This document shows, one piece after another, positions 1 through 64,000 of a stretch of 64,000 nt of DNA. The DNA lies in the NCBI RefSeq assembly GCF_000155675.2, contig NC_020911.1:2780501-2844500 (forward strand). The letters are read 5' to 3'. Below the pieces are notes generated by a model, which was not told where the DNA came from, made no database searches, and worked only from the letters and a program-made list of their open reading frames with translations. How positions within the stretch are numbered: position 1 is the first letter of the stretch; each line of letters starts with the position of its first letter. A program made the translations under genes and the position numbers. This stretch comes from Octadecabacter antarcticus 307 (GTDB taxonomy: Bacteria; Pseudomonadota; Alphaproteobacteria; Rhodobacterales; Rhodobacteraceae).

Positions 1-756
1 GTCTGGAAATCTCGTGGACGCAAAACCAACACAGAAAAAGTTGGAAAATGGTGGGAAGAGATCAAGGAATGGCGTAAAGTCGACTGCTTGGCGTTCAAGC
101 AAGAGGGCAAGATCATCAAGCCGCAATACGCGCTGTCCCGGCTTGAGGCGCTGACAAAACATCGCTCAGATCGCTATATCACCACCGAAGTTGGCCAGCA
201 CCAGATGTGGGCGGCGCAATACCTCGGCTTTGAACATCCCAACCAGTGGATGACCTCTGGCGGACTTGGCACCATGGGCTACGGCCATCCAGCGTCCATC
301 GGTGTGCAAATGGCGCATCCCGATGCCTTGGTCGTTAACGTGGCGGGCGAAGCATCATGGCTGATGAACATGCAAGAACTGGGAACGGCCGTGCAATACC
401 GCCTGCCCGTCAAACAGTTCATTATCAACAACGAACGTCTGGGTATGGTGCGCCAGTGGCAGGAATTGCTGCACGGCGAACGCTATTCATCCAGCTGGTC
501 TGAATCCCTGCCCGATTTCGTCAAATTGGCCGAAGCTTTCGGTGCCAAAGGCATCATCTGTTCCGACCCCGACGATCTGGACGACGCCATCATGGAAATG
601 CTGAACCACGACGGTCCGGTCGTTTTTGATTGTCTGGTCGCAAAACACGAAAACTGCTTCCCGATGATTCCATCCGGCAAAGCCCACAACGAAATGCTGC
701 TGGGCGAAGCCGATACGCAGGGCGTGATTGATGCCAAAGGAAGTGTGCTGGTGTAA
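1..756 (+). CDS. ilvB: Acetolactate synthase large subunit, C-terminal part
   Basis: The reading frame is open from base 1, so the gene begins upstream of the window and only the last 251 codons are present. The enzyme is thiamine-diphosphate dependent and joins two pyruvates, or pyruvate and 2-oxobutyrate, in the first common step of branched-chain amino acid synthesis. The visible part is the C-terminal ThDP-binding domain: residues [17 protein letters not shown], then a [12 protein letters not shown] segment and the downstream [12 protein letters not shown] that follow the usual ThDP/Mg site. The regulatory subunit gene ilvN follows 71 bp downstream on the same strand, so the two are very likely one operon. 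The product identification is secure; whether it is named ilvB, ilvI or ilvG is convention. Confidence 0.95.
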
Positions 757-800
757 AATCCTTTCAAAGGAATTTGCCCAAACTCTGTGAAAGAGTTTGC
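755..800. repeat. Paired-hairpin intergenic repeat, copy 1
   Basis: Two short inverted repeats follow each other directly after the ilvB stop: AATCC-TTTCAAA-GGAATT and AAACTCT-gtga-AGAGTTT, each ending in TTTGC. A sequence with the same plan occurs at 13628-13671 after the aldolase gene. It looks like a small dispersed intergenic element, possibly acting in mRNA processing between ilvB and ilvN. Confidence 0.5.
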
Positions 801-827
801 CACCAGCCCCATAGGAAAGAACACATA

Positions 828-1391
828 ATGTCCGCACTCCGCCTTAAAAAAGGTGCCTCGTCGCACTCCGCCTACAACCTTCGCCCGACGTTTTCGGATG
901 TCGAAGAACGCCACACGCTTGCGGTTATTGTTGAAAATGAACCCGGTGTCTTGGCCCGTGTCATTGGCCTGTTTGCAGGGCGTGGCTACAACATCGAAAG
1001 CCTGACCGTCGCAGAGATTGACCACACAGGTCACTTATCCCGCATCACCGTGGTCACCACTGGCACGCCGCAAACCATCAACCAGATCACCGCACAGCTT
1101 GGCCGCATCGTTTCGGTGCGCGAGGTCCATGATTTAACCGTCGAAGGCCGCAGCGTTGAACGCGAACTGGCGCTGTTCAAGGTCGCTGGCAAAGGTGATG
1201 ACCGGATGGAAATGCTGCGACTGGCCGATGTGTTTCGCGCCAACGTGGTCGACAGCACGCTGCAAAGTTTCACGTTTGAAATCACCGGAACGAGTGAAAA
1301 GATCGACGCGTTTGCCGACTTGATGCGCCCGATCGGGCTGGTTGAAATGGCCCGCACTGGCGTCGCGGCCCTGTCGCGCGGAAAAATGTAG
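828..1391 (+). CDS. ilvN: Acetolactate synthase small (regulatory) subunit
   Basis: This 187-residue protein is the regulatory subunit that binds valine and activates the large subunit encoded just upstream. It has the family's N-terminal ACT domain (residues about 27-100, containing HTLAVIVENEPGVLARV and GRGYNIESLTVA) and the C-terminal ALS_ss_C domain with RANVVDS and FEITGTSEKIDAF. I chose ATG 828 because AGGAAAG lies a few bases before it and the protein start MSALRLKKG matches the usual family length. An upstream in-frame start at 774 would add 18 residues with no homology. The 75 bp to the next stop hold a GC-rich hairpin (about 1448-1467) that could end transcription. Confidence 0.95.
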   Translation: MSALRLKKGASSHSAYNLRPTFSDVEERHTLAVIVENEPGVLARVIGLFAGRGYNIESLTVAEIDHTGHLSRITVVTTGTPQTINQITAQLGRIVSVREVHDLTVEGRSVERELALFKVAGKGDDRMEMLRLADVFRANVVDSTLQSFTFEITGTSEKIDAFADLMRPIGLVEMARTGVAALSRGKM

Positions 1392-1466
1392 CGGCGCGCG
1401 CCGCACAGGCTTTCGCATCCGGTTTTCAGGCTGAAAATATGAAAAAGGCGCCCGCACTCGGGGCGT

Positions 1467-2837
1467 CTAGTCTTTCCGTTTCTTGTGCAAGAAAGGCGCA
1501 AACACTGCGCCACCCTCACGGGCGTATAAAACGCTATTCAAGTCGGACATACTGCCCCACTCCGCGTCCAGACGTGCGATAATATCAACCGCAGCCCGCG
1601 CCCGTTGATGCCCGATAATGCCGTCCGCAAGCGCGTGAAATTTGTCGCGCATTACCGGCGCACTCAGCGGCGCTTCGGGATCGCCCAGCGCTTCGGCCCT
1701 TTCAGACGTCAAATGGGTGCCATCACACAGCACAAGCGTCACATGGGCAAAGCGATGTGCCGGAAACGCCGCATTGTAGCCCTCATCTTCGGCAAAGATC
1801 ATCCCTGCCGCCAGCCGCCGTACTTCGGCGTCCGCAAACGCGGCTGCCGACACTTCATGCGCGCCAACACGACCATGCACCATGCCAACAGCCGTTGGAT
1901 ACGCCGTCGAATACTGCGCCTCCTCGGTGGTCTTGGGGTGTCGCACGGCAAGCCGCACAGATTGATGGAATGTGGTGACTTCAATGCGCTCGACATCCGT
2001 GCTCACCAGCCCGTGTGCCAGCCGCAGATCCAGCACCGCCTGAAGCGGCGGCTGCGCCCAACGACACACAGGATACAGCTTGATGTAGTGTTCAAATACG
2101 TAGTGTCGTGTTCCCAGATCAGCCCAAATATCGGCTACATCCGCGCCATCCACCGTCACCGCTGGCGCGCCACTAAACCCGTCAGCGGCCAAATACGCGG
2201 CCGATACCCCTGCCATCGCACCCCAACCGGACCCGTCTTTCACCATCGTGGGGTGATCGATGCAGCGCATCATCTGGCTGCGTGGCCCATGATATTCAGC
2301 AATCCCCATCGCCTCGCGGGTTTGCGCGCGCGTCAGCCCCAAAGCCCGCGCACCGAGCGCGGCACAAGCCACAGCAATCCACGCCCCAGACGTATGATAA
2401 TCGCTGGCGGTGCGGTGCAACGCGATCCCTGCCCGCGTGCCAATTTCATATCCTGCAACCAATGCGGTTAACAATTCACGCGGATCATCACAGGCTTGCG
2501 CCTCCATCAATGCCAGCGCGGACGGAAATACCCCACACCCCACATGCCCCTTGGTCAGCTTTTGCCCGTCATGACCGTCCAACGCATCAATTGTCATACC
2601 ACCTGCCAACGCCGCCCCCGCCGCACTGACATGTCGCCCATCCAGCAACATGCGCGCGTGACCGCCGCCAAAATGACCCGCCGCATGGTCGCGAATGATT
2701 CGTGACAGGTCTGTCTGCGCCCCGCCCAGTGCAACGCCGTACAGATCCAATACCAACCGTTTCGCCATGACAATTGCCTCAGGCGACACATCGCTGAACT
2801 TCAAATCATGGACGTAGTCATAAACCGATGGTGCCAT
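1467..2837 (-). CDS. MmgE/PrpD family protein
   Basis: The 456-residue product belongs to the MmgE/PrpD family, whose characterised members are 2-methylcitrate dehydratase, cis-aconitate decarboxylase and iminodisuccinate epimerase. The N-terminal all-helical domain contains DLYGVALGGAQTDL, and the region ALDGHDGQKLTKGHVGCGVFPSALA matches the family's active-site segment with its conserved Asp and His residues. The substrate cannot be told from sequence. There is no prpB or prpC neighbour, so a methylcitrate role is not supported by context. ATG 2837 is preceded by GAGGAC. A longer frame reaching 2981 runs through a terminator-like hairpin and is unlikely to be translated. The leader region is listed separately. 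Confidence 0.85.
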   Translation of the reverse strand: MAPSVYDYVHDLKFSDVSPEAIVMAKRLVLDLYGVALGGAQTDLSRIIRDHAAGHFGGGHARMLLDGRHVSAAGAALAGGMTIDALDGHDGQKLTKGHVGCGVFPSALALMEAQACDDPRELLTALVAGYEIGTRAGIALHRTASDYHTSGAWIAVACAALGARALGLTRAQTREAMGIAEYHGPRSQMMRCIDHPTMVKDGSGWGAMAGVSAAYLAADGFSGAPAVTVDGADVADIWADLGTRHYVFEHYIKLYPVCRWAQPPLQAVLDLRLAHGLVSTDVERIEVTTFHQSVRLAVRHPKTTEEAQYSTAYPTAVGMVHGRVGAHEVSAAAFADAEVRRLAAGMIFAEDEGYNAAFPAHRFAHVTLVLCDGTHLTSERAEALGDPEAPLSAPVMRDKFHALADGIIGHQRARAAVDIIARLDAEWGSMSDLNSVLYAREGGAVFAPFLHKKRKD

Positions 2838-2878
2838 TTCAATGTCCTCTTGCACACCAGACTGCACCAAAACGGCCA

Positions 2879-2940
2879 CAAAAAAAGCCCTCCAGTCATA
2901 ATAACCAGAGGGCCTGTCCCCACACACTTGGGGGGTGCAT
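2879..2940 (-). promoter_or_regulatory. Possible leader peptide plus terminator (attenuator) upstream of the MmgE/PrpD gene
   Basis: Reading the minus strand, a 14-codon frame starts at ATG 2940 and ends with TGA at 2896, encoding MHPPSVWGQALWLL. Its end runs into a hairpin with stem GCCCTC/GAGGGC (about 2888-2913), followed by a run of T residues (2879-2886). That is the layout of a Rho-independent terminator, located about 40 bp before the start of the MmgE/PrpD gene. A short frame overlapping a terminator inside a leader suggests transcription attenuation. No alternative antiterminator was worked out, and the peptide has only two Trp codons, so the signal is unknown. It could instead be the terminator of an upstream transcript. 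Confidence 0.4.
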
Positions 2941-3019
2941 GGGGGTATGCGCGATAAAAGGTCGGCGGAGCGATCTACCACACTAGACGCGCAATTCCTG
3001 TTTATTCAGTACCACCAGC

Positions 3020-3277
3020 TTATTCGGGAATTGGCATCAGTCCGACACCTTGCGCGGCCGCAACCTCGGCCATATCAAGCAGGCCATCGCCCGTCGTATC
3101 CATCGCCAAAAAATCGACGCTGGTAATGTCGGGGTACATCGATCCGACTTCGGGGTAGCTGTAAAATCCATCACCGTTCACATCGATCATCGGATCGGCA
3201 TCTTGCGCCATTGCGGGGCCTGCAATCAGGGGGATCAAGGCGAAAACCGCAGTGCTCAGCTTGGTCATCTTCAACAT
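3020..3277 (-). CDS. Small secreted EF-hand protein
   Basis: The 85-residue product starts with a clear signal peptide (MLKMTKLSTAVFALIPLIAGPAMA, cleaved after AMA-Q). Two EF-hand-like calcium loops follow: DVNGDGFYSYPEV near residue 35 and DTTGDGLLDMAEV near residue 60. It is therefore probably a small periplasmic calcium-binding protein. ATG 3277 has a strong ribosome binding site (AAAGGAGAG) about 8 bases upstream. The in-frame extension to 3391 has no such site and would bury the signal peptide. Neighbouring genes give no clue to a partner. Confidence 0.75.
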   Translation of the reverse strand: MLKMTKLSTAVFALIPLIAGPAMAQDADPMIDVNGDGFYSYPEVGSMYPDITSVDFLAMDTTGDGLLDMAEVAAAQGVGLMPIPE

Positions 3278-3650
3278 AACAATCTCTCCTTTGGACATGA
3301 AAGAACGCGTTTTTTTTGCGTCCCGTAACACGTGCGAGCCCACGCCAATGTCCGGTGACTTACAACACGCAGAACACGTTGTTTTGCGCAAGGGGGCGCG
3401 CGTTTACGCCCCCTGTTTCGGCGGACCAACGCCACCCGAAGCCGCCACGCAAATTCCAGCTTATACCAGCGTGAATTTTTGGCGATGCCCCCCCAAAAAA
3501 AAACTCGCCCAAACCCGTCCTTGGCTCCCTTAGCCAGCAAAGCCCCCCCTATGGCGATGTCGTGGTGAGAAAAGACAGTGTCGCGCACTTGCCAGATCAG
3601 GCGCGCTGATTGTGTTAAATTTTGCCCAGCGCCGCGCAAAGGACATCACC
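3278..3650. other. Divergent intergenic region with homopolymer tracts
   Basis: These 373 bp separate the EF-hand gene from the Rieske gene on the opposite strand and must hold both promoters. At 3488-3503 there is a run of seven C followed by nine A, enclosed by a short GGCGA/TCGCC inverted repeat. I see no convincing protein or RNA gene here. Confidence 0.4.
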
Positions 3651-4820
3651 ATGGCCCAAAATCAAACCGCGATCGATCTCTCATCGGTTCGCCGCCCAGT
3701 ATCCACAGCAAACGGGCTGCCTAACGCACATTACACCGATCCAGATGTGTTCAAATCCGAAAGCCGCGCGGTGCTCCACGCATCATGGGCCGGTCTTGCC
3801 GTCGGGGCAGACGTCCCGGAAAACGGCGACGCAAAACCGCTAGAATTCCTCGGCATCCCGCTGTTGCTGCTGCGCGATAAAGACGGCGACGTGCGGGTGT
3901 TCCAAAACATCTGCCGGCACCGTGGCATGATCCTTGTGGATACGCCCCGCAGGATCGAAGGCGCCATCCGCTGCCCCTATCATTCGTGGTGCTATTCGAC
4001 CAAAGGCACGCTTGTCTCAACCCCCCATGTCGGCGGCCCCGGTCACAACACCCATGATGCGATTGTTAAAGAAGACCTCGGTCTGATCGAAGTGCGCAGC
4101 CATATCTGGCGCGACTTGGTCTTCATCAATCTGGATGGCACCGCTGATGGGTTCGAGGTTGTCAACGCTGACCTTATTGCGCGATGGCATGAACACACGG
4201 CCCCAATCTATCATGGCGGCGCGGACAGCACATTTGCGCTCGATGTGGCGTGCAATTGGAAGCTGGCGGTGGAAAACTACGCCGAAAGCTATCATCTGCC
4301 GTGGATTCACCCCGGCCTGAACAGTTATTCACGGCTTGAAGATCACTATCACATCGAACAGCCAATTTCTTCATCGGGAACCGGCGCGTTCAGCGGCCAA
4401 GGCACACTGGTCTATCGCCAACTCACCGGGGACGACGGTGCAATCTTCCCAGATTTTGCCGGCCTGTCTGACAAATGGGATGAAGGCGCTGAATACATCT
4501 GCCTGTACCCCAACGTCTTGCTCGCCGCCCAGCGCGAACATGCCTACGCGATCCTGCTTGAACCCACCGCGACCAACCACACCATCGAACACGTTCACAT
4601 CTATTACGCATCGCCAGACACAGACGCGGCCCTGCGCGCCACCAACACGGCCCAGTGGAAAGACATCTTCAAAGAAGACATTGGCGTCGTTGAAGGCATG
4701 CAAAAGGGGCGCGCCGCCATCGGGTTTGACGGTGGCCGCTTCTCCCCCGTGATGGACAGCCCGACGCATTGCTTTCATGATTGGGTTGCTGCAAAAATGG
4801 GCGCCATTGCGGGCACATGA
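3651..4820 (+). CDS. Aromatic-ring-hydroxylating dioxygenase alpha subunit-like Rieske oxygenase
   Basis: The 389-residue protein has the two domains of Rieske non-haem iron oxygenases. The N-terminal [2Fe-2S] Rieske site is CRHRG at about residue 90 paired with CPYHSW about 20 residues later. The C-terminal catalytic domain carries the mononuclear iron motif within NYAESYHLPWIHPGLN (His-x4-His). Such enzymes take electrons from a reductase and hydroxylate or demethylate small molecules; homologues act on aromatics, glycine betaine, stachydrine or carnitine. No reductase or ferredoxin gene is adjacent, so the substrate is unknown. ATG 3651 is preceded by AAAGGA. The stop overlaps the next small gene (ATGA), implying translational coupling. 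Confidence 0.85.
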   Translation: MAQNQTAIDLSSVRRPVSTANGLPNAHYTDPDVFKSESRAVLHASWAGLAVGADVPENGDAKPLEFLGIPLLLLRDKDGDVRVFQNICRHRGMILVDTPRRIEGAIRCPYHSWCYSTKGTLVSTPHVGGPGHNTHDAIVKEDLGLIEVRSHIWRDLVFINLDGTADGFEVVNADLIARWHEHTAPIYHGGADSTFALDVACNWKLAVENYAESYHLPWIHPGLNSYSRLEDHYHIEQPISSSGTGAFSGQGTLVYRQLTGDDGAIFPDFAGLSDKWDEGAEYICLYPNVLLAAQREHAYAILLEPTATNHTIEHVHIYYASPDTDAALRATNTAQWKDIFKEDIGVVEGMQKGRAAIGFDGGRFSPVMDSPTHCFHDWVAAKMGAIAGT

Positions 4821-5026
4821 ATGACCTCAACACCCAACTTATCAACGCACACGCCTGTGGTGACAGCTCGGCCTTGGTGACGCTCTATGAATCTGCGGCA
4901 GATCAGGCCGCCACAGTGGACGCCGCGTGCTTCTTCCTCACCCATGCCTATATCTTCGCGCTGGACTTTGGGCACGCCGATATCACCCGCCTTCACGCAC
5001 GGCTTTCTGAACACGGCCGCGTCTAG
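4817..5026 (+). CDS. Small protein translationally coupled to the Rieske oxygenase
   Basis: This 69-residue frame begins inside the stop codon of the oxygenase gene (ATGA overlap at 4817-4820), which is the strongest evidence that it is real. The sequence is predicted helical, with alternating small and acidic residues (NAHACGDSSALVTLYESAADQAA, residues 8-30) resembling a tetratricopeptide-like helix pair. I do not recognise a family. It may assist folding or electron transfer of the oxygenase, which is inference from coupling only. Confidence 0.6.
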   Translation: MNDLNTQLINAHACGDSSALVTLYESAADQAATVDAACFFLTHAYIFALDFGHADITRLHARLSEHGRV

Positions 5027-5032
5027 CCGTAA

Positions 5033-5090
5033 AATCCCAAGGGGGCGCTGCCCCCGCTTCGCACCCCCGGGATATTTGTGAGACAAAGAC
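5033..5090. repeat. Dispersed GC-rich intergenic repeat, copy 1
   Basis: The core is GGGGGCGCTGCCCCC followed by CACCCCCGGGATATTTGTG and AGACAAAGAC. The same elements appear in reverse order on the other strand at 18524-18612 after the pyruvate dehydrogenase operon. It forms a strong hairpin and lies just after a stop codon, so it may act as a terminator as well as a repeat. Confidence 0.6.
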
Positions 5091-5161
5091 CCATCACCTT
5101 TCCCTTCTGCGCAGCACCTGATAAATGTCTGACAAATAATGTTTAATCGACAGGACACGCC

Positions 5162-6106
5162 ATGACCCCGCGCAACATCATCATCGACACGGACCCCGGC
5201 CAAGATGACGCCGTGGCGATCTTGCTGGCTTTGGCCTCTCCTGAAGACGTCAACGTCCTTGGCGTCACCACCGTCGCGGGCAACGTGCCGCTTGACTTGA
5301 CCCAAAAGAATGCCCGCATCATCTGTGAATTGGCGGGCTTTCCCGACACGCTGGTCTTTGCGGGCTGTGACAGGCCGCTGAACCGCCCGCTGGTCACCGC
5401 CGAACACGTGCATGGCAAAACCGGATTGGACGGCCCGCAACTGGCCACGCCAACCATGCCCCTGCAAGACCAACACGCGGTGGATTGGATTATCGACACG
5501 CTGCGCGCAGCACCCGAAAAATCAATCACGCTGTGCCCGCTCGGCCCACTGACCAATATCGCAACCGCCCTGCAACGCGCCCCTGACATCAAACTGGCCA
5601 TTGCTGAAATCGTTCTCATGGGCGGTGGTTTTTTTGCGGGCGGCAACATTACCCCGACAGCTGAATTCAACATCTATGTTGATCCACACGCCGCCGACAT
5701 CGTGTTTAAGTCCGGCCTGCCGCTGACCGTGATGCCGCTGGATGTGACCCACAAAGCCCTGACCACCAAAGCCCGCGTCGACACCTTTCGCGCCATGGGC
5801 ACCGAAGTCGGCCGCATGACCGCCGAATGGACCGACTTTTTCGAACGCTTCGATAAGGGAAAATACGGCTCGGATGGCGCACCGCTGCACGACCCCACCG
5901 TCATCGCCTACCTGATCGCCCCAAGCCTGTTCACCGGCCGCCACATCAACGTGGAAATCGAAACCCAAAGTGAGCTGACCATGGGCATGACCGTTGCCGA
6001 CTGGTGGGGCGTTACAGACCGCGCACCCAACTGCACATTCATGGGTGACATCGACGCTGACGGCTTCTTTGCATTGCTGGCAGAACGTTTGGCGCGTCTG
6101 GGGTAA
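5162..6106 (+). CDS. Nucleoside hydrolase (inosine-uridine preferring type)
   Basis: The 314-residue product matches the IunH/RihA-type nucleoside hydrolases, which split ribonucleosides into base and ribose for salvage. The N-terminal calcium-binding signature is DTDPGQDDAVAILLAL (residues 8-23). Further family blocks are ITLCPLGPLTNIA, EIVLMGGGFFAGGNITPTAEFN with the Asn and Asp/Glu ligands, and HDPTVIAYLI with the conserved catalytic-pocket His. Length is normal. It appears monocistronic. Base preference cannot be predicted. Confidence 0.92.
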   Translation: MTPRNIIIDTDPGQDDAVAILLALASPEDVNVLGVTTVAGNVPLDLTQKNARIICELAGFPDTLVFAGCDRPLNRPLVTAEHVHGKTGLDGPQLATPTMPLQDQHAVDWIIDTLRAAPEKSITLCPLGPLTNIATALQRAPDIKLAIAEIVLMGGGFFAGGNITPTAEFNIYVDPHAADIVFKSGLPLTVMPLDVTHKALTTKARVDTFRAMGTEVGRMTAEWTDFFERFDKGKYGSDGAPLHDPTVIAYLIAPSLFTGRHINVEIETQSELTMGMTVADWWGVTDRAPNCTFMGDIDADGFFALLAERLARLG

Positions 6107-6192
6107 AACAACGATATTGATGCCCGTCTTACTTGTCAGGTGATTTTCAAGTGCTACAGTTTGCTACAGCATAGAATAGAGGGATCAAAATC

Positions 6193-6735
6193 ATGCCAGA
6201 TAGAGTCAGCCGCCCCGGCAATCGCCTCATGGACCGGCCTGAGTATAAATCAAAACAGCGGCCACTGACCTGTTCACCCGACACCAGCATCTTTGACGCT
6301 GTCACCTCGATGTCCGAAAAGAATTTCGGGGCTGTCATCGTCGTTGACCCTGACAAAAAGGTTCTTGGCGTCGTCACCGAACGCGATGTGATGAACAAGC
6401 TGGTCGCCCTAGAACTGGATGCCCGTAAGACCGCCGTGTCTGACATAATGACAAAAGACCCGCGCGTGGCAAGTGAATCCGACGATATGCTGGACTGGCT
6501 CAGGATAATGTCCAATGAACGGTTCCGACGTCTTCCTGTTGTAGATGATAACGGACAAATCAAAGCTGTCTTCACTCAGGGTGATTTCGTGTCCTACACG
6601 TGGCCGGATTTGATGTACCAAATGAAATCAATCGCGACGGCAACCGTCACCAAGAATTGGCCCTTCTTCCTGATTGGTGGTGGCCTCGCGTTGTATTCAT
6701 TGCTCATGGTTCTGGTTATAAGCTTTATAAATTAA
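6193..6735 (+). CDS. CBS-domain pair protein with C-terminal membrane segment
   Basis: The 180-residue protein carries two CBS domains: residues about 22-78 (LTCSPDTSIFDAVTSM, GVVTERDVMNKL) and 84-140 (MTKDPRVASESDDML, RLPVVDDNGQIKAVF). Tandem CBS pairs usually bind adenosyl nucleotides and sense energy state. Residues about 152-178 form one hydrophobic segment (WPFFLIGGGLALYSLLMVLV), so the sensor module is probably anchored at the cytoplasmic face of the inner membrane. No channel or enzyme domain is fused to it and no partner gene is adjacent. Confidence 0.75.
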   Translation: MPDRVSRPGNRLMDRPEYKSKQRPLTCSPDTSIFDAVTSMSEKNFGAVIVVDPDKKVLGVVTERDVMNKLVALELDARKTAVSDIMTKDPRVASESDDMLDWLRIMSNERFRRLPVVDDNGQIKAVFTQGDFVSYTWPDLMYQMKSIATATVTKNWPFFLIGGGLALYSLLMVLVISFIN

Positions 6736-7159
6736 GCCATCGGGCGATATCGTCCTAGCGCGCATTGCGACCATTTGCTTGTCTAACAGCATCCTGCAAA
6801 CCGGTCGTAATGCTGCCAGCCAATGCGGCGATGCCTTTGGCGCGTCAGACGCTAAAAAGCGGCTTCACCATCCCCAAGACTGACGTTAATTTCGACAAAC
6901 TGCAGTCGTGATCGGGTGGCCCACACTTATCAAAGCCGCGCGGACTGGTGGGCGCGTCCATCGAAACCGCAGCTATATTACCCAATTGCACCAATGCGGC
7001 TTTGAAACGACCCAGTCCATGGCATCAACCAACCTGCCAAGCGAAGCCTGATCCGGATGAGTGACAAACACCCAACCAGAAAGGCAGACTTTCAACCCGT
7101 CTGTCCTTTCTACATAGCAAAGAGTATGGACTGATTTCACCATCCCAAAGGCTGCCGCT
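6736..7159. other. Gene-poor stretch, possible remnant
   Basis: About 420 bp with no frame that looks real on either strand. Base composition is close to that of its neighbours, which would suit a decayed gene rather than a regulatory region. I could not recognise a parent family. The promoter of the downstream GNAT gene presumably lies at its right end. Confidence 0.35.
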
Positions 7160-7609
7160 ATGACCACCGCCATTCACCTTGCCAAACCCGAAGACCAACC
7201 GCGCCTGTTGACGCTAATCGCAGCCTTCCACGCTGAATACGGCATTGAGCGGAGCGACGATCAACGTAGCGCCGCGCTGATGCCACTTCTGCAAGGCTCG
7301 CCACTTGGGGCGGCATGGGTGTTCGGCCCCTCCAAAGCCCCAACAGGCTACACGATCATCACATTTGGCTGGTCGATGGAAATGGGCGGCCTGGATGCCT
7401 TTGTCGATGAACTGTTCATCCGCCCCAGCGTGCGCAAACGCGGCATCGCATCCGAAGTGTTGATGGCGATCTCGTCCAGCCTCGCGGATGTTGGCGTCAA
7501 GGCGTTGCACGTTCAGACGGACCGCAGCGATGATGCCACACAGCGGCTTTATACGCGGGCCCATTTCAAGTTGCGTGATCGCTATTCCCTGATGACGCGG
7601 ATGCTCTAA
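7160..7609 (+). CDS. GNAT family N-acetyltransferase
   Basis: The 149-residue product has the GNAT fold: an N-terminal helix pair (PEDQPRLLTLIAAFHAEYGI), the central strands with GLDAFVDELFIRP, and the acetyl-CoA pyrophosphate loop RKRGIASEVL (Q/RxxGxG/A type). The C-terminal part (ATQRLYTRAHFKLRDRY) matches the usual end of the domain. The acceptor substrate is unknown. It lies upstream of selO on the same strand, but 83 bp and a set of repeats separate them. Confidence 0.8.
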   Translation: MTTAIHLAKPEDQPRLLTLIAAFHAEYGIERSDDQRSAALMPLLQGSPLGAAWVFGPSKAPTGYTIITFGWSMEMGGLDAFVDELFIRPSVRKRGIASEVLMAISSSLADVGVKALHVQTDRSDDATQRLYTRAHFKLRDRYSLMTRML

Positions 7610-7631
7610 CTAAAAATATATGCAGATCGCC

Positions 7632-7660
7632 TGTGTACAGGATGTGTACGCGTTGTGTAC
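7632..7660 (+). promoter_or_regulatory. Three TGTGTAC direct repeats at 11-bp period upstream of selO
   Basis: TGTGTAC occurs at 7632, 7643 and 7654, each separated by four variable bases, exactly one helical turn apart. The block ends 32 bp before the selO start. Such helically phased repeats are typical of binding sites for a transcription regulator. The regulator is not identifiable from the window. Confidence 0.4.
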
Positions 7661-7692
7661 GCTGTATGCCAAACCACCAAAGGCCCTCAAAA

Positions 7693-9069
7693 ATGCCCCT
7701 GAACATCCCGTTTGATACGACATATCTGACCCTACCGGCGCGGTTTTATTCCAAGCTGGACGCGGCCCCCGTCAGCGCCCCGAACCTCATCGTGTTCAAC
7801 CATGCGCTGGCCGCTGAACTGGGGCTGGATACGTCGGGCATGACCGATGAAGACGCAGCTAACTTGTTCTCAGGAAACGATATTCCTGACAACGCAACGC
7901 CCTTCGCCCAAGTCTACGCGGGCCACCAGTTTGGCGGGTTTTCGGCGCAACTCGGTGATGGTCGCGCTTTGCATTTGGGCGAAATCAACACGCCATCTGG
8001 TCGCGTCGACATCCAACTCAAAGGCTCCGGCCCGACGCCCTATTCGCGCAACGGCGACGGGCGCGCTTGGGTCGGCCCCGTGTTGCGCGAATACCTGATG
8101 TCATGCGCCATGCACGCTCTTGATATTCCAACAACAAAGGTACTGGCTGCGGTGACAACTGGCGACTCTATTGGGCGCGAACAAGGCCGCCTACCCGGCG
8201 CCATCCTAACCCGCGTCGCCGCGTCCCACATCCGTGTCGGAACCTTCCAATACTTTGCCGCCCAGCGCGACGTTGAGGCATTGAAAATGCTGACAGAATA
8301 CACAATAAACCGCCATTACCCCGACGCCAAAGACCCCTTGCAACTGTTTGAAATGGTGATGCAAAAGCACGCAACACTGGTGGCAAAATGGACGTCAGTG
8401 GGCTTTATCCACGGTGTAATGAACACCGACAACGTCGCGATAGCGGGCGAAACCATCGACTACGGCCCCTGTGCCTTTATTGACAGCTATCACCCGGATA
8501 CTGTGTTCAGTTCCATCGATCGCCAAGGGCGCTATGCCTACAGCAATCAAGGACCGATAACCCACTGGAATCTCGCGCAATTTGCGACGTCCTTGGTGCA
8601 GATCATGCCCGACACCGACACAGCCGTAGAAGATTTCACCGCCCGTCTTAACCAATTCCCAACCCTGTTCGATTATGAATGGGCCAAAGCCTTTGCGCCA
8701 AAACTTGGGTTGCCACAAAACGACGACACCACTGCACTGGCCAAAGACCTGCTGGTGCATATGGCCGACGCTGGCGCGGACTTTACCAACACGTTCAATG
8801 CTTTGGACGAAACTGAAACCGCCTACCCTGACTGGCACGCGACATGGCGCGCGGCCAAGCCGAATGACGCGCTGTGGCGCAAAACCAATCCCGCGATCAT
8901 CCCGCGCACCCATAAGATCGAACAGGCAATCACCGCAGCCACAATAGGAAATTTCGCACCCTTCCACGCCATGCTCGCAGCACTTCAGGACCCGTTCACA
9001 CCAAATGCGGATTACGCACATCCCCCTAAAGAGGCTGAGAAAATACATCAAACCTTCTGCGGAACTTAA
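7693..9069 (+). CDS. selO: Protein adenylyltransferase SelO (YdiU/UPF0061)
   Basis: The 458-residue protein is a SelO pseudokinase. The family transfers AMP from ATP to Ser, Thr or Tyr residues of proteins and is linked to oxidative stress. Family blocks visible are GHQFGGFSAQLGDGRA (near residue 75), GSGPTPYSRNGDGRAW, the active-site HGVMNTDN and DYGPCAFID, and the C-terminal end HQTFCGT. The last segment has no selenocysteine, as in most bacterial members. ATG 7693 was chosen because the protein then begins at the usual family N-terminus (IPFDTTYLTLPARFY); the longer frame from 7633 would run through the direct repeats. The length is at the short end of the family. Confidence 0.93.
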   Translation: MPLNIPFDTTYLTLPARFYSKLDAAPVSAPNLIVFNHALAAELGLDTSGMTDEDAANLFSGNDIPDNATPFAQVYAGHQFGGFSAQLGDGRALHLGEINTPSGRVDIQLKGSGPTPYSRNGDGRAWVGPVLREYLMSCAMHALDIPTTKVLAAVTTGDSIGREQGRLPGAILTRVAASHIRVGTFQYFAAQRDVEALKMLTEYTINRHYPDAKDPLQLFEMVMQKHATLVAKWTSVGFIHGVMNTDNVAIAGETIDYGPCAFIDSYHPDTVFSSIDRQGRYAYSNQGPITHWNLAQFATSLVQIMPDTDTAVEDFTARLNQFPTLFDYEWAKAFAPKLGLPQNDDTTALAKDLLVHMADAGADFTNTFNALDETETAYPDWHATWRAAKPNDALWRKTNPAIIPRTHKIEQAITAATIGNFAPFHAMLAALQDPFTPNADYAHPPKEAEKIHQTFCGT

Positions 9070-9125
9070 CGCTTCTTTGGTTCTTAAATACCTAACCCAC
9101 GCAGCGATTTGAACGCCATCAGAAG

Positions 9126-10097
9126 TTATTCCGCCAGCATCCACGCCCCATCGGGCCAGAACGCATCATAGGCAAAGGCGAACATCACGTCGTGGGCCAG
9201 ATCATTGCCCGCCGCATCACGCACCCGCACAGTGCCCACATCGCGCCCCCTTCCGATGTCTTGCGTATCAAGCGCCGACGCTTGCCCGGCGGTCCAACTC
9301 AGCACGACACCGTTTTCCGTAATTTCACCAGCCGCTGCGACCCGCGTCATCGGCCAAGCAGCGTCCCCGACACGCACAACCCGGGCAAGCGCTGGAATAT
9401 CATGTGGCGGCATCTCACCGGAATACAGGAACGGTCGGTTGGAACTGTCATATTGCACATAGGGATTGGCGCCATAGTTGCGCGGAAAATCAGGCTCGGC
9501 CATGACCCAACCGTCGGGATTGCGCGCTTCGAACTCTGACCAGCTTTCCATCCATGATGGCAGTGTTTGCAGCTCGGTTCCTGTCAAATCGCCGACGATG
9601 GCTTCCCCAATGGCTTGCTGCCACCAGCTTTCGGTTTCACGATCAAACATGATCATATCGGAATTTCGCAGCTTGCCAGACACACCAAATGTCAGAACGC
9701 CCGCATCGGTGCGCCGATCAAACGTGATGCCAGAATTGCACAGCGGGCAGAACGTCACCGCGACGGGAATTCCGCCGACCTCGTCATTCACAATCTCATG
9801 CCAAATCAAAAAGCGGATCGGATAGGCGCGCGGGGTTTCCCCTTGTATTTCCAATGTGATAACAGGTTCACGGGCCGTCAGTTCTGCCTCATCTGAGACG
9901 GAAATAAACGACGGGTCATCCAGCGCAGGAATACCGTCTTTCGGCGGCCCACCGGACATAATTTCCACCCAGCTTTCAACGTTGGTATTCTCAAAATCCG
10001 TATTCGGCCATTCGTTGCGCCAGAATTCCGGGCTGGCCCAAACGCCAGATGCAAAACCTGTCGCCATCAGTGATACCACCAGTGCTAAAACGCGCAT
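9126..10097 (-). CDS. DUF3179 domain-containing secreted protein
   Basis: The 323-residue product starts with a signal peptide (MRVLALVVSLMATGFASGVWA) and is otherwise a DUF3179 domain. Diagnostic blocks are GIPALDDPSFISV, AYPIRFLIWHEIVND and TFCPLCNSG with its CxxC pair, followed by GVSGKLRNSDMIMFDRETESWWQQ. The function of the family is not established. The CxxC suggests metal binding or a redox role in the periplasm. It is convergent with selO (57 bp apart). Confidence 0.88.
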   Translation of the reverse strand: MRVLALVVSLMATGFASGVWASPEFWRNEWPNTDFENTNVESWVEIMSGGPPKDGIPALDDPSFISVSDEAELTAREPVITLEIQGETPRAYPIRFLIWHEIVNDEVGGIPVAVTFCPLCNSGITFDRRTDAGVLTFGVSGKLRNSDMIMFDRETESWWQQAIGEAIVGDLTGTELQTLPSWMESWSEFEARNPDGWVMAEPDFPRNYGANPYVQYDSSNRPFLYSGEMPPHDIPALARVVRVGDAAWPMTRVAAAGEITENGVVLSWTAGQASALDTQDIGRGRDVGTVRVRDAAGNDLAHDVMFAFAYDAFWPDGAWMLAE

Positions 10098-10185
10098 CGA
10101 ATTTCTCCCATTTGTTCCCCCTAAACGTAAGAGGGGCCAGACATCTCTGCCTAGCCCCTCAACGTCATTGTGATTTGGCCGCGAT

Positions 10186-10782
10186 CTATTGCGTCGCAGC
10201 GTCTACGATTTCGGTCAGCTCATCAGCGCTGATCACGCGAACAACATCCATCGCATCAGCGTCACCGATCACCGCGCCATTTGGCCCGTCGCCAAGTTTG
10301 ATCGCGTCAACCACGTCCATGCCAGCGACCACTTCACCAACAATGGTATATTGACCGTCCAAGAACGCACCATCATCAAACATGATGAAAAACTGGCTGT
10401 TGGCCGAGTTCGGGTTCTGCGACCGCGCCATGCCGACCATGCCACGGGTGAACGACAGCTCTGTCGTCGCCTCAAGCGCGATATCGTTAAGCTCGGAACT
10501 GCCCGTGCCTGCGCGGCGCATATCAAACTGATCATCCGTCATATCGCCAAACTGAACGTCGCCCGTCTGTGCCATAAAGCCATCAATCACGCGGTGAAAC
10601 ACCACGCCATCATAGGCCCCGTCTGCCGCCAAAGCGGTGATTTGTGCCGCGTGAAGCGGTGCAATATCTTCAAACAAGTCAATGAAAACCGTCCCAGTCG
10701 CATCACCCGTCACATCAATCCCAATGCCGTCAGCGCCTGCAGCCCCTGCCAGAAGTGTCGCAAAAACTGCGCCCTTAAGCAT
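10186..10782 (-). CDS. Cyclophilin-type peptidyl-prolyl isomerase, exported
   Basis: The 198-residue protein has a short N-terminal signal-like segment (MLKGAVFATLLAGAAGA) followed by one cyclophilin domain. Active-site blocks are VVFHRVIDGFMAQTGD and RSQNPNSANSQFFIMF. It catalyses cis-trans isomerisation of prolyl bonds, here probably in the periplasm. Its start overlaps the stop of the preceding cyclophilin gene by 8 bp, so the two form an operon making one cytoplasmic and one exported form. The acidic surface is typical of this group. Confidence 0.9.
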   Translation of the reverse strand: MLKGAVFATLLAGAAGADGIGIDVTGDATGTVFIDLFEDIAPLHAAQITALAADGAYDGVVFHRVIDGFMAQTGDVQFGDMTDDQFDMRRAGTGSSELNDIALEATTELSFTRGMVGMARSQNPNSANSQFFIMFDDGAFLDGQYTIVGEVVAGMDVVDAIKLGDGPNGAVIGDADAMDVVRVISADELTEIVDAATQ

Positions 10783-11281
10783 CTGCGGCGACCTTCATCG
10801 AAATCATCCGGTCGGGGGCCGTTGGCGGCTCACCACGGGTGAGCTTGTCTACATGTTCCATGCCCGACGACACCATGCCGTACACCGTGTACTGGCCGTT
10901 CAGAAAATCATTGTCGCCAAAGTTGATGAAAAACTGGCTGTTGGCCGAATTCGGGCTGGATGAACGCGCCGCACCAATGGACCCACGTGCGTGCGGGATC
11001 TTGGAAAATTCAGCAGGAAGATCGGGCATGTCGGACCCACCTGTGCCAGCGCGGCCAATGTTGAAATCGTTTTCCATGTTGCCATTGGCGACATCGCCAG
11101 TCTGCGCCATGAAACCGTCAATGACGCGGTGGAACGCCACGTTGTCATAGGCACCCGAACGCACGAGCTCTTTCATACGCTCAACATGCTTTGGTGCGAT
11201 GTCTGGCAGCAATTCAATGGTAACGGTCCCATTGCTCAATTCCATCAGGATCGTGTTTTCTGGGTCTTTGATCTCGGCCAT
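10775..11281 (-). CDS. Cyclophilin-type peptidyl-prolyl isomerase, cytoplasmic
   Basis: The 168-residue protein is a single cyclophilin domain without signal peptide. The domain shows VAFHRVIDGFMAQTGD, the conserved GTGGSDMPDLPAEF loop and SSPNSANSQFFINF, that is, the Arg, Phe and Gln residues of the active site. It is the first gene of a two-gene operon with the exported paralogue. The pair probably arose by tandem duplication. The start ATG at 11281 is preceded by AAGGAG-like sequence (AAGGAGCC on the minus strand). Confidence 0.92.
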   Translation of the reverse strand: MAEIKDPENTILMELSNGTVTIELLPDIAPKHVERMKELVRSGAYDNVAFHRVIDGFMAQTGDVANGNMENDFNIGRAGTGGSDMPDLPAEFSKIPHARGSIGAARSSSPNSANSQFFINFGDNDFLNGQYTVYGMVSSGMEHVDKLTRGEPPTAPDRMISMKVAADA

Positions 11282-11419
11282 CTTTAAGGCTCCTTAACTT
11301 GAATACATTGCCGCATTACCTAGTGCGGGTCGCCCCCGATTCCAAGATGCGATTCCAAGACGCGGTTGACCATGCGACACCGATTGCCCATGACATGACA
11401 ACATTGACAGGAGAGCATC

Positions 11420-12598
11420 ATGAGCTGGAACACACTCGACGACATGGATTTGGCAGGCAAAGTGGTGCTGACGCGGGTTGATATCAACGTCCCTGTTAAG
11501 GGTGGCGTTGTAACTGATGCCACGCGGATCGAACGGATCAAGCCAACGATCATGAATATTCTTCGCAAGGGTGGCAAGCCCGTCCTGCTGGCGCACTTTG
11601 GTCGCCCCAAAGGCGAATATGTGCCTGAGATGTCGTTGAAAGTAACCATCCCGACACTGGAAAAGGTTCTTGGCCGCGCTGTGACATTCATTGAACGCCC
11701 CGATCGCGCCACCATTGACGCGGCACCAGCAGATGCGGTGATCCTGATCGAAAACACCCGCTTTTCCGCAATGGAAGAAGCCAATGACCCCAAAATGGCT
11801 GGATTTCTGGCGGGTTTGGGCGATGTGTTTTGCAACGATGCATTTTCGGCTGCACACCGCGCCCATGCCTCCACCACGGGCGTGGCGGAATTGTTGCCCA
11901 ATTGTGCGGGACGCTTGATGGCCGAAGAACTTGACGCTTTGGAAAAGGCGCTTGGCGATCCGCAGCGCCCCGTTGTGGCTGTGGTTGGCGGCGCGAAAGT
12001 GTCAACGAAGCTCGACCTGCTCGGCAACCTGATCGCACGCGTCGATTCAATCATCATCGGTGGTGGCATGGCCAACACGTTCTTGGCCGCGCAGGGTCAC
12101 GATGTAGGGAAATCCTTATGCGAACATGATCTTGCAGGGACGGCGCAGGACATTATGGCAAAGGCGAAGACGGCCAATTGCAGCCTTTTGCTGCCATGTG
12201 ACGTAGTCGTGGCTGCTGAATTCAAGACAGGTGCGGCGAACCAAACTGTCGCCGCTGACGCCTGTCCACCCGATATGATGATCCTTGATGCGGGCCCGAA
12301 ATCCGTCGCCCAGATCAAGACACTGTTTGAAACCGCCAAGACCGTGATCTGGAACGGCCCCCTTGGTGCGTTCGAAATTGACCCGTTCCACAAGGCCACT
12401 TTTGCTGCGGCCAAAGCTGCTGCGGACCTGACCAAATCCGGCAACCTGATCACTGTGGCGGGTGGCGGCGACACCGTGGCTGCGCTTAACCTTGCGGGCG
12501 TGGCGGATGATTTCACCTATATCTCATCGGCGGGCGGGGCTTTTCTAGAATGGATGGAGGGAAAGACACTCCCCGGTGTCGCGGTCCTTGGTGGTTAA
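11420..12598 (+). CDS. pgk: Phosphoglycerate kinase
   Basis: The 392-residue product is phosphoglycerate kinase, which makes ATP from 1,3-bisphosphoglycerate in glycolysis and runs in reverse in gluconeogenesis. Signatures are [16 protein letters not shown] (residues 12-27), the substrate-binding HFGRPKG and RFSAMEE, and the nucleotide-binding [15 protein letters not shown] and [13 protein letters not shown] 11420 follows AGGAGAGC. A class I aldolase gene follows on the same strand 135 bp later, so adjacent steps of the pathway are clustered. Confidence 0.97.
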
Positions 12599-12733
12599 AA
12601 GGGAGATGGTTAACGGCGGAGGTGGATAAGCAACACCAGCCCCCTGTTAGCGCGACCAGTTAGCGCAACCATAATTGTTGCACCTTTGGCCGTCCAGTAT
12701 GTAGCACTTCAATGCATCAAAAGGACCGCCCAC

Positions 12734-13621
12734 ATGACCAATGCGATGACCGACTTAATCCGCAACGGCCAAGGCTTTATCGCCGCGCTGGATCAATCGG
12801 GTGGGTCCACCCCCAAGGCGCTAATGGCCTACGGTGTGTCCGAGGCTGCCTATTCCAATGACGATCAAATGTTCGACTTGATCCACAACATGCGTGCACG
12901 CATCGTTAACGCCCCCAGCTTCAGCGGCGACAAAGTCATTGGCGCGATCCTGTTTGAAATGACGATGGATCGCGACATTGGCGGCAAACCGTCTGCTGCC
13001 GCACTATGGCAAGACAACGGCGTCGTTCCGTTCCTGAAGATCGACAAGGGTCTTGAGGTTGAATCCGACGGCGTGCAACTGCTAAAACCGATCCCGAACT
13101 TGGACCATCTGTTGCAACGCGCAGTGGCGCACGGCGTCTTCGGCACGAAAGAACGCTCGGTCATCCACGCGGCGTCGCAGTCCGGCATCGACGCCATCGT
13201 TGCGCAGCAATTCGAACTTGGCGCACAGGTCACCAGCCACGGGCTGATGCCGATCCTTGAACCAGAGATTAATATCACCATCACCGACAAGGCGCAGGCC
13301 GAAGATATGCTGCGTGACACGCTTTTACGCCATCTGGACGCCCTGTCCGACGGCCAGCAAGTGATGTTGAAACTGTCGCTGCCAGAGGTTGCGGGCCAAT
13401 ACAAAATACTCGCCGACCATCCTGCATGCCTGAAGGTCGTGGCGCTTTCTGGTGGCTTTTCACGCGATGAAGCCAACGAACGCCTGTCCAAAAACCCGTC
13501 CATCGTCGCCAGCTTCAGCCGTGCCTTGACCGAAGGCCTGTCAGCGCACCAGTCCGACGACGAATTCAAGGCAACACTTGGCCGGACCATCGACAGCATT
13601 TTTGCGGCCTCAATCGCGTAA
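12734..13621 (+). CDS. Fructose-bisphosphate aldolase class I
   Basis: The 295-residue protein belongs to the bacterial class I (Schiff-base) fructose-bisphosphate aldolases. It opens with GQGFIAALDQSGGSTPKAL, contains the catalytic-lysine region VPFLKIDKGLE and the EPEINI and VMLKLSLP blocks. It cleaves fructose 1,6-bisphosphate to two triose phosphates. ATG 12734 gives the usual N-terminus (MTNAMTDLIRNGQGF); the in-frame extension to 12686 has no support. It lies directly after pgk in the same direction. Confidence 0.93.
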   Translation: MTNAMTDLIRNGQGFIAALDQSGGSTPKALMAYGVSEAAYSNDDQMFDLIHNMRARIVNAPSFSGDKVIGAILFEMTMDRDIGGKPSAAALWQDNGVVPFLKIDKGLEVESDGVQLLKPIPNLDHLLQRAVAHGVFGTKERSVIHAASQSGIDAIVAQQFELGAQVTSHGLMPILEPEINITITDKAQAEDMLRDTLLRHLDALSDGQQVMLKLSLPEVAGQYKILADHPACLKVVALSGGFSRDEANERLSKNPSIVASFSRALTEGLSAHQSDDEFKATLGRTIDSIFAASIA

Positions 13622-13627
13622 GCCACC

Positions 13628-13671
13628 AAATCCGTTCAAAGGATTTGCGCACAGACTTTCGGCGAAAGTCT
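13628..13671. repeat. Paired-hairpin intergenic repeat, copy 2
   Basis: Directly after the aldolase stop lie AAATCC-gttcaaa-GGATTT and AGACTTTC-ggc-GAAAGTCT. The order, spacing and linking TTTGC match the copy at 755-800. The second stem differs in sequence but keeps its pairing, so structure appears to be under selection. Confidence 0.5.
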
Positions 13672-13788
13672 ATACCTACGCGAAAAATACCTGTCATCCC
13701 CCACATAAAGGGGATTCCCAAGACGAATCATATGTGCGATTCTGGCCCCAAGTGAACCGTTCGAGTTTGCAAAGTGAGGCAGAGACAC

Positions 13789-14085
13789 ATGAACCGCAGA
13801 CGCGCGCCAATCGGCGTCCTACTTTACTTTTCGGGCGCCCTGATGCTGGGGCTCTATTTCACTTTTGCCGCTGTGCAGGGTGATTTTGGTGTGTTCAAAC
13901 GGGCTGAAATTGACGCCGAAGGTCGCGCGTTGACACAAGAACTGGCCTTGTTGCAAACGCAAGTCGACCGATTGGAAAACCTGACACGCCGCTTGTCTGA
14001 CACATTCCTTGATCTTGATCTGTTGGATGAACAGGCCCGCGACATGCTGGGCATGATCCGCACCGACGAAATCGTTATTCGTTAA
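13789..14085 (+). CDS. FtsB/DivIC-like septum formation initiator
   Basis: The 98-residue protein has one N-terminal transmembrane helix (IGVLLYFSGALMLGLYFTFAA) followed by a coiled coil (about residues 40-75, DAEGRALTQELALLQTQVDRLENLTRRL) and a conserved end LDLLDEQARDMLGMIRTDEIVI. This is the layout of FtsB/DivIC septum proteins, which bridge FtsQ and FtsL in the divisome. It sits between fba and the pyruvate dehydrogenase operon, a common setting in Alphaproteobacteria. ATG 13789 follows GAGGCAGAG. Its last 11 bases overlap the convergent GNAT gene. Confidence 0.85.
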   Translation: MNRRRAPIGVLLYFSGALMLGLYFTFAAVQGDFGVFKRAEIDAEGRALTQELALLQTQVDRLENLTRRLSDTFLDLDLLDEQARDMLGMIRTDEIVIR

Positions 14086-14566
14086 AAGCTGGGTGGAACG
14101 TGACACCGCCCGCAGGCGCGCCCGTGAACGGCAACACCAGAATGTGATCTGCAAGTTTCCCCGGATGGGTCACGGAAGCGGCTTTTTCGAACCCAAAGCG
14201 CGCATAATAATTGGCGTCCCCCGCAAGCACGATCCCGTCACGGTGCAACGACTGCGCCACCCCCAGCGCATGGCCCATCAAAGCTGACCCCACGCCCTGC
14301 CCTTGATGTTGCGGCGTAACCGAAAGGGGGCCGACACATAGGTACCGCTGCGTGCCAATCTTTGCGGGCGACAGGGCAACCTGCCCGATGATGTTCCCTT
14401 TCAGGACTGCCACAAGCGACAACACAAGCCCGCCGCCGTCCCGCAAGCCGTTCAGAATATCCGCTTCATCGCCCCCTGCGTAGGCTTTGCCCGCAAAAGC
14501 ACGGTTCACAATATCGGTAATCGCGTCGATATCTGCATCGGCTTCTTGTCTGATTTTCCACTTCAT
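14075..14566 (-). CDS. GNAT family N-acetyltransferase, YhbS-like
   Basis: The 163-residue product resembles YhbS-type acetyltransferases. It shows ADIDAITDIVNRAFAG at the N-terminus, the strand LVAVLKGNIIGQVALSP, the acetyl-CoA loop HQGQGVGSALM, and the family end GDANYYARFGFEKA. The substrate is unknown. It is convergent with the FtsB-like gene, overlapping it tail to tail by 11 bp. Confidence 0.85.
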   Translation of the reverse strand: MKWKIRQEADADIDAITDIVNRAFAGKAYAGGDEADILNGLRDGGGLVLSLVAVLKGNIIGQVALSPAKIGTQRYLCVGPLSVTPQHQGQGVGSALMGHALGVAQSLHRDGIVLAGDANYYARFGFEKAASVTHPGKLADHILVLPFTGAPAGGVTFHPAFNE

Positions 14567-14673
14567 AGGCCTGTTTTGCAGCCCCTATGCGCTGGGCGCA
14601 AGGCGGCAATTCAACGGGGTCTTGCCCCATCGTCACATTGGCTGTCGATTTTTGCGGTTTACCCCTGTAGGAG

Positions 14674-14693
14674 ATAGTTTAATACTAAACTAT
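14674..14693. promoter_or_regulatory. Perfect 20-bp dyad in the pdhA promoter region
   Basis: ATAGTTTA-atac-TAAACTAT is a perfect 8-bp inverted repeat in an otherwise GC-rich region, 38 bp before the pdhA start. It has the size and symmetry of an operator for a dimeric regulator and is well placed to control the whole pdh operon. It is not followed by a T-run in either direction strong enough to make it a terminator. The regulator is unknown. Confidence 0.5.
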
Positions 14694-14730
14694 ATTTTGT
14701 AGACCTTTCGCAGACCCCACTGGAGGACGC

Positions 14731-15747
14731 ATGCCCGCCAAGAAAACGTTAAAGAAACCAAATGTTTCTGCTGAAGAATTGCTCGGTTATTACCGTGAGA
14801 TGCTTCTTATTCGTCGATTCGAAGAAAAGGCTGGCCAGCTTTATGGCATGGGTCTGATCGGCGGGTTCTGCCACCTTTACATCGGCCAAGAAGCCGTCGT
14901 TGTCGGCCTTGAGGCCGCAACAAAGGAAGGCGACAAACGCATTACGACATACCGCGACCACGGTCACATGCTGGCCTGCGGGATGGATCCCAAAGGTGTC
15001 ATGGCTGAGCTAACGGGGCGCCAAGATGGCTACTCCAGAGGCAAGGGTGGCTCGATGCACATGTTTTCCGCAGAAAAACACTTTTACGGCGGTCACGGAA
15101 TCGTCGGGGCGAACGTACCACTTGGCGCGGGCCTCGCATTTTCAGATAAATATCGCGGCAACGACAATGTGACGTTTACATATTTTGGCGATGGCGCAGC
15201 GAACCAAGGTCAAGTCTACGAAACATTCAACATGGCCGCCCTTTGGGACCTGCCGGTGATTTTTGTAATCGAAAATAACCAGTACGCCATGGGCACCAGC
15301 CAAGCGCGTTCGACGTCGACCCCCGATCTTTATACCCGTGGTGAAGCCTTTGGCATCCCCGGTGAAATTGTCGACGGGATGAACGTTCTGGCCGTGAAAG
15401 AAGCGTCCGAAAAAGCCGTGGCGCACTGCCGTTCCGGCGCGGGCCCCTATGTTCTTGAAGTCAAAACATACCGCTACCGTGGTCATTCCATGTCCGACCC
15501 CGCCAAATATCGTACCCGTGACGAAGTGCAGAAAATGCGCGAGGAACGTGACCCGATTGAGCAAGTCCGCAGCCTGCTGCTGACCGGAAAGCACGCCACT
15601 GAAGACGACCTCAAGGCGATCGACAAAGAGATCAAAGCCACCGTCAATGAGGCCGCCGAATTTGCCAAAGAAAGCCCTGAGCCGCATTTGGACGAACTTT
15701 GGACCGACATCTACGCAGAAGATACTCTGCCGCAGGAGACAGCATAA
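14731..15747 (+). CDS. pdhA: Pyruvate dehydrogenase E1 component, alpha subunit
   Basis: The 338-residue protein is the alpha chain of the heterotetrameric E1 enzyme that decarboxylates pyruvate with thiamine diphosphate. It has the ThDP-binding [12 protein letters not shown] (residues about 154-165) ending in ENNQYAMGT, the [19 protein letters not shown] block, and the phosphorylation-loop region [22 protein letters not shown] 14731 follows GGAGGACGC. The stop codon overlaps the pdhB start by one base (TAATG). Confidence 0.97.
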
Positions 15748-17126
15748 TGGCTATCGAACTTCTTATGCCCGCGCTTTCCCCGACGATGGAAGAAGGCACA
15801 CTGGCAAAATGGCTCGTCAAAGAAGGCGACACAGTTAAATCCGGCGACATCTTGGCCGAGATTGAAACCGACAAGGCGACAATGGAATTTGAGGCGACGG
15901 ACGAAGGTATCGTCGGAAAAATCTTGATTCCCGAGGGCACCGAAGGCGTGAAGGTGAACACCCCCATCGCCCTCATCGGTGACGAAGGCGAGGACATGTC
16001 AGCCGCAGCCTCAACGCCTACAGCGCCCGTTAGACAAGAAGACACGCCAGCAGACAAGGCACCCGCCTCCCCCGCTGTGGCATCATCAAGCGCGATCGAA
16101 TTTGCGCCATCCGACACGTCACCTGACTGGCCGGCTGGCACTGAAATGAAATCGATGACGGTCCGTGAGGCCCTCAATGAAGCGATGATCGAAGAAATGG
16201 AGCGCGACGAAAACGTGTTCCTGATCGGTGAAGAAGTCGCCGAATACGAAGGTGCCTATAAGATATCGCAAGGCATGCTGGATAAATTCGGCGACAAACG
16301 CGTCATCGACACGCCGATCACTGAACACGGCTTTGCTGGTATCGCCGTTGGTGCGGCGTTTGGTGGCTTACGTCCAATCGTCGAATTCATGACGTGGAAC
16401 TTCGCGATGCAGGCGATTGATCAGATCATCAACTCTGCGGCCAAGACATTGTATATGTCGGGCGGGCAGATGGGCGCGCCAATGGTGTTTCGCGGTCCAA
16501 ACGGGGCGGCCGCTCGCGTCGGTGCCCAGCATTCCCAGGATTACACTGCATGGTATGCGATGGTTCCCGGCCTAAAGGTTGTGTCGCCATATTCAGCATC
16601 CGACGCCAAGGGCCTAATGAAAACTGCCATTCGCGACAACAACCCTATCATCTTCCTTGAAAACGAAATCCTCTACGGTCGTTCGTTCGAAGTGCCCGTG
16701 ACGGATAATTTCACCATTCCGTTCGGTAAGGCCAAGGTCGAAGTTGAAGGCACAGACGTGACAATTGTATCGTTCAGCATCGGCATGACCTACGCGCTGG
16801 AAGCCGCAGAAAAACTGGCTGCTGAAGGGATTTCTGCGGAAGTCATTAACCTGCGCACCCTGCGCCCGATTGATTATGCAACGATCCTAGAATCCGTTAA
16901 GAAAACAAACCGTTGCGTGACAGTCGAAGAAGGCTGGCCCGTCGGGTCCATCGGCAACCACCTCGGTGCTACGATCATGCAAGAGGCATTTGATTACCTC
17001 GACGCGCCAGTGATCAATTGCACTGGCAAAGATGTGCCGATGCCTTATGCTGCCAACCTTGAAAAACAAGCACTGCTGACGACAGACGACGTGATCGCCG
17101 CCGTGAAAAAAGTCACCTACCGTTAA
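15747..17126 (+). CDS. pdhB: Pyruvate dehydrogenase E1 component, beta subunit, with N-terminal lipoyl domain
   Basis: The 459-residue protein joins a lipoyl domain (residues 1-78, modified lysine in the motif ETDKATMEF) through an Ala/Pro/Ser-rich linker (about 85-125) to a full E1-beta transketolase-like domain beginning [12 protein letters not shown]1-beta proteins with their own lipoyl arm are characteristic of Alphaproteobacteria. Visible E1-beta blocks are [28 protein letters not shown] and [13 protein letters not shown]. The lipoyl domain is nearly the same as that of the following E2 gene, suggesting an internal duplication in the operon. Confidence 0.97.
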
Positions 17127-17138
17127 GGAGCACAGACA

Positions 17139-18425
17139 ATGGCTATCGAAATTCTCATGCCCGCGCTGTCCCCCACAATGGAGGAAGGCACCCTGGCCAA
17201 ATGGCTGGTCAAAGAAGGCGACGAAGTCAAATCCGGCGACCTGATTGCCGAGATTGAGACCGACAAGGCGACGATGGAATTTGAAACTGTCGACGAAGGC
17301 ATTATCGGCAAAATTCTGGTCGCGGAAGGCACAGAAGGCGTAAAAGTAAACACGCCGATCTGCATTATTGGCGAAGAAGGCGAGGAAATGTCATCTGCGT
17401 CCGCAGCGCCCGCCCCAAAGGCCGAAGCTGCTGGTGTGGCTGATACTGTAGCACCTGCCGAGGCCGCTGCGACAACGTCTGCCGCCCCTGCGCCCGCTGC
17501 AAAGGACGGCTCACGCCTGTTTGCAACACCACTTGCACGGCGCATCGCCAAAGACAAAGGGCTCGATCTTGCAACAATCAAAGGCTCCGGCCCGCATGGG
17601 CGCATCATCAAAGCCGACGTCGAAAACGCGACCGCACAACCTGCCGCCGCGTCAGCTGCTGCTCCTTTAGCATCCAGCGCCGTCGCTGTGACAGGCCCAA
17701 GCGCCCAACAGGTCATCAAGATGTACGAAGGCCGCAAGTTTGAGGAAATCAAACTCGACGGTATGCGCAAAATTATCGCATCGCGCCTGACAGAAGCCAA
17801 ACAAACCGTGCCGCATTTCTACCTGCGTCGCGACATCGAACTCGACACCTTGCTAAAGTTCCGCAGCCAGCTGAACAAAACTCTGGAACCGCGCGGCGTG
17901 AAACTGTCAGTCAACGATTTCATCATCAAAGCCTGTGCATTGGCATTACAGGAAATCCCTGAAGCCAACGCAGTTTGGGCCGGTGATCATGTGTTGCAAA
18001 TGACAGCCTCGGACGTTGCTGTTGCTGTGGCAATCGAGGGCGGTCTGTTCACACCAGTGTTGCAAGACGCTGAAACGAAGTCCCTTTCAGCGCTTAGCGC
18101 ACAAATGAAAGACCTCGCCTCGCGTGCCCGTGAGCGCAAACTCGCGCCACATGAATATCAAGGGGGCAGCTTTGCGATCTCGAACCTCGGGATGTTTGGC
18201 ATCGACAACTTTGATGCAATCATCAACCCACCCCACTCCGGCATCTTGGCCGTCGGCGCTGGCGCGAAAAAGCCAATCGTCGGAGCAGACGGCGAAATTA
18301 AAGTCGCGACGATCATGTCCACGACATTGTCCGTTGATCACCGTGTGATTGATGGCGCGATGGGCGCGAACCTGCTGAATGCGATCAAAGCCAATCTCGA
18401 AAACCCAATGGGTATGCTCGCCTAA
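17139..18425 (+). CDS. pdhC: Dihydrolipoamide acetyltransferase (pyruvate dehydrogenase E2)
   Basis: The 428-residue E2 protein has one lipoyl domain (residues 1-78, ETDKATMEF), an Ala/Pro linker, a peripheral subunit-binding domain ([19 protein letters not shown], about 128-160), and a C-terminal acyltransferase domain. The last contains [11 protein letters not shown] and ends in the catalytic [17 protein letters not shown] with the active His and Asp. It passes the acetyl group from lipoate to CoA and forms the core of the complex. The E3 gene is not in the window; the strand ends with a terminator 44 bp downstream. Confidence 0.97.
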
Positions 18426-18468
18426 GGCAAGACGGGTATGCTCGAATAGAACACTCCTAAACGGAAAC

Positions 18469-18509
18469 AAAAGGGCCGCGCCGGATCACTCCGCGCAGCC
18501 CTTCTTTCT
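18469..18509 (+). terminator. Rho-independent terminator of the pdh operon
   Basis: GGGCCGCGC, a loop, and GCGCAGCCC form a GC-rich hairpin with one bulge, followed by TTCTTTCT. It lies 44 bp after the pdhC stop. Confidence 0.65.
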
Positions 18510-18523
18510 GACTCACTCAGTCT

Positions 18524-18612
18524 TTGTCTCAAAAATATCCCAGGGGCGTCGCACAGCGATGGGGGCTGGCCCCCACTTTTCTTGCGCGCCGCAGGCGCCC
18601 CCCCCCCCCCTA
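18524..18612. repeat. Dispersed GC-rich intergenic repeat, copy 2, with C13 run
   Basis: Reading the minus strand this contains GGGGGCCAGCCCCC, then CCCCTGGGATATTTTTGAG and ACAAAGAC, the same blocks as the repeat at 5033-5090. It is followed by an uninterrupted run of 13 C (18598-18610), just downstream of the cysE stop on the opposite strand. Confidence 0.6.
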
Positions 18613-18630
18613 TCGCGGCACGCACAAACC

Positions 18631-19440
18631 TTATCCGTGCGTGCGCAACAACTGATCCATCGTGCGCGACGGCTGCGAACAGCCCGCTTCGCCCACAACT
18701 TTGGCCGGAACACCAGCCACGGTCTTCATAGGCGCGACATCTTCCAACACCACGGACCCTGCCGCAATCCGGCTGCAATGGCCAACAGTGATATTGCCAA
18801 GAATCTTCGCTCCAGCCCCAATCAATACGCCATCGCCGATTTTGGGGTGACGGTCCTCTTCTTCTTTGCCGGTGCCCCCTAAAGTGACCGAATGCAGCAT
18901 CGACACGTTGTCCCCGACCACAGCCGTCTCACCGATCACGATTGAGTGGGCGTGGTCGATCATCAGCCCCTTGCCGATGGTCGCACCGGGATGAATATCC
19001 ACACCGAAAATCTCAGAAATCCGCATCTGCACGTAATAGGCAAGATCTTTACGACCCTGTTTCCACAACGCGTTACCAATTCGATAGGCTTGAACAGCTT
19101 GAAAGCCCTTGAAGAACAACAGCGGCTGCAAAAACCGATGACTTGCGGGATCGCGGTCATAGATCGCAACAATATCCGCGCGTGCGGCCTCGGCCAAATA
19201 CGGATCGGACGCATAGGCAAGATCGGCAATCTCGCGCAGCATTTGATCCGACATTTCGGACGATGCCAGCTTCATCGAAATACGGTACGCCAGCGCACGT
19301 TCAAGCGATTTGTGGTGCAAAACAGACGTATGCACAAAGCCACCAATCAGCGGCTCGTTGCGGATCGCATCCTCGGCCTCATTGCAAATGCGCTGCCAAA
19401 CCGGATCAATCTCGGCGATTTTAGGATTTGTCTGGGCCAT
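18631..19440 (-). CDS. cysE: Serine O-acetyltransferase
   Basis: The 269-residue protein acetylates serine with acetyl-CoA, the first committed step of cysteine synthesis. It has the N-terminal SATase domain (IDPVWQRICNEAEDAIRNEPLIGG, HKSLERALAYRI) and the C-terminal left-handed beta helix of hexapeptide repeats, with the catalytic region IHPGATIGKGLMIDHAHSIV and GVPAKVVG near the end. I chose ATG 19440 (MAQTNPKIAEIDPVWQ), which is the normal family start. The in-frame extension to 19719 has no homology and crosses the promoter. Confidence 0.95.
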   Translation of the reverse strand: MAQTNPKIAEIDPVWQRICNEAEDAIRNEPLIGGFVHTSVLHHKSLERALAYRISMKLASSEMSDQMLREIADLAYASDPYLAEAARADIVAIYDRDPASHRFLQPLLFFKGFQAVQAYRIGNALWKQGRKDLAYYVQMRISEIFGVDIHPGATIGKGLMIDHAHSIVIGETAVVGDNVSMLHSVTLGGTGKEEEDRHPKIGDGVLIGAGAKILGNITVGHCSRIAAGSVVLEDVAPMKTVAGVPAKVVGEAGCSQPSRTMDQLLRTHG

Positions 19441-19516
19441 AGCGCACCTCACATTGTTGTATTCTCTTACAGTACATAGGGTGTAAATTCCAAGAATAAA
19501 GCTGTGATCTTGCACA

Positions 19517-19804
19517 TCACACCTCGCGATGACCCCGCTGGCGCCATATTTCCAGCGCCTGCAACACGGCGAGCAGTGCCGAACAATAACGCGCGCTGGA
19601 GTGTGGCGACCCATCACGTGGGAGCAAGCTAGCCTGCGCATAAAGCGATCCGGTCCCACCACCCGGGTGCGAGCGCCCATGGCACTTGCGCCACAGATCA
19701 GCAGTGTGCGCAGCCTCAATCAGCTGGCCCGCCGCCGCGGCCCAAGTGTCCTGCGGTAACGCCAACAATGCACGTGCTGCAAGGTCAAGATCGCTCAGCC
19801 CCAC
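19517..19804 (-). CDS. Small hypothetical protein directly after the GTA tail-tip gene
   Basis: The 95-residue product starts 11 bp after the end of GTA g15 in the same direction. It is rich in Ala and Leu and helical (LAARALLALPQDTWAAAAGQ, residues 7-26), with a His/Gly-rich middle (KCHGRSHPGGGTGSLYAQA). I do not recognise an experimentally defined family. Its position suggests cotranscription with the GTA cluster. That it belongs to the GTA is inference only. Confidence 0.6.
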   Translation of the reverse strand: MGLSDLDLAARALLALPQDTWAAAAGQLIEAAHTADLWRKCHGRSHPGGGTGSLYAQASLLPRDGSPHSSARYCSALLAVLQALEIWRQRGHREV

Positions 19805-19814
19805 ATAGATCGCA

Positions 19815-22800
19815 TCAACTGGCCAATACTAGACCAGCCGACGGCCCCTCACCGAACACTTCAGACATTTGTGCCACGTCGACACGCGTGGCACCAATCC
19901 CGTCAGCGGCCTGCATCGCAGCAGTGTAGATCCAGCTTGGATCCGACACCGTCACCTGGCGCACCTGTACGTCATCGTTGAAGACCCGCACAATATATCG
20001 CTCAAACGCTTCCGAAAGCGGGACCTCTTCTGTGTCCCAACTGTCGCCCCCGACGCGTGCGCGGCGGATCCATGTCAAATCGACATCACCATCCTGCAAC
20101 TCGCCGCGCAAATGCGCCACCGAATAGGGCCGGAATCCGATGCCACTAAAGGCATCGCTGCGATACTGATAGCTTGCATCACTCAGCGGGCGTGTCCCCG
20201 GACCATAGCGGAAATGTTGTGTCACCCCGCGTGCAGAACTGGCCAGTTCAATCTGTTCGGGCACCCCGTTCAACAGCACAAAGATCGACCCTTCTGGCCA
20301 GTCGACAGGCACGATGCCGTCTGTCCCCGCCTGCCCCCGCAAACGCAGGCTCAAATCAAAGGTATCCACACCCACGATCTCAGCCTGCGCAAACTGGAAC
20401 ACTTCCCAATTGTCCGCCGACCCATCGCCAATCACCGCAAGGTTTGCGCCGCCCAAAATCTGGTCTGTCGACACGCTTTGAACATCACCACGGATCAACT
20501 TCACCCGCAGCGCCGGACCGCGATCGTAAATCCCGACGCACGCCTTTGGTAAAGCGGTCTGCGTCATCCCGATTATCGATGCCAACGTCAGCAAACGGTT
20601 CAACCCGTACCCCGCATTCTGCGTCGCAGAATACAGCGCAACACTGCCCGGCCACGGCACACCAGACGCTGCCACGTACGGCGCGACGGGGTCTTCGTCA
20701 CCACGCAAAAGCGGCAGGTCCATCAACATCAATTCCACCGGAACCGATGGGACGAAACTGCGTAAGTTGAACGTCTTTTCTGTCACGTCTTGCGGTTCAT
20801 AAATCGCGGGCTCAATCCGCACCGCTTCAAGGGCCTGACGGTCGGTTTGTTCAGCCTGATCAATGCGAAACAGCCCGTCGCCGTATTCATCCGGCAGGCG
20901 GATCACATCCCCCGCACCAACATTCATCAGCGATGGTGGCAGCGTGAACCGCGCGCTGTCACGCGCAACGCGCGCCTCGCTCAACCACCGCTCTGCGATG
21001 CGCTGACCCTCAGCGCTCGTCAGCACCAGCGGCAATTCAGATCCGGACGTGGTTTGACCACGCGCGTCGGGGAAAACCGCCTCGGTGGTGCGCACTTCAT
21101 AATCCGCATCCGCCTCAACGAAACCAATGCGAACACGACCTGAAATTTCCGCCTCTTGCGAGCGCGTCAACTCAATCGCGCCCTCAGCGCCTTTCTCATA
21201 GACCAAGGTGCCGCTGTCCACGTTGGCATCCAGCCGTGCCGTTCGGGTCCGAAACACCAACACGCCATCCCGTTCAATCGCGTCAAACCCGTAAGCAACC
21301 ATAAGGGGCTGCAAAACGGACCGAGCAGTTGTCACATCATCGACACCATAGCCACGCACGACGCCATGCAACGCACTGACATCATAGGCCGCAATGCCCA
21401 CGTCCTCGCAAATTTCGGCCACCACAGACGACAACGGGCGCGACGCCGCACGTCCATTGATCCAATGCCCGCGCGAATAGTTCACATTGTCCGACCACAG
21501 GTCAGCATTTCCAGGGAACGCAGGAAATGGCCGCGCATCCCATGCCCAGACGTGAATGCGATTGGGATCAACCATTTGCACCCCAGTGACGTCCGATGTC
21601 GGGTTCAATACGGGATTGGAGTAATGTTGAAACAACGCGCGCAGATATTGCATCTGGATATAGTCATCGCGAATGCCGTTGGACGCCCGTGGCAGGCCAG
21701 ATTCTGACGATTTCAGGTCAATAAAACGGTTCGGCTCATTGGTCCCTTTATCAACTGCGGCACAGCCCACTTCAGTGAACCAAATCGGCTTACTGCCCGG
21801 TTCCCAGGCAGTTGGCAGGGCTGCGCGAACGCCGCCCACGCGGTCATGGTGCGCACGCAGCCACCAATTGCGCAGGTCCTTGTAGCGGAAAACCCACGGT
21901 TCGCCTTCACCATCCGTGATCGGCGTACGAATTTGCGCGGCGGCCGCCTCGGGGGAATGGTAATACCAGTCATACCCCTCGCCACCCTCAACGTTCGCCG
22001 CAAGGTAGTCGAGGTTGTAAGCCGAGCCATAGCTCGCATCCAAATGATCGTGACCCTCACGCCAATCAGACATTGGCATGTAGTTGTCGATTCCAATGAA
22101 ATCAACGGCTTCCTGCGCCCAAAGCGAATCAAGGTGATAGATTTTGTCTGCTGTCCCGCTTGGCTGATACCCATGATATTCCGACCAATCTGCAGCATAG
22201 CCGATCTTCACATCAGGCCCCAAAACTGACCGCACATCTTGCGTCAGATCAATCATCGCTTGCACGGCGGGGAAGCCCACAGCACCGCGAATTTGGGTCA
22301 ATGAACGCATCTCAGACCCGATGCAAAATCCGTCCACATCACCCGCCAGCGCACACAGATGCGCATAGTGCAGGATGAAACGACGGTAGGACCATTCAGC
22401 AGGGCCAGAGTAAACAACCTTGCCCGCAACAAGCGCAAAATCCGACACTTGCGCTGTGCCAAAGAACGCCACAACTTCGGCATCTGCCACAGCGGTCTGA
22501 TCCGGCGTGCCATCCACGTTAGGTGCCAAAGATGTGGTGATCCGGCCACGCCACGGAAGACGCGGCTGGCCCACGCCGCCGCCCCACGGATCGGGCAACG
22601 TATTGCCCGCCAATTGTTCCATCAAAATGAACGGATAAAACACCGCCTTTTGCCCACGTGCCGTCAAATCACGCAATGCTTCAACGACTGCGTCATCGGC
22701 TGGCGTGCCACCGTAAATCGGGCGCCCGATATCCATCGGTACAACCTCGGCATCTGACCGCACGACGCCAGAAACAATCCACGCCATCTCAATTCCGTCG

Positions 22801-23741
22801 GCCTCGGTCTGTTCTACCTTGGGCTTGATCTGACAGTCCCCACAGCGCAGATCATCACCAAACCATGACACAATCATCGTGACCGACCCGCAGTTCGGCA
22901 ACTCTTCTTCCAACGCCTCAACAGAAACCAGATAATCGCTCTTGCCGGACGGGGTGTTTACATTCGCAGACCCGCGCCGCCCAAACCCCTTTGAGACTGT
23001 GACAGCCGTTGTTGCCAACGAATATTCCCCCGTCCCCGGCACCAAAGCGACGCCAGTCACAAGGGACCCAAGATCGGAATGAACCCCAGCATCACTGTCA
23101 CCGTCATCATCGCCATTGTTCTGGCCCGGGCGCATAACTTCAAACGAAAATTGCGGCACACGATTACCGAACTGCCCAAGATCCAGATCCTCCAACACGA
23201 CGTAGGCCGTGCCACGGTACGCGGTCACTTTGCCAGCGCCCTCAACGGCCTCCATTTTCGGATCAGGCAGCTGGTCGCGTGACCCAGCATAAATCCGCAT
23301 GTTCAAATCATCGCGGGCAATTTCAACCCCGTTGGCCCAGACGCGGCCAACGCGCGATATCTCACCCTCACACAGCGCAATCGCCAGCGACACGGTGTAG
23401 CTGTATTCTTTGGTCTTGGGCTTACTCGGCCCGCCTTTGCCCCCCCCCGATACCGTCGTCGCCTCAACAAATTCAGTCGCCCAGATCACCTGCCCCGCGA
23501 TCCGCATACGCCCGTAAAGCTGCGCAATCGCGGCCCCTTCGCTGGCCCCCGTCAAACGGAACCGATCAACGCGCCCCGTTTCAACGACATCACTGCCCGA
23601 ACCTATAATCCGCTGGTCAATAGCACGCCCCACTGTTGCGCCGACGGCCCGACCAACCGTCGCCATACCAAGCCCCAAAACGGACCCGCCCATAGACCCA
23701 CCAAGCGCCATGCCCGCTGCTGAAAGTACAATCGTTGCCAT
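19815..23741 (-). CDS. GTA g15: host-specificity / tail-tip TIM-barrel protein
   Basis: This 1308-residue protein is the largest GTA gene product, the megatron-like tail-tip protein that contacts the recipient cell. It starts with a glycine-rich membrane-active-looking segment (GMALGGSMGGSVLGLGMA), followed by the baseplate hub-type region. A glycoside-hydrolase-like TIM barrel occupies about residues 430-730, including FCIGSEMRSLTQIRG, IGIDNYMPMSDWRE and KPIWFTEVGCAAVDKGTNEP. A phage tail-like C-terminal region then ends with RATRVDV-type repeats. Length matches the family (about 1300). It is last in the cluster, 5 bp after g14. The TIM barrel may bind or cleave surface glycan, which is inference. 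Confidence 0.93.
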   Translation of the reverse strand: MATIVLSAAGMALGGSMGGSVLGLGMATVGRAVGATVGRAIDQRIIGSGSDVVETGRVDRFRLTGASEGAAIAQLYGRMRIAGQVIWATEFVEATTVSGGGKGGPSKPKTKEYSYTVSLAIALCEGEISRVGRVWANGVEIARDDLNMRIYAGSRDQLPDPKMEAVEGAGKVTAYRGTAYVVLEDLDLGQFGNRVPQFSFEVMRPGQNNGDDDGDSDAGVHSDLGSLVTGVALVPGTGEYSLATTAVTVSKGFGRRGSANVNTPSGKSDYLVSVEALEEELPNCGSVTMIVSWFGDDLRCGDCQIKPKVEQTEADGIEMAWIVSGVVRSDAEVVPMDIGRPIYGGTPADDAVVEALRDLTARGQKAVFYPFILMEQLAGNTLPDPWGGGVGQPRLPWRGRITTSLAPNVDGTPDQTAVADAEVVAFFGTAQVSDFALVAGKVVYSGPAEWSYRRFILHYAHLCALAGDVDGFCIGSEMRSLTQIRGAVGFPAVQAMIDLTQDVRSVLGPDVKIGYAADWSEYHGYQPSGTADKIYHLDSLWAQEAVDFIGIDNYMPMSDWREGHDHLDASYGSAYNLDYLAANVEGGEGYDWYYHSPEAAAAQIRTPITDGEGEPWVFRYKDLRNWWLRAHHDRVGGVRAALPTAWEPGSKPIWFTEVGCAAVDKGTNEPNRFIDLKSSESGLPRASNGIRDDYIQMQYLRALFQHYSNPVLNPTSDVTGVQMVDPNRIHVWAWDARPFPAFPGNADLWSDNVNYSRGHWINGRAASRPLSSVVAEICEDVGIAAYDVSALHGVVRGYGVDDVTTARSVLQPLMVAYGFDAIERDGVLVFRTRTARLDANVDSGTLVYEKGAEGAIELTRSQEAEISGRVRIGFVEADADYEVRTTEAVFPDARGQTTSGSELPLVLTSAEGQRIAERWLSEARVARDSARFTLPPSLMNVGAGDVIRLPDEYGDGLFRIDQAEQTDRQALEAVRIEPAIYEPQDVTEKTFNLRSFVPSVPVELMLMDLPLLRGDEDPVAPYVAASGVPWPGSVALYSATQNAGYGLNRLLTLASIIGMTQTALPKACVGIYDRGPALRVKLIRGDVQSVSTDQILGGANLAVIGDGSADNWEVFQFAQAEIVGVDTFDLSLRLRGQAGTDGIVPVDWPEGSIFVLLNGVPEQIELASSARGVTQHFRYGPGTRPLSDASYQYRSDAFSGIGFRPYSVAHLRGELQDGDVDLTWIRRARVGGDSWDTEEVPLSEAFERYIVRVFNDDVQVRQVTVSDPSWIYTAAMQAADGIGATRVDVAQMSEVFGEGPSAGLVLAS

Positions 23742-23746
23742 GATGT

Positions 23747-24196
23747 TTAGACCTTGTCCTGAAGGCGTTCAGGGGTTGAAAACCGCGCAACCAAGCGCCG
23801 TTTCCAAGGTGCCGAAAACGTACTTTCGCGCACGCCATGCCCCTGATACGCATGAATAAATGTCGCATGTTGGCCCGTATTGGCCTGCAATCCAACGTGT
23901 TTAGCAACCGCCCCCTGCCGCATTCTAAATAACAACACATCGCCGGGCTGCGGCACATCACGCGGCTTGGCGATCAATCGATCAGCAACAGCCTGCCACA
24001 ACACTTCATCGCCTTGCGGTTCTGACCAATCGGACGTGTAGGGCGGAACTGGCTCCAACGGGGCGCCGCTGGCCTCGGCCCAGACGCCGCGCAACAGTCC
24101 AAGACAGTCACATCCCGCACCGCGACGCGCAGCCTGATGCACATAGGGCGTACCAATCCACGTTCGCGCAATCGTGACAATATCAAGCACAATCAC
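23747..24196 (-). CDS. GTA g14: NlpC/P60 cell-wall peptidase
   Basis: The 149-residue protein is an NlpC/P60-type cysteine peptidase, expected to cut peptidoglycan stem peptides during DNA delivery. The catalytic Cys lies in GAGCDCLGLLRGVW (residues about 27-40) and the His in VAKHVGLQ. The start codon is GTG at 24196, overlapping the g13 stop (GTGA). It is flanked by g13 and g15, as in Rhodobacter capsulatus GTA. Confidence 0.93.
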   Translation of the reverse strand: MIVLDIVTIARTWIGTPYVHQAARRGAGCDCLGLLRGVWAEASGAPLEPVPPYTSDWSEPQGDEVLWQAVADRLIAKPRDVPQPGDVLLFRMRQGAVAKHVGLQANTGQHATFIHAYQGHGVRESTFSAPWKRRLVARFSTPERLQDKV

Positions 24197-25077
24197 ACAC
24201 TGCGTCGCAGACTTCCGCCTGCGTTCTGACCGCCACTCAGCGGCGTGCTAACCAACCAGTCATCGCCAGGAATATCAGGAAACCCACGGAAATTTGGCAA
24301 ATTGCTGAACTTCAACCGACAGGTTTCAAATCGTTTGTCGCAGCCCGCCTCAAGTCTGATCAGATCACCCGCCGCAATCTGCTTGCGAAACGCCTCCCAG
24401 ACCTCAACTTCACGCGCTTCACCAATAAAACGATCACGTTTGATCAGCCCGATCAGCCCGGCAGCCGCACCCGACATCACGCGCAAACGCCCACGCTCAA
24501 ACCACGCTGGTTCAAACCCCGCCATATTAGTGAACGTAAACCGGCGACGCTCCTGCAGCCCCTCAACCGCTATCTCGGTTGCAAAACCATCGGTATCCAA
24601 ATCAAACCCGCAATCCCGATCACCCAAAATCGCCGAACACGGCGTTTGATAGACACGGCCTTGCGGTTGGTTCAGCAGTTCGGTGAGCCCGCGCAATTCC
24701 GCATGAAAGGCGCCACCGGATCTGCGCAACTCGCCAATTGTGCCCGCAAACCGCAAAGTGCGTGTTTCCACTTCTGCCCAATTCACCAGCCAGGCCTTGA
24801 CCTCTGCCCCATCAAAACGACCCGCCTCAATATCGGCCTCAGTGATGGTCCCGTCGCTCAGCGCGCCCATCGCTTCTGAATTATCAACCGACAATCCAGT
24901 TGCAGACATTATCGCGCGCGCGGTCATCCCCACGTCCGCCTTGAATTTGATGCCACCAAACGTCAGCGCACGATCATGGTCGGTAAAACCAAACGTCGTG
25001 CCATCGCGCCGCACGACCGCCCAGCAGCGCGCCAGCATGGTGACGCCAGTGTCCAGATGCGCCTGAAACTCGGTCAT
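24193..25077 (-). CDS. GTA g13: baseplate hub protein (DUF2163)
   Basis: The 294-residue protein matches the DUF2163 / phage-BR0599-like baseplate hub family. It starts with FQAHLDTGVTMLARCWAV and FGFTDHDRALTFGG, and carries conserved cysteines in CSAILGDRDCGFDL and GCDKRFETCRLKF, then FRGFPDIPGDDWL at the end. The four cysteines are positioned for metal binding (inference). It overlaps g12 by 4 bp (ATGA) and g14 by 4 bp. Confidence 0.93.
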   Translation of the reverse strand: MTEFQAHLDTGVTMLARCWAVVRRDGTTFGFTDHDRALTFGGIKFKADVGMTARAIMSATGLSVDNSEAMGALSDGTITEADIEAGRFDGAEVKAWLVNWAEVETRTLRFAGTIGELRRSGGAFHAELRGLTELLNQPQGRVYQTPCSAILGDRDCGFDLDTDGFATEIAVEGLQERRRFTFTNMAGFEPAWFERGRLRVMSGAAAGLIGLIKRDRFIGEAREVEVWEAFRKQIAAGDLIRLEAGCDKRFETCRLKFSNLPNFRGFPDIPGDDWLVSTPLSGGQNAGGSLRRSV

Positions 25078-25706
25078 ACCCGCACCTCGACCACCGGAAC
25101 ATCCGGCACTTCACCAGCCTGAAACGTCGACATTGATGTGATGATCGCGTCGGTGTCAAACCGCACCGGGACATCAAAATCATATCCCGCCGTCACGACC
25201 GCCTGAAGGTCAGGCGGATGGTTGAATGTGACCACACCCGTGGTGACATCAACAGTGTAGTCAACACCTTCAACTTGCGGCTCCCCGCTGACTGAAACCA
25301 ACACAGTGCCCGTAACAGGTTTGCTGATGGGTCGTACATAGGTCTCTGTCCCAGAATTATAATTCTTAACAATCTGAAATTCAGACCGGACTTCGTCACC
25401 CATCCCCAGCACCTGATCATCCCCGGTGATTGCGCGGCTCGGTCTGGCAGACTTGTGGTCTGACCAGTCTTTCCAACGAAACCCGAACATTTGCCCCTGA
25501 CGCGCCTCAAAGAAGGCAATAATCACCCCGACGTCATCCAACGACCGCAGCCCCAGACCCGCATCATAGCGCCTGCGCGAATGTGCCCATGGTGTGTTGC
25601 GTTCCTCGAATCCGTTGGCCAACGTCACCACTTCCGTGCGCCGTTCTGGGCCTCCAAGGGCACCAAAACTCAACGTCGAGGGAAACCGTACTTCATGAAA
25701 ACTCAT
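25074..25706 (-). CDS. GTA g12: distal tail protein (DUF2460)
   Basis: The 210-residue protein belongs to DUF2460, the distal tail family. It shows HEVRFPSTLSFGALGGPERRTEVV at the N-terminus, the RRRYDAGLGLRSLDD block, and FRWKDWSDHKS in the middle, then the GVVTFNHPP segment. It links tail tube to baseplate hub. It lies 15 bp from the tape-measure gene and overlaps g13. Confidence 0.93.
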   Translation of the reverse strand: MSFHEVRFPSTLSFGALGGPERRTEVVTLANGFEERNTPWAHSRRRYDAGLGLRSLDDVGVIIAFFEARQGQMFGFRWKDWSDHKSARPSRAITGDDQVLGMGDEVRSEFQIVKNYNSGTETYVRPISKPVTGTVLVSVSGEPQVEGVDYTVDVTTGVVTFNHPPDLQAVVTAGYDFDVPVRFDTDAIITSMSTFQAGEVPDVPVVEVRV

Positions 25707-25720
25707 CTGTTTGATCCTTC

Positions 25721-26383
25721 CTAGCGATTGCGCTGACCACGACCCAAAGCCCGGCCAACCGACGCCGCAATCTGGCTCTGGCTGCGCTTGAAACCGGCCA
25801 CATCCGGCGTGCTAATATTCATGGTGATATTGACCGCCTGACCGCCCTGCACCGTGACGCCCAAGCTGCCGTCAGCGCCACGGGTCAATGGCATGATCGC
25901 CTCCGGTCCCGCCTCACCCATTAATCCAGTGCCGCCGCGCATCGGGAAACTCGTCGCACCCGATACAACGCCGCCCTTGGCAAACGGCATGACGCGGCCT
26001 TGGCTGAATGCGCCACCGGCCTCGAACGGTGTCAAACTGGCCACCAACGAATTGACCCCCCCCGCAAGCAGCCCGCCAAAGTGGTCCGTCACTGGTTTCA
26101 ACGCATTGTTATAAACTGTGCGCGACATTGCTTCACCAACCGTTGCCAAAGCATCCGATAACGACCGACCGTCAAAGACCAAGCCGTCAAACGCCTTGCG
26201 CAACCCACCAGAAAATCCGCGCTCCAGATTGCCCAGATCGCGCGTCGTTTCGCCCAATGTGGCCTTCATACGCCCCAACTGGCTGTCAAACGCGTCCGTC
26301 ATTGCCGTCACCGATCCCAACGTCTGCTCTAGCGCTTTGGCTTCACTTTCTAGGGCGTCGAGCCCGTCAATATCATCCATCAT
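25721..26383 (-). CDS. GTA g11: tail tape-measure protein
   Basis: At about 220 residues this is far shorter than a normal phage tape measure, as expected for the short tail of GTA particles. The N-terminal half is helical (DALESEAKALEQTLGSVTAM and RMKATLGETTRDLGN), the C-terminal half glycine-rich (GGAFSQGRVMPFAKGGVVS, MRGGTGLMGEAGPEAIMPL), a pattern typical of tape-measure C-termini. I place the start at ATG 26383 (MMDDIDGLDAL). This overlaps g10.1 by 11 bp; a start 30 bp upstream is in frame but less likely. Confidence 0.9.
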   Translation of the reverse strand: MMDDIDGLDALESEAKALEQTLGSVTAMTDAFDSQLGRMKATLGETTRDLGNLERGFSGGLRKAFDGLVFDGRSLSDALATVGEAMSRTVYNNALKPVTDHFGGLLAGGVNSLVASLTPFEAGGAFSQGRVMPFAKGGVVSGATSFPMRGGTGLMGEAGPEAIMPLTRGADGSLGVTVQGGQAVNITMNISTPDVAGFKRSQSQIAASVGRALGRGQRNR

Positions 26384-26600
26384 CTGCTCCAATATCCAAC
26401 TCACGTCCCACATCAGGAAAGCTGCGGCTCAACTCGTCCAACCGCGTTTTGTCCATCGGCATTTCACCCGCCTCTGGCCCCAACATCAGCCACAACTCAG
26501 CTGGTGTCAGGCTCCAAAAATCATGTGGTTTCAGCCCCAAACCGCATAGTCCTGCACGCATCAATCCTGGCCAATCCAGTCCCGAAGTTGATCCAGTCAT
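26373..26600 (-). CDS. GTA g10.1: small tail protein (rcc01693-type)
   Basis: The 75-residue product matches the small GTA protein located between g10 and g11, with the conserved block FWSLTPAELWLMLGP (residues 28-42) and MDKTRLDELSRSFPD near the end. It is thought to act as a tail assembly chaperone by position, comparable to the gpG/gpGT pair of phage lambda (inference). The start overlaps the g10 stop (ATGA). Confidence 0.88.
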   Translation of the reverse strand: MTGSTSGLDWPGLMRAGLCGLGLKPHDFWSLTPAELWLMLGPEAGEMPMDKTRLDELSRSFPDVGRELDIGADDG

Positions 26601-26923
26601 GGCGTGGCAAACGCGCGTGCCAGCAATTCTGCCGCCGCCTCAGCCGCCCGCACAACGCCGCCCTCAATCTCGGCACTCACCAGATCGCTTGCCGATCCTT
26701 GCCAGCCCCCACCCCGCAAACCAGCAACAATCAACGCCAGCACATCACGGGTCGAAAACCCGCCACTTTCGAACCGTTTAACCAGTTCGACCAGTGTATC
26801 CGTTGCCAAAGCTGCCTCCAGCTCCGCCAACGCGCCGAGCGTCAGCTTGCAAGTGCGCGCCTGCCCATCAACGACCAGCGCGACCTCTCCGGCCCATGGG
26901 TTATGCGGCGCAACAACATCCAT
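26597..26923 (-). CDS. GTA g10: tail assembly protein
   Basis: The 108-residue protein has the GTA g10 signature: PHNPWAGEVALVVDGQARTC, then LTLGALAELEAALATDTLVELV and TRDVLALIVAGLRGGG. Its position between major tail protein and g10.1 matches a tail assembly chaperone. It overlaps g9 by one base (TAATG) and g10.1 by four. Confidence 0.92.
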   Translation of the reverse strand: MDVVAPHNPWAGEVALVVDGQARTCKLTLGALAELEAALATDTLVELVKRFESGGFSTRDVLALIVAGLRGGGWQGSASDLVSAEIEGGVVRAAEAAAELLARAFATP

Positions 26924-27339
26924 TATGGGAACGCTGTAAAGGTAATCTCACCAGCCGACGTCAGCGACATTTCATATGTCGCCTCGCCGTTATGCGCGCC
27001 CGAATACTCAATAGAGCTCACCAAAAACGGCCCTTCGATGGTACCGAAATCAGGCACGATGACCTGAAAATCAGGTGTCTCACCATCGAAGAAAATCTCA
27101 CGCACCCGTTCGTCCGTGCTCTCGTCTTTGAACACACCCGACCCGCTGATGGACGCGGTTTTTACACCTGCACCACCCAACACTTCGCGCCAGCCACCTG
27201 TGCTGTCCAACGACGTCACATCCACGGTTTCCGCGTTGAAATTGATCCGCGTGGCCCGCAGGCCTGCCGCGGTTTCAAACAGGCCATCACCCGTCATATC
27301 GATCTTGATCAATAGATCCTTGCCATTTTGAGCTACCAT
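26923..27339 (-). CDS. GTA g9: major tail protein
   Basis: The 138-residue protein is the tail tube subunit. It shows GKDLLIKIDMTGDGLFETAAGLRA, then INFNAETVDVTSLDSTGGWRE, the typical phage major tail motif, and ends with GEATYEMSLTSAGEITFTA. Size and place match RcGTA g9. It follows g8 after 50 bp, one of the few real gaps in the cluster, so it may carry its own translation or processing signal. Confidence 0.94.
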   Translation of the reverse strand: MVAQNGKDLLIKIDMTGDGLFETAAGLRATRINFNAETVDVTSLDSTGGWREVLGGAGVKTASISGSGVFKDESTDERVREIFFDGETPDFQVIVPDFGTIEGPFLVSSIEYSGAHNGEATYEMSLTSAGEITFTAFP

Positions 27340-27389
27340 ATCGAATACTCCATAAGTGTTGAAATTAAATCATTCGGGATGCAGAATCA

Positions 27390-27800
27390 TCAGTCATCCT
27401 GCACAATAGCCTTGAACGTCAGATCAATGCGCCGCTGACCCGCGGTTCCAACCCGCACCGCTTTGGCGCGAAAGAAATTCAGCGCAATCAACGTACCGCG
27501 GTTTAGCGTCAACGCGGCATCCACCAACGCATCAGACACCGCCGCCGCCGCTTGTTTGGCCGTCGCAAAGCCCGCATTTTCCGTCACGACAGACACCGTG
27601 AATTCATGTGTCGCACCGCCACCGGTTTTGTCAGATCGGTCTTTGACCAACTCCGGCCCCAGCGCCACATAAAGCGCTGGCAACGTGCCCGTTGGGAACG
27701 CATCATAAATGTCTGATCCAACCAACGCTCCAAGCGCTGCGTCGGTCACAAGTGCTTGATAAACCGCTGTCTGCAATGCTGCTGAAACGCCATAACTCAT
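27390..27800 (-). CDS. GTA g8: tail terminator-like protein (DUF3168)
   Basis: The 136-residue product matches DUF3168, tail completion or terminator proteins. Blocks are MSYGVSAALQTAVYQALVTD, ALGALVGSDIYDAFPTG, and RRIDLTFKAIVQ at the end. I use ATG 27800, which overlaps the g7 stop (ATGA); the upstream extension to 27827 would lie entirely in g7. Confidence 0.92.
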   Translation of the reverse strand: MSYGVSAALQTAVYQALVTDAALGALVGSDIYDAFPTGTLPALYVALGPELVKDRSDKTGGGATHEFTVSVVTENAGFATAKQAAAAVSDALVDAALTLNRGTLIALNFFRAKAVRVGTAGQRRIDLTFKAIVQDD

Positions 27801-28132
27801 GCCACTGTCTCCTCTTGCGCGGTGCACATAAGGTAGTGCGCGTCCGGACCCTCCTCTGCCACAGCGAGGATCACGAACATGCGCAGACCATCGCGAAATC
27901 GCTGGTTGGCTTTCGGACGCGCGTCAGACCCCACAGGGGCGGCACGGACAATAATTTTGCACGCCACACGGCTGAGCGGGGCAGCAATGCCTGCAGCTTC
28001 ACGACCCGTGCGCGCAGTTAAATTGGCCCAAACAGTGCCCAATGCGGCCCACCCTTGCGTGTAACCACCGGCCCCGTCCGCGATCTGCGTCGGGGTTTCC
28101 AACACCAGTTGGCGGTTTAAACGCGGGGCCAT
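27797..28132 (-). CDS. GTA g7: head-tail adaptor (stopper)
   Basis: The 111-residue protein belongs to the phage head-closure/adaptor group (gp16/SPP1-like). It has LNRQLVLETPTQIADGAGGY (residues 4-23), then WAALGTVWANLTARTGRE and ends FVILAVAEEGPDAHYL. It joins the head connector g6 to the tail terminator. Its start overlaps the g6 stop (TGATG) and its stop overlaps g8. Confidence 0.92.
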   Translation of the reverse strand: MAPRLNRQLVLETPTQIADGAGGYTQGWAALGTVWANLTARTGREAAGIAAPLSRVACKIIVRAAPVGSDARPKANQRFRDGLRMFVILAVAEEGPDAHYLMCTAQEETVA

Positions 28133-28731
28133 CAGGCAGCCCCCCCGCCCAGCAACCGCAGCGTGCGGTAGCGTTCAATCAACGCGCTCACGCCAAAAGG
28201 CATGCAGCCGCCATCATACTGAATTTCATGGCGATATTCATAGTAATGCGCAGCCAACAAAAGCACCGCTTGGCGCAGGTCAGCTGGTAAATCGATCCAT
28301 TCGGGACCAAACCCTGCGAGCATGCGAATACGTGCCGTATCGGTCCGACCAATGCTCGGCAAACACGTATCAACGGCCGCCAAAACCGGGCGCTGCATAT
28401 CAGGCCGCAATTGGTAGCTGTTTGCATCGACAACCTCCTCGTTGTCCAAGCGGTCCAGCATGACGACGTCAAAGATTGCACTGATGGGCGCAATTGGCAG
28501 CGCCTGAGCGCCGCTGTCGCGCCACCGCGTCACCGACCAGCTAAAGGTGCGTTCTATCAACGCCTTACCTGTGCGCGCCTCAATCGCAGCGAGCGCCGAA
28601 CGCAGGAAACTCTCCAACAGATCATCCTGCAATCCATCATCGGAGAAGCCCGATCCAAGGCGCAGGTGTTCTTTGAAAAAGGCAACCGGCAACGCGCCTG
28701 TAGGCACTGTGGTTTCTTCTATCAACATCAT
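28132..28731 (-). CDS. GTA g6: head-tail connector protein
   Basis: With ATG 28731 the product is 199 residues, the normal length for GTA g6. It opens MMLIEETTVPTGALPVAFFK and contains the phage connector features FSDDGLQDDLLESFLRSALA and LRQAVLLLAAHYYEYRHE. A good ribosome binding site (GGAGAG) lies just before 28731. The frame is open up to 28866, but that part crosses a strong hairpin and has no homology. Confidence 0.92.
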   Translation of the reverse strand: MMLIEETTVPTGALPVAFFKEHLRLGSGFSDDGLQDDLLESFLRSALAAIEARTGKALIERTFSWSVTRWRDSGAQALPIAPISAIFDVVMLDRLDNEEVVDANSYQLRPDMQRPVLAAVDTCLPSIGRTDTARIRMLAGFGPEWIDLPADLRQAVLLLAAHYYEYRHEIQYDGGCMPFGVSALIERYRTLRLLGGGAA

Positions 28732-28763
28732 GGACTCTCTCCGAAATCGGATGGAAAAATTCA

Positions 28764-28854
28764 TAAAAACCCGGGCGCGTGCCCCCCGCATTGCTCGGAC
28801 GGAAGGAAGCAGCTGGACAACGCGAGGGTTAACTCGCGTAACGCACGCACCCGG
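28764..28854 (-). terminator. Large hairpin with T-run between capsid and connector genes
   Basis: On the minus strand CCGGGTGCGTGC (28843-28854) pairs with GCACGCGCCCGG (28771-28782), followed by TTTTT (28765-28769). Inside sits a second perfect hairpin ACGCGAG-ttaacc-CTCGCGT (28820-28839). It starts about 45 bp after the capsid stop. It may terminate part of the transcripts or protect the capsid mRNA, so that capsid protein outnumbers connector. Confidence 0.6.
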
Positions 28855-28897
28855 ACCCGAGGGCACCTCAAAAAGGCGCCCCCGTCCCCCTCAGCCC

Positions 28898-30085
28898 TTA
28901 GGACAGGCCGAACTTGAGAAGCTTGATCGCGCCGTAATCGGACACGGCACCACCAACGCGCTTGGTTGCATAGAACAACACATGTGGCTTGGCACTGAAC
29001 GGGTCACGAAGGACACGCAGATCAGGGCGTTCGGCCACGGTATATCCCGTGCCGAAATCACCAAACGCAATCGCCGTTGCATCGGAAGCAATGTCAGGCA
29101 TGTCTTCAGCGATCAGAACCGGATAGCCCAGCAAACGTGCGGGTTCGCCCGCGACCAGACCGTCTGACCACAAGAAACGGCCATCGTTGTCCTTCAGCTT
29201 GCGCACAGCCCCTGCGGTCTTGGAATTCATCACGAACGTGCCGTTGGCGCGGTATTCTGCACCAAGCGCGTAGACCAGATCGATCAGCGCCTCGGCACCT
29301 GCAAAATCACCGTCCGCACCTGACACTACGTAGCCGATATTGCCCCAGACCCAGACGTCATCGTCGACCTGTGGCACCGTCAAAAAACCAGTGGGCTTAT
29401 CGACGCCATTGCCGTTCACGAACGCCGCCGCTTCTGAGCGCGCAAACTTGTCAGCGATACGGCCTGCAAGCCATTCATCAATGTTGAACGCTGAATCGTC
29501 CAACAATCGCTGCGACGCTTTTGGCAGCGCAGAAAGCTCGTGCAAACCAATCGTAATACGATCAATCTGCGGCGTGCCAGTTTCGGCTGTCGGATCGTTT
29601 TCAGTCGCCCAACCAGCGCCCATTTCAGTGTGATCAATCAGCACATCATACGACGTGGCTTCCACGTTCACGACATTGGCGATGGCACGGATCGACGCGG
29701 TAGATGCCAGCGTCGATTGAACGAACGCAGACGTCTGCGGATCCACCAGATAGCCGCCATCAGCTGCCACAGCAGACGACAGCGATTTACCTTCCAGTTC
29801 AAGACCACGAAGCGCATCATCATCGCCAGACCGCAAATAGGCTTCAAACGCCTTCTGGTGCGGCGCTTCAACGCTTGCAATAGTGGCCAGCGCGGGACGT
29901 GCGCCAAAAGTCATAGATTTACGGTCAAGTTTGGTCATTCGGTCATCCTGCTCTTTCATCTTGGTTTGAATATCAGTCGTGAAGTCTTTGAAATCGGTTA
30001 CAAATCCTGCCATTGCGGACTTTAGTTCCTGGGCCGGAGAAGGCGTATCTTCCACGGCCCGAGCCGTAGCTTCGGGTTTGGTCAT
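28898..30085 (-). CDS. GTA g5: major capsid protein (HK97 fold)
   Basis: The 395-residue precursor has a charged N-terminal coiled coil (about residues 15-55, FVTDFKDFTTDIQTKMKEQ) that the g4 protease is expected to remove. The HK97-fold domain follows: GDDDALRGLELEGKSLSSAV, GGYLVDPQTSAFVQ, GAGWATENDPTAETG, and the C-terminal YTVAERPDLRVLRDPF. It is the most conserved GTA gene and its length matches RcGTA g5. It is followed by a strong hairpin. Confidence 0.97.
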   Translation of the reverse strand: MTKPEATARAVEDTPSPAQELKSAMAGFVTDFKDFTTDIQTKMKEQDDRMTKLDRKSMTFGARPALATIASVEAPHQKAFEAYLRSGDDDALRGLELEGKSLSSAVAADGGYLVDPQTSAFVQSTLASTASIRAIANVVNVEATSYDVLIDHTEMGAGWATENDPTAETGTPQIDRITIGLHELSALPKASQRLLDDSAFNIDEWLAGRIADKFARSEAAAFVNGNGVDKPTGFLTVPQVDDDVWVWGNIGYVVSGADGDFAGAEALIDLVYALGAEYRANGTFVMNSKTAGAVRKLKDNDGRFLWSDGLVAGEPARLLGYPVLIAEDMPDIASDATAIAFGDFGTGYTVAERPDLRVLRDPFSAKPHVLFYATKRVGGAVSDYGAIKLLKFGLS

Positions 30086-30123
30086 GTTCAGATCCTCTTG
30101 ATCAATGGGTGGAAACGCCGGCC

Positions 30124-30666
30124 TTAACGTTGGCCCAGCACGGCACGGGCATGTTCAAACACCCCTGCCAATTCACGCAGGGCACAGTCGGCGGGGTCAT
30201 CGCCCTTCGTCCCGACCCGCGCATCGGGAAGCATCGGGAACGTCACCAGTGACACCTCCCAAAGCTCCAACTCAGACAAAAGGCGACCACCTTTTGCATT
30301 TTTAGTGGCCCGCACAGTGCGGTAGCCAATAGAAAGCCCGTCGATGGCGCCCGCTTCGATAAGCGCGGCTGCTTCGCGGCCCTTTTCCACATCGCCCAGG
30401 ATGCGGCCCTTGACCCACAGGCCAGCGGCGTCCTCACGGACCTCGTCCCACACGCCGATCGGTTGCGCGGGATCATGCTGCCATAGCATTTTGACGCGCC
30501 CATCTTTGTCTGCAAGCCTTGCCAAAGACGCGCCGTAGGCCCCCGTCTCAACTACATCACCGCCTTGATCCGCCTTGCCGAACAGCGACGCATAGCCACT
30601 GATCTCAATGCCGTTCTCGACAGCAACACTGTCCCCGAGGGCGATAAATTTATGTTCCAAACTCAT
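30124..30666 (-). CDS. GTA g4: prohead protease (HK97 family)
   Basis: From ATG 30666 the product has 180 residues and is a phage prohead serine protease (U35). The catalytic His is in MLWQHDPAQPIG and the Ser in IDGLSIGYRTV. The N-terminal GYASLFGKADQGGDVV strand is typical of the family. The upstream in-frame extension to 30753 lies inside g3.5 and is not used. It trims the capsid N-terminus during head maturation. Confidence 0.94.
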   Translation of the reverse strand: MSLEHKFIALGDSVAVENGIEISGYASLFGKADQGGDVVETGAYGASLARLADKDGRVKMLWQHDPAQPIGVWDEVREDAAGLWVKGRILGDVEKGREAAALIEAGAIDGLSIGYRTVRATKNAKGGRLLSELELWEVSLVTFPMLPDARVGTKGDDPADCALRELAGVFEHARAVLGQR

Positions 30667-30677
30667 CTCAATTCCTT

Positions 30678-30896
30678 TCAGGGCATCAACACTGCAATCG
30701 ATTGGACAGCGTTTGCTAGCACCACACCAACCACGCCATACACCGCCAACCACAACCGCCGCTCCAGCCGCTCCATCATCAACTCAATCTTGCCAAGCTG
30801 GATGTTAATCTGTTTAAATTGCAGTGCCATAACGCGTTCCTGCGCCTCGATCCGCAGCGACGGACCGCACTCAAACGTTTCGCGCACATTACCCAT
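30678..30896 (-). CDS. GTA g3.5: small membrane-type head protein
   Basis: The 72-residue protein begins MGNVRETFECGPSLRIEAQ, has an amphipathic middle (MALQFKQINIQLGKIELMMERLERR) and one C-terminal hydrophobic segment (LWLAVYGVVGVVLANAV). Position between portal and protease and size match the small g3.5 gene of other GTA clusters. It overlaps the portal gene by 8 bp. Function is not known. Confidence 0.85.
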   Translation of the reverse strand: MGNVRETFECGPSLRIEAQERVMALQFKQINIQLGKIELMMERLERRLWLAVYGVVGVVLANAVQSIAVLMP

Positions 30897-32082
30897 CACC
30901 CACCTCAAGGCTCGGTAATCCAAGCAAATTTCGCTTCTCAGCGTCAGACAGGAACGCGGCCCCCGCAACCCGTTTCCACTGTGCATCGCGCTCAACCGAC
31001 AGCGCGGTCACCTGATCCAGATCCGGTTTAAGATCGAACCGCTCACCGGTGAAATCGCCCAGCCAATCAGCAATCGATCCAGCCACACGTGTCACCAATG
31101 GTAACACTGTTAAACGATAAAATGCACGGTTGGCTTCCTGATAATTCGCATAGGTCGCGTCCCCCGTCAGGCCCAGAAGCATCGGTGGCACCCCAAACGC
31201 AATCGCGATCTCTCGTGCCGCCGCTTCTTTGGTCTTCTGGAATTCCATGTCCGACGGGCTGAACCCCATCGGCTTCCAATCAAGCCCGCCTTCCAACAAC
31301 ATCGGACGGCCCACATTTTTGGCGCCCTGATGCTGCGTCTCCATCTCGCTCAGCAGACGGTCATACTGATCGCTCGACAGCTGGCTTTGCCCATCGGCAC
31401 CCTTGTAGATGATCGCACCCGACGGCCTAGCGGCATTGTCGAGCAACGCCTTAGACCAACGGCTTGCCGCATTGTGCACATCAAGCGCCGTCGCCGCCGC
31501 CTGCATCGGGCTCAACCCGTAATGATCGTCCTGCGGGTGGAAACTTTTGACATGGCAAATCGGGCTCGCACCCTCACCAACCGCAAAACGATGTTTGCGC
31601 CCACCAACCGTGTAATCATAAGCAATCGGCCATCCATCAGCACCTGGAACCAACGTCATCCGGTCACTCCGCAATACATGCAGCTCAAGCGGCGTATCTT
31701 CCCCGCCTACGGCCTCGACATAGCCGTTACCGGTCAACAACAACTGACCAAACAATGCCTCAAACAATTCTGCGCGACCTTGTGCTGCGTTCGGACGTTG
31801 GATCAAGTCCAACACAGGGTGCGTTTCATAGCGACGCTCACCGTCTTGCAACACTAGCGGCAAGGCTGCTGCGGCTTCGGCAATAATCTTTACCGCACGA
31901 AAGCCGACAGGGTTGCTGGTAAAGCCACTTCGCGTCAGTGTTGCAACGTCCCGCGCGCCCCAAACAGACCGACCCGCCGTGCCCCATGCCGCGATCTTGC
32001 CCGTTGCTGACGCCTTAACTTCTGGCACATCCATCTTGCCGATCTCTTGGCCAGCGTCCGTTCGCTTCAGAAAATCAAACAT
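30889..32082 (-). CDS. GTA g3: portal protein (HK97 family)
   Basis: The 397-residue protein forms the dodecameric portal through which DNA is packed. Family blocks include YTVGGRKHRFAVGEGASP, ICHVKSFHPQDDHYGLSPMQ, AASRWSKALLDNAARPSGA, and AFGVPPMLLGLTGDATYANYQEA near residue 300. Length is normal. It lies 134 bp downstream of the terminase gene, and this gap carries a CTTTCAAAGG hairpin. Confidence 0.96.
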   Translation of the reverse strand: MFDFLKRTDAGQEIGKMDVPEVKASATGKIAAWGTAGRSVWGARDVATLTRSGFTSNPVGFRAVKIIAEAAAALPLVLQDGERRYETHPVLDLIQRPNAAQGRAELFEALFGQLLLTGNGYVEAVGGEDTPLELHVLRSDRMTLVPGADGWPIAYDYTVGGRKHRFAVGEGASPICHVKSFHPQDDHYGLSPMQAAATALDVHNAASRWSKALLDNAARPSGAIIYKGADGQSQLSSDQYDRLLSEMETQHQGAKNVGRPMLLEGGLDWKPMGFSPSDMEFQKTKEAAAREIAIAFGVPPMLLGLTGDATYANYQEANRAFYRLTVLPLVTRVAGSIADWLGDFTGERFDLKPDLDQVTALSVERDAQWKRVAGAAFLSDAEKRNLLGLPSLEVGDG

Positions 32083-32216
32083 TTAAATCCCCTTTGGTGC
32101 CGCCCCTGACAGGCGTTCGATCCAACACGATGCAATTTCGACTAAAATTCTTTCAAAGGTGACAACCCACCGTTCGCTGGTCGCGCAACACCCTGCACAA
32201 GCCCGTGTTTATAGAC

Positions 32217-33617
32217 TTAAAGTCTGCGGATATGTGGTGCACGCCAGCGTTTGGCGGGCTCCAAGAACAAATCCGTCAACGCCCAAACCAGCGCATCCAC
32301 ACGGTCCGGTGACCCGGTCCCCGCATACCCCTGCGCCGTCATCTGGCACATCTCATCCTCAAGCTCACCCAGCCCAAACGCGTGATGCACGCGCCCCTGT
32401 TCATACAACGCCGCCACAGGCTCCGCGCGCATCGCCTTGCCTCGCGTCGCGTGGACCGCTCGGTACGACACCGACGGATCAATTGACCGCACAATGGCCT
32501 CAACCATCGCACCGCCTTGGTTTACTTCCGCGACCATCCGGTCCGCGCCATGGCGGTCCATCGCGGCAATAGCGGCTGCAGCCCACTCGTTCGGGCTAAC
32601 CCCTTGCACACTGGCATCCTCGATCACGTATATCTTCCAGCCCGATACAGGCCCTTGGCTGACGATCCCCGCGACCACGATCCCGCACGCATCCGACGTC
32701 GCATTCGCCCCCGCTGGCGGATCAACAGCCACAACAATACGGTCCATCTGCGGAAGCTTCGTCACATGTCCCGCCTCAAGGCGCGCAGATGACCACAAGG
32801 CCCCGTCCACGTCCGCCAACAAAACACCGTCCAATTCCTGACGCCCCAACCGCGTCCCGCAGTAGCGTTCCTGAACCTCTTGCAAAAAACTGTCCGCCAG
32901 ATATGCACGGTTGGCCTGCGTCGTCGCATGGGTGTGAACCGTACTTTTGCGTGCCATAAAATCTTTCAATATCTCAACATTTTTGGGCGTTGTCGTAACA
33001 CAGGCGCGCGGATTCGCACCCAAACGTAATCCAAACTGCATCATGTCCCATGTACTTTGCGCCTTTGGCCACTTCGCCAATTCATCGGCCCAAACCGCAT
33101 CAAACTGCGGCCCTCGCAAACGCTCTGGATCAAACGCTGAATACAATCGCGCCTCTGCGCCGTTCGGCCATATCAACAAATTGCGCCCAGAAATCCATTG
33201 CGGCCGACGATCCGGTGGCGAACACGCCAGTATCCCGCTGGTTCCGAACACCATCACCTCGCGGGCTTGCTCCATCGTTTCACCGATCAATCCCACATGT
33301 TTCGCGATACCGGGGTCGCGCGGACGCGACCCCTCCACCATTGACCGGACCCATTCGGCACCCGCGCGCGTCTTACCCGCGCCACGACCGCCTAAAATGA
33401 CCCAAGTCCGCCAGTCCCCCTCTGGGGCCAACTGATGGTCCAATGCCCAGAACTCAAACAAATAGGGCAGCGCCTTTAGTTGCGCGCCCGATAGATCGCG
33501 CAGAAACGCCTTACGATTTGCAACATCGGCGGATGCGACCAAGGCGGCACCCGATCTCACGTCTGAGGAGATTGAAATCAATGTCCCCTTCGGCGAGCCC
33601 TGTTCCATGTCTGTCAT
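32217..33617 (-). CDS. GTA g2: large terminase (DNA packaging ATPase/nuclease)
   Basis: The 466-residue protein drives headful packaging of random host DNA. The ATPase domain has Walker A in LGGRGAGKTRAGAEW (residues about 75-89) and Walker B in FDAVWADELAKW. The C-terminal nuclease domain has VVAVDPPAGANATSDACG with the first metal-binding Asp, and HATRGKAMRAEP. Its first 107 bases overlap g1 in another frame, as in other GTAs. It is full length, so packaging is probably possible. Confidence 0.97.
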   Translation of the reverse strand: MTDMEQGSPKGTLISISSDVRSGAALVASADVANRKAFLRDLSGAQLKALPYLFEFWALDHQLAPEGDWRTWVILGGRGAGKTRAGAEWVRSMVEGSRPRDPGIAKHVGLIGETMEQAREVMVFGTSGILACSPPDRRPQWISGRNLLIWPNGAEARLYSAFDPERLRGPQFDAVWADELAKWPKAQSTWDMMQFGLRLGANPRACVTTTPKNVEILKDFMARKSTVHTHATTQANRAYLADSFLQEVQERYCGTRLGRQELDGVLLADVDGALWSSARLEAGHVTKLPQMDRIVVAVDPPAGANATSDACGIVVAGIVSQGPVSGWKIYVIEDASVQGVSPNEWAAAAIAAMDRHGADRMVAEVNQGGAMVEAIVRSIDPSVSYRAVHATRGKAMRAEPVAALYEQGRVHHAFGLGELEDEMCQMTAQGYAGTGSPDRVDALVWALTDLFLEPAKRWRAPHIRRL

Positions 33618-33834
33618 TGAATTCTGTCTCTCTTTTCTGGCTCTCGGTGACGACTGAATTCAGCAACGCCATCTGCTTGGGCAGCAAAGCGACGTTGTCA
33701 TAGTCACCCTTCTGAAAAAGTTCGATGATCGTGTTGAGTGTTTGATTGATGTTTCGGTTAAGCTGCCTAGCCTCCTCGATACGTTCGGCAGCAGTTTTCT
33801 GCTCGGTGGATTCGCCACCGATTTGGTTGGTCAT
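33511..33834 (-). CDS. GTA g1: small terminase subunit
   Basis: From ATG 33834 the product is 107 residues, close to RcGTA g1. It has the conserved coiled middle EARQLNRNINQTLNTIIELF and KQMALLNSVVTESQKRE. The longer frame to 33963 would run into the promoter; AAGGGAGAT lies just before 33834. It is the first gene of the cluster and overlaps g2 by 107 bp. In GTAs this protein has lost specific pac recognition, which is established for Rhodobacter. Confidence 0.9.
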   Translation of the reverse strand: MTNQIGGESTEQKTAAERIEEARQLNRNINQTLNTIIELFQKGDYDNVALLPKQMALLNSVVTESQKRETEFNDRHGTGLAEGDIDFNLLRREIGCRLGRIRRCCKS

Positions 33835-34010
33835 AAGGGAGATCCCTTTCAGGTTGCTCCGCCCATGAAACAAAAACGAAACGGGCTCTGGGATTGCGCC
33901 CAAAGCCCGTGAAGCTTTCGTCCAGCGTATGACATTAATACGCCTAACTGCAGATTTAACCAAATATTACCAGCGCGTTAGCGTTCGCCACGTCAACCAC
34001 TCGTTAACCT
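33835..34010 (-). promoter_or_regulatory. Likely GTA promoter region
   Basis: These 176 bp lie between mltG and the first GTA gene, which point the same way. A hairpin GGGCTTTGGGC/GCCCAAAGCCC (33897-33911 area, with the pair GGGCTC... and ...AAGCCC) could end the mltG transcript. The GTA promoter activated by GafA in Rhodobacter should lie here, but I could not point to a specific site. Confidence 0.35.
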
Positions 34011-35186
34011 TTAGTTGTCGCCGAGTGCGTCACGTTCCGCTTCAAAGGCGCGGTAAATTGCGACGTTCGAATTGTGATCAGCCAGCGTCACCGCAAAATT
34101 ATGCCCATCACGCGGATCCAATGTCTTTGCTACGAAAAAGATGAAATCCGTGATCGCGGGGTTCAGCGCCGCCTGGATCGTGGCAGACCCGGGATTGGCG
34201 ATAGGGGTTTCAGGCAATCCAGAAATTACATATGTATTCCAAGGCGTTTCAGCGCGAAGCTCACTCTGTCGCAATCCTCGACCCAGCACACCACGTCCCT
34301 CGGTCACACCGTAAATGACCGTCGGGTCCGTCTGCAATCGCATGCCGAGGTTCAGTCGGTTCACAAATACCGATGCCACGTCAAACCGCTCATCTGATGT
34401 CGACGCTTCTTTCTCGATGATTGACGCAAGAATCAGCGCCTCTTGTGGCGATGACAACGGCAATCCATCTGCCCGCTGCGCCCAAGCCGCCGCAAGAATG
34501 CGGGCTTGTGCCGACTCCATCATTGCCAACAGTTCCGCCACCGAATCCCCGGGTTGCACTTGGTAGGAATCCGGGGCCAACGTGCCCTCAAGCGGCACAT
34601 CAGCGACCTCACCATCCATAAAGTCCAATGAGTTCAATGCCTGAACCACCTGCCAGCTGGTGACACCTTCGGCGATCACAACACGGTATTGCGTGTCATC
34701 AGCTGCGCGCGTTTCGGCGTAAGCCACGGGCGGTTCGTCAACCAGCGCGGGCTCGAAACTTGCCAATTCAACAAACCGCCCGGATGCGGGTTCCAATTCC
34801 CGGACCTGTGCTACCACACGGGTCACACCAACTCGGTACACAATTTCGGTACCGCAGGTGCTTTGCCCACCGCGTGTAACAATATCGACGATCTCGGCCA
34901 TCGACGACCCTTTGGGAACCAGAAAACTACCTGCCTTCAACAGCGACGCCTTGTCAGAATAATCCACGCCCATGCGAAAAATCGCCAGGGATGAAATTGC
35001 ATTTTGGTCCGCCAGATCATCGCTCACAATACGCATGTTGGATCCAGACCGAACCTGCACACAAATCGCCTGCTCCAACGGCCCCTCGGCGCTATATTCG
35101 TTGGTTCCCCAAACAATCACGCCGCCACCTAAAAACAGCGCGACAATCAGAAACGTCAGCGCGTTGGCCGCGATATGCTTCCACAT
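34011..35186 (-). CDS. mltG: Endolytic transglycosylase MltG
   Basis: The 391-residue protein is the membrane-anchored lytic transglycosylase that trims nascent glycan strands. It has an N-terminal membrane segment (ANALTFLIVALFLGGGVIVWG), a LysM-like region, and the YceG/MltG domain with the catalytic Glu in LILASIIEKEAS and the following TDPTVIYGVTEG and WNTYVISGLPETPIANPG blocks. It abuts fabF with no gap, an arrangement common in Rhodobacterales. Confidence 0.96.
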   Translation of the reverse strand: MWKHIAANALTFLIVALFLGGGVIVWGTNEYSAEGPLEQAICVQVRSGSNMRIVSDDLADQNAISSLAIFRMGVDYSDKASLLKAGSFLVPKGSSMAEIVDIVTRGGQSTCGTEIVYRVGVTRVVAQVRELEPASGRFVELASFEPALVDEPPVAYAETRAADDTQYRVVIAEGVTSWQVVQALNSLDFMDGEVADVPLEGTLAPDSYQVQPGDSVAELLAMMESAQARILAAAWAQRADGLPLSSPQEALILASIIEKEASTSDERFDVASVFVNRLNLGMRLQTDPTVIYGVTEGRGVLGRGLRQSELRAETPWNTYVISGLPETPIANPGSATIQAALNPAITDFIFFVAKTLDPRDGHNFAVTLADHNSNVAIYRAFEAERDALGDN

Positions 35187-36446
35187 TTAAGAAACCTTTC
35201 CGAACAACACACTCGCGTTTGTGCCGCCAAAACCAAACGAATTGGACAACGCAATGTTTATTTCTCGTTCAACCTTCTTGTTGGCAGCCAGATCAATGGT
35301 CGTTTCTACCGCCGGATTGTCCAGATTGATCGTCGGTGGTGCCACTTGGTCGCGAATTGCCAGCACCGAGAAAATCGCCTCAATCGCACCCGCAGCCCCC
35401 AAAAGATGCCCTGTTGAAGATTTGGTAGACGACATCGTCACCGAACCCGCCGCGTCACCCATCAGGCGTTCCACTGCACCCAGTTCAATCGTGTCGGCCA
35501 TGGTCGATGTGCCATGTGCGTTGATGTAATCGATATCGCTGGGCTGAAGTCCGGCATCCTCCAGCGCCATGCGCATTGACCGCTCACCGCCCTCGCCGGT
35601 TTCAGACGGGGCGGTGATGTGGTGCGCGTCACCCGTCAGACCATAGCCCAACACCTCGCCGTAAATCGTCGCACCACGCGCCTTGGCGTGTTCATATTCT
35701 TCCAGCACGACCATCCCCGCGCCCTCGCCCATCACGAACCCGTCGCGGTCCACGTCATATGGACGGCTGGCCTTTGTTGGATCGTCGGGGCGTTTGGTGG
35801 ACAGGGCTTTGCAGGCATTGAAACCAGCAATACCAATCTCACAGATCGTCGCCTCCGCGCCGCCTGCAATCATCACATCAGCGCGGCCTGTCTTGATCAG
35901 TTGCGTCGCATCACCAATGGCGTGTGCACCTGTTGAACAGGCTGTGACCACCGCATGATTAGGGCCCTTAAACCCATATTTAATTGCGATCTGACCCGAA
36001 ATCAGGTTGATCAGCGCACCCGGAACAAAGAACGGCGATACGCGGCGCGGGCCTTTCTCTTTCATCATAATCGCGGTTTCGGCGATGGACTGCAGACCGC
36101 CAATGCCCGACCCAGTCAGAACGCCGGTGCGTTCCAGATCAGCGGTGTTTTCGGGTATCCAGCCAGAATCCTCAACCGCTTGTGTTGCGGCGGCCATTGC
36201 GAACAGGATGAACGTGTCGATCTTACGCTGATCCTTGGGATGCATATACGTGTCTGGGTTGAACGTGCCGTTCGTGCCGTCACCATACGGAACCTCGCAG
36301 GCATAGGTGGTTGCGAACCGGGTCGGATCGAACCGCGTAATCGGCCCCGCACCTGATTGACCGTCCAAAAGACGCTCCCAAGTTTTCTCAACCCCGTCGG
36401 CCAGCGGTGTGACCAGCCCCAATCCGGTAATGACTACTCGACGCAT
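35187..36446 (-). CDS. fabF: Beta-ketoacyl-ACP synthase II
   Basis: The 419-residue condensing enzyme extends acyl-ACP with malonyl-ACP in fatty acid synthesis. It starts RRVVITGLGLVTPLADGV; the active Cys is in VVTACSTGAHAIGDA (near residue 170), and the two catalytic His are in INAHGTSTMADTIE and KSSTGHLLGAAG. It ends NSFGFGGTNASVLF. It belongs to the fab cluster with acpP, fabG and fabD upstream. Confidence 0.97.
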   Translation of the reverse strand: MRRVVITGLGLVTPLADGVEKTWERLLDGQSGAGPITRFDPTRFATTYACEVPYGDGTNGTFNPDTYMHPKDQRKIDTFILFAMAAATQAVEDSGWIPENTADLERTGVLTGSGIGGLQSIAETAIMMKEKGPRRVSPFFVPGALINLISGQIAIKYGFKGPNHAVVTACSTGAHAIGDATQLIKTGRADVMIAGGAEATICEIGIAGFNACKALSTKRPDDPTKASRPYDVDRDGFVMGEGAGMVVLEEYEHAKARGATIYGEVLGYGLTGDAHHITAPSETGEGGERSMRMALEDAGLQPSDIDYINAHGTSTMADTIELGAVERLMGDAAGSVTMSSTKSSTGHLLGAAGAIEAIFSVLAIRDQVAPPTINLDNPAVETTIDLAANKKVEREINIALSNSFGFGGTNASVLFGKVS

Positions 36447-36531
36447 GGCTCAACCCTCACGTTTAAATTGCTTTTTTACCTGATACCGCGTGACGCGCGG
36501 GGTGCCAAGTATAACGACAGTGCGTTTGGGT

Positions 36532-36873
36532 TTAATCGACAGGTGACTGCGCAACGTCACTTATGATTTTGTGAACCAGCAATGCGAAAACGGCAACTGC
36601 GCAGGCACAAACTGCGATCCACCCAAAGAACCACATCTGCCCCGCTAACGCATCATCCGCGCTGGCCACGACAAACATCCGCTTGCCCCACCACACAATT
36701 GCGCCCGACAAAGCCAGATCAAATACTGCAAAAAACACTGCAAAACGCGTGATATACGACAGCGAAAGCGCCAGCGCGCCCCCCAGAACCGCCCCATATA
36801 GCGCGACATCAAAGGCCCAGCGCGGATGCGCACCCAACGCTTGCGTCACCCCGAAATAGGCTAATAGGCACAT
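36532..36873 (-). CDS. Small multi-pass membrane protein
   Basis: The 113-residue product has three to four hydrophobic segments (MCLLAYFGVTQALG; FDVALYGAVLGGALALSLSY; VFFAVFDLALSGAIVWWG; MWFFGWIAVCACAVAVFALLV). I recognise no family. It lies between fabF and acpP in the same direction. Codon use resembles the neighbours. The start could be a little upstream. Confidence 0.55.
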   Translation of the reverse strand: MCLLAYFGVTQALGAHPRWAFDVALYGAVLGGALALSLSYITRFAVFFAVFDLALSGAIVWWGKRMFVVASADDALAGQMWFFGWIAVCACAVAVFALLVHKIISDVAQSPVD

Positions 36874-36975
36874 CAGACAGGCGCCAACGATTGCGTAAAG
36901 GATCAGCGTTTTAATAATATCCTCAAATCTTGTCCAGCAAACCGTAAAAGTAAGATTTCTGTTATCACAAACAAA

Positions 36976-37006
36976 AAAGGCGGCACCACTAAAGGTACCG
37001 CCTTTC
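36976..37006 (-). terminator. Rho-independent terminator of acpP
   Basis: On the minus strand AAGGCGGTACC-tttag-TGGTGCCGCCTT followed by TTTT forms a strong hairpin with T-run 23 bp after the acpP stop. Confidence 0.85.
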
Positions 37007-37028
37007 TCTATCTAGAACCGAAGGTCGC

Positions 37029-37262
37029 TTAGGACGCTTCAGTGATGAACTTGACCGCGTCGCCGAAGCTCTGGATCGTTTCTGCTGCGTCGTCGGGGAT
37101 TTCGATGCCGAACTCCTCTTCAAACGCCATCACCAGCTCAACGGTATCGAGGCTGTCTGCGCCCAGATCATCAATAAAGGACGCGCCTTCAACAACTTTG
37201 TCTTCTTCAACACCAAGGTGCTCTACAACGATCTTACGAACGCGGACTGCTACGTCGCTCAT
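37029..37262 (-). CDS. acpP: Acyl carrier protein
   Basis: The 77-residue acidic protein carries growing acyl chains on 4'-phosphopantetheine. The attachment serine is in [20 protein letters not shown] (residues 33-52). It begins [21 protein letters not shown] and has the normal four-helix pattern. The gene has its own terminator and a 194-bp upstream gap to fabG, so it is probably also transcribed alone at high level. Confidence 0.98.
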
Positions 37263-37456
37263 GTCAAATTCCTCACATAGTTCAGGGTTTAAGCCCTATT
37301 AGGTATGCCACATCCAACGTGCGTCGGGGCAGCTGTTTTGATCCGCCTTAGAACCGCTAAGATGTGCGACGCTGCGTCACAAATCCCAATTCTGCGCCGC
37401 CTATAACAGAGAATCCTGTCGTGGCAAACGATTTCAATGATCCCCCCTTATAGGGC

Positions 37457-38194
37457 TTACAGCATCGCCATACCACCATTGACATGCAAAGTTGTGCCCG
37501 TGACGTAGGCGGCCTGCACGCTTGCCAGATATAGTGCAGCCGCAGCAATTTCTTGTGGCGTTCCCATCCGGCCTGCGGGAATCTGTTGGTTAATCTTGTC
37601 TTTTTGCTCATCCGTCAGCTTGTCGGTCATCGCCGTGGCGATAAATCCCGGTGCGATACAATTGACTGTAATTCCGCGCGACGCGACCTCGTAGGCGATG
37701 GATTTGGACATGCCCACCATGCCTGCCTTGGACGCTGCGTAATTCGCCTGTCCCGGATTGCCGGTGGCACCGACGATGGAACTCACGTTCACAATCCGCC
37801 CCCACCGCGCCTTCATCATGCCGCGGATCACGCCTTTGCACAGGCGCATCGTTGACGTCAGGTTGACGTTGATCACATCGCCCCATTCGTCATCCGACAT
37901 GCGCATAAAAATCTGATCGCGCGTGATGCCGGCGTTGTTCACCAGAATATCGACCGATCCCATCGCCTCAATTGCCTGCTTGGGCAACGCATCAACCGCC
38001 GCCGCATCGCTGAGGTTACACGGCAGAACATGCGCGCGGGTGCCAAGTTCAGCGGCCAGTGCCTCAAGCGGTTCAACCCGCGTCCCCGACAGCCCCACCG
38101 TCGCGCCCGCGCCATGCAGCGCCCGCACGATCTCACCGCCAATTCCGCCCGACGCGCCGGTAATCAGCGCATTTTTTCCAGTCAAATCAAACAT
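37457..38194 (-). CDS. fabG: 3-oxoacyl-ACP reductase
   Basis: The 245-residue short-chain dehydrogenase reduces 3-oxoacyl-ACP with NADPH. It shows the nucleotide motif TGASGGIGGEIV, NNAGITRD, the catalytic Ser in VNVSSIVGATGNPG, and YAASKAGMVGMSKS with Tyr and Lys. It starts 3 bp after fabD ends and is followed by acpP. Confidence 0.97.
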   Translation of the reverse strand: MFDLTGKNALITGASGGIGGEIVRALHGAGATVGLSGTRVEPLEALAAELGTRAHVLPCNLSDAAAVDALPKQAIEAMGSVDILVNNAGITRDQIFMRMSDDEWGDVINVNLTSTMRLCKGVIRGMMKARWGRIVNVSSIVGATGNPGQANYAASKAGMVGMSKSIAYEVASRGITVNCIAPGFIATAMTDKLTDEQKDKINQQIPAGRMGTPQEIAAAALYLASVQAAYVTGTTLHVNGGMAML

Positions 38195-38197
38195 GTT

Positions 38198-39136
38198 TTA
38201 TCCTTCATTCAAAGCAGCAACCGCTGCCACAACGTCATCAGGCGCTCCAATCGCGCGGGTCGCAATACTGCGATCCACCCGTTTGATCATCCCAGACAGC
38301 GCCTTGCCTGCGCCGATTTCCCAAACCTCAGTGACGCCTGCATCTGCCATCCACATCACGCTCTCACGCCAACGCACAGACCCTGTGACCTGTTCAACCA
38401 GCAGCGCCTTGATGTCGTCAACACCAACGGCGACTGCCCGCACATTTGCAATCAATGGCACGGCAGGCGCATTAATTGTGACGTCCTCCAACGCCTGCGC
38501 CATAACATCCGCAGCCGGACCCATAAGCGATGAATGGAACGGCGCGCTGACCGGCAGCAACATCGCGCGTTTTGCGCCATGTGCCTTGGCAATCTCAACC
38601 GCGCGTTCCACGGCTGACCTGTGGCCCGACACCACAACTTGGCTCGGGTCATTGTCGTTGGCGGCCTGACAGACTTCACCTTGTGCAGCCTCAGCTGCGA
38701 CAGCCTGTGCAGCTGCGAAATCCAAACCCAATAGAACCGCCATCGCCCCGATGCCCACTGGCACCGCGTCCTGCATCGCCTCACCGCGAATGCGTAGCAA
38801 ACGTGCAGTATCGGCAACGCTCAATGCGCCAGACGCGGCCAGCGCGGAATACTCCCCCAGCGAATGCCCCGCAACAAACGACGCAGCCGCAATCGTGACG
38901 CCTTCGGCCTCAAGTGCGCGCATCGCTGCCAACGATGTGGCCATCAACGCGGGCTGGGCATTTCTCGTCAGTGTCAGATCAGCAATATCGCCGGACCAAA
39001 TCAGATCGGACAGCTTTTCACTCAATGCATCATCGACCTCATCAAAAACCGCCCTAGCCGCTGGATAAGCCTGCGCCATGGCCTGGCCCATCCCGATAGT
39101 TTGCGCGCCTTGACCTGGAAAAACAAACGCTCTCAT
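38198..39136 (-). CDS. fabD: Malonyl-CoA:ACP transacylase
   Basis: The 312-residue protein loads malonyl groups on ACP. It has FVFPGQGAQTIGMGQ at the N-terminus, the active serine in VAGHSLGEYSALAA, and the catalytic His in VSAPFHSSLMGPA. It is the first gene of the fab group on this strand. Length is normal. Confidence 0.96.
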   Translation of the reverse strand: MRAFVFPGQGAQTIGMGQAMAQAYPAARAVFDEVDDALSEKLSDLIWSGDIADLTLTRNAQPALMATSLAAMRALEAEGVTIAAASFVAGHSLGEYSALAASGALSVADTARLLRIRGEAMQDAVPVGIGAMAVLLGLDFAAAQAVAAEAAQGEVCQAANDNDPSQVVVSGHRSAVERAVEIAKAHGAKRAMLLPVSAPFHSSLMGPAADVMAQALEDVTINAPAVPLIANVRAVAVGVDDIKALLVEQVTGSVRWRESVMWMADAGVTEVWEIGAGKALSGMIKRVDRSIATRAIGAPDDVVAAVAALNEG

Positions 39137-39285
39137 ACATGCCCCCTGCTATTTGTGTCCGTAGGGGTAACGTGACCGCTCCGTGCGCACAAGACATCTG
39201 GCGACCACGGACTGAAGCTTGATAAACGGCAAACGGCCCCGACATAGGGGCCGAAAACGCAACAACAATGTCCGCTCACTCGCTC

Positions 39286-39851
39286 TTAGGCGGCCAACAC
39301 TGGCCCGCCCAAGATAACCTCACGCATCGGGTGCGCTGCTTCCAAGCCGCAATCAATGGCCAAACGGCAGCGCAATGCGGCTATCAACTGCAGTGACTCA
39401 TCGCCCGCCGCGACAGGGCCGATCCCGTTAAAGCTGATCTGAACCCGTCCGAACAACGCAGTGGAACGAGATGCAACCGCGTCAACGGGTGCGCGCAGCT
39501 CACCTGATGCGGTGTCGATCTGGATTCGCACAAATGTCCCGCGCGCTGCTACGCGCGCCAAAATAAACACCCCCACCACCAACAACAGGGACACAGTCAC
39601 CTTTGCGGTAAATGCTTGTTCAAAAATGCCGTTGCCGGCAGGCGCCAACTACCAACGGCGGCGATCAACGTAGGGACCGTTAGAAACCCACAAACCACCC
39701 GCAGCAAAACCGCAATATCGAAGATCTGTGCGTCTGGGCGCACCTCGTAGCCCTAAAAGTGCTCAGACCCGTTTGGCCGCATGGACATACCAGCCAGGTT
39801 GGATCCGATGCTCAAGTCTGCAAAGTCGATAGGATCGGGATATGCGGTCAT
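39286..39851 (-). pseudogene. Decayed small membrane-protein gene (one stop, one frameshift)
   Basis: Reading from ATG 39851 the frame gives MTAYPDPIDFADLSIGSNLA, then an in-frame TAG after SEHF, continues as GYEVRPDAQIFDIAVLLRVV and TVPTLIAAVG, and then shifts frame near 39640. The remainder continues as GIFEQAFTAKVTVSLLLVVGVF (membrane segment) and GGPVLAA at the end. The pieces join into one plausible protein of about 185 residues with two membrane segments, so this is a single gene with a nonsense and a frameshift mutation. I do not know the family. It is also possible that the C-terminal 120-codon frame is still translated from the TTG at 39648. Confidence 0.6.
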
Positions 39852-40047
39852 TGTTGTCTCCTGTGTTCCGATTCAACCTTACGGCGAACTTGCGCACAAA
39901 CCTGCGCGCCAAAAAGGTTAATGCGGGGAATTTTGGTGACCATAACGGAACCTTTGGCACACGAACGGCACGGCGATCCACGCTGCGGCCTTGTTTCGCT
40001 TGCCCTCACGCGTTTCCTTTGTATAAGGCACCAACCTTGCGCAGATT

Positions 40048-40135
40048 TTTATGAACTGCGCAGTCTCTCGTGGGTGGGAGCGCAAGGTGAAATCCCCACC
40101 CTATGAAATGCGCCGCAGATATGAACGGAGCACCC
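40048..40135 (+). promoter_or_regulatory. Structured leader upstream of rpsF, possible S6:S18-type autoregulatory site
   Basis: GTGGGTGGGA (about 40072) pairs with TCCCCACCC (about 40093), enclosing about 14 nt, immediately upstream of rpsF. A hairpin ACTGCGCA/TGCGCAG-like element precedes it. Ribosomal protein operons of the rpsF-rpsR type are autoregulated by S6:S18 in several phyla. That this is such a leader is inference. A candidate promoter, TTGCCC with TATAAG after 16 bp, ends near 40025. Confidence 0.35.
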
Positions 40136-40489
40136 ATGCCTTTATATGAGCATGTGTTTATTGCGCGTCAGGACTTGTCCAACACGCAAGCTGAATCCCT
40201 TATCGAACATTTCTCCACAGTGCTGTCGGACAACGACGGCAAAGTGGTCATGTCCGAATACTGGGGCGTCAAGACAATGGCCTACAAGATCAACAAGAAC
40301 CGCAAAGGCCACTATGCCTTTATGCGTTCCGATGCACCGGCCCCTGCCGTGCAGGAAATGGAACGCTTGATGCGTCTGCACGAAGACGTAATGCGTATTC
40401 TTACGATTAAAGTTGATGCACACGAAGAAGGCCCTTCCGTGCAAATGCAAAAGCGTGACGAGCGGCCAGAACGCCGCGAACGCCGCTAA
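40136..40489 (+). CDS. rpsF: 30S ribosomal protein S6
   Basis: The 117-residue protein S6 starts MPLYEHVFIARQDLS and shows the family block YWGVKTMAYKINKNRKGHY. ATG 40136 has GGAG about 7 bases upstream; the frame open to 40103 is not conserved. It binds S18 on the 30S platform, and rpsR follows 29 bp later. The C-terminal RDERPERRERR tail is typical of Alphaproteobacteria. Confidence 0.97.
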   Translation: MPLYEHVFIARQDLSNTQAESLIEHFSTVLSDNDGKVVMSEYWGVKTMAYKINKNRKGHYAFMRSDAPAPAVQEMERLMRLHEDVMRILTIKVDAHEEGPSVQMQKRDERPERRERR

Positions 40490-40518
40490 TTAATCAGATC
40501 AAGAAAGGACCATAAGTC

Positions 40519-40746
40519 ATGGCTACTAAACCATTTTTCCGCCGTCGTAAGTCCGATCCGTTCGATGGCGATAACGCCCCGAAGATCGACTACAAAGACA
40601 CACGGACCCTGCAGCGCTATGTTTCTGAGCGCGGCAAGATCGTTCCATCCCGCATCACCGCAGTTGGCGCCAAGAACCAGCGTGCGCTGGCCCGTGCCAT
40701 CAAACGCGCACGGTTCCTCGCGTTGCTGCCGTACGCCGTTAAGTAA
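40519..40746 (+). CDS. rpsR: 30S ribosomal protein S18
   Basis: The 75-residue basic protein S18 begins [15 protein letters not shown], has the conserved [26 protein letters not shown] core (broken here at residues 28-49) and ends [14 protein letters not shown]. It is in the rpsF-rpsR-rplI operon, 29 bp after rpsF and 12 bp before rplI. Confidence 0.98.
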
Positions 40747-40758
40747 AGGACAGACATC

Positions 40759-41391
40759 ATGGATATCATCCTTCTCGAACGCGTCGCGAAGCTGGGTCAG
40801 ATGGGCGACGTCGTCTCTGTGAAACAGGGCTACGCACGCAACTTCTTGCTGCCCCAAGGCAAAGCGCTGCGCGTCAACGCAGCCAACATGGCAAATTTTG
40901 AAGCCCAGAAAGCACAACTCGAAGCGCAAAATCTGGAGACCAAGAAAGAAGCCGACGCAATGTCCGCAAAGCTGGACGGTGAAACCTTCATCGTGATTCG
41001 CTCTGCATCCGATGGTGGCAGTCTGTACGGTTCCGTCACCACCCGTGATGCCGCTGACGCTGCCACTGCGGCTGGCTTTACAGTTGATCGCAAGCAGATC
41101 GTGCTGATCGAACCGATCAAAGTACTGGGCATCCACGATGTGTCGGTCAAGCTGCACCCCGAAGTCGAAGCAACCATCAAGTTGAACGTCGCGCGTTCCA
41201 CTGAAGAAGCTGAACTTCAGGCCGCTGGCAAATCTGTTGCTGAATTGGCTGCAGAAGAAGAAGCCGCTGCTGAGTTCGAAATTCAGGAACTGTTTGACGA
41301 TCTCGGCGCTGCCGGTCTCGACGACTTTGGCGATGACGAAGCAAAGCCCACCGCTGAAACATCTTCTAAAGACGCATCTGACGAAGACTAA
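40759..41391 (+). CDS. rplI: 50S ribosomal protein L9
   Basis: The 210-residue protein is L9 with a long C-terminal extension usual in this group. The N-terminal RNA-binding domain has [20 protein letters not shown] and [14 protein letters not shown] (residues 4-40). The C-terminal domain holds [15 protein letters not shown] and [14 protein letters not shown]. Residues after about 150 are acidic and low complexity ([19 protein letters not shown]). It closes the operon. Confidence 0.97.
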
Positions 41392-41415
41392 GTTTTCGCT
41401 GGATAAAACTTATTT

Positions 41416-41446
41416 AAGGCCGCCCATGTTGGGGCGGCCTTTTTCA
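41416..41446 (+). terminator. Rho-independent terminator of the rpsF-rpsR-rplI operon
   Basis: AAGGCCGCCC-atgtt-GGGGCGGCCTTTTTC forms a strong hairpin with T-run 25 bp after the rplI stop. The IS region starts just beyond it. Confidence 0.92.
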
Positions 41447-41837
41447 TGGGCAAGTCAGACTTGAACGCCCGTCTAAAGATGGTCAGTCTAGGTTTTTGAT
41501 CCCATGGTTTGATGGTGCGATCTATTCTTTGGAATGGAAGGAAGCATTATGGGACAAATACGTCATGGCTGCGCCACGACTACGCACGCCATCAGAGCAA
41601 CAATACAGCGATCGCAAGCTACGACCGCAGCTTTGAGTCGAGAACTTGGTATAAATGTCAAAACGGTCTCCAAATGGCGCAAGCGCAAAACTGTAGAAGA
41701 CCGCAAGACTGGCCCCACGGACCCCAGTTCGACCGTTCTCAGCGCGGGTGAAGAGGCGATGATCGTCTCTTTTCGACGTCATACGCTCCTACCGCTGGAT
41801 GATTGTCTTTATGCCTTGCAGCCAACTATCCCACATC

Positions 41838-41877
41838 CATTGCCCGGCAGTTGCTTGCGGAGCAAGCAATGAGAGGG
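41838..41877 (-). repeat. Palindromic insertion element, copy 1 (in IS481 transposase)
   Basis: 40 bp with CATTGCCCGGCAG on the left, stem TTGCTTGC-gga-GCAAGCAA, and GAGAGGG on the right. It splits TIPH from TRSSLHR of the transposase and shifts the frame by one. The inferred target in element orientation is TCC/GAT. Confidence 0.9.
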
Positions 41878-42053
41878 GGACGCGATCTTCCCTGCATCGT
41901 TATTTGCAACGGCATGGGATATCCCGACTGCCAGATATGGAGGGCGACAAGCCGAAACGACAAAAGTTCAAACGCTATCCGATCGGATATTTTCATATCG
42001 ACATTGCAGAGTTGCGCACCAACGAAGGAAAACTTTATCTCTTTGTTGCCATT

Positions 42054-42093
42054 CATTGCCCGGCAGTGAATCGCAAAGCGATGTCACGAGAGG
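42054..42093 (-). repeat. Palindromic insertion element, copy 2 (in IS481 transposase)
   Basis: 40 bp with CATTGCCCGGCAG, stem GTGAATCGC-aaa-GCGATGTCAC with one mismatched pair, and GAGAGG. It lies between GCCATT and GACCGAACC, which encode the conserved VAI-DRTSKF, so the junction is exact. The target in element orientation is GTC/AAT. Confidence 0.93.
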
Positions 42094-42792
42094 GACCGAA
42101 CCAGCAAGTTTGCCGTGGCACGGCTTGTAGAAAAAGCAAATCGCAAGACGGCCTGGGAGTTCCTGGAGGCTGTGCTGGAAGCGGTGCCATACAAGATCCA
42201 CACAATTCTGACGGACAATGGCATTCAATTTTGTGAGCAACCACGTAACCGGAACACACCATATTCACGGCCTATGCGGTTCGACATGATCTGCGATGCC
42301 AACAGGATTGAGCACCGGCTGACCAAGCCCAACCATCCATGGACCAATGGCCAGGTTGAGCGGATGAACCGCACGATCAAGGACGCAACGGTCAGGCGGC
42401 ATCACTACGACAAGAATGATCAGCTGCACACCCATCTCGCAGACTTCATAGCGGCCTACAATTTCGCTCGAAGGCTGAAGACGCTCAACGGCCTGACGCC
42501 GTACGAATACATCTGCAAGATAGGGACTTCAGAACCAGAAAGATTCATCGTTAATCCGATCCAACAGATGCCGGGACCGAACACTTAGGCTCACGACCCA
42601 TTAAACTACTTGATGCTACTATTACTGCGTGATTCAAAGTCCCAAATCGTGGGGGTTAGAATGAGCAACCTTTATTGGCTGAGTGAAGCGCAGATGGATC
42701 GGCTTCGGCCTTACTTTCCAAAGAGCCGAGGCCGTGCACGCGTAGACGATCGCCGCGTTCTGAGCGGGATTATTTTCATTAACCGCAACGGG

Positions 42793-42868
42793 GCGAATGA
42801 CGGTTCGGGCCGCGGACCCGATGAAACGTCCAGTGGACGTTTCAAGGCATGAGCGGGCGGAGCCCCGT
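42793..42868 (+). repeat. Second-type palindromic insertion, 76 bp (in IS5 transposase)
   Basis: The conserved IS5 sequence NRNG-LRWxDAP is interrupted by 76 bp. Its centre is a perfect 23-bp palindrome TGAAACGTCCA-g-TGGACGTTTCA (42822-42844 area), flanked on the left by GGGCCGCGGACCCGA and on the right by GAGCGGGCGGAGCCCCGT. Arms differ from those of the 37-41 bp family, though the plan (fixed arms, central hairpin, GAG on the right) is alike. I see only one copy. Confidence 0.75.
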
Positions 42869-43087
42869 CTACGGTGGTGTGATGCACCATCAGAGTATGG
42901 TCCAACGAAGACCTTATATAACCGCTGGAAGCGCTGGAGTGACATGGGTGTGTTCGCACGGATTATGATGGGGCTGGCAGAACAGGCCTCAGATAGTAAA
43001 ACAATCTCAATTGATGCAACCTACCACAAAGCGCATCGCACTGCCTCAAGCCTGGGGTTGAAAAAAAGGGGGCGTGGGCGCCTGATT

Positions 43088-43127
43088 CACTGCCCGGCAG
43101 GGTATTGCGCCGCAATGTCCCGAGAGA
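43088..43127 (-). repeat. Palindromic insertion element, copy 3 (in IS5 transposase)
   Basis: 40 bp with CACTGCCCGGCAG, stem GGGTATTGC-gcc-GCAATGTCCC (one mismatch) and GAGAGA. It separates GRGRLI from GLTKGG of the transposase and shifts the frame. Target in element orientation: CCC/AAT. Confidence 0.9.
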
Positions 43128-43210
43128 GGGCTAACCAAGGGCGGCATGAACACCAAACTGCACGCGGTCACAGATAGCAGCGGACGCCCTGTCCGCTTGT
43201 CTTATGACTT

Positions 43211-43434
43211 TGGGAGCTTTTGTGCGAAACAAACGCCACAGACCAGCATTTTAGAATGCTGGTCTGTGGTGGTGGTTGGATCGTCTGCCGCTTGGTCTTT
43301 GAGGACCGTAAAGGAGTAAGATCAACCGCCACCTTCGCCAAAGGCTTGAACCACTGACCAACAGACAATTGCGCAGCAATCTGCCGAGAGGTGGATACAG
43401 AGCGGCACGAAGCCCTCAAGGACAAGCATAGGAT
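43211..43434 (+). ncRNA. Candidate IS110 bridge RNA region
   Basis: IS110-group elements encode a structured bridge RNA in the non-coding left end that pairs with donor and target DNA. This 224-bp left end contains a perfect 15-bp stem CCACAGACCAGCATT-ttag-AATGCTGGTCTGTGG (43236-43269). The two loops that would pair with target and donor were not assigned. A decayed palindromic insert seems to lie at 43352-43391, which might inactivate the RNA. Confidence 0.5.
43352..43391 (-). repeat. Palindromic insertion element, copy 4 (decayed or ambiguous)
   Basis: CACTGACCAACAG, stem AGACAATTGC-gca-GCAATCT and CGAGAGG resemble the family, with three changes in the left arm. It lies in the non-coding left end of IS110, so there is no reading frame to prove insertion. 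It could instead be part of the bridge RNA structure. Confidence 0.5.
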
Positions 43435-43731
43435 ATGACGAAGATGACGGATGATACCATTGGCATAGACATTTCCAAAGCCACTTTGGATATTCACCGG
43501 CTGAGCGACGGGAAGATGATGTCGTTTAGCAATTGCCCTGCAGGATTTAAGGCGCTTTCCAAGTTCTGCGCAAAGACGCCAGTGACACGCGTTATTTATG
43601 AAGCAACAGGCGCCTACCACAGTGGTCTAGAACGGGCCCTAGGCGGGTATTTGCCATTGGTAAAAGTGAACCCCTTGCAGGCGCGCCGGTTTGCTCAGGC
43701 ACAAGGCGTACGCGCAAAAACCGACGCCGTC

Positions 43732-43768
43732 CCTTCTCAGCGATGTAAACATCGCCTGCCAGGCAATG
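43732..43768 (+). repeat. Palindromic insertion element, copy 5 (in IS110 transposase)
   Basis: 37 bp: CCTTCTC, stem GCGATGT-a-ACATCGC, CTGCCAGGCAATG. It sits exactly between GCCGTC and GATGCC of the conserved KTDAV-DAKML. Target: GTC/GAT. Confidence 0.93.
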
Positions 43769-44065
43769 GATGCCAAAATGCTGGCCGTTATGGGGATTGC
43801 TTTTGTGTTAGAACCAGATGAGCCAGCCACAAAAATACAGCACGATCTGAAGGAGTTACGCGCATTTCGTTCAGGATTAATCAAAGATCGCACCAGCATC
43901 ATGAGCCGTCTGAAAACCCAAACCCTGTCCATCACTTGCCGTCAAAGCAAAGCCCGCTTGGCTCAAGTTGAAAGACAAATCGCTGAAATCAATGCTGAGG
44001 TTGATCGTCTGATACACTCCAACGACACGCTGGCGCATTCGATGAAAATTCTTCGCTCAATTCCC

Positions 44066-44103
44066 CCCTCTCATGCATGCGAGCATGCACTGCCGGGCAA
44101 CGG
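44066..44103 (+). repeat. Palindromic insertion element, copy 6 (in IS110 transposase)
   Basis: About 38 bp: CCCTCTC, stem TGCATGC-ga-GCATGCA, CTGCCGGGCAACG. It separates LRSIP from IGAVCAATIL. Target: CCC/GAC. The left end is uncertain by one or two C. Confidence 0.9.
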
Positions 44104-44142
44104 GACATCGGCGCGGTCTGTGCTGCCACCATTTTGATAGAC

Positions 44143-44180
44143 CCTCTCATGATTTGCATGCAAATCACTGCCGGGCAGTG
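44143..44180 (+). repeat. Palindromic insertion element, copy 7 (in IS110 transposase)
   Basis: 38 bp: CCTCTC, perfect stem TGATTTGCATGCAAATCA, CTGCCGGGCAGTG. It lies between ATILID and the MPEI motif. Target: GAC/GAT. Confidence 0.9.
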
Positions 44181-44239
44181 GATGCCTGAGATCGAGTGGA
44201 CAGAATGCAGGTGGCCAGTTTGACTGGAACATCTAGCCC

Positions 44240-44276
44240 CCCTCTCACACATGCAAGCATGTGTGAGAGGGCAGTG
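44240..44276 (+). repeat. Palindromic insertion element, copy 8, extended-palindrome variant
   Basis: 37 bp in which the right arm is replaced: CCCTCTCACACATGC-aa-GCATGTGTGAGAGGG is one perfect palindrome, followed by CAGTG. The CTGCCGG part of the usual right arm is missing. It lies between SP and MTRQSGQW of the IS110 transposase. Target: CCC/GAT. Confidence 0.9.
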
Positions 44277-44553
44277 GATGACGCGTCAATCGGGCCAATG
44301 GCGAGGAAAATCATTCATTCAGGGCGGCCGGAAAGTAGTGCGGGACGCACTCTATATGCCTGCCCTTGTGGCGATGCGGCACAACCCCGATCTCAAGACC
44401 AAATACCAAGCCATGATTAAAGCTGGAAAGCCACCAAAAGTCGCCCTTACGACGCTCATGCGAAAGCTCATTGAACTCGCCAACGCCCTCATCAAAGCAA
44501 ATCGAAATTGGGTGGAAAAGGGGGCTTGATCAAGACGGATACTTCTTATTCAT

Positions 44554-44836
44554 GGCGGGTCAAGTCAGCGATTATACTGGCCTTATAGACAGGGAACTCG
44601 TCCCTGTATCCCTAGGCGCAAATCACGCAAGACAACCATCAAATACCCCTTTCGTGACATTGCTTTGCAATGCACTGCCGGGCAATGGATAAGAGACGCG
44701 ACAAACGACGCAACCACATCGAGCGCATGTTGGCAGGATCAAAGCGTCGCTACACGCTATGACAGAAGCCCAACGGTCTTCCTCTCCGCCATCATGCTCG
44801 CCGCCACCGTTAATATTTTGGTTATGAGTCCTGAGC
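44554..44836 (+). pseudogene. IS5-family transposase, right half with internal deletion
   Basis: The right half resumes AGQVSDYTG, then jumps (internal deletion of the middle catalytic part) to GTRPCIPRRKSRKTTIKYP, is cut by the insert at 44649-44687, and continues DKRRDKRRNHIERM and RYDRSPTVFLSAIMLAATV, the normal IS5 C-terminus. A short deletion also removes the FGRLKDWRR part. The gene cannot be functional. Confidence 0.85.
44649..44687 (+). repeat. Palindromic insertion element, copy 9 (in IS5 transposase, right half)
   Basis: 39 bp: CTTTC (altered arm), stem GTGACATTGC-ttt-GCAATGCAC with one mismatch, CTGCCGGGCAATG. It lies between IKYP and DKRRDKRR. Orientation is opposite to the copy in the left half of the same transposase. 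Target: CCC/GAT. Confidence 0.88.
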
Positions 44837-44900
44837 CTAAGCTAAATAGGCCACATAGGTTTCCCCACACGACCTACATTAACCCAATCAAAGACTGAAT

Positions 44901-45356
44901 TTAAAACGTCTCAAGCGTCAAAGTGGCATCGCAATAGGCACCGTTATAGGTTCCAACCCAGACATCAAGAACACCACTGCCAAGGTTTATCAGATCAAGC
45001 CGCGGGTCAGATTGACCATTGCTGTCGTCATCGTAAAACCACTGGGTGTCTGCCGAATTTACCAACAGTGCAGCGTCACAATTGCTCACAACTGAAATGA
45101 CCAGTTGATAGCCGTTCATATTGCCGAGGTCGAAAGAGAAGTCGGGCGTTGTTGTGAAATAACCAGTCTCATTGCTGCTGAAACCACAGTTTGGAAGGTA
45201 ATTTTCACCGCCTGCCGTGATGTTGAAACTGCGCGGTGAGTACAGTTGATCGCCGGATGAGTTATATGAGTTAGTGCCCCAGATAGTGTAGTCTGGGCAA
45301 GCTTGTGCAGCACCCGCAAAACTAAAAGTTACTGCAATCGCGATAAATAAATGTCT
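44901..45356 (-). CDS. Secreted PPC-like protein, paralogue A
   Basis: The 151-residue product starts at ATG 45356 with a signal peptide (MRHLFIAIAVTFSFAGAAQA) and four cysteines (ACPDYTIWG, NCGFSS, NCDAALL, YCDATLTL) that could form two disulfides. The second half resembles the pre-peptidase C-terminal (PPC) fold: LVNSADTQWFYDDDSNGQSDP and LDVWVGTYNGAYCDATLTLETF. A close paralogue lies at 46692-47168 with an IS630 between them, so the two arose by tandem duplication. The insertion lies directly upstream of this copy and may have removed its promoter. Confidence 0.75.
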   Translation of the reverse strand, partial: RHLFIAIAVTFSFAGAAQACPDYTIWGTNSYNSSGDQLYSPRSFNITAGGENYLPNCGFSSNETGYFTTTPDFSFDLGNMNGYQLVISVVSNCDAALLVNSADTQWFYDDDSNGQSDPRLDLINLGSGVLDVWVGTYNGAYCDATLTLETF

Positions 45357-45390
45357 CATGATATTCTCCAGAATTTTAGATATACTCACT

Positions 45391-46452
45391 TCACTCTAAA
45401 ACCCGAAGTTTTTGGAGTGATATGATGCGGAAATTATCAGTGACCTGATTTCGGAAGTCGCGCCATTGTTCTGGGATGGTTTCTCGGAAGAACTTCAATA
45501 TGGCTCCGGTAAATTGCTTCTGTGTGGGATATGCGCGGTTGTGGGTGACGTGCTGGTGCATCACGGCCCAAAGCCTTTCAATCGGATTTAGGTGCGGGCA
45601 ATAGGGCGGCAGCTGGATCAAGTGGATGCGGCAGTTTTTGCGCGCCAGGAAGCCCCTCACATCAGGCCCTTTGTGGTAGGCGGCGTTGTCCCAGATCACG
45701 TGGATGATGCGTTTATCTTGGTTGCGTGCCTCGATTTTGGCCAGCAATTGCACGGCACTCACGCCGTCCACTGTGATCGGCGCTACGAAAGGGGTATCGA
45801 AGGTTTAAAGGTTCAACGCGCCGTGAATGTTGACGCGCGCCCGGCCTGAAGTCGTTTTGAGCGTGGGGTTTGTGCCCTTCTTCACCCAACCAAAGGCAGG
45901 CTTGCTTTGATATTCTGGGTGCACGGCATCTGCAAAGTAAACCGCCTCATCATCGGCCAGAGAATTCAGCATGTTTTCATACATTGCGATGAATTCGGCC
46001 TGTTTGGCTACATCGGCCACGCGCGGCAGCGCCTTGGGCTTGCGATATTCAAAGCCTAGTCGCGCTAAAAGCTTAACATAGCCTGAATGAGAATATTCCA
46101 GATCGAACTGCGCCGCGACATAGGTGCGGATTTCCACTGTAGATCGGCAGAAATGTTCCTCAAGCCAAACGCAAAGAGCGGCTTCCTGCGCGACAGACAG
46201 CCGCGATTGCCCGCCTTTCCAACCGTCATATGCTACCGCATCCCAGCCCTCGGACAGATATTGTTTGTGCCAGCCACGCACCGTGTCGTCATCAAGGTAA
46301 AGCACCTGCGCAATCTCGACACAGGACTTCCCGTCATCCAGTAGCAAAAGCGCATTCGCGCGGCGCGCAACGCCATGATCCTCGCGTTGGCGTTTTACAC
46401 AGCTCAAAAGCTCGCGGCGGTCTTCGCAGGAAAGAAAGTTGGGACGGATCAT
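45391..46452 (-). pseudogene. IS630-family transposase with one nonsense codon
   Basis: Two frames in the same register are separated by a single TAA at 45805-45807, in the segment GALNL-stop-TFDTPFVAPI where relatives have a Glu codon, so a single G to T change explains it. The protein of about 353 residues has an N-terminal helix-turn-helix (SCVEIAQVLYLDDDTVRGWHK), the first catalytic Asp in VYFADAVHP, the second in HVIWDNAAYHKG and the Glu in PPYCPHLNPIERLW. The gene end runs through the terminal repeat (ACCCGAAG). No palindromic insert is present in this one. The inverted repeat near 46485-46500 (CTTCGGGT) marks the other end. Confidence 0.88.
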
Positions 46453-46691
46453 AGGCGAAGAAGAATCTATTCCCGTGCAAACATCAACAAGTTCTTCGGG
46501 TCCTCAATGACGCGCAGTATATGTAAAATCTTAAGGAAAAAATAACCTCATACCCTAGCGTTAACTAGTGGATTTTGGATAAGGTCTTCCTAACCTTAGT
46601 GCCTGCAATAACTACCAAACACTATATTTCTCGAAAAAGGCCGCGCAAGTCCCACTAGGCTGCCAATAACGGCTGCCTCTACAAAAGAAGT

Positions 46692-47168
46692 TTAGAACGT
46701 CTCGAGCGTTAGGACAGCATCACAATAGCCCGGTTCATAAGTTCCGGCCCAGATATCAATGCGCCCATTGGACGGGTTGTTCAGCGTGATTTGGGCACCA
46801 CCGCTGCCATCATTATAGTCATCATCATCGTAATACCAATTCGCAGCACCAGTGTTGATCAACACCGCACTGTCACACAGGCCAGTCACAGTAATATGCA
46901 GGCTATAGGGCCCCATGCCGGACAGAAAGAACGAAAAGTCTGGCTGGCTAGCAAAATAGCCCGGCCCAGTGTCGGTCAGCGGCCTGACTTGCGAGCAATT
47001 AAAAATATAGTTGTCCCCGCCTGCGACGACGGAATACCGCTGTGGCGAATACAGTTGTTGCCCTGTCGCGTTGTACTGCTCAACGCCAGTCATCGAAAAC
47101 GTTGGACAGGCCTGCACGGCGGCAGTCGTCCCAAAGAATGCAAACATAGTGGTCACTAAAAATTTCAT
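46692..47168 (-). CDS. Secreted PPC-like protein, paralogue B
   Basis: The 158-residue product starts at ATG 47168 with a signal peptide (MKFLVTTMFAFFGTTAAVQA). It shares the cysteine pattern and ending of paralogue A: ACPTFSMTG, NCSQV, LCDSAVLIN and YCDAVLTLETF, with WYYDDDDYNDGSG, an acidic stretch that could bind calcium. The fold resembles a PPC domain standing alone. Function is unknown. It may be a small surface or periplasmic binding protein. Confidence 0.75.
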   Translation of the reverse strand: MKFLVTTMFAFFGTTAAVQACPTFSMTGVEQYNATGQQLYSPQRYSVVAGGDNYIFNCSQVRPLTDTGPGYFASQPDFSFFLSGMGPYSLHITVTGLCDSAVLINTGAANWYYDDDDYNDGSGGAQITLNNPSNGRIDIWAGTYEPGYCDAVLTLETF

Positions 47169-47291
47169 GTCATTTCCCCATTTCAGAATATTCCAAATGG
47201 TAGACTGACAATCCAACCTTTTACTAGGGATTATTTTGATCTCTTGGTCAGGTTATCCATGGGGTCGCGTCATATTGTGCGCTTCAGACAC

Positions 47292-47330
47292 GAAAAAGGC
47301 CGCCCCCTGAACGGGAAGCGGCCTAAATTT
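47292..47330 (-). terminator. Rho-independent terminator of tig
   Basis: On the minus strand AGGCCGCTTCCCG-ttcag-GGGGCGGCCTTTTTC forms a GC-rich hairpin with T-run about 17 bp after the tig stop. Confidence 0.85.
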
Positions 47331-47346
47331 CGCAATACTATAAGGC

Positions 47347-48678
47347 TTACTCTTCTTCGAGCGCTTCAACAGCCTTTTGCAGCTCATCCTTGTTCACTTC
47401 TTTTTCTTTCATCGAAGCGGCTTCAACGATGTGATCGACAACCTTGTCTTCAAACAAGGGTGCGCGAATCTGTTGCTGCATCTGTGGGTTCTTCTGAACA
47501 AACTCAAAAAACTGGCGCGCTTGGTCGCCGTACTGACGCGCTTGGTTCATCACCGCTTGGGTGAACTCCGCGTCAGACACCTGAATTTCAGCCTTTTGAC
47601 CGATTTCAGCCAAAAGCAAGCCCAGCTTTACGCGTCGGTCTGCCAGTTTGGTGTGCTCATCGGTGGTCTCGACCTCGGGGTGGTCATGGCCTTCAACCTC
47701 GGGGTTGTCTTCGTGCCACAACTGGTGCGCGATCTGGCCAGCTTCGGCTTCAACCAAGGACGGTGGCAACTCGAACGACACCATCTTGTCCAATTCATCA
47801 AGAAGCGCGCGCTTGGTAACTGCACGTGCAGCGCCAGAATACTCTTCTTCCAGCTTCGATGTGATCTGACCCTTCAGACCTGCAAGGTCTTCGGCGCCAA
47901 ACTGCTTGGCCATCTCATCGTCAATCTCGGACGTCTTGGGTTCTTTAACATTCAAGATTTTGCACTCGAACACGGCGACTTTGCCTGCAAGGTGCTCAGC
48001 ATTGTAATCCGCAGGGAACGTGACTTCGACATTCTTTTCTTCGCCAGCTTTGACGCCGATCAAACCTTCTTCAAAACCCGGGATGAACTGACCGGACCCA
48101 AGTTCAAGCGCATGACCCTCAGCCGCACCGCCTTCAAACGGTTCGCCGTCAACCTTACCAAGGAAGTCGAAAATCACTTGGTCGCCATCTTTGGCTTTTG
48201 CGCCCTTCTTGCGATCATCAAAATTCTTTGCAGTCTCCGCCAGGGACGTCAGCGCCTCTTGCACTGATGCGTCGTCCGCCTTCACAACCAGTTTTTCCAG
48301 CTTGATATTAGTGAAATCAACCTCGGGAACGACGGGCAGCGCTTCGTAAGAAACGTTAACTACAACATCGTCGCCTTCTTTCCATTCGTCATTGGCCATC
48401 TTCATCTCAGGCTGCATCGCCGGGCGATCGCCAGACGTTTCCAGATGCGTGTTCATTGCACCGTCAACGGATTCTTGCATGGCTTCGCCCAAAACCTTGG
48501 GGCCAAACTGCTTTTTCATCATCGCCATAGGGACTTTACCCTTACGGAAGCCCTTCATCTCGACCTCGGGTTGCGCCTCTTTGAGCTTCTCAAGGACTTT
48601 TGCGTCCAGCTCGGCGGCCGTGATTTTGATCTCGTAGCCGCGCTTGAGGCCGTCGTTCAGGGTCTCTTTGACCGTCAT
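47347..48678 (-). CDS. tig: Trigger factor
   Basis: The 443-residue ribosome-associated chaperone starts at ATG 48678 with [17 protein letters not shown] and the ribosome-binding domain, including the signature [17 protein letters not shown] (residues about 45-61). The FKBP-type isomerase domain follows ([39 protein letters not shown]), then the long helical C-terminal chaperone arms. The upstream open frame to 48768 is not conserved. This housekeeping gene sits inside an IS-rich stretch, so the ISs here are not one horizontally acquired island. Confidence 0.97.
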
Positions 48679-49106
48679 GGTATCGTCCTTTTCTTTTCTC
48701 ACAGGCCGAAGGGCCATAAATATCGAGGTGCGGGTGAAGGGACTCTTGAAAACGTTTAAATTCAACAAGCTAAGACTAGCCGCGCGTAATTTCTGCGTAT
48801 TTCAGAAGTTTTTACTCCCGCATATATCTTTAGAGGGACGGCGATGCCCTCCCCCTAAGTCGCGCGTTTCCTAGCAAAGTGTAGACAGGGATGCGAGAGG
48901 AAAAAGCGAGAAAACAGAACGAAAGAGAAAACACCATGCCAGACATCTCGGGGTTATCTCTCCATTAGGAGGATGATGGCTTCTGGCGTTCATTGAATTC
49001 ACTTACCAGCTCGATGAACGCATTGTGGATGCAGGCCTTTCGCTGATCGATCTAGCATCCTTGATCTGGCCAAGGCCGTTGCGTGTGAACGCTTTGGGCG
49101 GTGGGC
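48679..49106. other. Region upstream of tig with unidentified remnants
   Basis: The right side of the tig promoter lies here. From about 48990 the minus strand reads IHNAFIELVSEFNERQKPSSS, which looks like the fragment of a protein, but I cannot name it. No complete gene is visible in this 430-bp stretch. Confidence 0.3.
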
Positions 49107-49193
49107 TCAACTGATCGACGCAACACATTCGGCAAATCTCTCAGCTGGTGTTTGATATTGCAAGGTCTTGCGCGACCGTTCGTTCAGCTGCAT
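49107..49193 (-). pseudogene. IS30-family transposase, C-terminal remnant
   Basis: The minus strand reads LNERSRKTLQYQTPAERFAE followed by CVASIS and a stop. This matches the usual end of IS30 transposases (NxRPRKxLxxxTPAExF). Nothing else of the element is visible; the IS1182 element directly right of it may have replaced the rest. Confidence 0.6.
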
Positions 49194-49304
49194 TACGGGT
49201 CGGGATCGTCTTTTCAGCTCCCATGTTGGATTATGGAGGCGGGTCAGGGCCATTCTAGGCACATCCCGACGTTTCCGGGCTAAATTGAAGCCGACTGCGG
49301 CCTT

Positions 49305-50792
49305 TTACGCCTTCATGGCCGCAATCATCGCTGGAATGCCCATTATGTTCATGATGCGGGTCATATTGTGGGCCAGCACATGCATCGCCATCTCCGCCGC
49401 CACCTTTTTGAGGGTCCGCATCTTGAAGTGCGTCGCTCCAATCCAAGATTTGATCGTGCCGTAGGGATGCTCGACGGTCATGCTACGGACAGCCAGTTGC
49501 GCTGGATCTGCGTCTGACCGGTCTTGGACCCTCGCCAGTACATCTTCGAGCTCCCAACGGCGGACACGCCGCTCTTTGCCTGTTGTGCATTTGGCTTTGA
49601 GGACGCAATCAGCGCATGCTCCTGACCAGGATGATTTGATCGCTTTGCCGTCTTGCTGACCGGTAAATCTGTATGTCAGATGTTCCCCTGCAGGACACAC
49701 ATACACGTCCAGATCGCGGTCATATGCAAAGTCAGCTTTATCAAATTGACCGCGCGCTGCAGCATTTGGGGTCATCGGCTTCGGGACAACGACCGAGATG
49801 CCGGCCGCTTCACTGGCAACAATTTCCTCGCCCTTGTAATAACCCTTATCCACTGCCCGGCAGTGCATGTTTACATGCATGAGAGGGGGCGATTGCTATG
49901 AGCGTCCGTCGTCATGGCATCGCGCGCTGCAACAGCCATCATCGACAAAGCGTCGCGATCAAAGCCAAGCATGGTGACGTCGTGCGCAACGATCAGGTGG
50001 TTATCAGCCTCGACAGCCGTTTGAACATTGTAGCCTACAATACGTGGCATGCGCGCCGTTGTTGTCATTGATCTGGCATCTGGGTCGCTGAATGAGACCT
50101 GTGTTTCGCCCGTCTTGTCCATCTGCTGTTCAATTGATCTGTAGCGCACGGCTTCCTTTTGCTGGTGTTCCTGCTTCCTCAGGGTGCGTTCCATGCGGGC
50201 TTCCGGCAGCCATTGTGCCAGTTTGCTCGAACACCTCATCGGCGCGATCCAATTCACCCAAGTATCGCTCAATGGTTTTGTCGATCTCACCCAACTTCTG
50301 GCGCAGCTTGCCGCGCGTATAATTCTTGGCCTTGGAATTTACCGCCTTGAACCGACTGCCATCGATGGCGACCACGCCCCCATCAAGCAGATCCATATTG
50401 CGGCACAAAGCCACGAACTGCTGACACACCTTGCGGATCACAGGACCGTTATCTTTGCGGAAGTCGGCAATCGTCTTGAAGTCCGGCTTCAGCCGGCCCG
50501 TCAGCCAAATGAGCTCTAGATTGCGACCGCACTCTCGTTCCAAACGACGCGATGACTGCACTTGATTGAGATATCCGGAGAGATAAATTCGCAGCATCAG
50601 CCCCGGATGGTAGCCGGGCCAACCAGTGGCGGCAGGCTGTGCGTTGAAGCCAAGCACCGCTAAATCCAGCATGTCGGCAAAAGCATCAATGGCACGGACG
50701 GGACTGTTCTCATCAACATAATCGTCGAGATGTTCGGGCAGCAAGATCGTCTGCTGACGGTCTAAACCTTCGATGAACTGCGTCATGAGCAA
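49305..50792 (-). pseudogene. IS1182-family transposase, broken by frameshifts and one palindromic insertion
   Basis: The N-terminal part reads MTQFIEGLDRQQTILLPEHL, then SPVRAIDAFADMLDL and DFKTIADFRKDNG, typical of IS1182. The frame shifts near 50190, continues RMERTLRKQEHQQKEAVRYR and YNVQTAVEADNHLIVAHDVT, shifts again near 49905, and is cut by the insert at 49851-49887 between LIAIA and DKGYYKGEE. The C-terminal part shows CPAGEHLTYRF, CTTGKERRVRRWE, VEHPYGTIKSWIGATHF and ends normally. The right IS end probably includes GGAGGCTGTGTGAAAACTC (50843-50861, minus strand). Confidence 0.88.
49851..49887 (-). repeat. Palindromic insertion element, copy 10 (in IS1182 transposase)
   Basis: 37 bp: CACTGCCCGGCAG, stem TGCATGT-tt-ACATGCA, TGAGAGGG. 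In gene direction it lies between ATCGCC and GATAAG (IA-DKGYYKG). Target in element orientation: GCC/GAT. Confidence 0.92.
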
Positions 50793-50924
50793 CCTCCGTA
50801 TCGAGTACAGAAACTATACCATAATTGGGGAAAAGCAGGGGAGTTTTCACACAGCCTCCGGACTTTGCTGTTTTTCACCCCGCTGCGGAAGCAAATACGA
50901 TGGTGACTTGATCAAGCCGACCTA

Positions 50925-51206
50925 CTACTCATATTTTGCGACCTCACCAAGAAATAGATAAACGTTAAGGAAGAATGAATATGCCTCTTCAGCGGTAACA
51001 TTACTATGAACACCCGCCGATACCCAATCATACAAATTGGTTAGGTTTTGGCGCAGTTTGGCTCTTCTGTTTTCACTGATCGTGTCGACTGAAATATTCG
51101 CGTTCAGTCGGTTTTTGTGCCGCGACGCATCCAGCGACAGTTCATTTCCGCCAATACCAATAGTTTTGTCCGAAGGTGGGTAGGCCGCGTCTGCAAAAGC
51201 TTCAAT
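50925..51206 (-). pseudogene. 3' fragment of an unidentified gene cut off by IS1595
   Basis: About 93 codons remain, from the IS1595 target duplication (IEAFADAAYPP) to a stop at 50925. The sequence contains DASRHKNRLNANISVDTISE, then NLYDWVSAGVHSNVTAEEA and ends FFLNVYLFLGEVAKYE. The pattern GVH-x-xVTxxEA with a helical end resembles the C-termini of some AbiJ/AbiT-like defence or nucleotide-handling proteins, but I am not sure. The 5' part is not found right of the IS, where an IS3 begins at once, so the gene start has been lost. Confidence 0.5.
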
Positions 51207-52374
51207 AAGGCTTATCCCTTTTAGTCCGGTTGCCCCACATGTTGACGCGGCGCAGAACCTCGCCCTTGTGGCTTGAGAGGCGGATCGGATCAGTTTGTAA
51301 CATCTGGTGGGTTTATGGGGCGTGGCTTTTGCCGTGAACAAGGGCCTTCAGGCGCGCTGTTCAACAAAATCACGATATGTCGCTGGGCCAATACCAACAC
51401 CGATCCCCAGCAGCGTGTCGAAGGCGCTTCGCATGTGTCGCCGTCGGTTCCAGCGGAACACAAATTCGTCGAGATAGCGTTGCAGATGGCATTTTCTGAG
51501 GCCGTGGAAGACGCCTTTTGCCCACGTTTTTAGGTTGGAGAACACGCGGTGGACCCAGTGGAGTATGTCATGTGCCTTCTTGCCGCTGACGACCTTCGCC
51601 TCATGCGTGTTTGCAGGGGGATTTTCGTAACCTAGCCAGCCATCCGTGATGACGTGAGCGCCAGGCTCTACAGCCTGACCAATGAACCCGTGTAGCGTCT
51701 TTGATGCGCCGTCGGGAATGTGTTTCATCCTGATACGGCGCGGATGTCCGTCTCTTGATAACTCGACGGCGCAGACGACAAACATCTTTCCGACCGGGCT
51801 CCGCCCACCCTTTGGCCGGTCCTCGGGATCATGCCGGGACCGGAACGGAATCTCTGTTTCATCGATCTCGACAAGGTCTTTCAGGGGGTTGCGGTCAGGG
51901 TTGACCATCGACCGCCGCAGCTTTTGCAAGAGGAGCCACGCCGTCTTGTAGCTGCCAAGGCCAAGTTGCGCCTGAAGTTGCAGCGCTGACATGCCGTTGG
52001 AATGGCTGGTGATGATGTGCGCGGCAAGAAACCAAATTCGCAACGGCAAATGGCTGCTGTGCATCACCGTGCCAGCCGTCACGGATGTCTGCCGTGCGCA
52101 ACCGGCACATTCCCAAGTCGCGCGATTTCGCTTTAACGGCCAGCCCTTGCAGGTGCCACAGGAAGGACACACAAAGCCCTCAGGCCAACGATGTTCCGCC
52201 AGATAATGCGAACACGCTTCCTCATCAGAAAACCTGGCGTCGAACGCCGGGCGGGACATGGGTTTGTCGTTTTTCCATCTGGCTGGCATGGGTAGAACAA
52301 TACAAGAACATTGTAGATTGGCAAGCCGCTTCACACTACATCAGGTGCCGCCGGAGCAAAGGGGATAAGCCTTA
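51207..52374 (-). mobile_element. IS1595-family element, intact, with 8-bp target duplication
   Basis: The ends AAGGCTTATCCC (51207-51218) and its inverse GGGATAAGCCTT (52362-52373) continue as imperfect inverted repeats (TCCGGTTGC and TCCGGCGGC). The direct repeat GCTTCAAT flanks the element at 51199-51206 and 52375-52382. An 8-bp duplication is typical of IS1595. Intact ends, duplication and transposase show this is a recent insertion. Confidence 0.9.
51348..52289 (-). CDS. IS1595-family transposase
   Basis: The 313-residue protein has an N-terminal zinc ribbon (FVCPSCGTCKGWPL and WECAGCARQTSVTAGT, four cysteines, residues about 34-65) and a DDE-type catalytic domain (DDE_Tnp_IS1595) with LVEIDETEIPFR, HVITDGWLGYEN and the C-terminal HWVHRVFSNLKTWAKG, where IS1595 proteins carry Asn/His in place of the usual Glu. 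The frame is unbroken and no palindromic insert is present. I chose the start MPARWKND at 52289; other in-frame ATGs at 52334 and 52259 are possible. Confidence 0.9.
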   Translation of the reverse strand: MPARWKNDKPMSRPAFDARFSDEEACSHYLAEHRWPEGFVCPSCGTCKGWPLKRNRATWECAGCARQTSVTAGTVMHSSHLPLRIWFLAAHIITSHSNGMSALQLQAQLGLGSYKTAWLLLQKLRRSMVNPDRNPLKDLVEIDETEIPFRSRHDPEDRPKGGRSPVGKMFVVCAVELSRDGHPRRIRMKHIPDGASKTLHGFIGQAVEPGAHVITDGWLGYENPPANTHEAKVVSGKKAHDILHWVHRVFSNLKTWAKGVFHGLRKCHLQRYLDEFVFRWNRRRHMRSAFDTLLGIGVGIGPATYRDFVEQRA

Positions 52375-52481
52375 GCTTCAATTATGGACCTGTCGCGCTT
52401 TCGTGCCACCCCAAGTGCTCGTTTAAGCCACCTTGCGTTCGAAAGCGATGGGGCTTTTCCAACCCAATGTTGAGTGACGTC

Positions 52482-52519
52482 CACTGCCAGGCAGGTGATT
52501 GCATGCAATCACTGAGAGG
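52482..52519 (-). repeat. Palindromic insertion element, copy 11 (in IS3 orfB)
   Basis: 38 bp: CACTGCCAGGCAG, perfect stem GTGATTGC-at-GCAATCAC, TGAGAGG. Removing it restores YNPRRRHSTLGW exactly. Target in element orientation: GCC/GAC. Confidence 0.93.
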
Positions 52520-52896
52520 GGCGTGGATTATAGAAGCCATTAATGTATCCAAAGATTGCCATCTCGGCACGCCTGCGGGTTTCCCATGTGTCGCGCCAGA
52601 TCAGTTCGGCCTTGCCTTGCCCCGGCGGTGAATATTTATCGCCACATCACGTTTCATCCGATTGCTTACTGCCCAACCTATGATACGGCGCGACTGCAGA
52701 TCCAAGATCACGGCCAAATACAACCAGCCTTCACGCGTCCAGCTATAGGTAATGTCACCAGCCCACTTCTGGTTAGGGGCATCTGCTGCAAAATCACGGT
52801 CCAGCAAGTTCGGCGCGATATTGAACTTATGATTACTGCCTGTTGTCGCCTTATGTTTGCGTGTTCTAACCACAGATATGCCATTCTGGCGCATCC

Positions 52897-52933
52897 GTTG
52901 CCCGGCAGTCGATACGCAGTATCGATGAGAGGG
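52897..52933 (-). repeat. Palindromic insertion element, copy 12 (in IS3 orfB)
   Basis: 37 bp: CGTTGCCCGGCAG, stem TCGATAC-gca-GTATCGA, TGAGAGG. It separates HRRVGR from MRQNGISVV. Target in element orientation: CCC/GAT. Confidence 0.92.
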
Positions 52934-53170
52934 GGCGGCCCACCCGACGATGACCGAAATCTAGGCCAGTCTCTTTCAGTCCCTCAGTCATGCGCGGCCT
53001 GCCATAGCTGCCAAAGCTGAGACGAGATTGTTCTTTGATGTGCGCCAGTGTGACCAGATCAGAACGCTGTCTGCGACTGGCAGGACGGCTGCGGAATGCC
53101 CACAAACCACGAGGGCTGACGTCTAAAACGTCACATAGCCGATTGGTGGAGAAGCTTGCGCCGTGTTCTT

Positions 53171-53207
53171 CCCTCTCAGCGAATTTTCAATTCGCCTGCC
53201 GGGCAAG
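53171..53207 (+). repeat. Palindromic insertion element, copy 13 (in IS3 orfB start)
   Basis: 37 bp: CCCTCTC, stem GCGAATT-ttc-AATTCGC, CTGCCGGGCAAG. It lies just before EEHGASFSTNRLC near the orfB start. Target about CTT/GAA, the least typical of the set. Confidence 0.88.
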
Positions 53208-53291
53208 GAACGAACCTAAACCTCACGGCTTTTGGCTCGCGAAGAACTGCGTTGCTTTTTTTAGGATTTCTCTCTCCTCCTTGAGAATGCC

Positions 53292-53329
53292 CACTCTCAT
53301 CGAAACTGCGTTTCGATTGCCGGGCGGTG
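53292..53329 (+). repeat. Palindromic insertion element, copy 14 (in IS3 orfA, in frame)
   Basis: About 38-39 bp: CACTCTC, stem TCGAAAC-tgc-GTTTCGA, TTGCCGGGCGGTG. Here the orfA frame stays open across the insert, adding about 13 residues (PPPGNRNAVSMRV) between DRLRRE and ILKEERE. It is the only clear copy shown not to shift the frame. Confidence 0.88.
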
Positions 53330-53438
53330 GTGTCTCGCGCCGAAGCCGGTCGTTCTCTTGGGCGAGACCTAAATCCTCTTGCGACACCACGTCAGTGTCT
53401 CGGTACGCCGTGATCCATTTGTTCAGCGTCGACATGCC

Positions 53439-53479
53439 CCCTCTCGGCTGATTGCTTTGCAATCGCCTGCCGGGCAATG
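53439..53479 (+). repeat. Palindromic insertion element, copy 15 (in IS3 orfA)
   Basis: 41 bp, the longest copy: CCCTCTC, stem GGCTGATTGC-ttt-GCAATCGCC with one mismatch, CTGCCGGGCAATG. It splits VADDLGV from GMSTLNKW. Target: GCC/GAC. Confidence 0.92.
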
Positions 53480-53640
53480 GACGCCAAGATCATCCGCAAC
53501 TTGCTTGCGTGTAAGTCCACAGGTCAGCGCGATCCGCACCGCATCCTTGCGAAACTCGTCCGTCCGTTTCAGTCCCATAGTTCAGCTCCTTTGTTGCAAT
53601 AAATGCTATCAAAGGAACGGCATCAAACCGCGACAGGGCC

Positions 53641-53925
53641 AAGTCGAGCAAAATGCACCTTCGCGTCTGCATATGGCGGGCGTAACATAGGTCATTATGG
53701 ACTCGAACTAGACCTCTGCTGCATCCGTCCAACCCTCCCAAAAACTACCCGTTTTGAACGCTCTCGAATACACGCTTCCCGACTGACAGATCGTTTGGGT
53801 AGATGCTCTGACGGTAACTAACGTCCCAACGTGATATCCGCGCCCCTTATCATCAGTCACCCTTCCCCGTTGAACCCTGCCCCGCCTTGGCATAAACGAG
53901 CGGCACGCATCGTAAGGGGACGCAC
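53641..53925. other. Intergenic region upstream of purL
   Basis: About 285 bp between the IS3 end and purL with no recognisable gene. It should carry the purL promoter. It may also hold remains of the gene cut by the IS elements, which I could not identify. Confidence 0.4.
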
Positions 53926-56088
53926 ATGCAAGAGCCAGCCATCACATCCGACCTGATCTCAGCCCACGGGCTGTCCCTGTCTGAATACTACCGAATTCTG
54001 GACATCATCGGACGCGAACCGTCGTTTACCGAACTGGGCATTTTCAGCGCTATGTGGAACGAACATTGTTCCTACAAATCCTCAAAAAAATGGCTGCGCA
54101 CCTTGCCCACACAAGGCCCACAAGTCATCTGTGGCCCCGGTGAAAACGCTGGCATCGTCGACATTGGTGACGGCCAATGCGTTGTTTTCAAAATGGAAAG
54201 CCACAACCATCCGTCCTACATCGAACCTTATCAGGGGGCGGCTACAGGCGTTGGCGGCATTCTGCGGGACGTCTTCACCATGGGCGCGCGCCCGATTGCG
54301 GCGATGAATTCGCTGTCGTTTGGCGATCCCAGCCACCACAAAACCCGCCAACTGGTCCACGGCGTCGTCGCAGGAGTGGGCGGTTACGGCAATTGTTTCG
54401 GCGTGCCAACCGTGGGTGGCGAAGTGCGGTTCCACCCTGCCTATAACGGTAACTGCTTGGTCAATGCTTTTGCCGCAGGCCTCGCTGACACTGATAAAAT
54501 CTTCTACTCGGCGGCCTCCGGTATCGGCATGCCTGTCGTTTACCTCGGCGCAAAAACTGGCCGTGACGGTGTCGGCGGCGCGACCATGGCGTCCGCTGAA
54601 TTCGACGACACAATTGAGGACAAACGCCCCACCGTTCAAGTCGGTGATCCCTTCACCGAAAAGCGCCTGATGGAAGCGACACTGGAACTGATGGCGACGG
54701 GTGCGGTTATTTCCATTCAAGACATGGGTGCTGCTGGCCTGACCTGTTCAGCCGTTGAAATGGGCGACAAAGGTGGGCTTGGGGTCAAACTCAACCTCGA
54801 AGATGTGCCGCAGCGCGAAACCAACATGACCGCCTACGAAATGATGCTGTCGGAATCCCAAGAACGCATGCTGATGGTCCTGAAACCAGAACTTGAGGCA
54901 GAGGCGCGCGCAGTGTTCGTGAAATGGGACCTCGATTTTGCCATCGTCGGTGAAACCATAGCTGAAGACCGCTTTTTGGTGCTGCACAACGGCGTCGTGA
55001 AGGCCGACCTGCCGCTTGCAACGCTGTCAGGGTCCGCCCCAGAATATGACCGCCCATGGGTTGAAACACCAACGCCGGACCCCCTCGCTGACGTGCCGGA
55101 CATTGATCCGATTGACGGGTTAAAGGCGCTGCTGGCCTCGCCAAACTACGCGGCTAAACAATGGGTCTATGAACAATACGACAGTCAGGTGATGGCTGAC
55201 ACCGTCCGCGCACCTGGCCTTGGCGCGGGTATTGTGCGCGTGCACGGTACGGACAAATCGCTAGCCTTCACGTCGGATGTGACGCCGCGTTATGTCATGG
55301 CCAACCCCGAAAAAGGCGGCGCACAGGCCGTGGCAGAGGCCTACCGAAACCTGACGGCGGTGGGCGCAACCCCGTTGGCCACCACCGACAACATGAACTT
55401 TGGCAATCCCGAAAAGCCTGAAATCATGGGCCAATTCGTTGGTGCGATCAAAGGCATCGCTGCCGCCTGCATCGCACTGGACATGCCCATCGTGTCAGGC
55501 AACGTGTCGCTCTATAATGAAACCGACGGCACCGGCATCTTGCCCACGCCCACCATCGGCGCTGTCGGGCTGATCAATCACCCCGATGACATCATTCAAG
55601 GCGTCGCGCGCCAAGGACACGTCGCCCTTCTGGTTGGGACCACAACAGGCCACCTCGGTCAATCCGCACTACTGGCAGAAGCCTTTCATCGCGCCGATGG
55701 CGACGCGCCTGACGTCGACCTTGGAGCGGAAAAATTGCATGGCGACTTCATCCGCGCCAACGCACAGTGGATCGATGCCTGCACCGACCTTAGCGACGGC
55801 GGCCTCGCGCTCGCTGCGTTTGAGATGGCAGAAACAGCTGGCACGGGTGTCGCGCTCGACACTGCCGACACAGCCACATTGTTCGGCGAAGACCAAGCCC
55901 GCTATCTGATCGCCTGCACCTTTGATCAAGCCGAAGCCTTGATGGTCGCGGCTGGCAAGGCCGGCGTGCCAATTGCGTCGGTGGGTAAATTCGGCGGTGA
56001 TCATGTCAGCATGGGCAGCAGCACAGGCCCCCTCGTTGACCTTGCCAGCCTCTTTCGGGCCACTTTTGCGAACACGTTTGCGACGTAA
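53926..56088 (+). CDS. purL: Phosphoribosylformylglycinamidine synthase, PurL subunit
   Basis: The 720-residue protein is the small-form PurL, which with PurS and PurQ converts FGAR to FGAM in purine synthesis, using ATP and ammonia from glutamine. It shows [18 protein letters not shown] (residues about 32-49), the nucleotide site [30 protein letters not shown], and the second half [19 protein letters not shown] and [13 protein letters not shown]. Length is normal. A bolA-type gene follows 66 bp later. Confidence 0.97.
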
Positions 56089-56154
56089 TGCGCCGCGAAC
56101 CTTGCCGCAGGCCTGCTGCGCCCCTACATCTGATGTTAACAATAGGACTCACCC

Positions 56155-56391
56155 ATGCCCATTTCTGCCCCAGAAATCGAAAGCCTGCTTCGCGATGCGT
56201 TTCCGGACGCAAAGATCACCGTGCAAGGTGACGATGGCGCGCATTTTGCTGCTGAAGTGATCGACGCATCGTTCAAAGGCAAAAACCGCGTGCAACAGCA
56301 ACGCGCGGTCTATGGTGCACTCAAGGGCAAAATGGATGGGTCAAACGGCGATCTGCACGCACTCGCCCTGACAACAAAGGCGCCTGAGTGA
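56155..56391 (+). CDS. BolA/IbaG family protein
   Basis: The 78-residue protein has the BolA fold with the conserved DDGAHFAAEVIDASFKGK (residues about 26-43) and QQQRAVYGALKGKM. BolA-type proteins bind [2Fe-2S] clusters together with monothiol glutaredoxins through a His. The monothiol glutaredoxin gene lies 203 bp downstream, one small gene away, which fits a functional pair. The stop overlaps the next start (TGATG). Confidence 0.92.
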   Translation: MPISAPEIESLLRDAFPDAKITVQGDDGAHFAAEVIDASFKGKNRVQQQRAVYGALKGKMDGSNGDLHALALTTKAPE

Positions 56392-56597
56392 TGTTAAACT
56401 GGCTGGTTTTTGGTGGTTTGGTTTTGGTCAGCGCGATACTCGCAGATGATTGGTACGCAAAACGCCATCGCCGCCCCCTCAGCCACATGAAACCCGATCC
56501 CAGAACGGTCAAGAACGCCACTGGGATGGAAGAACTCGACCGCACACGCGCCAATCAAACGATTGCGCGGACAGATTCAAAGGGACCAAAAATATGA
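56391..56597 (+). CDS. Small membrane-anchored protein between bolA and glutaredoxin genes
   Basis: The 68-residue product has one N-terminal membrane helix (LNWLVFGGLVLVSAILA) and a charged tail (DDWYAKRHRRPLSH, GMEELDRTRANQTIA). It overlaps the bolA stop by one base and the glutaredoxin start by four (ATGA), so all three are translationally coupled. I do not recognise the family. GTG 56388 is an alternative start. Confidence 0.65.
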   Translation: MLNWLVFGGLVLVSAILADDWYAKRHRRPLSHMKPDPRTVKNATGMEELDRTRANQTIARTDSKGPKI

Positions 56598-56953
56598 CCG
56601 CCGAAACCCAAATCAAAGAGACCGTGACCGCAAATGACGTTGTGCTGTTCATGAAGGGCACAAAATCCATGCCGCAGTGCGGGTTTTCAAGCCGCGTAGC
56701 GGGTGTTTTGAATTTCATGGGCGTCGAATTTGCAGACGTGAATGTATTGGCCGACGAAGACCTCCGTCAGGGCATCAAAGACTATTCTGACTGGCCAACT
56801 GTTCCGCAGCTTTACGTCAAAGGCGAATTCGTCGGCGGCTGCGATATCATCACCGAAATGACGATGTCAGGTGAACTTGATGCATTGTTCGCAGAAAACG
56901 GCGTCACCTACGACAAAGATGCCGCTGAAAAAATCCGCGAAGCCAACACGTAA
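56594..56953 (+). CDS. grxD: Monothiol glutaredoxin, Grx4/GrxD type
   Basis: The 119-residue protein is a CGFS-type glutaredoxin that carries [2Fe-2S] clusters. It shows VVLFMKGTKSMPQCGFSSRV with the single active Cys, then WPTVPQLYVKGEFVGGCDI with the cis-Pro and glutathione-binding GGCD. ATG 56594 gives the usual start (MTAETQIKETV); the frame open from 56450 overlaps the preceding gene. It forms an operon with the bolA-type gene. Confidence 0.95.
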   Translation: MTAETQIKETVTANDVVLFMKGTKSMPQCGFSSRVAGVLNFMGVEFADVNVLADEDLRQGIKDYSDWPTVPQLYVKGEFVGGCDIITEMTMSGELDALFAENGVTYDKDAAEKIREANT

Positions 56954-56965
56954 GCATTTTAACGT

Positions 56966-57007
56966 AAAAAAAATGCCGCGTCCAATTTCTGAGGCGCGGC
57001 ATTTTGA
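56966..57007. terminator. Bidirectional terminator between grxD and zapA
   Basis: AAAAAAATGCCGCG, a 13-nt loop and GCGCGGCATTTTG form a hairpin with A and T tracts on both sides. It serves both convergent operons. Confidence 0.88.
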
Positions 57008-57026
57008 TGTCTCGAACCGGGCTTCT

Positions 57027-57413
57027 CTAGGCAGATCGCCCTTCGACATCATCGGCCATCGCCTCAACCCGTGTCGCAATTTCGCTCATTGTCTCAATGA
57101 CTTCGGTTGGTATGACCGGCACTTCAATGCGTTCGACGCCGCCTTGCGTCGTCGCCTTTTCAAGCTGTGCCTGTGCTTGCGCCAACTTTTCTTCGGCCGC
57201 GCGCACTTTGTCTTCCAAACCCGCCGTGCGGTCCGCCAACAACAGCCCCGCCATCAGCAACATCCGGCTTTCGGGCATCCGACCCACCTGCGTGGAAAGC
57301 GACGACGCTTCTACGTCCAGCATAGCCGCTGCCGTCATCAAAAACTGTTCTTCGCCGTCCTGACAGGCAACCTCAAAATTACGGCCCCCGATGGTGATTT
57401 CAATTTGTGGCAT
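57027..57413 (-). CDS. zapA: Cell division protein ZapA
   Basis: The 128-residue protein is ZapA, which cross-links FtsZ filaments. It starts MPQIEITIGGRNFEVACQDGEEQFL with the ZapA globular domain and has the typical coiled-coil C-terminus (KVRAAEEKLAQAQAQLEKA). ATG 57413 was chosen over the longer frame to 57431 because MPQIEITIGG is the conserved start. It overlaps the coiled-coil gene upstream by 14 bp. Confidence 0.88.
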   Translation of the reverse strand: MPQIEITIGGRNFEVACQDGEEQFLMTAAAMLDVEASSLSTQVGRMPESRMLLMAGLLLADRTAGLEDKVRAAEEKLAQAQAQLEKATTQGGVERIEVPVIPTEVIETMSEIATRVEAMADDVEGRSA

Positions 57414-57930
57414 CGGCTGCCTCCCGTTCAATGATCGGCGTCAGTTCTTGCAGGATCGCGTCCATTTCCGCCGCGTCCGCTGCGCGTGTTGCGCGAAGCG
57501 CCTCAAGTTCGGCAAGCATGGCTTTGTTGACCAAATGCGGCTCGCTCACACCGTCGCTCACGGCTTCGCGAAGCTGCACATTGATATCGCGCAATTCTGC
57601 GTTCATTTGGCGCAACCGCTGTAATTCACGATCCATGCGCGCAGATCGTGCACGTCCTGCGTCGACGTTGCTTTCCAGCTTGGCCAGCTTTCCGTCCTGC
57701 CGATCCTTTAGAAGCTTTACACGCTCTTCGAGCTGCGCATTCGCTGTCTGTTCTTCGTCAAGCTTTGCACCTAGTTCAGCAACTTGCGCCGCAAGCGCGC
57801 CTGCATCAACGCCGTCACTATCGGGCTGCGATGTGATCAAAGGTGGCGGCACCGAAAGCCCGTCCAACCCCGTTTTTATGCGCTCCAACGCCGTCGTGAT
57901 CCGCATTTCAAGTTGTGGAAATTCGCTCAT
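57400..57930 (-). CDS. Coiled-coil protein coupled to zapA
   Basis: The 176-residue product is mostly coiled coil (ALAAQVAELGAKLDEEQTAN, VKLLKDRQDGKLAKLESNV, DRELQRLRQMNAELRD, residues about 45-130). It overlaps zapA by 14 bp, so the two are made together. A coiled-coil partner beside zapA recalls ZapB in other bacteria. That it acts in division is inference from context. Confidence 0.75.
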   Translation of the reverse strand: MSEFPQLEMRITTALERIKTGLDGLSVPPPLITSQPDSDGVDAGALAAQVAELGAKLDEEQTANAQLEERVKLLKDRQDGKLAKLESNVDAGRARSARMDRELQRLRQMNAELRDINVQLREAVSDGVSEPHLVNKAMLAELEALRATRAADAAEMDAILQELTPIIEREAADATN

Positions 57931-58203
57931 CGCCTGTCCTTTCCAGACTTGGTTTGTTCACTTTGAACACACCCAAGAACCGCTTCGTTTGGGCTTTGCC
58001 TACGAATCGCGCCCATATGTATAAAGCTTAAGCCATGTGGCCCGAGGCAGCAAACGGTGAAAATGGTTCCATTTCAGCCCTCTACACTGCAGCCTTCATC
58101 CATCACGCAGACCAACTTTGATCGTGAGGGCCTTGATCTTGGGATCCGCCCTGTTATGACCTTGCGCAAAGCCAAACATCGCAGCCCAAAGGACCACTTT
58201 CAT

Positions 58204-60225
58204 ATGGACATCCAAGCCCTTCGCAAAGCCCACCCCGAGCATTGGATGCGCGCCGCCGCGATCCGCACCCTCACGCTGGACGCCGTCGCCGCCGCCAATT
58301 CCGGCCACTCCGGCATGCCCATGGGCATGGCTGACGTTGCCACGGTGTTGTTTGATAAACATCTGCGCTTTGACCCAAAAGCTCCGCACTGGCCCGACCG
58401 TGACCGTTTCATCTTGTCAGCTGGCCACGGGTCCATGTTGATCTACGCCCTGTTGCACTTGACCGGATACGAACAGGCGACGCTGCAACAACTTAAGGAC
58501 TTCCGCCAATGGGGGTCGCGCACCGCAGGCCATCCAGAATATGGCCACATGGACGGCATTGAAACCACGACAGGTCCACTGGGCCAAGGCATCGCCAATT
58601 CTGTCGGCTTTGCGATTGCCGAAGAAATCCTGCGGGCACGTCACGGCGATTCAATCGTTAACCACCACACCTACGTTATCGCAGGCGACGGCTGCCTGAT
58701 GGAAGGCATTTCCCAAGAGGCAATTGGCCTTGCAGGGATGCAAAAGCTTGGCCACCTGATTTGCTTCTTTGACAACAACAACATCACCATCGACGGCACT
58801 GTGGATATGGCCGACATCACCAACCAATCGGCGCGTTTCGTGGCGTCTGGCTGGCATGTCATCGACATCGACGGCCACGACCCCGATGCGATTGATGCGG
58901 CGATTACAGCGGCCAAGGCCGATCCCCGTCCGTCCATGATCAACTGCAAAACCCACATCGCGCTGGGCCACGCGGCGCAAGACACCTCCAAAGGCCACGG
59001 TGCTCTGACCGACGCAGGCCAATTGCAAGCCGCCAAAGACGCCTACGGCTGGACCTATGGACCGTTCGAAGTCCCGGCAAATGTAAAATCCCAGTGGGAA
59101 GCCATGGGGGAACGCGGTGCGCAAGCCCACGCCGACTGGCACACTCGGTTTGAAAAGCTGTCCAAGGCAAAGCAGGACGAATTCAACCGTGCCTTGGCCC
59201 TAGACGCCCCTAATAAACTGCCCGCGACCATCAAGGCGTTCAAGAAACAAGCCTCGGACGCCGGCGCAAAGATGGCGACACGCTCCTCGTCTGAAAAAGT
59301 CCTCGAAGTGATCAACCCGATCATGCAAGAAACTGTTGGCGGTTCAGCCGACCTGACAGGCTCCAACAATACCAAAACCTCTGATCTTGGTGTGTTTAGC
59401 CCCGACAACCGCGCGGGTCGCTACATCCATTTCGGTGTGCGCGAACACGGCATGGCCGCGGCGATGAACGGCATGGTCTTGCACGGCGGTATCCGGCCCT
59501 ATTCCGGCACGTTCATGTGTTTCACCGACTATGCCCGCGGTGCCATGCGTCTGTCAGCTTTGATGGAAATCCCGACAGTTTACGTTATGACGCACGACAG
59601 CATTGGCCTTGGCGAAGACGGCCCAACGCACCAACCCATCGAACACCTCGCACTGTTGCGGGCCACGCCAAATACCAATGTATTCCGCCCCGCTGATACT
59701 GTTGAGGTGGCCGAGGCTTGGGAACTTGCGTTTACATCCAAGAAAACACCTTCCGTGTTGTGCCTGTCGCGCCAAGGCCTGCCGCTGGTGCGTACTGAGC
59801 ATAAAACCAAGAACATGACCGCCCAAGGTGCCTACGTTCTGGCCGATGCTGTAAACGGCAAACGTCAGGCAATCCTTATGGCCACAGGCTCCGAGGTATC
59901 CGTCGCCATGGACGCCCGCGCAATTCTTGAAGCCGAAGGTATCGGCACCCGTGTTGTGTCCATGCCCTGCTGGGAGCTGTTTGAGGAGCAGGACGAAAGC
60001 ATCCGCAAACGCGTCTTGCCCGGCGGTCCAGTTCGCGTCGCGATCGAGGCAGGCATCCGGTTCGGCTGGGACCGCTGGTTGTTTGGCGAACGCGGCAAAC
60101 GCGATAAATCAGGCTTTGTCGGCATGCACGGTTTCGGGGCGTCTGCCCCCGCGCCGGTCTTGTTTGAAAAATTCGGCATCACGCCCGAAGCCACAGCCCA
60201 AAAAGTCCGCGACCTTCTCGCGTAA
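58204..60225 (+). CDS. tkt: Transketolase
   Basis: The 673-residue enzyme moves two-carbon ketol units in the pentose phosphate pathway with thiamine diphosphate. It shows [21 protein letters not shown] (broken at residues 18-38), the ThDP motif [13 protein letters not shown] ending [11 protein letters not shown], and later [13 protein letters not shown] and [16 protein letters not shown] start at ATG 58204 ([14 protein letters not shown]). The in-frame extension to 58057 has no support. The gap gene lies 2 kb downstream. Confidence 0.97.
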
Positions 60226-60372
60226 ACAACCACCAATGAATGCCAGTTCGGGCCATAATTTCATGCTTTGCATGTGGTTGTGGCCCGACTTTTTTGTACG
60301 GTATTATGACCAGACATTGTTGCGCGACGCGTTTCTGCTAAAATTTTCGCGAATCTTTCAGGAGCCTTGCCC

Positions 60373-60999
60373 ATGATCCGACTGACAGCCTTTCTTGCCG
60401 CCGCGTCGATAGCGCTAGCTGCGTGCGACGCCCCGACAAGTCAGACGTTCGTGCAGCCAAACCCCAAGGGCGCGACAAGCCAAACCAGTCAGATTAACGC
60501 AGGTTTTTCGGTCGCTCCGGCAAACGCACCAAGCGGGCCTGTTATCGACAATTTTGCACGCAATTTCCTGAACACCTTGCAGGTGCGTTCCATCGCGGAA
60601 CGTCGCGAACATTGCGGCTACTTTTTCGTCAGCTCGGGTGGCAGTCTGCAAGCCAGCACACCCCGTGCAGGTACATTTGCCAGCTGTGACATGCCAGCGC
60701 CGCTTGCGGGTCAAGGTATTATCGCCAGTTACCACACCCACGGCGCATACGGGCGCCAGTTTGATAACGAAGTGCCCTCTGTGATTGATCTGACATCGGA
60801 CTTTGATTTCGGCATTGATGGCTACGTGTCCACCCCCGGCGGGCGCGTCTGGCTGGTTGATTTCCAGACCCGTTCAACCCGTCAGCTGTGTGGCTTGCGC
60901 TGCGTTACGTCCGATCCAGGATTTGTACCGCAGGACGAACGCAGCATCAGACAGACCTATACGGTCCAAACGCTGCAACGGCGCTCGTCGATCTTTTAG
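60373..60999 (+). CDS. DUF4329-type lipoprotein
   Basis: The 208-residue product has a lipoprotein signal peptide with lipobox LAAC (MIRLTAFLAAASIALAAC). The rest matches DUF4329 proteins: CGYFFVSSGG, IIASYHTHGAYGRQFDNEVPS with a JAMM-like HTHG, then DFDFGIDGYVSTPGGRVWLV. The HTHG and the downstream Ser/Asp suggest a metallopeptidase-like fold related to the JAB superfamily, which is inference. It is convergent with the DUF808 gene, 3 bp apart. Confidence 0.78.
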   Translation: MIRLTAFLAAASIALAACDAPTSQTFVQPNPKGATSQTSQINAGFSVAPANAPSGPVIDNFARNFLNTLQVRSIAERREHCGYFFVSSGGSLQASTPRAGTFASCDMPAPLAGQGIIASYHTHGAYGRQFDNEVPSVIDLTSDFDFGIDGYVSTPGGRVWLVDFQTRSTRQLCGLRCVTSDPGFVPQDERSIRQTYTVQTLQRRSSIF

Positions 61000-61002
61000 C
61001 GC

Positions 61003-61959
61003 CTAGTGCTGCGAATTTGATCCGCTCAATTCCGCAATAATCGGTCCGATCACACGGGTCACGATTGGGATTAGCAACAGGCCAACAGCCAACCCGATCA
61101 CCCCGTCCAAGAACGCCGTCACAGCCCAATTGCCGAATCCAGCGTCGCCTCCTAGCGATTGGGCAATACTTTTGATCGCGTCATACGCCACGTCCCAGCC
61201 CAGATCATGGGCGCCATGCACCAGAATAGACCCGCCGACCCACAACATCGCAGCCGTGCCGACAACCGATAAAACTGTCAATAGATGCGGCATGCCACGC
61301 ACCAGCCCCCTGCCGGCACCACGCCCCAAGTCCGTAGGCGCATTTAATGCCAGCCACGCCCCGACATCATCCATCTTCACAATCAAGGCGACCGTTCCAT
61401 ACACCAGTGCCGTGATCGCGATTGCCACAAGCGCAAGCGCGCCCGCCTGCATCGCAACGGCGCCGTCTGGAATTTCATTCAATGTGATTGTCATGATCTC
61501 GGCGGACAGGATGAAATCCGTCTTAATCGCGCCTTTGACACGGGTTTCTTCCAATTTTGCCGGATCACCGATATCCATATCGGCCTCAACCAGGGCATCT
61601 GCGTGCGGGCGCAGCACATGATAAATCTTCTCGGCCCCCTCAAAACACAGGTAAAGCCCCCCCAGCATCAGCAACGGAATCAACCACCACTCAGCGTAGG
61701 TCTTGAGCAGCATCGCCGCTGGCAACAAGATCACCAGTTTGTTGAAAACCGACGCCCGCGCGATCTTCCAGATAATCGGTAGTTCACGTTTTGGATCAAG
61801 GCCAGTGACGTATTTCGGTGTTACGGCTGCGTCATCAATGATCACGCCCGCCGCTTTGGTTCCGGCTTTGGCAGCCATGCCAGCCATATCATCAAGACTG
61901 GTCGCCGCAATCCGTGTCAGGGCCGCAACATCATCCAACAAGGCAATCAAACCGCTCAT
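61003..61959 (-). CDS. DUF808 family inner membrane protein (YedI-like)
   Basis: The 318-residue protein matches DUF808/YedI. It starts MSGLIALLDDVAALTRIAA, followed by the family block MAAKAGTKAAGVIIDDAAVTP and YVTGLDPKRELPIIWKIA. Several membrane helices follow (LVILLPAAMLLKTYAEWWLI, ALALVAIAITALVYGTVALI, VGLLLIPIVTRVIGPII). Function is not established. Confidence 0.9.
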   Translation of the reverse strand: MSGLIALLDDVAALTRIAATSLDDMAGMAAKAGTKAAGVIIDDAAVTPKYVTGLDPKRELPIIWKIARASVFNKLVILLPAAMLLKTYAEWWLIPLLMLGGLYLCFEGAEKIYHVLRPHADALVEADMDIGDPAKLEETRVKGAIKTDFILSAEIMTITLNEIPDGAVAMQAGALALVAIAITALVYGTVALIVKMDDVGAWLALNAPTDLGRGAGRGLVRGMPHLLTVLSVVGTAAMLWVGGSILVHGAHDLGWDVAYDAIKSIAQSLGGDAGFGNWAVTAFLDGVIGLAVGLLLIPIVTRVIGPIIAELSGSNSQH

Positions 61960-62298
61960 ACTCGTGTCTCCATTTAGTGTTGCTAGCGAAACTAACGCGC
62001 ATCACCGCAGCCGCAAGGCCCGAGCGACGGTCCACGCCGACCAAAAACAGACTGCAATCAAAACGCGGCCCAGAAACACCACGCTTTGCTCAAGCTGATT
62101 CTCCATCCGGACGTTCAGTTTTGTTGTCATCGAACGTTAGCGCAAACGTTCGCACCTGTGTGCCGGGTTGTTAGCGCAAACCTGAGGTCATCACGCACAG
62201 TTATCGCTAACATATTGAAAAAATACACATTTCCCTTGGTATCAGGTTTGACCCAACCTAAGAAAGGCCAGATTTTAGACGATTAAGGAACCGCTATC
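61960..62298. other. Intergenic region upstream of gap
   Basis: These 339 bp hold the divergent promoters of the DUF808 gene and gap. Near 62135-62185 GTTAGCGCAAACGTTCGCAC and GTTAGCGCAAACCTGAGG repeat a GTTAGCGCAAAC block 35 bp apart, with another TATCGCTAACA nearby (62203). In Alphaproteobacteria GTTAGCGCTAAC is a known operator type for LacI/GntR-family sugar regulators, and TAACGT-type dyads occur here, so this is a candidate gap operator set. Confidence 0.5.
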
Positions 62299-63300
62299 AT
62301 GACCGTCACAGTTGGTATCAACGGATTTGGCCGCATTGGTCGTTGCACGCTGTCCCATATAGCCGAGGCCGCGCGCAACGATATCCAAGTCGTTAAAATT
62401 AACGCAACGGGTCCAGTGGAAACCAACGCCCACCTGTTGCGCTACGATTCAGTGCATGGCCGCTTTGCGGGGGACATCACGGTCATTGACGGCAAACTCG
62501 ACCTTGGGCGCGGTCCTATTGACATGATGTCGACCTACGATCCGAACAAACTCGATTGGGACGGATGCGATGTGGTCCTCGAATGCACGGGTAAATTCAA
62601 TGACGGTTATCTGTCGGCGGTTCATCTGGAACGCGGCGCGGGGAAAGTGTTGATTTCTGCGCCCGCTACAAATGTTGATCGCACCATCGTTTACGGTGTG
62701 AACCACCGCGATCTCACCGCCCATGACCGTATGGTGTCAAACGGGTCGTGCACCACAAATTGCCTCGCGCCGCTGGTCAAAACCCTGAATGACGCGATTG
62801 GTATCGAACGCGGCATCATGACGACAATCCACAGCTATACCGGCGATCAACCGACGCTGGACCGGCGCCACGATGATCTGTACCGCGCCCGCGCCGCCGC
62901 CCTTGCGGTGATCCCGACCAGCACGGGGGCCGCCAAAGCGCTGTCACTTGTCTTGCCGGAAATGGAAGGCAAACTTGATGGCACCGCCCTGCGCGTTCCG
63001 ACACCCAACGTGTCCGCCGTTGATCTCACATTCGAGGCCGCAAAATCCGTGACCGTCGAAGACGTTAACGCTGCTGTCGCGAACGCCTGCGCGGGTCATA
63101 TGGGCATGGTCATGTCTTATGATCCTGAACCCAAAGTATCGATTGATTTCAACCACACGCCACAATCGTCGATCTTTGCCCCCGATCAAACCAAAGTTGT
63201 CGGCGGCCGCACCGTGCGCGTGCTGGCGTGGTATGACAACGAATGGGGCTTTTCAGTGCGCATGGCCGACGTCGCGGCACACATGGGTCGGTTGAACTAG
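62299..63300 (+). CDS. gap: Glyceraldehyde-3-phosphate dehydrogenase
   Basis: The 333-residue enzyme oxidises glyceraldehyde 3-phosphate with NAD(P). It shows GINGFGRIGRCTLSHI, the active Cys in SNGSCTTNCLAPLVK (near residue 152), the His in TIHSYTGDQPTLDRRH, and ends WYDNEWGFSVRMADVAAHM. Together with pgk and aldolase elsewhere in the window it covers lower glycolysis. The stop overlaps the convergent hypothetical gene by 4 bp. Confidence 0.97.
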   Translation: MTVTVGINGFGRIGRCTLSHIAEAARNDIQVVKINATGPVETNAHLLRYDSVHGRFAGDITVIDGKLDLGRGPIDMMSTYDPNKLDWDGCDVVLECTGKFNDGYLSAVHLERGAGKVLISAPATNVDRTIVYGVNHRDLTAHDRMVSNGSCTTNCLAPLVKTLNDAIGIERGIMTTIHSYTGDQPTLDRRHDDLYRARAAALAVIPTSTGAAKALSLVLPEMEGKLDGTALRVPTPNVSAVDLTFEAAKSVTVEDVNAAVANACAGHMGMVMSYDPEPKVSIDFNHTPQSSIFAPDQTKVVGGRTVRVLAWYDNEWGFSVRMADVAAHMGRLN

Positions 63301-63866
63301 TGACCCTCGACAAGTGGCCAGTTGAGCGCTCTCAACTCTGCTTTGAAAATACAAAGAAAGTCTTCTGTCTGGACAGCAGTCAATTTCATTGAAATCGCTT
63401 CAGGCAATTGGCTTATATCGATCTTATCGCCGCCAAGACCAAAAGCCCTAGCACCTTTCGCGGTTCCCGAATGAAGATATACATACGTAGGCTCAAGCCC
63501 TAGGAAATTTCCGATGCGAGACGCAACATCATAGACCAGTAAAGGTCCGACACCATGGATCACACGACATTCATCAACAATTGCATGAAGCTCATCAAAA
63601 TTGCCTGCAGCACCCAAACGCGCCTTTTGGGCCAGCAGTGCAAGAGTCATATTCCCTAGGACTGCATGCGGTATACGCCGTTGATGGCTAAGCCTGCGGT
63701 TCGATACCGACAAGCTCGCGCAAGCGATCCTGACACTATCGGCAATACCATCCATAAATGGTAATTCCTCGTCGAAACAATTTGGACCGCAGTACGGCCC
63801 CTTCAAGTACCGGCCAACCAGCGCACTGAGGCGTTCAATCTGATGCTGTGATGGAAATTGTAACAT
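63297..63866 (-). CDS. Hypothetical protein with helix-hairpin-helix-like segment
   Basis: The 189-residue product has no signal peptide or membrane segment. The middle contains VIHGVGPLLVYDVASRIGNFL, which resembles a helix-hairpin-helix (GxGP-type) DNA-binding segment, followed by LEPTYVYLHSGTAKGARAFG. I do not recognise a named family. It is convergent with gap and overlaps it by 4 bp. Lower GC than the neighbours hints at transfer. Confidence 0.65.
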   Translation of the reverse strand: MLQFPSQHQIERLSALVGRYLKGPYCGPNCFDEELPFMDGIADSVRIACASLSVSNRRLSHQRRIPHAVLGNMTLALLAQKARLGAAGNFDELHAIVDECRVIHGVGPLLVYDVASRIGNFLGLEPTYVYLHSGTAKGARAFGLGGDKIDISQLPEAISMKLTAVQTEDFLCIFKAELRALNWPLVEGH

Positions 63867-63966
63867 TTTTGCTCCTCATTTGGGATTTGGCTATCAAAAT
63901 TCACAATCAACTATTCGGGTAACAGATTACTTTGGCAATTCCATACGACCTCAGTAAAAGAACCCT

Positions 63967-64000
63967 ATGACCACCAAGATCGCCCTCAGCCTCGCCCTGC
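63967..64000 (+). CDS. Start of a gene cut off by the window end
   Basis: ATG 63967 opens MTTKIALSLAL, and the frame runs off the window. It could be a second dehydrogenase (KIAL start) or a signal peptide; too little is present to say. The start has only a weak upstream binding site. Confidence 0.3.
   Translation, partial: MTTKIALSLAL

Follow-up and report, generated by a model that had tools for sequence, protein, structure and literature searches.

Transposase genes in one region of the Octadecabacter antarcticus 307 genome are interrupted, some of them several times, by short hairpin-forming sequences, which raises the question of what these sequences are, how they entered their hosts and whether a known system accounts for them. 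In the window analysed here, a stretch of 64,000 nucleotides of contig NC_020911.1, a covariance model combined with folding identifies 14 copies that are clear and one that has decayed, all of them inside positions 41838–53479. The model, trained on 12 of the window copies, gave 14 places at E ≤ 1, every one inside this region; the 12 matches at E < 1e-6 are the training copies, and outside the training set the values were 4e-4 for 43088–43128 and 0.23 for the decayed copy at 43352–43392. The copy at 44240–44276 is missed by the model and was revealed by folding. The count had been given in a preliminary description of this DNA, together with the absence of copies from the rest of the window, and both statements hold, the latter on the model matches; the length range of 37–41 bp given there, however, extends to 37–43 nt within the window.

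The host genes bear transposase domains (Pfam); IS family names were assigned by eye, the IS481 name additionally on the basis of annotated plasmid relatives. The IS110 copy is apparently nested in an IS5-family IS, which by our reading it interrupts, so that the element at 44647–44687 falls into an IS5 fragment and IS110 holds four inserts, which amends the earlier host assignment. Unless noted otherwise, the elements listed below were identified by the covariance model and by folding.

41488–42591, plus strand: IS481-family IS with two antisense hairpin inserts (Pfam HTH_23, rve_3)
41838–41877, minus strand: hairpin element, 40 nt; natural empty site on contig C1
42054–42094, minus strand: hairpin element, 41 nt
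42610–43420, plus strand: IS5-family IS, first part, limits approximate (Pfam DUF4096)
43088–43130, minus strand: hairpin element, 43 nt
43352–43392, minus strand: decayed hairpin element (model E 0.23, folding)
43435–44529, plus strand: IS110-family transposase gene, interrupted by four hairpin inserts in sense orientation (Pfam DEDD_Tnp_IS110, Transposase_20)
43732–43768, plus strand: hairpin element, 37 nt, target GTC^GATGCC
44066–44102, plus strand: hairpin element, 37 nt
44142–44180, plus strand: hairpin element, 39 nt, target ATAGA^GATGCC
44240–44276, plus strand: variant hairpin, a perfect 32-nt palindrome followed by CAGTG (folding)
44647–44687, plus strand: hairpin element, 41 nt, in the distal IS5 part; natural empty site
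49305–50792, minus strand: IS1182-family transposase with one sense hairpin insert (Pfam DDE_Tnp_1_6, DUF772)
49851–49887, minus strand: hairpin element, 37 nt, directly before an Asp codon (DKGYY); natural empty site, 83%
52400–53741, minus strand: IS3-family IS, limits approximate, interrupted by five hairpin inserts, of which three are antisense and two sense (Pfam rve)
52482–52520, minus strand: hairpin element, 39 nt
52896–52933, minus strand: hairpin element, 38 nt
53171–53208, plus strand: hairpin element, 38 nt
53292–53329, plus strand: hairpin element, 38 nt
53439–53479, plus strand: hairpin element, 41 nt; natural empty site, 89%

Anatomy and abundance of the element

The element, in the family as a whole mostly 37–43 nt long, has the layout CCC-TCTC-stem-loop-CTGCC-GGG-CARTG. 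Read on the complementary strand it becomes CATC^[CAYTG-(CCC GGCAG stem-loop GAGA GGG)]^G, i.e. a short 5′ tail followed by an imperfect hairpin; the top-strand tail is CAATG or CAGTG at 151 of 192 sites, corresponding to CAYTG at the hairpin foot. The CCC/GGG base is paired in 98.7% and encloses the unpaired TCTC/CTGCC, so that the whole is an imperfect palindrome of 20–50 nt with a conserved bulge, as in REP elements. The stems vary among copies yet covary, with a score of 0.526 versus 0.119 for shuffled and at most 0.116 for slid alignments, although shuffles reached two of the five measures (50 and 107 of 500) and one outer stem pair is unpaired in 64 of 100. Covariation in DNA palindromes can also come from templated repair instead of selection. 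A comparison of 41500–53800 with Rfam returned a single sub-threshold match (24 bits versus 90) away from the elements and thus no known structured RNA family. No published description was found among the open-access literature matches listed, in line with the earlier view that no equivalent had been described, and the element is apparently undescribed.

A genome-wide pattern search of the kind proposed in the preliminary description covered 4.88 Mb and gave 154 exact matches of CCCTCTCN{12,24}CTGCCGGGCARTG; the reversed pattern gave 0, and the abundance is far above chance. Of the genomes sampled, 39 of 149 from the order and 0 of 187 from elsewhere in the class had matches, which shows the element to be nearly confined to Rhodobacterales.

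Precision and target of insertion

The insertion point is C^GATG, and insertion is precise, with neither target duplication nor loss of bases. A natural empty counterpart exists at 69 of 192 sites; in these 69 comparisons the alignment is ungapped in the roughly 15 nt next to the junction and shows no target-site duplication, and the earlier claim of true insertions is thereby confirmed. Twelve window sites entered the comparison, and four of them (41838, 44647, 49851 and 53439) have a natural ungapped empty counterpart. In the best empty/filled pair the sequences are identical over 300 nt and differ over 496 nt by 6 mismatches and no gap. An IS1182 example reads GTGATTGTC[40 nt]GATGTTGAG in the filled and GTCATCGTT^GATGTTGAA in the empty form. 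An initial ORF-rejoining test in six frames had been too blunt, the precise join performing no better than joins three bases off.

The target logo C^GATG emerged from 52 sites of this genome and from 111 sites of other genomes alike and, as for IS200/IS605 elements, describes a short target, here a preference rather than a strictly fixed sequence. In a set of 18 tests, base 4 of the tail was associated with target base 2 (p 0.0015) and with target base 3 (p 0.0005). This association behaves as expected of a guide but may instead reflect element subfamilies; stem base 8 likewise correlates with target bases.

Host sequences

An unbiased 400 kb contains 28 copies, of which 21 are inside IS-like sequence, which makes up 5.8% of this stretch; the ORF set for this count was chosen by element matches, and 7 of the 28 copies belong to one IS5. 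Among the own-only site clusters 67 of 73 were read by eye as IS genes, and recurrent IS ORFs match 140 of the 192 sites, a distribution far from the mostly intergenic one of REP elements. Where an ORF matches (n = 172), 103 inserts are sense and 69 antisense. The target CGAYG is less dense in the IS blocks of the window (6.4 per kb) than elsewhere (9.1 per kb), so that target supply does not explain the concentration in ISs. In related genomes copies were also found in a non-coding MITE with terminal inverted repeats of about 22 nt and in another intergenic repeat, and 5 of 33 unclear sites showed no repeat and are apparently unique. An identical element recurs at chromosomal sites of one Sulfitobacter genome, where it sits in copies of one MITE at each of the three loci, out of five, that were viewed. 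Annotation beneath matches on plasmids was almost always lacking. The preliminary description had reported many IS families, both orientations and several inserts per IS, which is borne out (the IS3 copy carries five); its concentration in mobile DNA stands as well, whereas its confinement to transposase genes was too strong a statement.

Neighbouring inserts bear different stems, and local hopping was rejected on these grounds; of 49 neighbouring pairs 30 share their orientation, which is not significant. A replication-strand bias was also considered, one replichore having 20 singletons on the plus and 6 on the minus strand and the other having 5 and 2, and was set aside because several of these share one IS.

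The hosts continue to multiply with their inserts. The IS481-family IS at 41488–42591 has seven more full-length copies in the genome at 99–100%, besides partial ones, and a 77% relative, on contig C1, is shorter by about 80 nt. One IS5 shows 22 inserted and 0 empty junctions within 3 mismatches in this genome. Four intact IS5 relatives agree with the 22 inserted copies in the target flank and in the left terminus of 10 bp, differ at one base of the right terminus and are shorter by exactly 39 nt at the site; they could aid the inserted copies in trans. Near-identical IS1182 copies hold three inserts, and IS1182 copies are mosaic, which indicates that the repeats recombine. Insert-bearing ISs thus still spread. 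The possibility that the inserts are native IS parts, named in the preliminary description as what would speak against it, is rejected by the insert-free intact relatives, although the multiplication of inserted ISs points the other way.

Search for the mobilising enzyme

No Y1 or RAYT enzyme that correlates with or adjoins the element was found in 149 genomes and 28 scanned loci. The RAYT profile NF047646 scores above cut-off in 63 of the 149 genomes, with 18 among the 39 that bear the element and 45 among the 110 that lack it (Fisher p 0.58), and 28 RAYT- or Y1-type loci, part of those listed and 10 of them from element-bearing genomes, contained 0 elements; a RAYT partner was therefore rejected. 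Just one match in this genome extends to the end of the RAYT profile, and by eye it has no HUH motif. Descent from IS200 was rejected as well, since the end hairpins of the IS200 copies of this genome differ (8 of 24 Y1 matches viewed).

Proposed mechanism and alternatives

We regard it as about an even chance that the element is a non-autonomous, REP-like hairpin mobile element which is moved as single-stranded DNA by an HUH-type enzyme in trans and is nested in mobile DNA. On the hairpin strand the element lies on the 3′ side of a CATC-like target, inserted without duplication or loss, and the CAYTG tail presumably acts as a guide. Insertion 3′ of a target without duplication, combined with a 5′ tail, follows the logic of HUH/Y1 single-strand transposases (IS200/IS605 TnpA, TnpA-REP). 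A passage of PMC6006769 places Y1 guides 5′ of the hairpin foot, and one of PMC8266576 states that E. coli REPs require a 5′ tetranucleotide and a stem bulge. Copies might build up in ISs and MITEs because these hosts tolerate insertions, multiply the copies and carry them between genomes; an insert would break the transposase gene and render the host IS non-autonomous, to be mobilised afterwards by intact relatives. Tolerance and hitchhiking do not, however, easily account for the scarcity of copies in unique intergenic DNA.

In a less probable alternative, the insertion machinery is directed to mobile or repeated DNA and the element is a hyperparasite. The cue would be a shared property rather than sequence, possibly single-stranded DNA exposed in transposition or in recombination between repeat copies. 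The share of elements in the IS-like 5.8% of the 400 kb, the lower CGAYG density of the IS blocks and the several different stems per IS are in line with such targeting; coding ISs and non-coding MITEs have mobility and repetition in common, not sequence, and the mosaic IS1182 copies indicate recombination among repeats. Against it stand the lack of any mechanism or protein found, the selection of the ORF set by element matches with one IS5 providing a quarter of the copies, and the five unclear sites without a repeat. Unlikely, in our estimate, is a chemistry other than HUH, for instance by way of an RNA intermediate or of an integrase that acts on folded DNA: the negative outcome of the search for a Y1 partner would agree with it, but HUH logic is the best fit to a target that lies, on the hairpin strand, 5′ of the insert, to the missing duplication and to a 5′ tail at the foot of the hairpin.

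That the inserts are a cellular device silencing transposases would fit the interruption of transposase genes from many families, frequently next to an Asp codon of a conserved motif, but is improbable given that inserted ISs keep multiplying, that non-coding MITEs also hold inserts and that already broken genes carry several; no linked defence gene was noticed. Removal at the RNA level, by ribosome skipping as in byps and T4 gene 60 or by splicing, would keep the transposases functional and explain the 22 inserted IS5 copies without an empty one, the three inserts of near-identical IS1182 copies and a third-position bias in some diverged insert-bearing pairs, which is confounded by recombination tracts. 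We consider it hardly credible: both orientations occur (69 of 172 antisense), which makes bypass unlikely, the insert length is a multiple of three in just 29 of 192 site clusters, intact relatives are able to help in trans, and several recently diverged pairs with the same insert lack codon periodicity, albeit at small counts.

Comparison with known systems

Byps of yeast mitochondria are small hairpin insertions within coding sequence, like the element described here, which differs from them by its two orientations, byps being sense only, and by hosts that are mostly mobile elements. Rickettsia palindromic elements are likewise palindromes inserted inside genes; the present inserts mostly do not preserve the frame and lie in transposase rather than housekeeping genes. 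The Rickettsia elements are mentioned in a passage of PMC3733652. With MITEs such as the Sulfitobacter one bearing terminal inverted repeats, the element shares small size and non-autonomous mobility; it is devoid of long terminal inverted repeats and of target-site duplications, and MITEs are here its hosts. With IS200/IS605 it shares insertion without duplication and, on the hairpin strand, on the 3′ side of a short target, but it has one hairpin instead of two ends, no tnpA, and a hairpin other than those of the IS200 copies viewed. In marine Rhodobacterales the element accounts for a class of broken transposases which might be taken for random pseudogenes. It looks like a parasite of parasites, inserting cleanly into many unrelated ISs and seldom elsewhere, a strong nesting in mobile DNA which neutral insertion does not predict.

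REP elements with their TnpA-REP/RAYT (GTAG and CGTC superfamilies) are close in form, being imperfect hairpins of 20–50 nt with a short conserved tail at the foot of one strand, non-autonomous and of high copy number in some genomes. The element differs from them in its foot, CAYTG instead of GTAG or CGTC, in residing mostly inside ISs and MITEs, in having no RAYT close by, and thus no flanking cognate tnpA-REP, in the loci scanned, and in that its copies are single, precise insertions for which empty sites are visible. Mobility is generally assumed for REP-type hairpins, yet to our knowledge exact insertions with matching empty sites have rarely been shown for them; here, dozens of exact insertions, a readable target and a near-identical pair of empty and filled alleles in one genome render the mechanism testable.

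Anatomy and copies of the element

The element has the layout CCC, unpaired TCTC, a variable stem-loop, unpaired CTGCC, GGG and a CARTG tail, and measures 37–43 nt within the window and 33–44 nt across the 192 site clusters (elements grouped by insertion site) obtained from 350 elements in ca. 1.65 Mb of pooled loci. Fourteen clear copies and one decayed copy lie at 41838–53479 and none were found in the remainder of the 64-kb window, which reproduces the tally of the preliminary description. The hosts are transposase genes of IS481, IS5, IS110, IS1182 and IS3, assigned by domain matches and for some family names by eye. Individual features of this region are:

43435–44529: IS110 apparently inserted in IS5, with IS5 parts on both sides, by our reading a nested IS
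44240–44276: perfectly palindromic element copy, as though one arm had served as template for its partner; the product expected from templated correction of a quasi-palindrome
44901–45389 and 46692–47216: pair of small paralogous proteins of secreted type that share the ending ...CDATLTLETF
45391–46452: IS630-like element split into two ORFs, between these paralogues
51348–52334: IS1595-family transposase ORF of 328 aa, uninterrupted amid interrupted ISs

Among 100 distinct elements aligned to the structure model, 88.4% of cells are paired, and the covariation score, favoured by the fitting of the alignment to the model, is 0.526 compared to 0.119 in shuffles (0 of 500 reach it) and at most 0.116 when slid. 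Of five structure measures, two are unexceptional (50 and 107 of the 500 shuffles reach them), and one of the outer pairs does not form in 64 of the 100 elements. Templated correction of quasi-palindromes could be an alternative source of the covariation.

Insertion site and target

The preliminary description regarded the copies as true insertions, with in-frame rejoining of the host sequence on their removal, and the junctions bear out true, precise insertion. In 69 of the 192 site clusters another sequence aligns gap-free within ~15 nt of the insertion point (identities 67–100%). The best empty counterpart is an IS5 copy of the same genome, identical over 300 nt around the junction and, over 496 nt, with 6 mismatches and no gap. 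In this genome, an IS1182 copy is missing a single one of three inserts. The target is neither duplicated nor lost. It reads C^GATG both in this genome (52 sites) and in others (111 sites), with respective frequencies of 79/80% for the left C, 63/75% for G, 75/77% for A, 52/63% for T and 65/68% for G. In transposases the insertion point is often just ahead of an Asp codon, in contexts including TDNGKEF, DSTGIK, DQGSQF and IstB DELGY. Closely related ISs (pairs at 94.9% and 89%) carry different stems at one site, which suggests that the same target is used repeatedly.

Host range

Translations read by eye place 67 of the 73 site clusters found only in this genome within IS genes, namely of IS5, IS481, IS3, IS110, IS1182, IS21 (istA and istB), IS30 and IS256. 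Pfam matches of 146 flanking frames, two per site and thus many non-coding by design, agree in kind (rve 15, HTH_21 12, rve_3 8, DDE_Tnp_1 6 and further transposase families); XdhC_C appears once as a strong neighbour, and some unrelated families give a single weak match each. In a computed test, 140 of 192 clusters, and 64 of the 80 with a representative in this genome, match ORFs recurring at three or more sites. An even spread through other genes, which the preliminary description named as refuting it, was not observed: the model detects 28 elements in 20 stretches of 20 kb placed at even spacing, and 21 of them fall inside recurrent IS sequence or no more than 40 bp from it, this sequence making up 5.8% of the stretches. 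The corresponding p-value of 9e-21 is optimistic, since the ORFs were picked through element matches and 7 of the 28 elements belong to one IS5. Five of the seven elements outside recurrent IS sequence read as other IS parts; the other two are L232:5015, ~190 nt from one such part, and L241:10190, of ambiguous placement. Target sites are rarer in the IS blocks of the window than elsewhere (6.4 vs 9.1 per kb).

The claim that the insertions are found only inside transposase genes is too narrow for the family. About 20 of roughly 117 clusters in other genomes were taken as intergenic on first reading; closer study places 3 of 5 loci examined in one Sulfitobacter genome, and one locus of another, inside a MITE of 303–392 nt with inverted repeats of ~22 nt, whose copies carry differing sets of inserts and are flanked by TA on both sides (two of four copies) or on one side (the other two). 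This MITE (loci L328, L336, L343 and L349), with inverted repeats GGGTCAGGACCCATTAATCCTG, is common to two Sulfitobacter genomes and has related plasmid matches. In a further genome, 4 of 12 loci examined lie inside a different intergenic repeat. Of 33 sites marked unclear on first reading (6 own, 27 other), 28 have flanks that occur again in the data (two within their own locus only, two by a short match only), although such a match is no proof of mobility; the other five have no flank match or, in one case, 24 nt. Hosts are therefore for the most part mobile or repeated DNA, though exceptions exist. Loci L056 and L311, a bacterial and a viral contig (flanks 83%), share an element beside an apparent RelE-type toxin-antitoxin gene, not an IS (by eye).

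Spread of insert-bearing ISs

A 1074-bp IS5 is present in 22 copies with the inserted junction, all encoding one identical 270-aa remainder, and its empty junction was not found in the genome within three mismatches. Four IS5 relatives free of the insert, each with an open frame of 313 aa (83% aa), lack exactly 39 nt at the insert site, share the 10-bp left terminus, differ by one base in the right terminus and have the same target flanks GGCTTTGTT / AACAAAGCC. The inserts are thus not native to this IS, the possibility that the preliminary description itself named as refuting it, but insert-bearing ISs do multiply, as also seen for the IS481 with two inserts in the window (7 more full-length copies, 99–100%). 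Bypass of the inserts at the RNA level is unnecessary and hard to reconcile with 69 of 172 oriented sites being antisense (103 sense; a mild sense excess, p 0.012, with orientation taken from the best-matching ORF). Mobilisation by help in trans is the simplest reading of these copies. Several same-site pairs with the same stem (91–96% identity, small counts) show no excess of differences at one codon position and diverged pairs do; the copies are recombination mosaics, which confounds this comparison as a measure of selection after insertion. IS1182 copies on contig C2 of this genome (231–233 kb; 2.44, 2.59, 2.70, 3.16 and 3.45 Mb) consist of sharp blocks of ~70–85% and 98–100% identity, a sign that IS copies have undergone recombination or gene conversion with one another.

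Family size and distribution

The genome comprises 4.88 Mb in two contigs (4,812,600 and 62,881 bases), reported as 4.8 Mb plus a 63-kb plasmid, with a GC content of 55% and a mobile-element gene density 4–8 times that usual for roseobacters (PMC3646047). The search of the whole genome and its relatives proposed in the preliminary description yielded 82 + 72 exact matches to the full pattern in this genome (154; reversed pattern 0), and 39 of 149 sampled genomes of the order, this one included, match a slightly looser pattern. Chance may account for a few of these 39, as the reversed control gave one match in one of the 149 genomes and both matches in G106 lack a clear hairpin. This genome has 157 looser matches, G075 83 and every other at most 10. 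In a sample of the class, 2 of 190 genomes match, this one and one from its family, and 0 of 187 outside the family. A one-genome-per-species scan gave at least 120 loci; among the 80 matches listed with titles nearly all are named as Rhodobacterales, Rhodobacteraceae or as genera that we assign to these groups, the exceptions being Vreelandella (two), Labrenzia (one) and Planctomicrobium (one, which looks like a false match). Two element queries match 74 and 94 plasmid records, led by Pseudosulfitobacter (many near-identical), Leisingera, Sulfitobacter and Phaeobacter, with Shinella accounting for 2 of the 74. Nine IMG/VR contigs match, six with the element in a transposase gene (by eye). The family is real and apparently undescribed; Rfam holds no such family, and 'palindrom' is absent from the accessible part of the genome paper (PMC3646047).

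Possible mechanism and relation to known systems

On the complementary strand, a 5′ tail CAYTG precedes the imperfect hairpin, and the element is inserted 3′ of CATC. This geometry is shared with Y1 (HUH) systems, whose guide (PMC6006769, PMC8266576) is located 5′ of the foot of the hairpin. By analogy, an HUH-type (Y1) step probably inserts the element, with the CAYTG tail in guide position. Among 18 tests, tail base 4 shows an association with target base 2 (p 0.0015) and target base 3 (p 0.0005), but because stem base 8 is also associated with target bases this relation may stem from subfamily structure. As no enzyme was found among IS200 TnpA and RAYT- or Y1-type loci, the HUH step is proposed on analogy. 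IS200 TnpA is present in this genome (24 Y1 matches); IS200 was rejected as the source, the ends differing in all 8 copies viewed. RAYT matches exceed the cut-off in 18 of the 39 genomes with the element and in 45 of the 110 without it (p 0.58), and 28 scanned RAYT- or Y1-type loci contain no element. The one RAYT-like match of this genome that reaches the profile end has no visible HUH motif and adjoins fur- and fabA-like genes. The divergent RAYT-like protein encoded at L303 (3370–3852; 160 aa), with no HUH motif visible and the same kinds of gene neighbours, has relatives in G061, G095 and G083 and might be a domesticated TnpA-REP.

We file the element as hairpin mobile DNA with other mobile DNA as its niche, a niche that may reflect active targeting. 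Although foot sequence, location and RAYT linkage place it outside the REPs, the element works alike.
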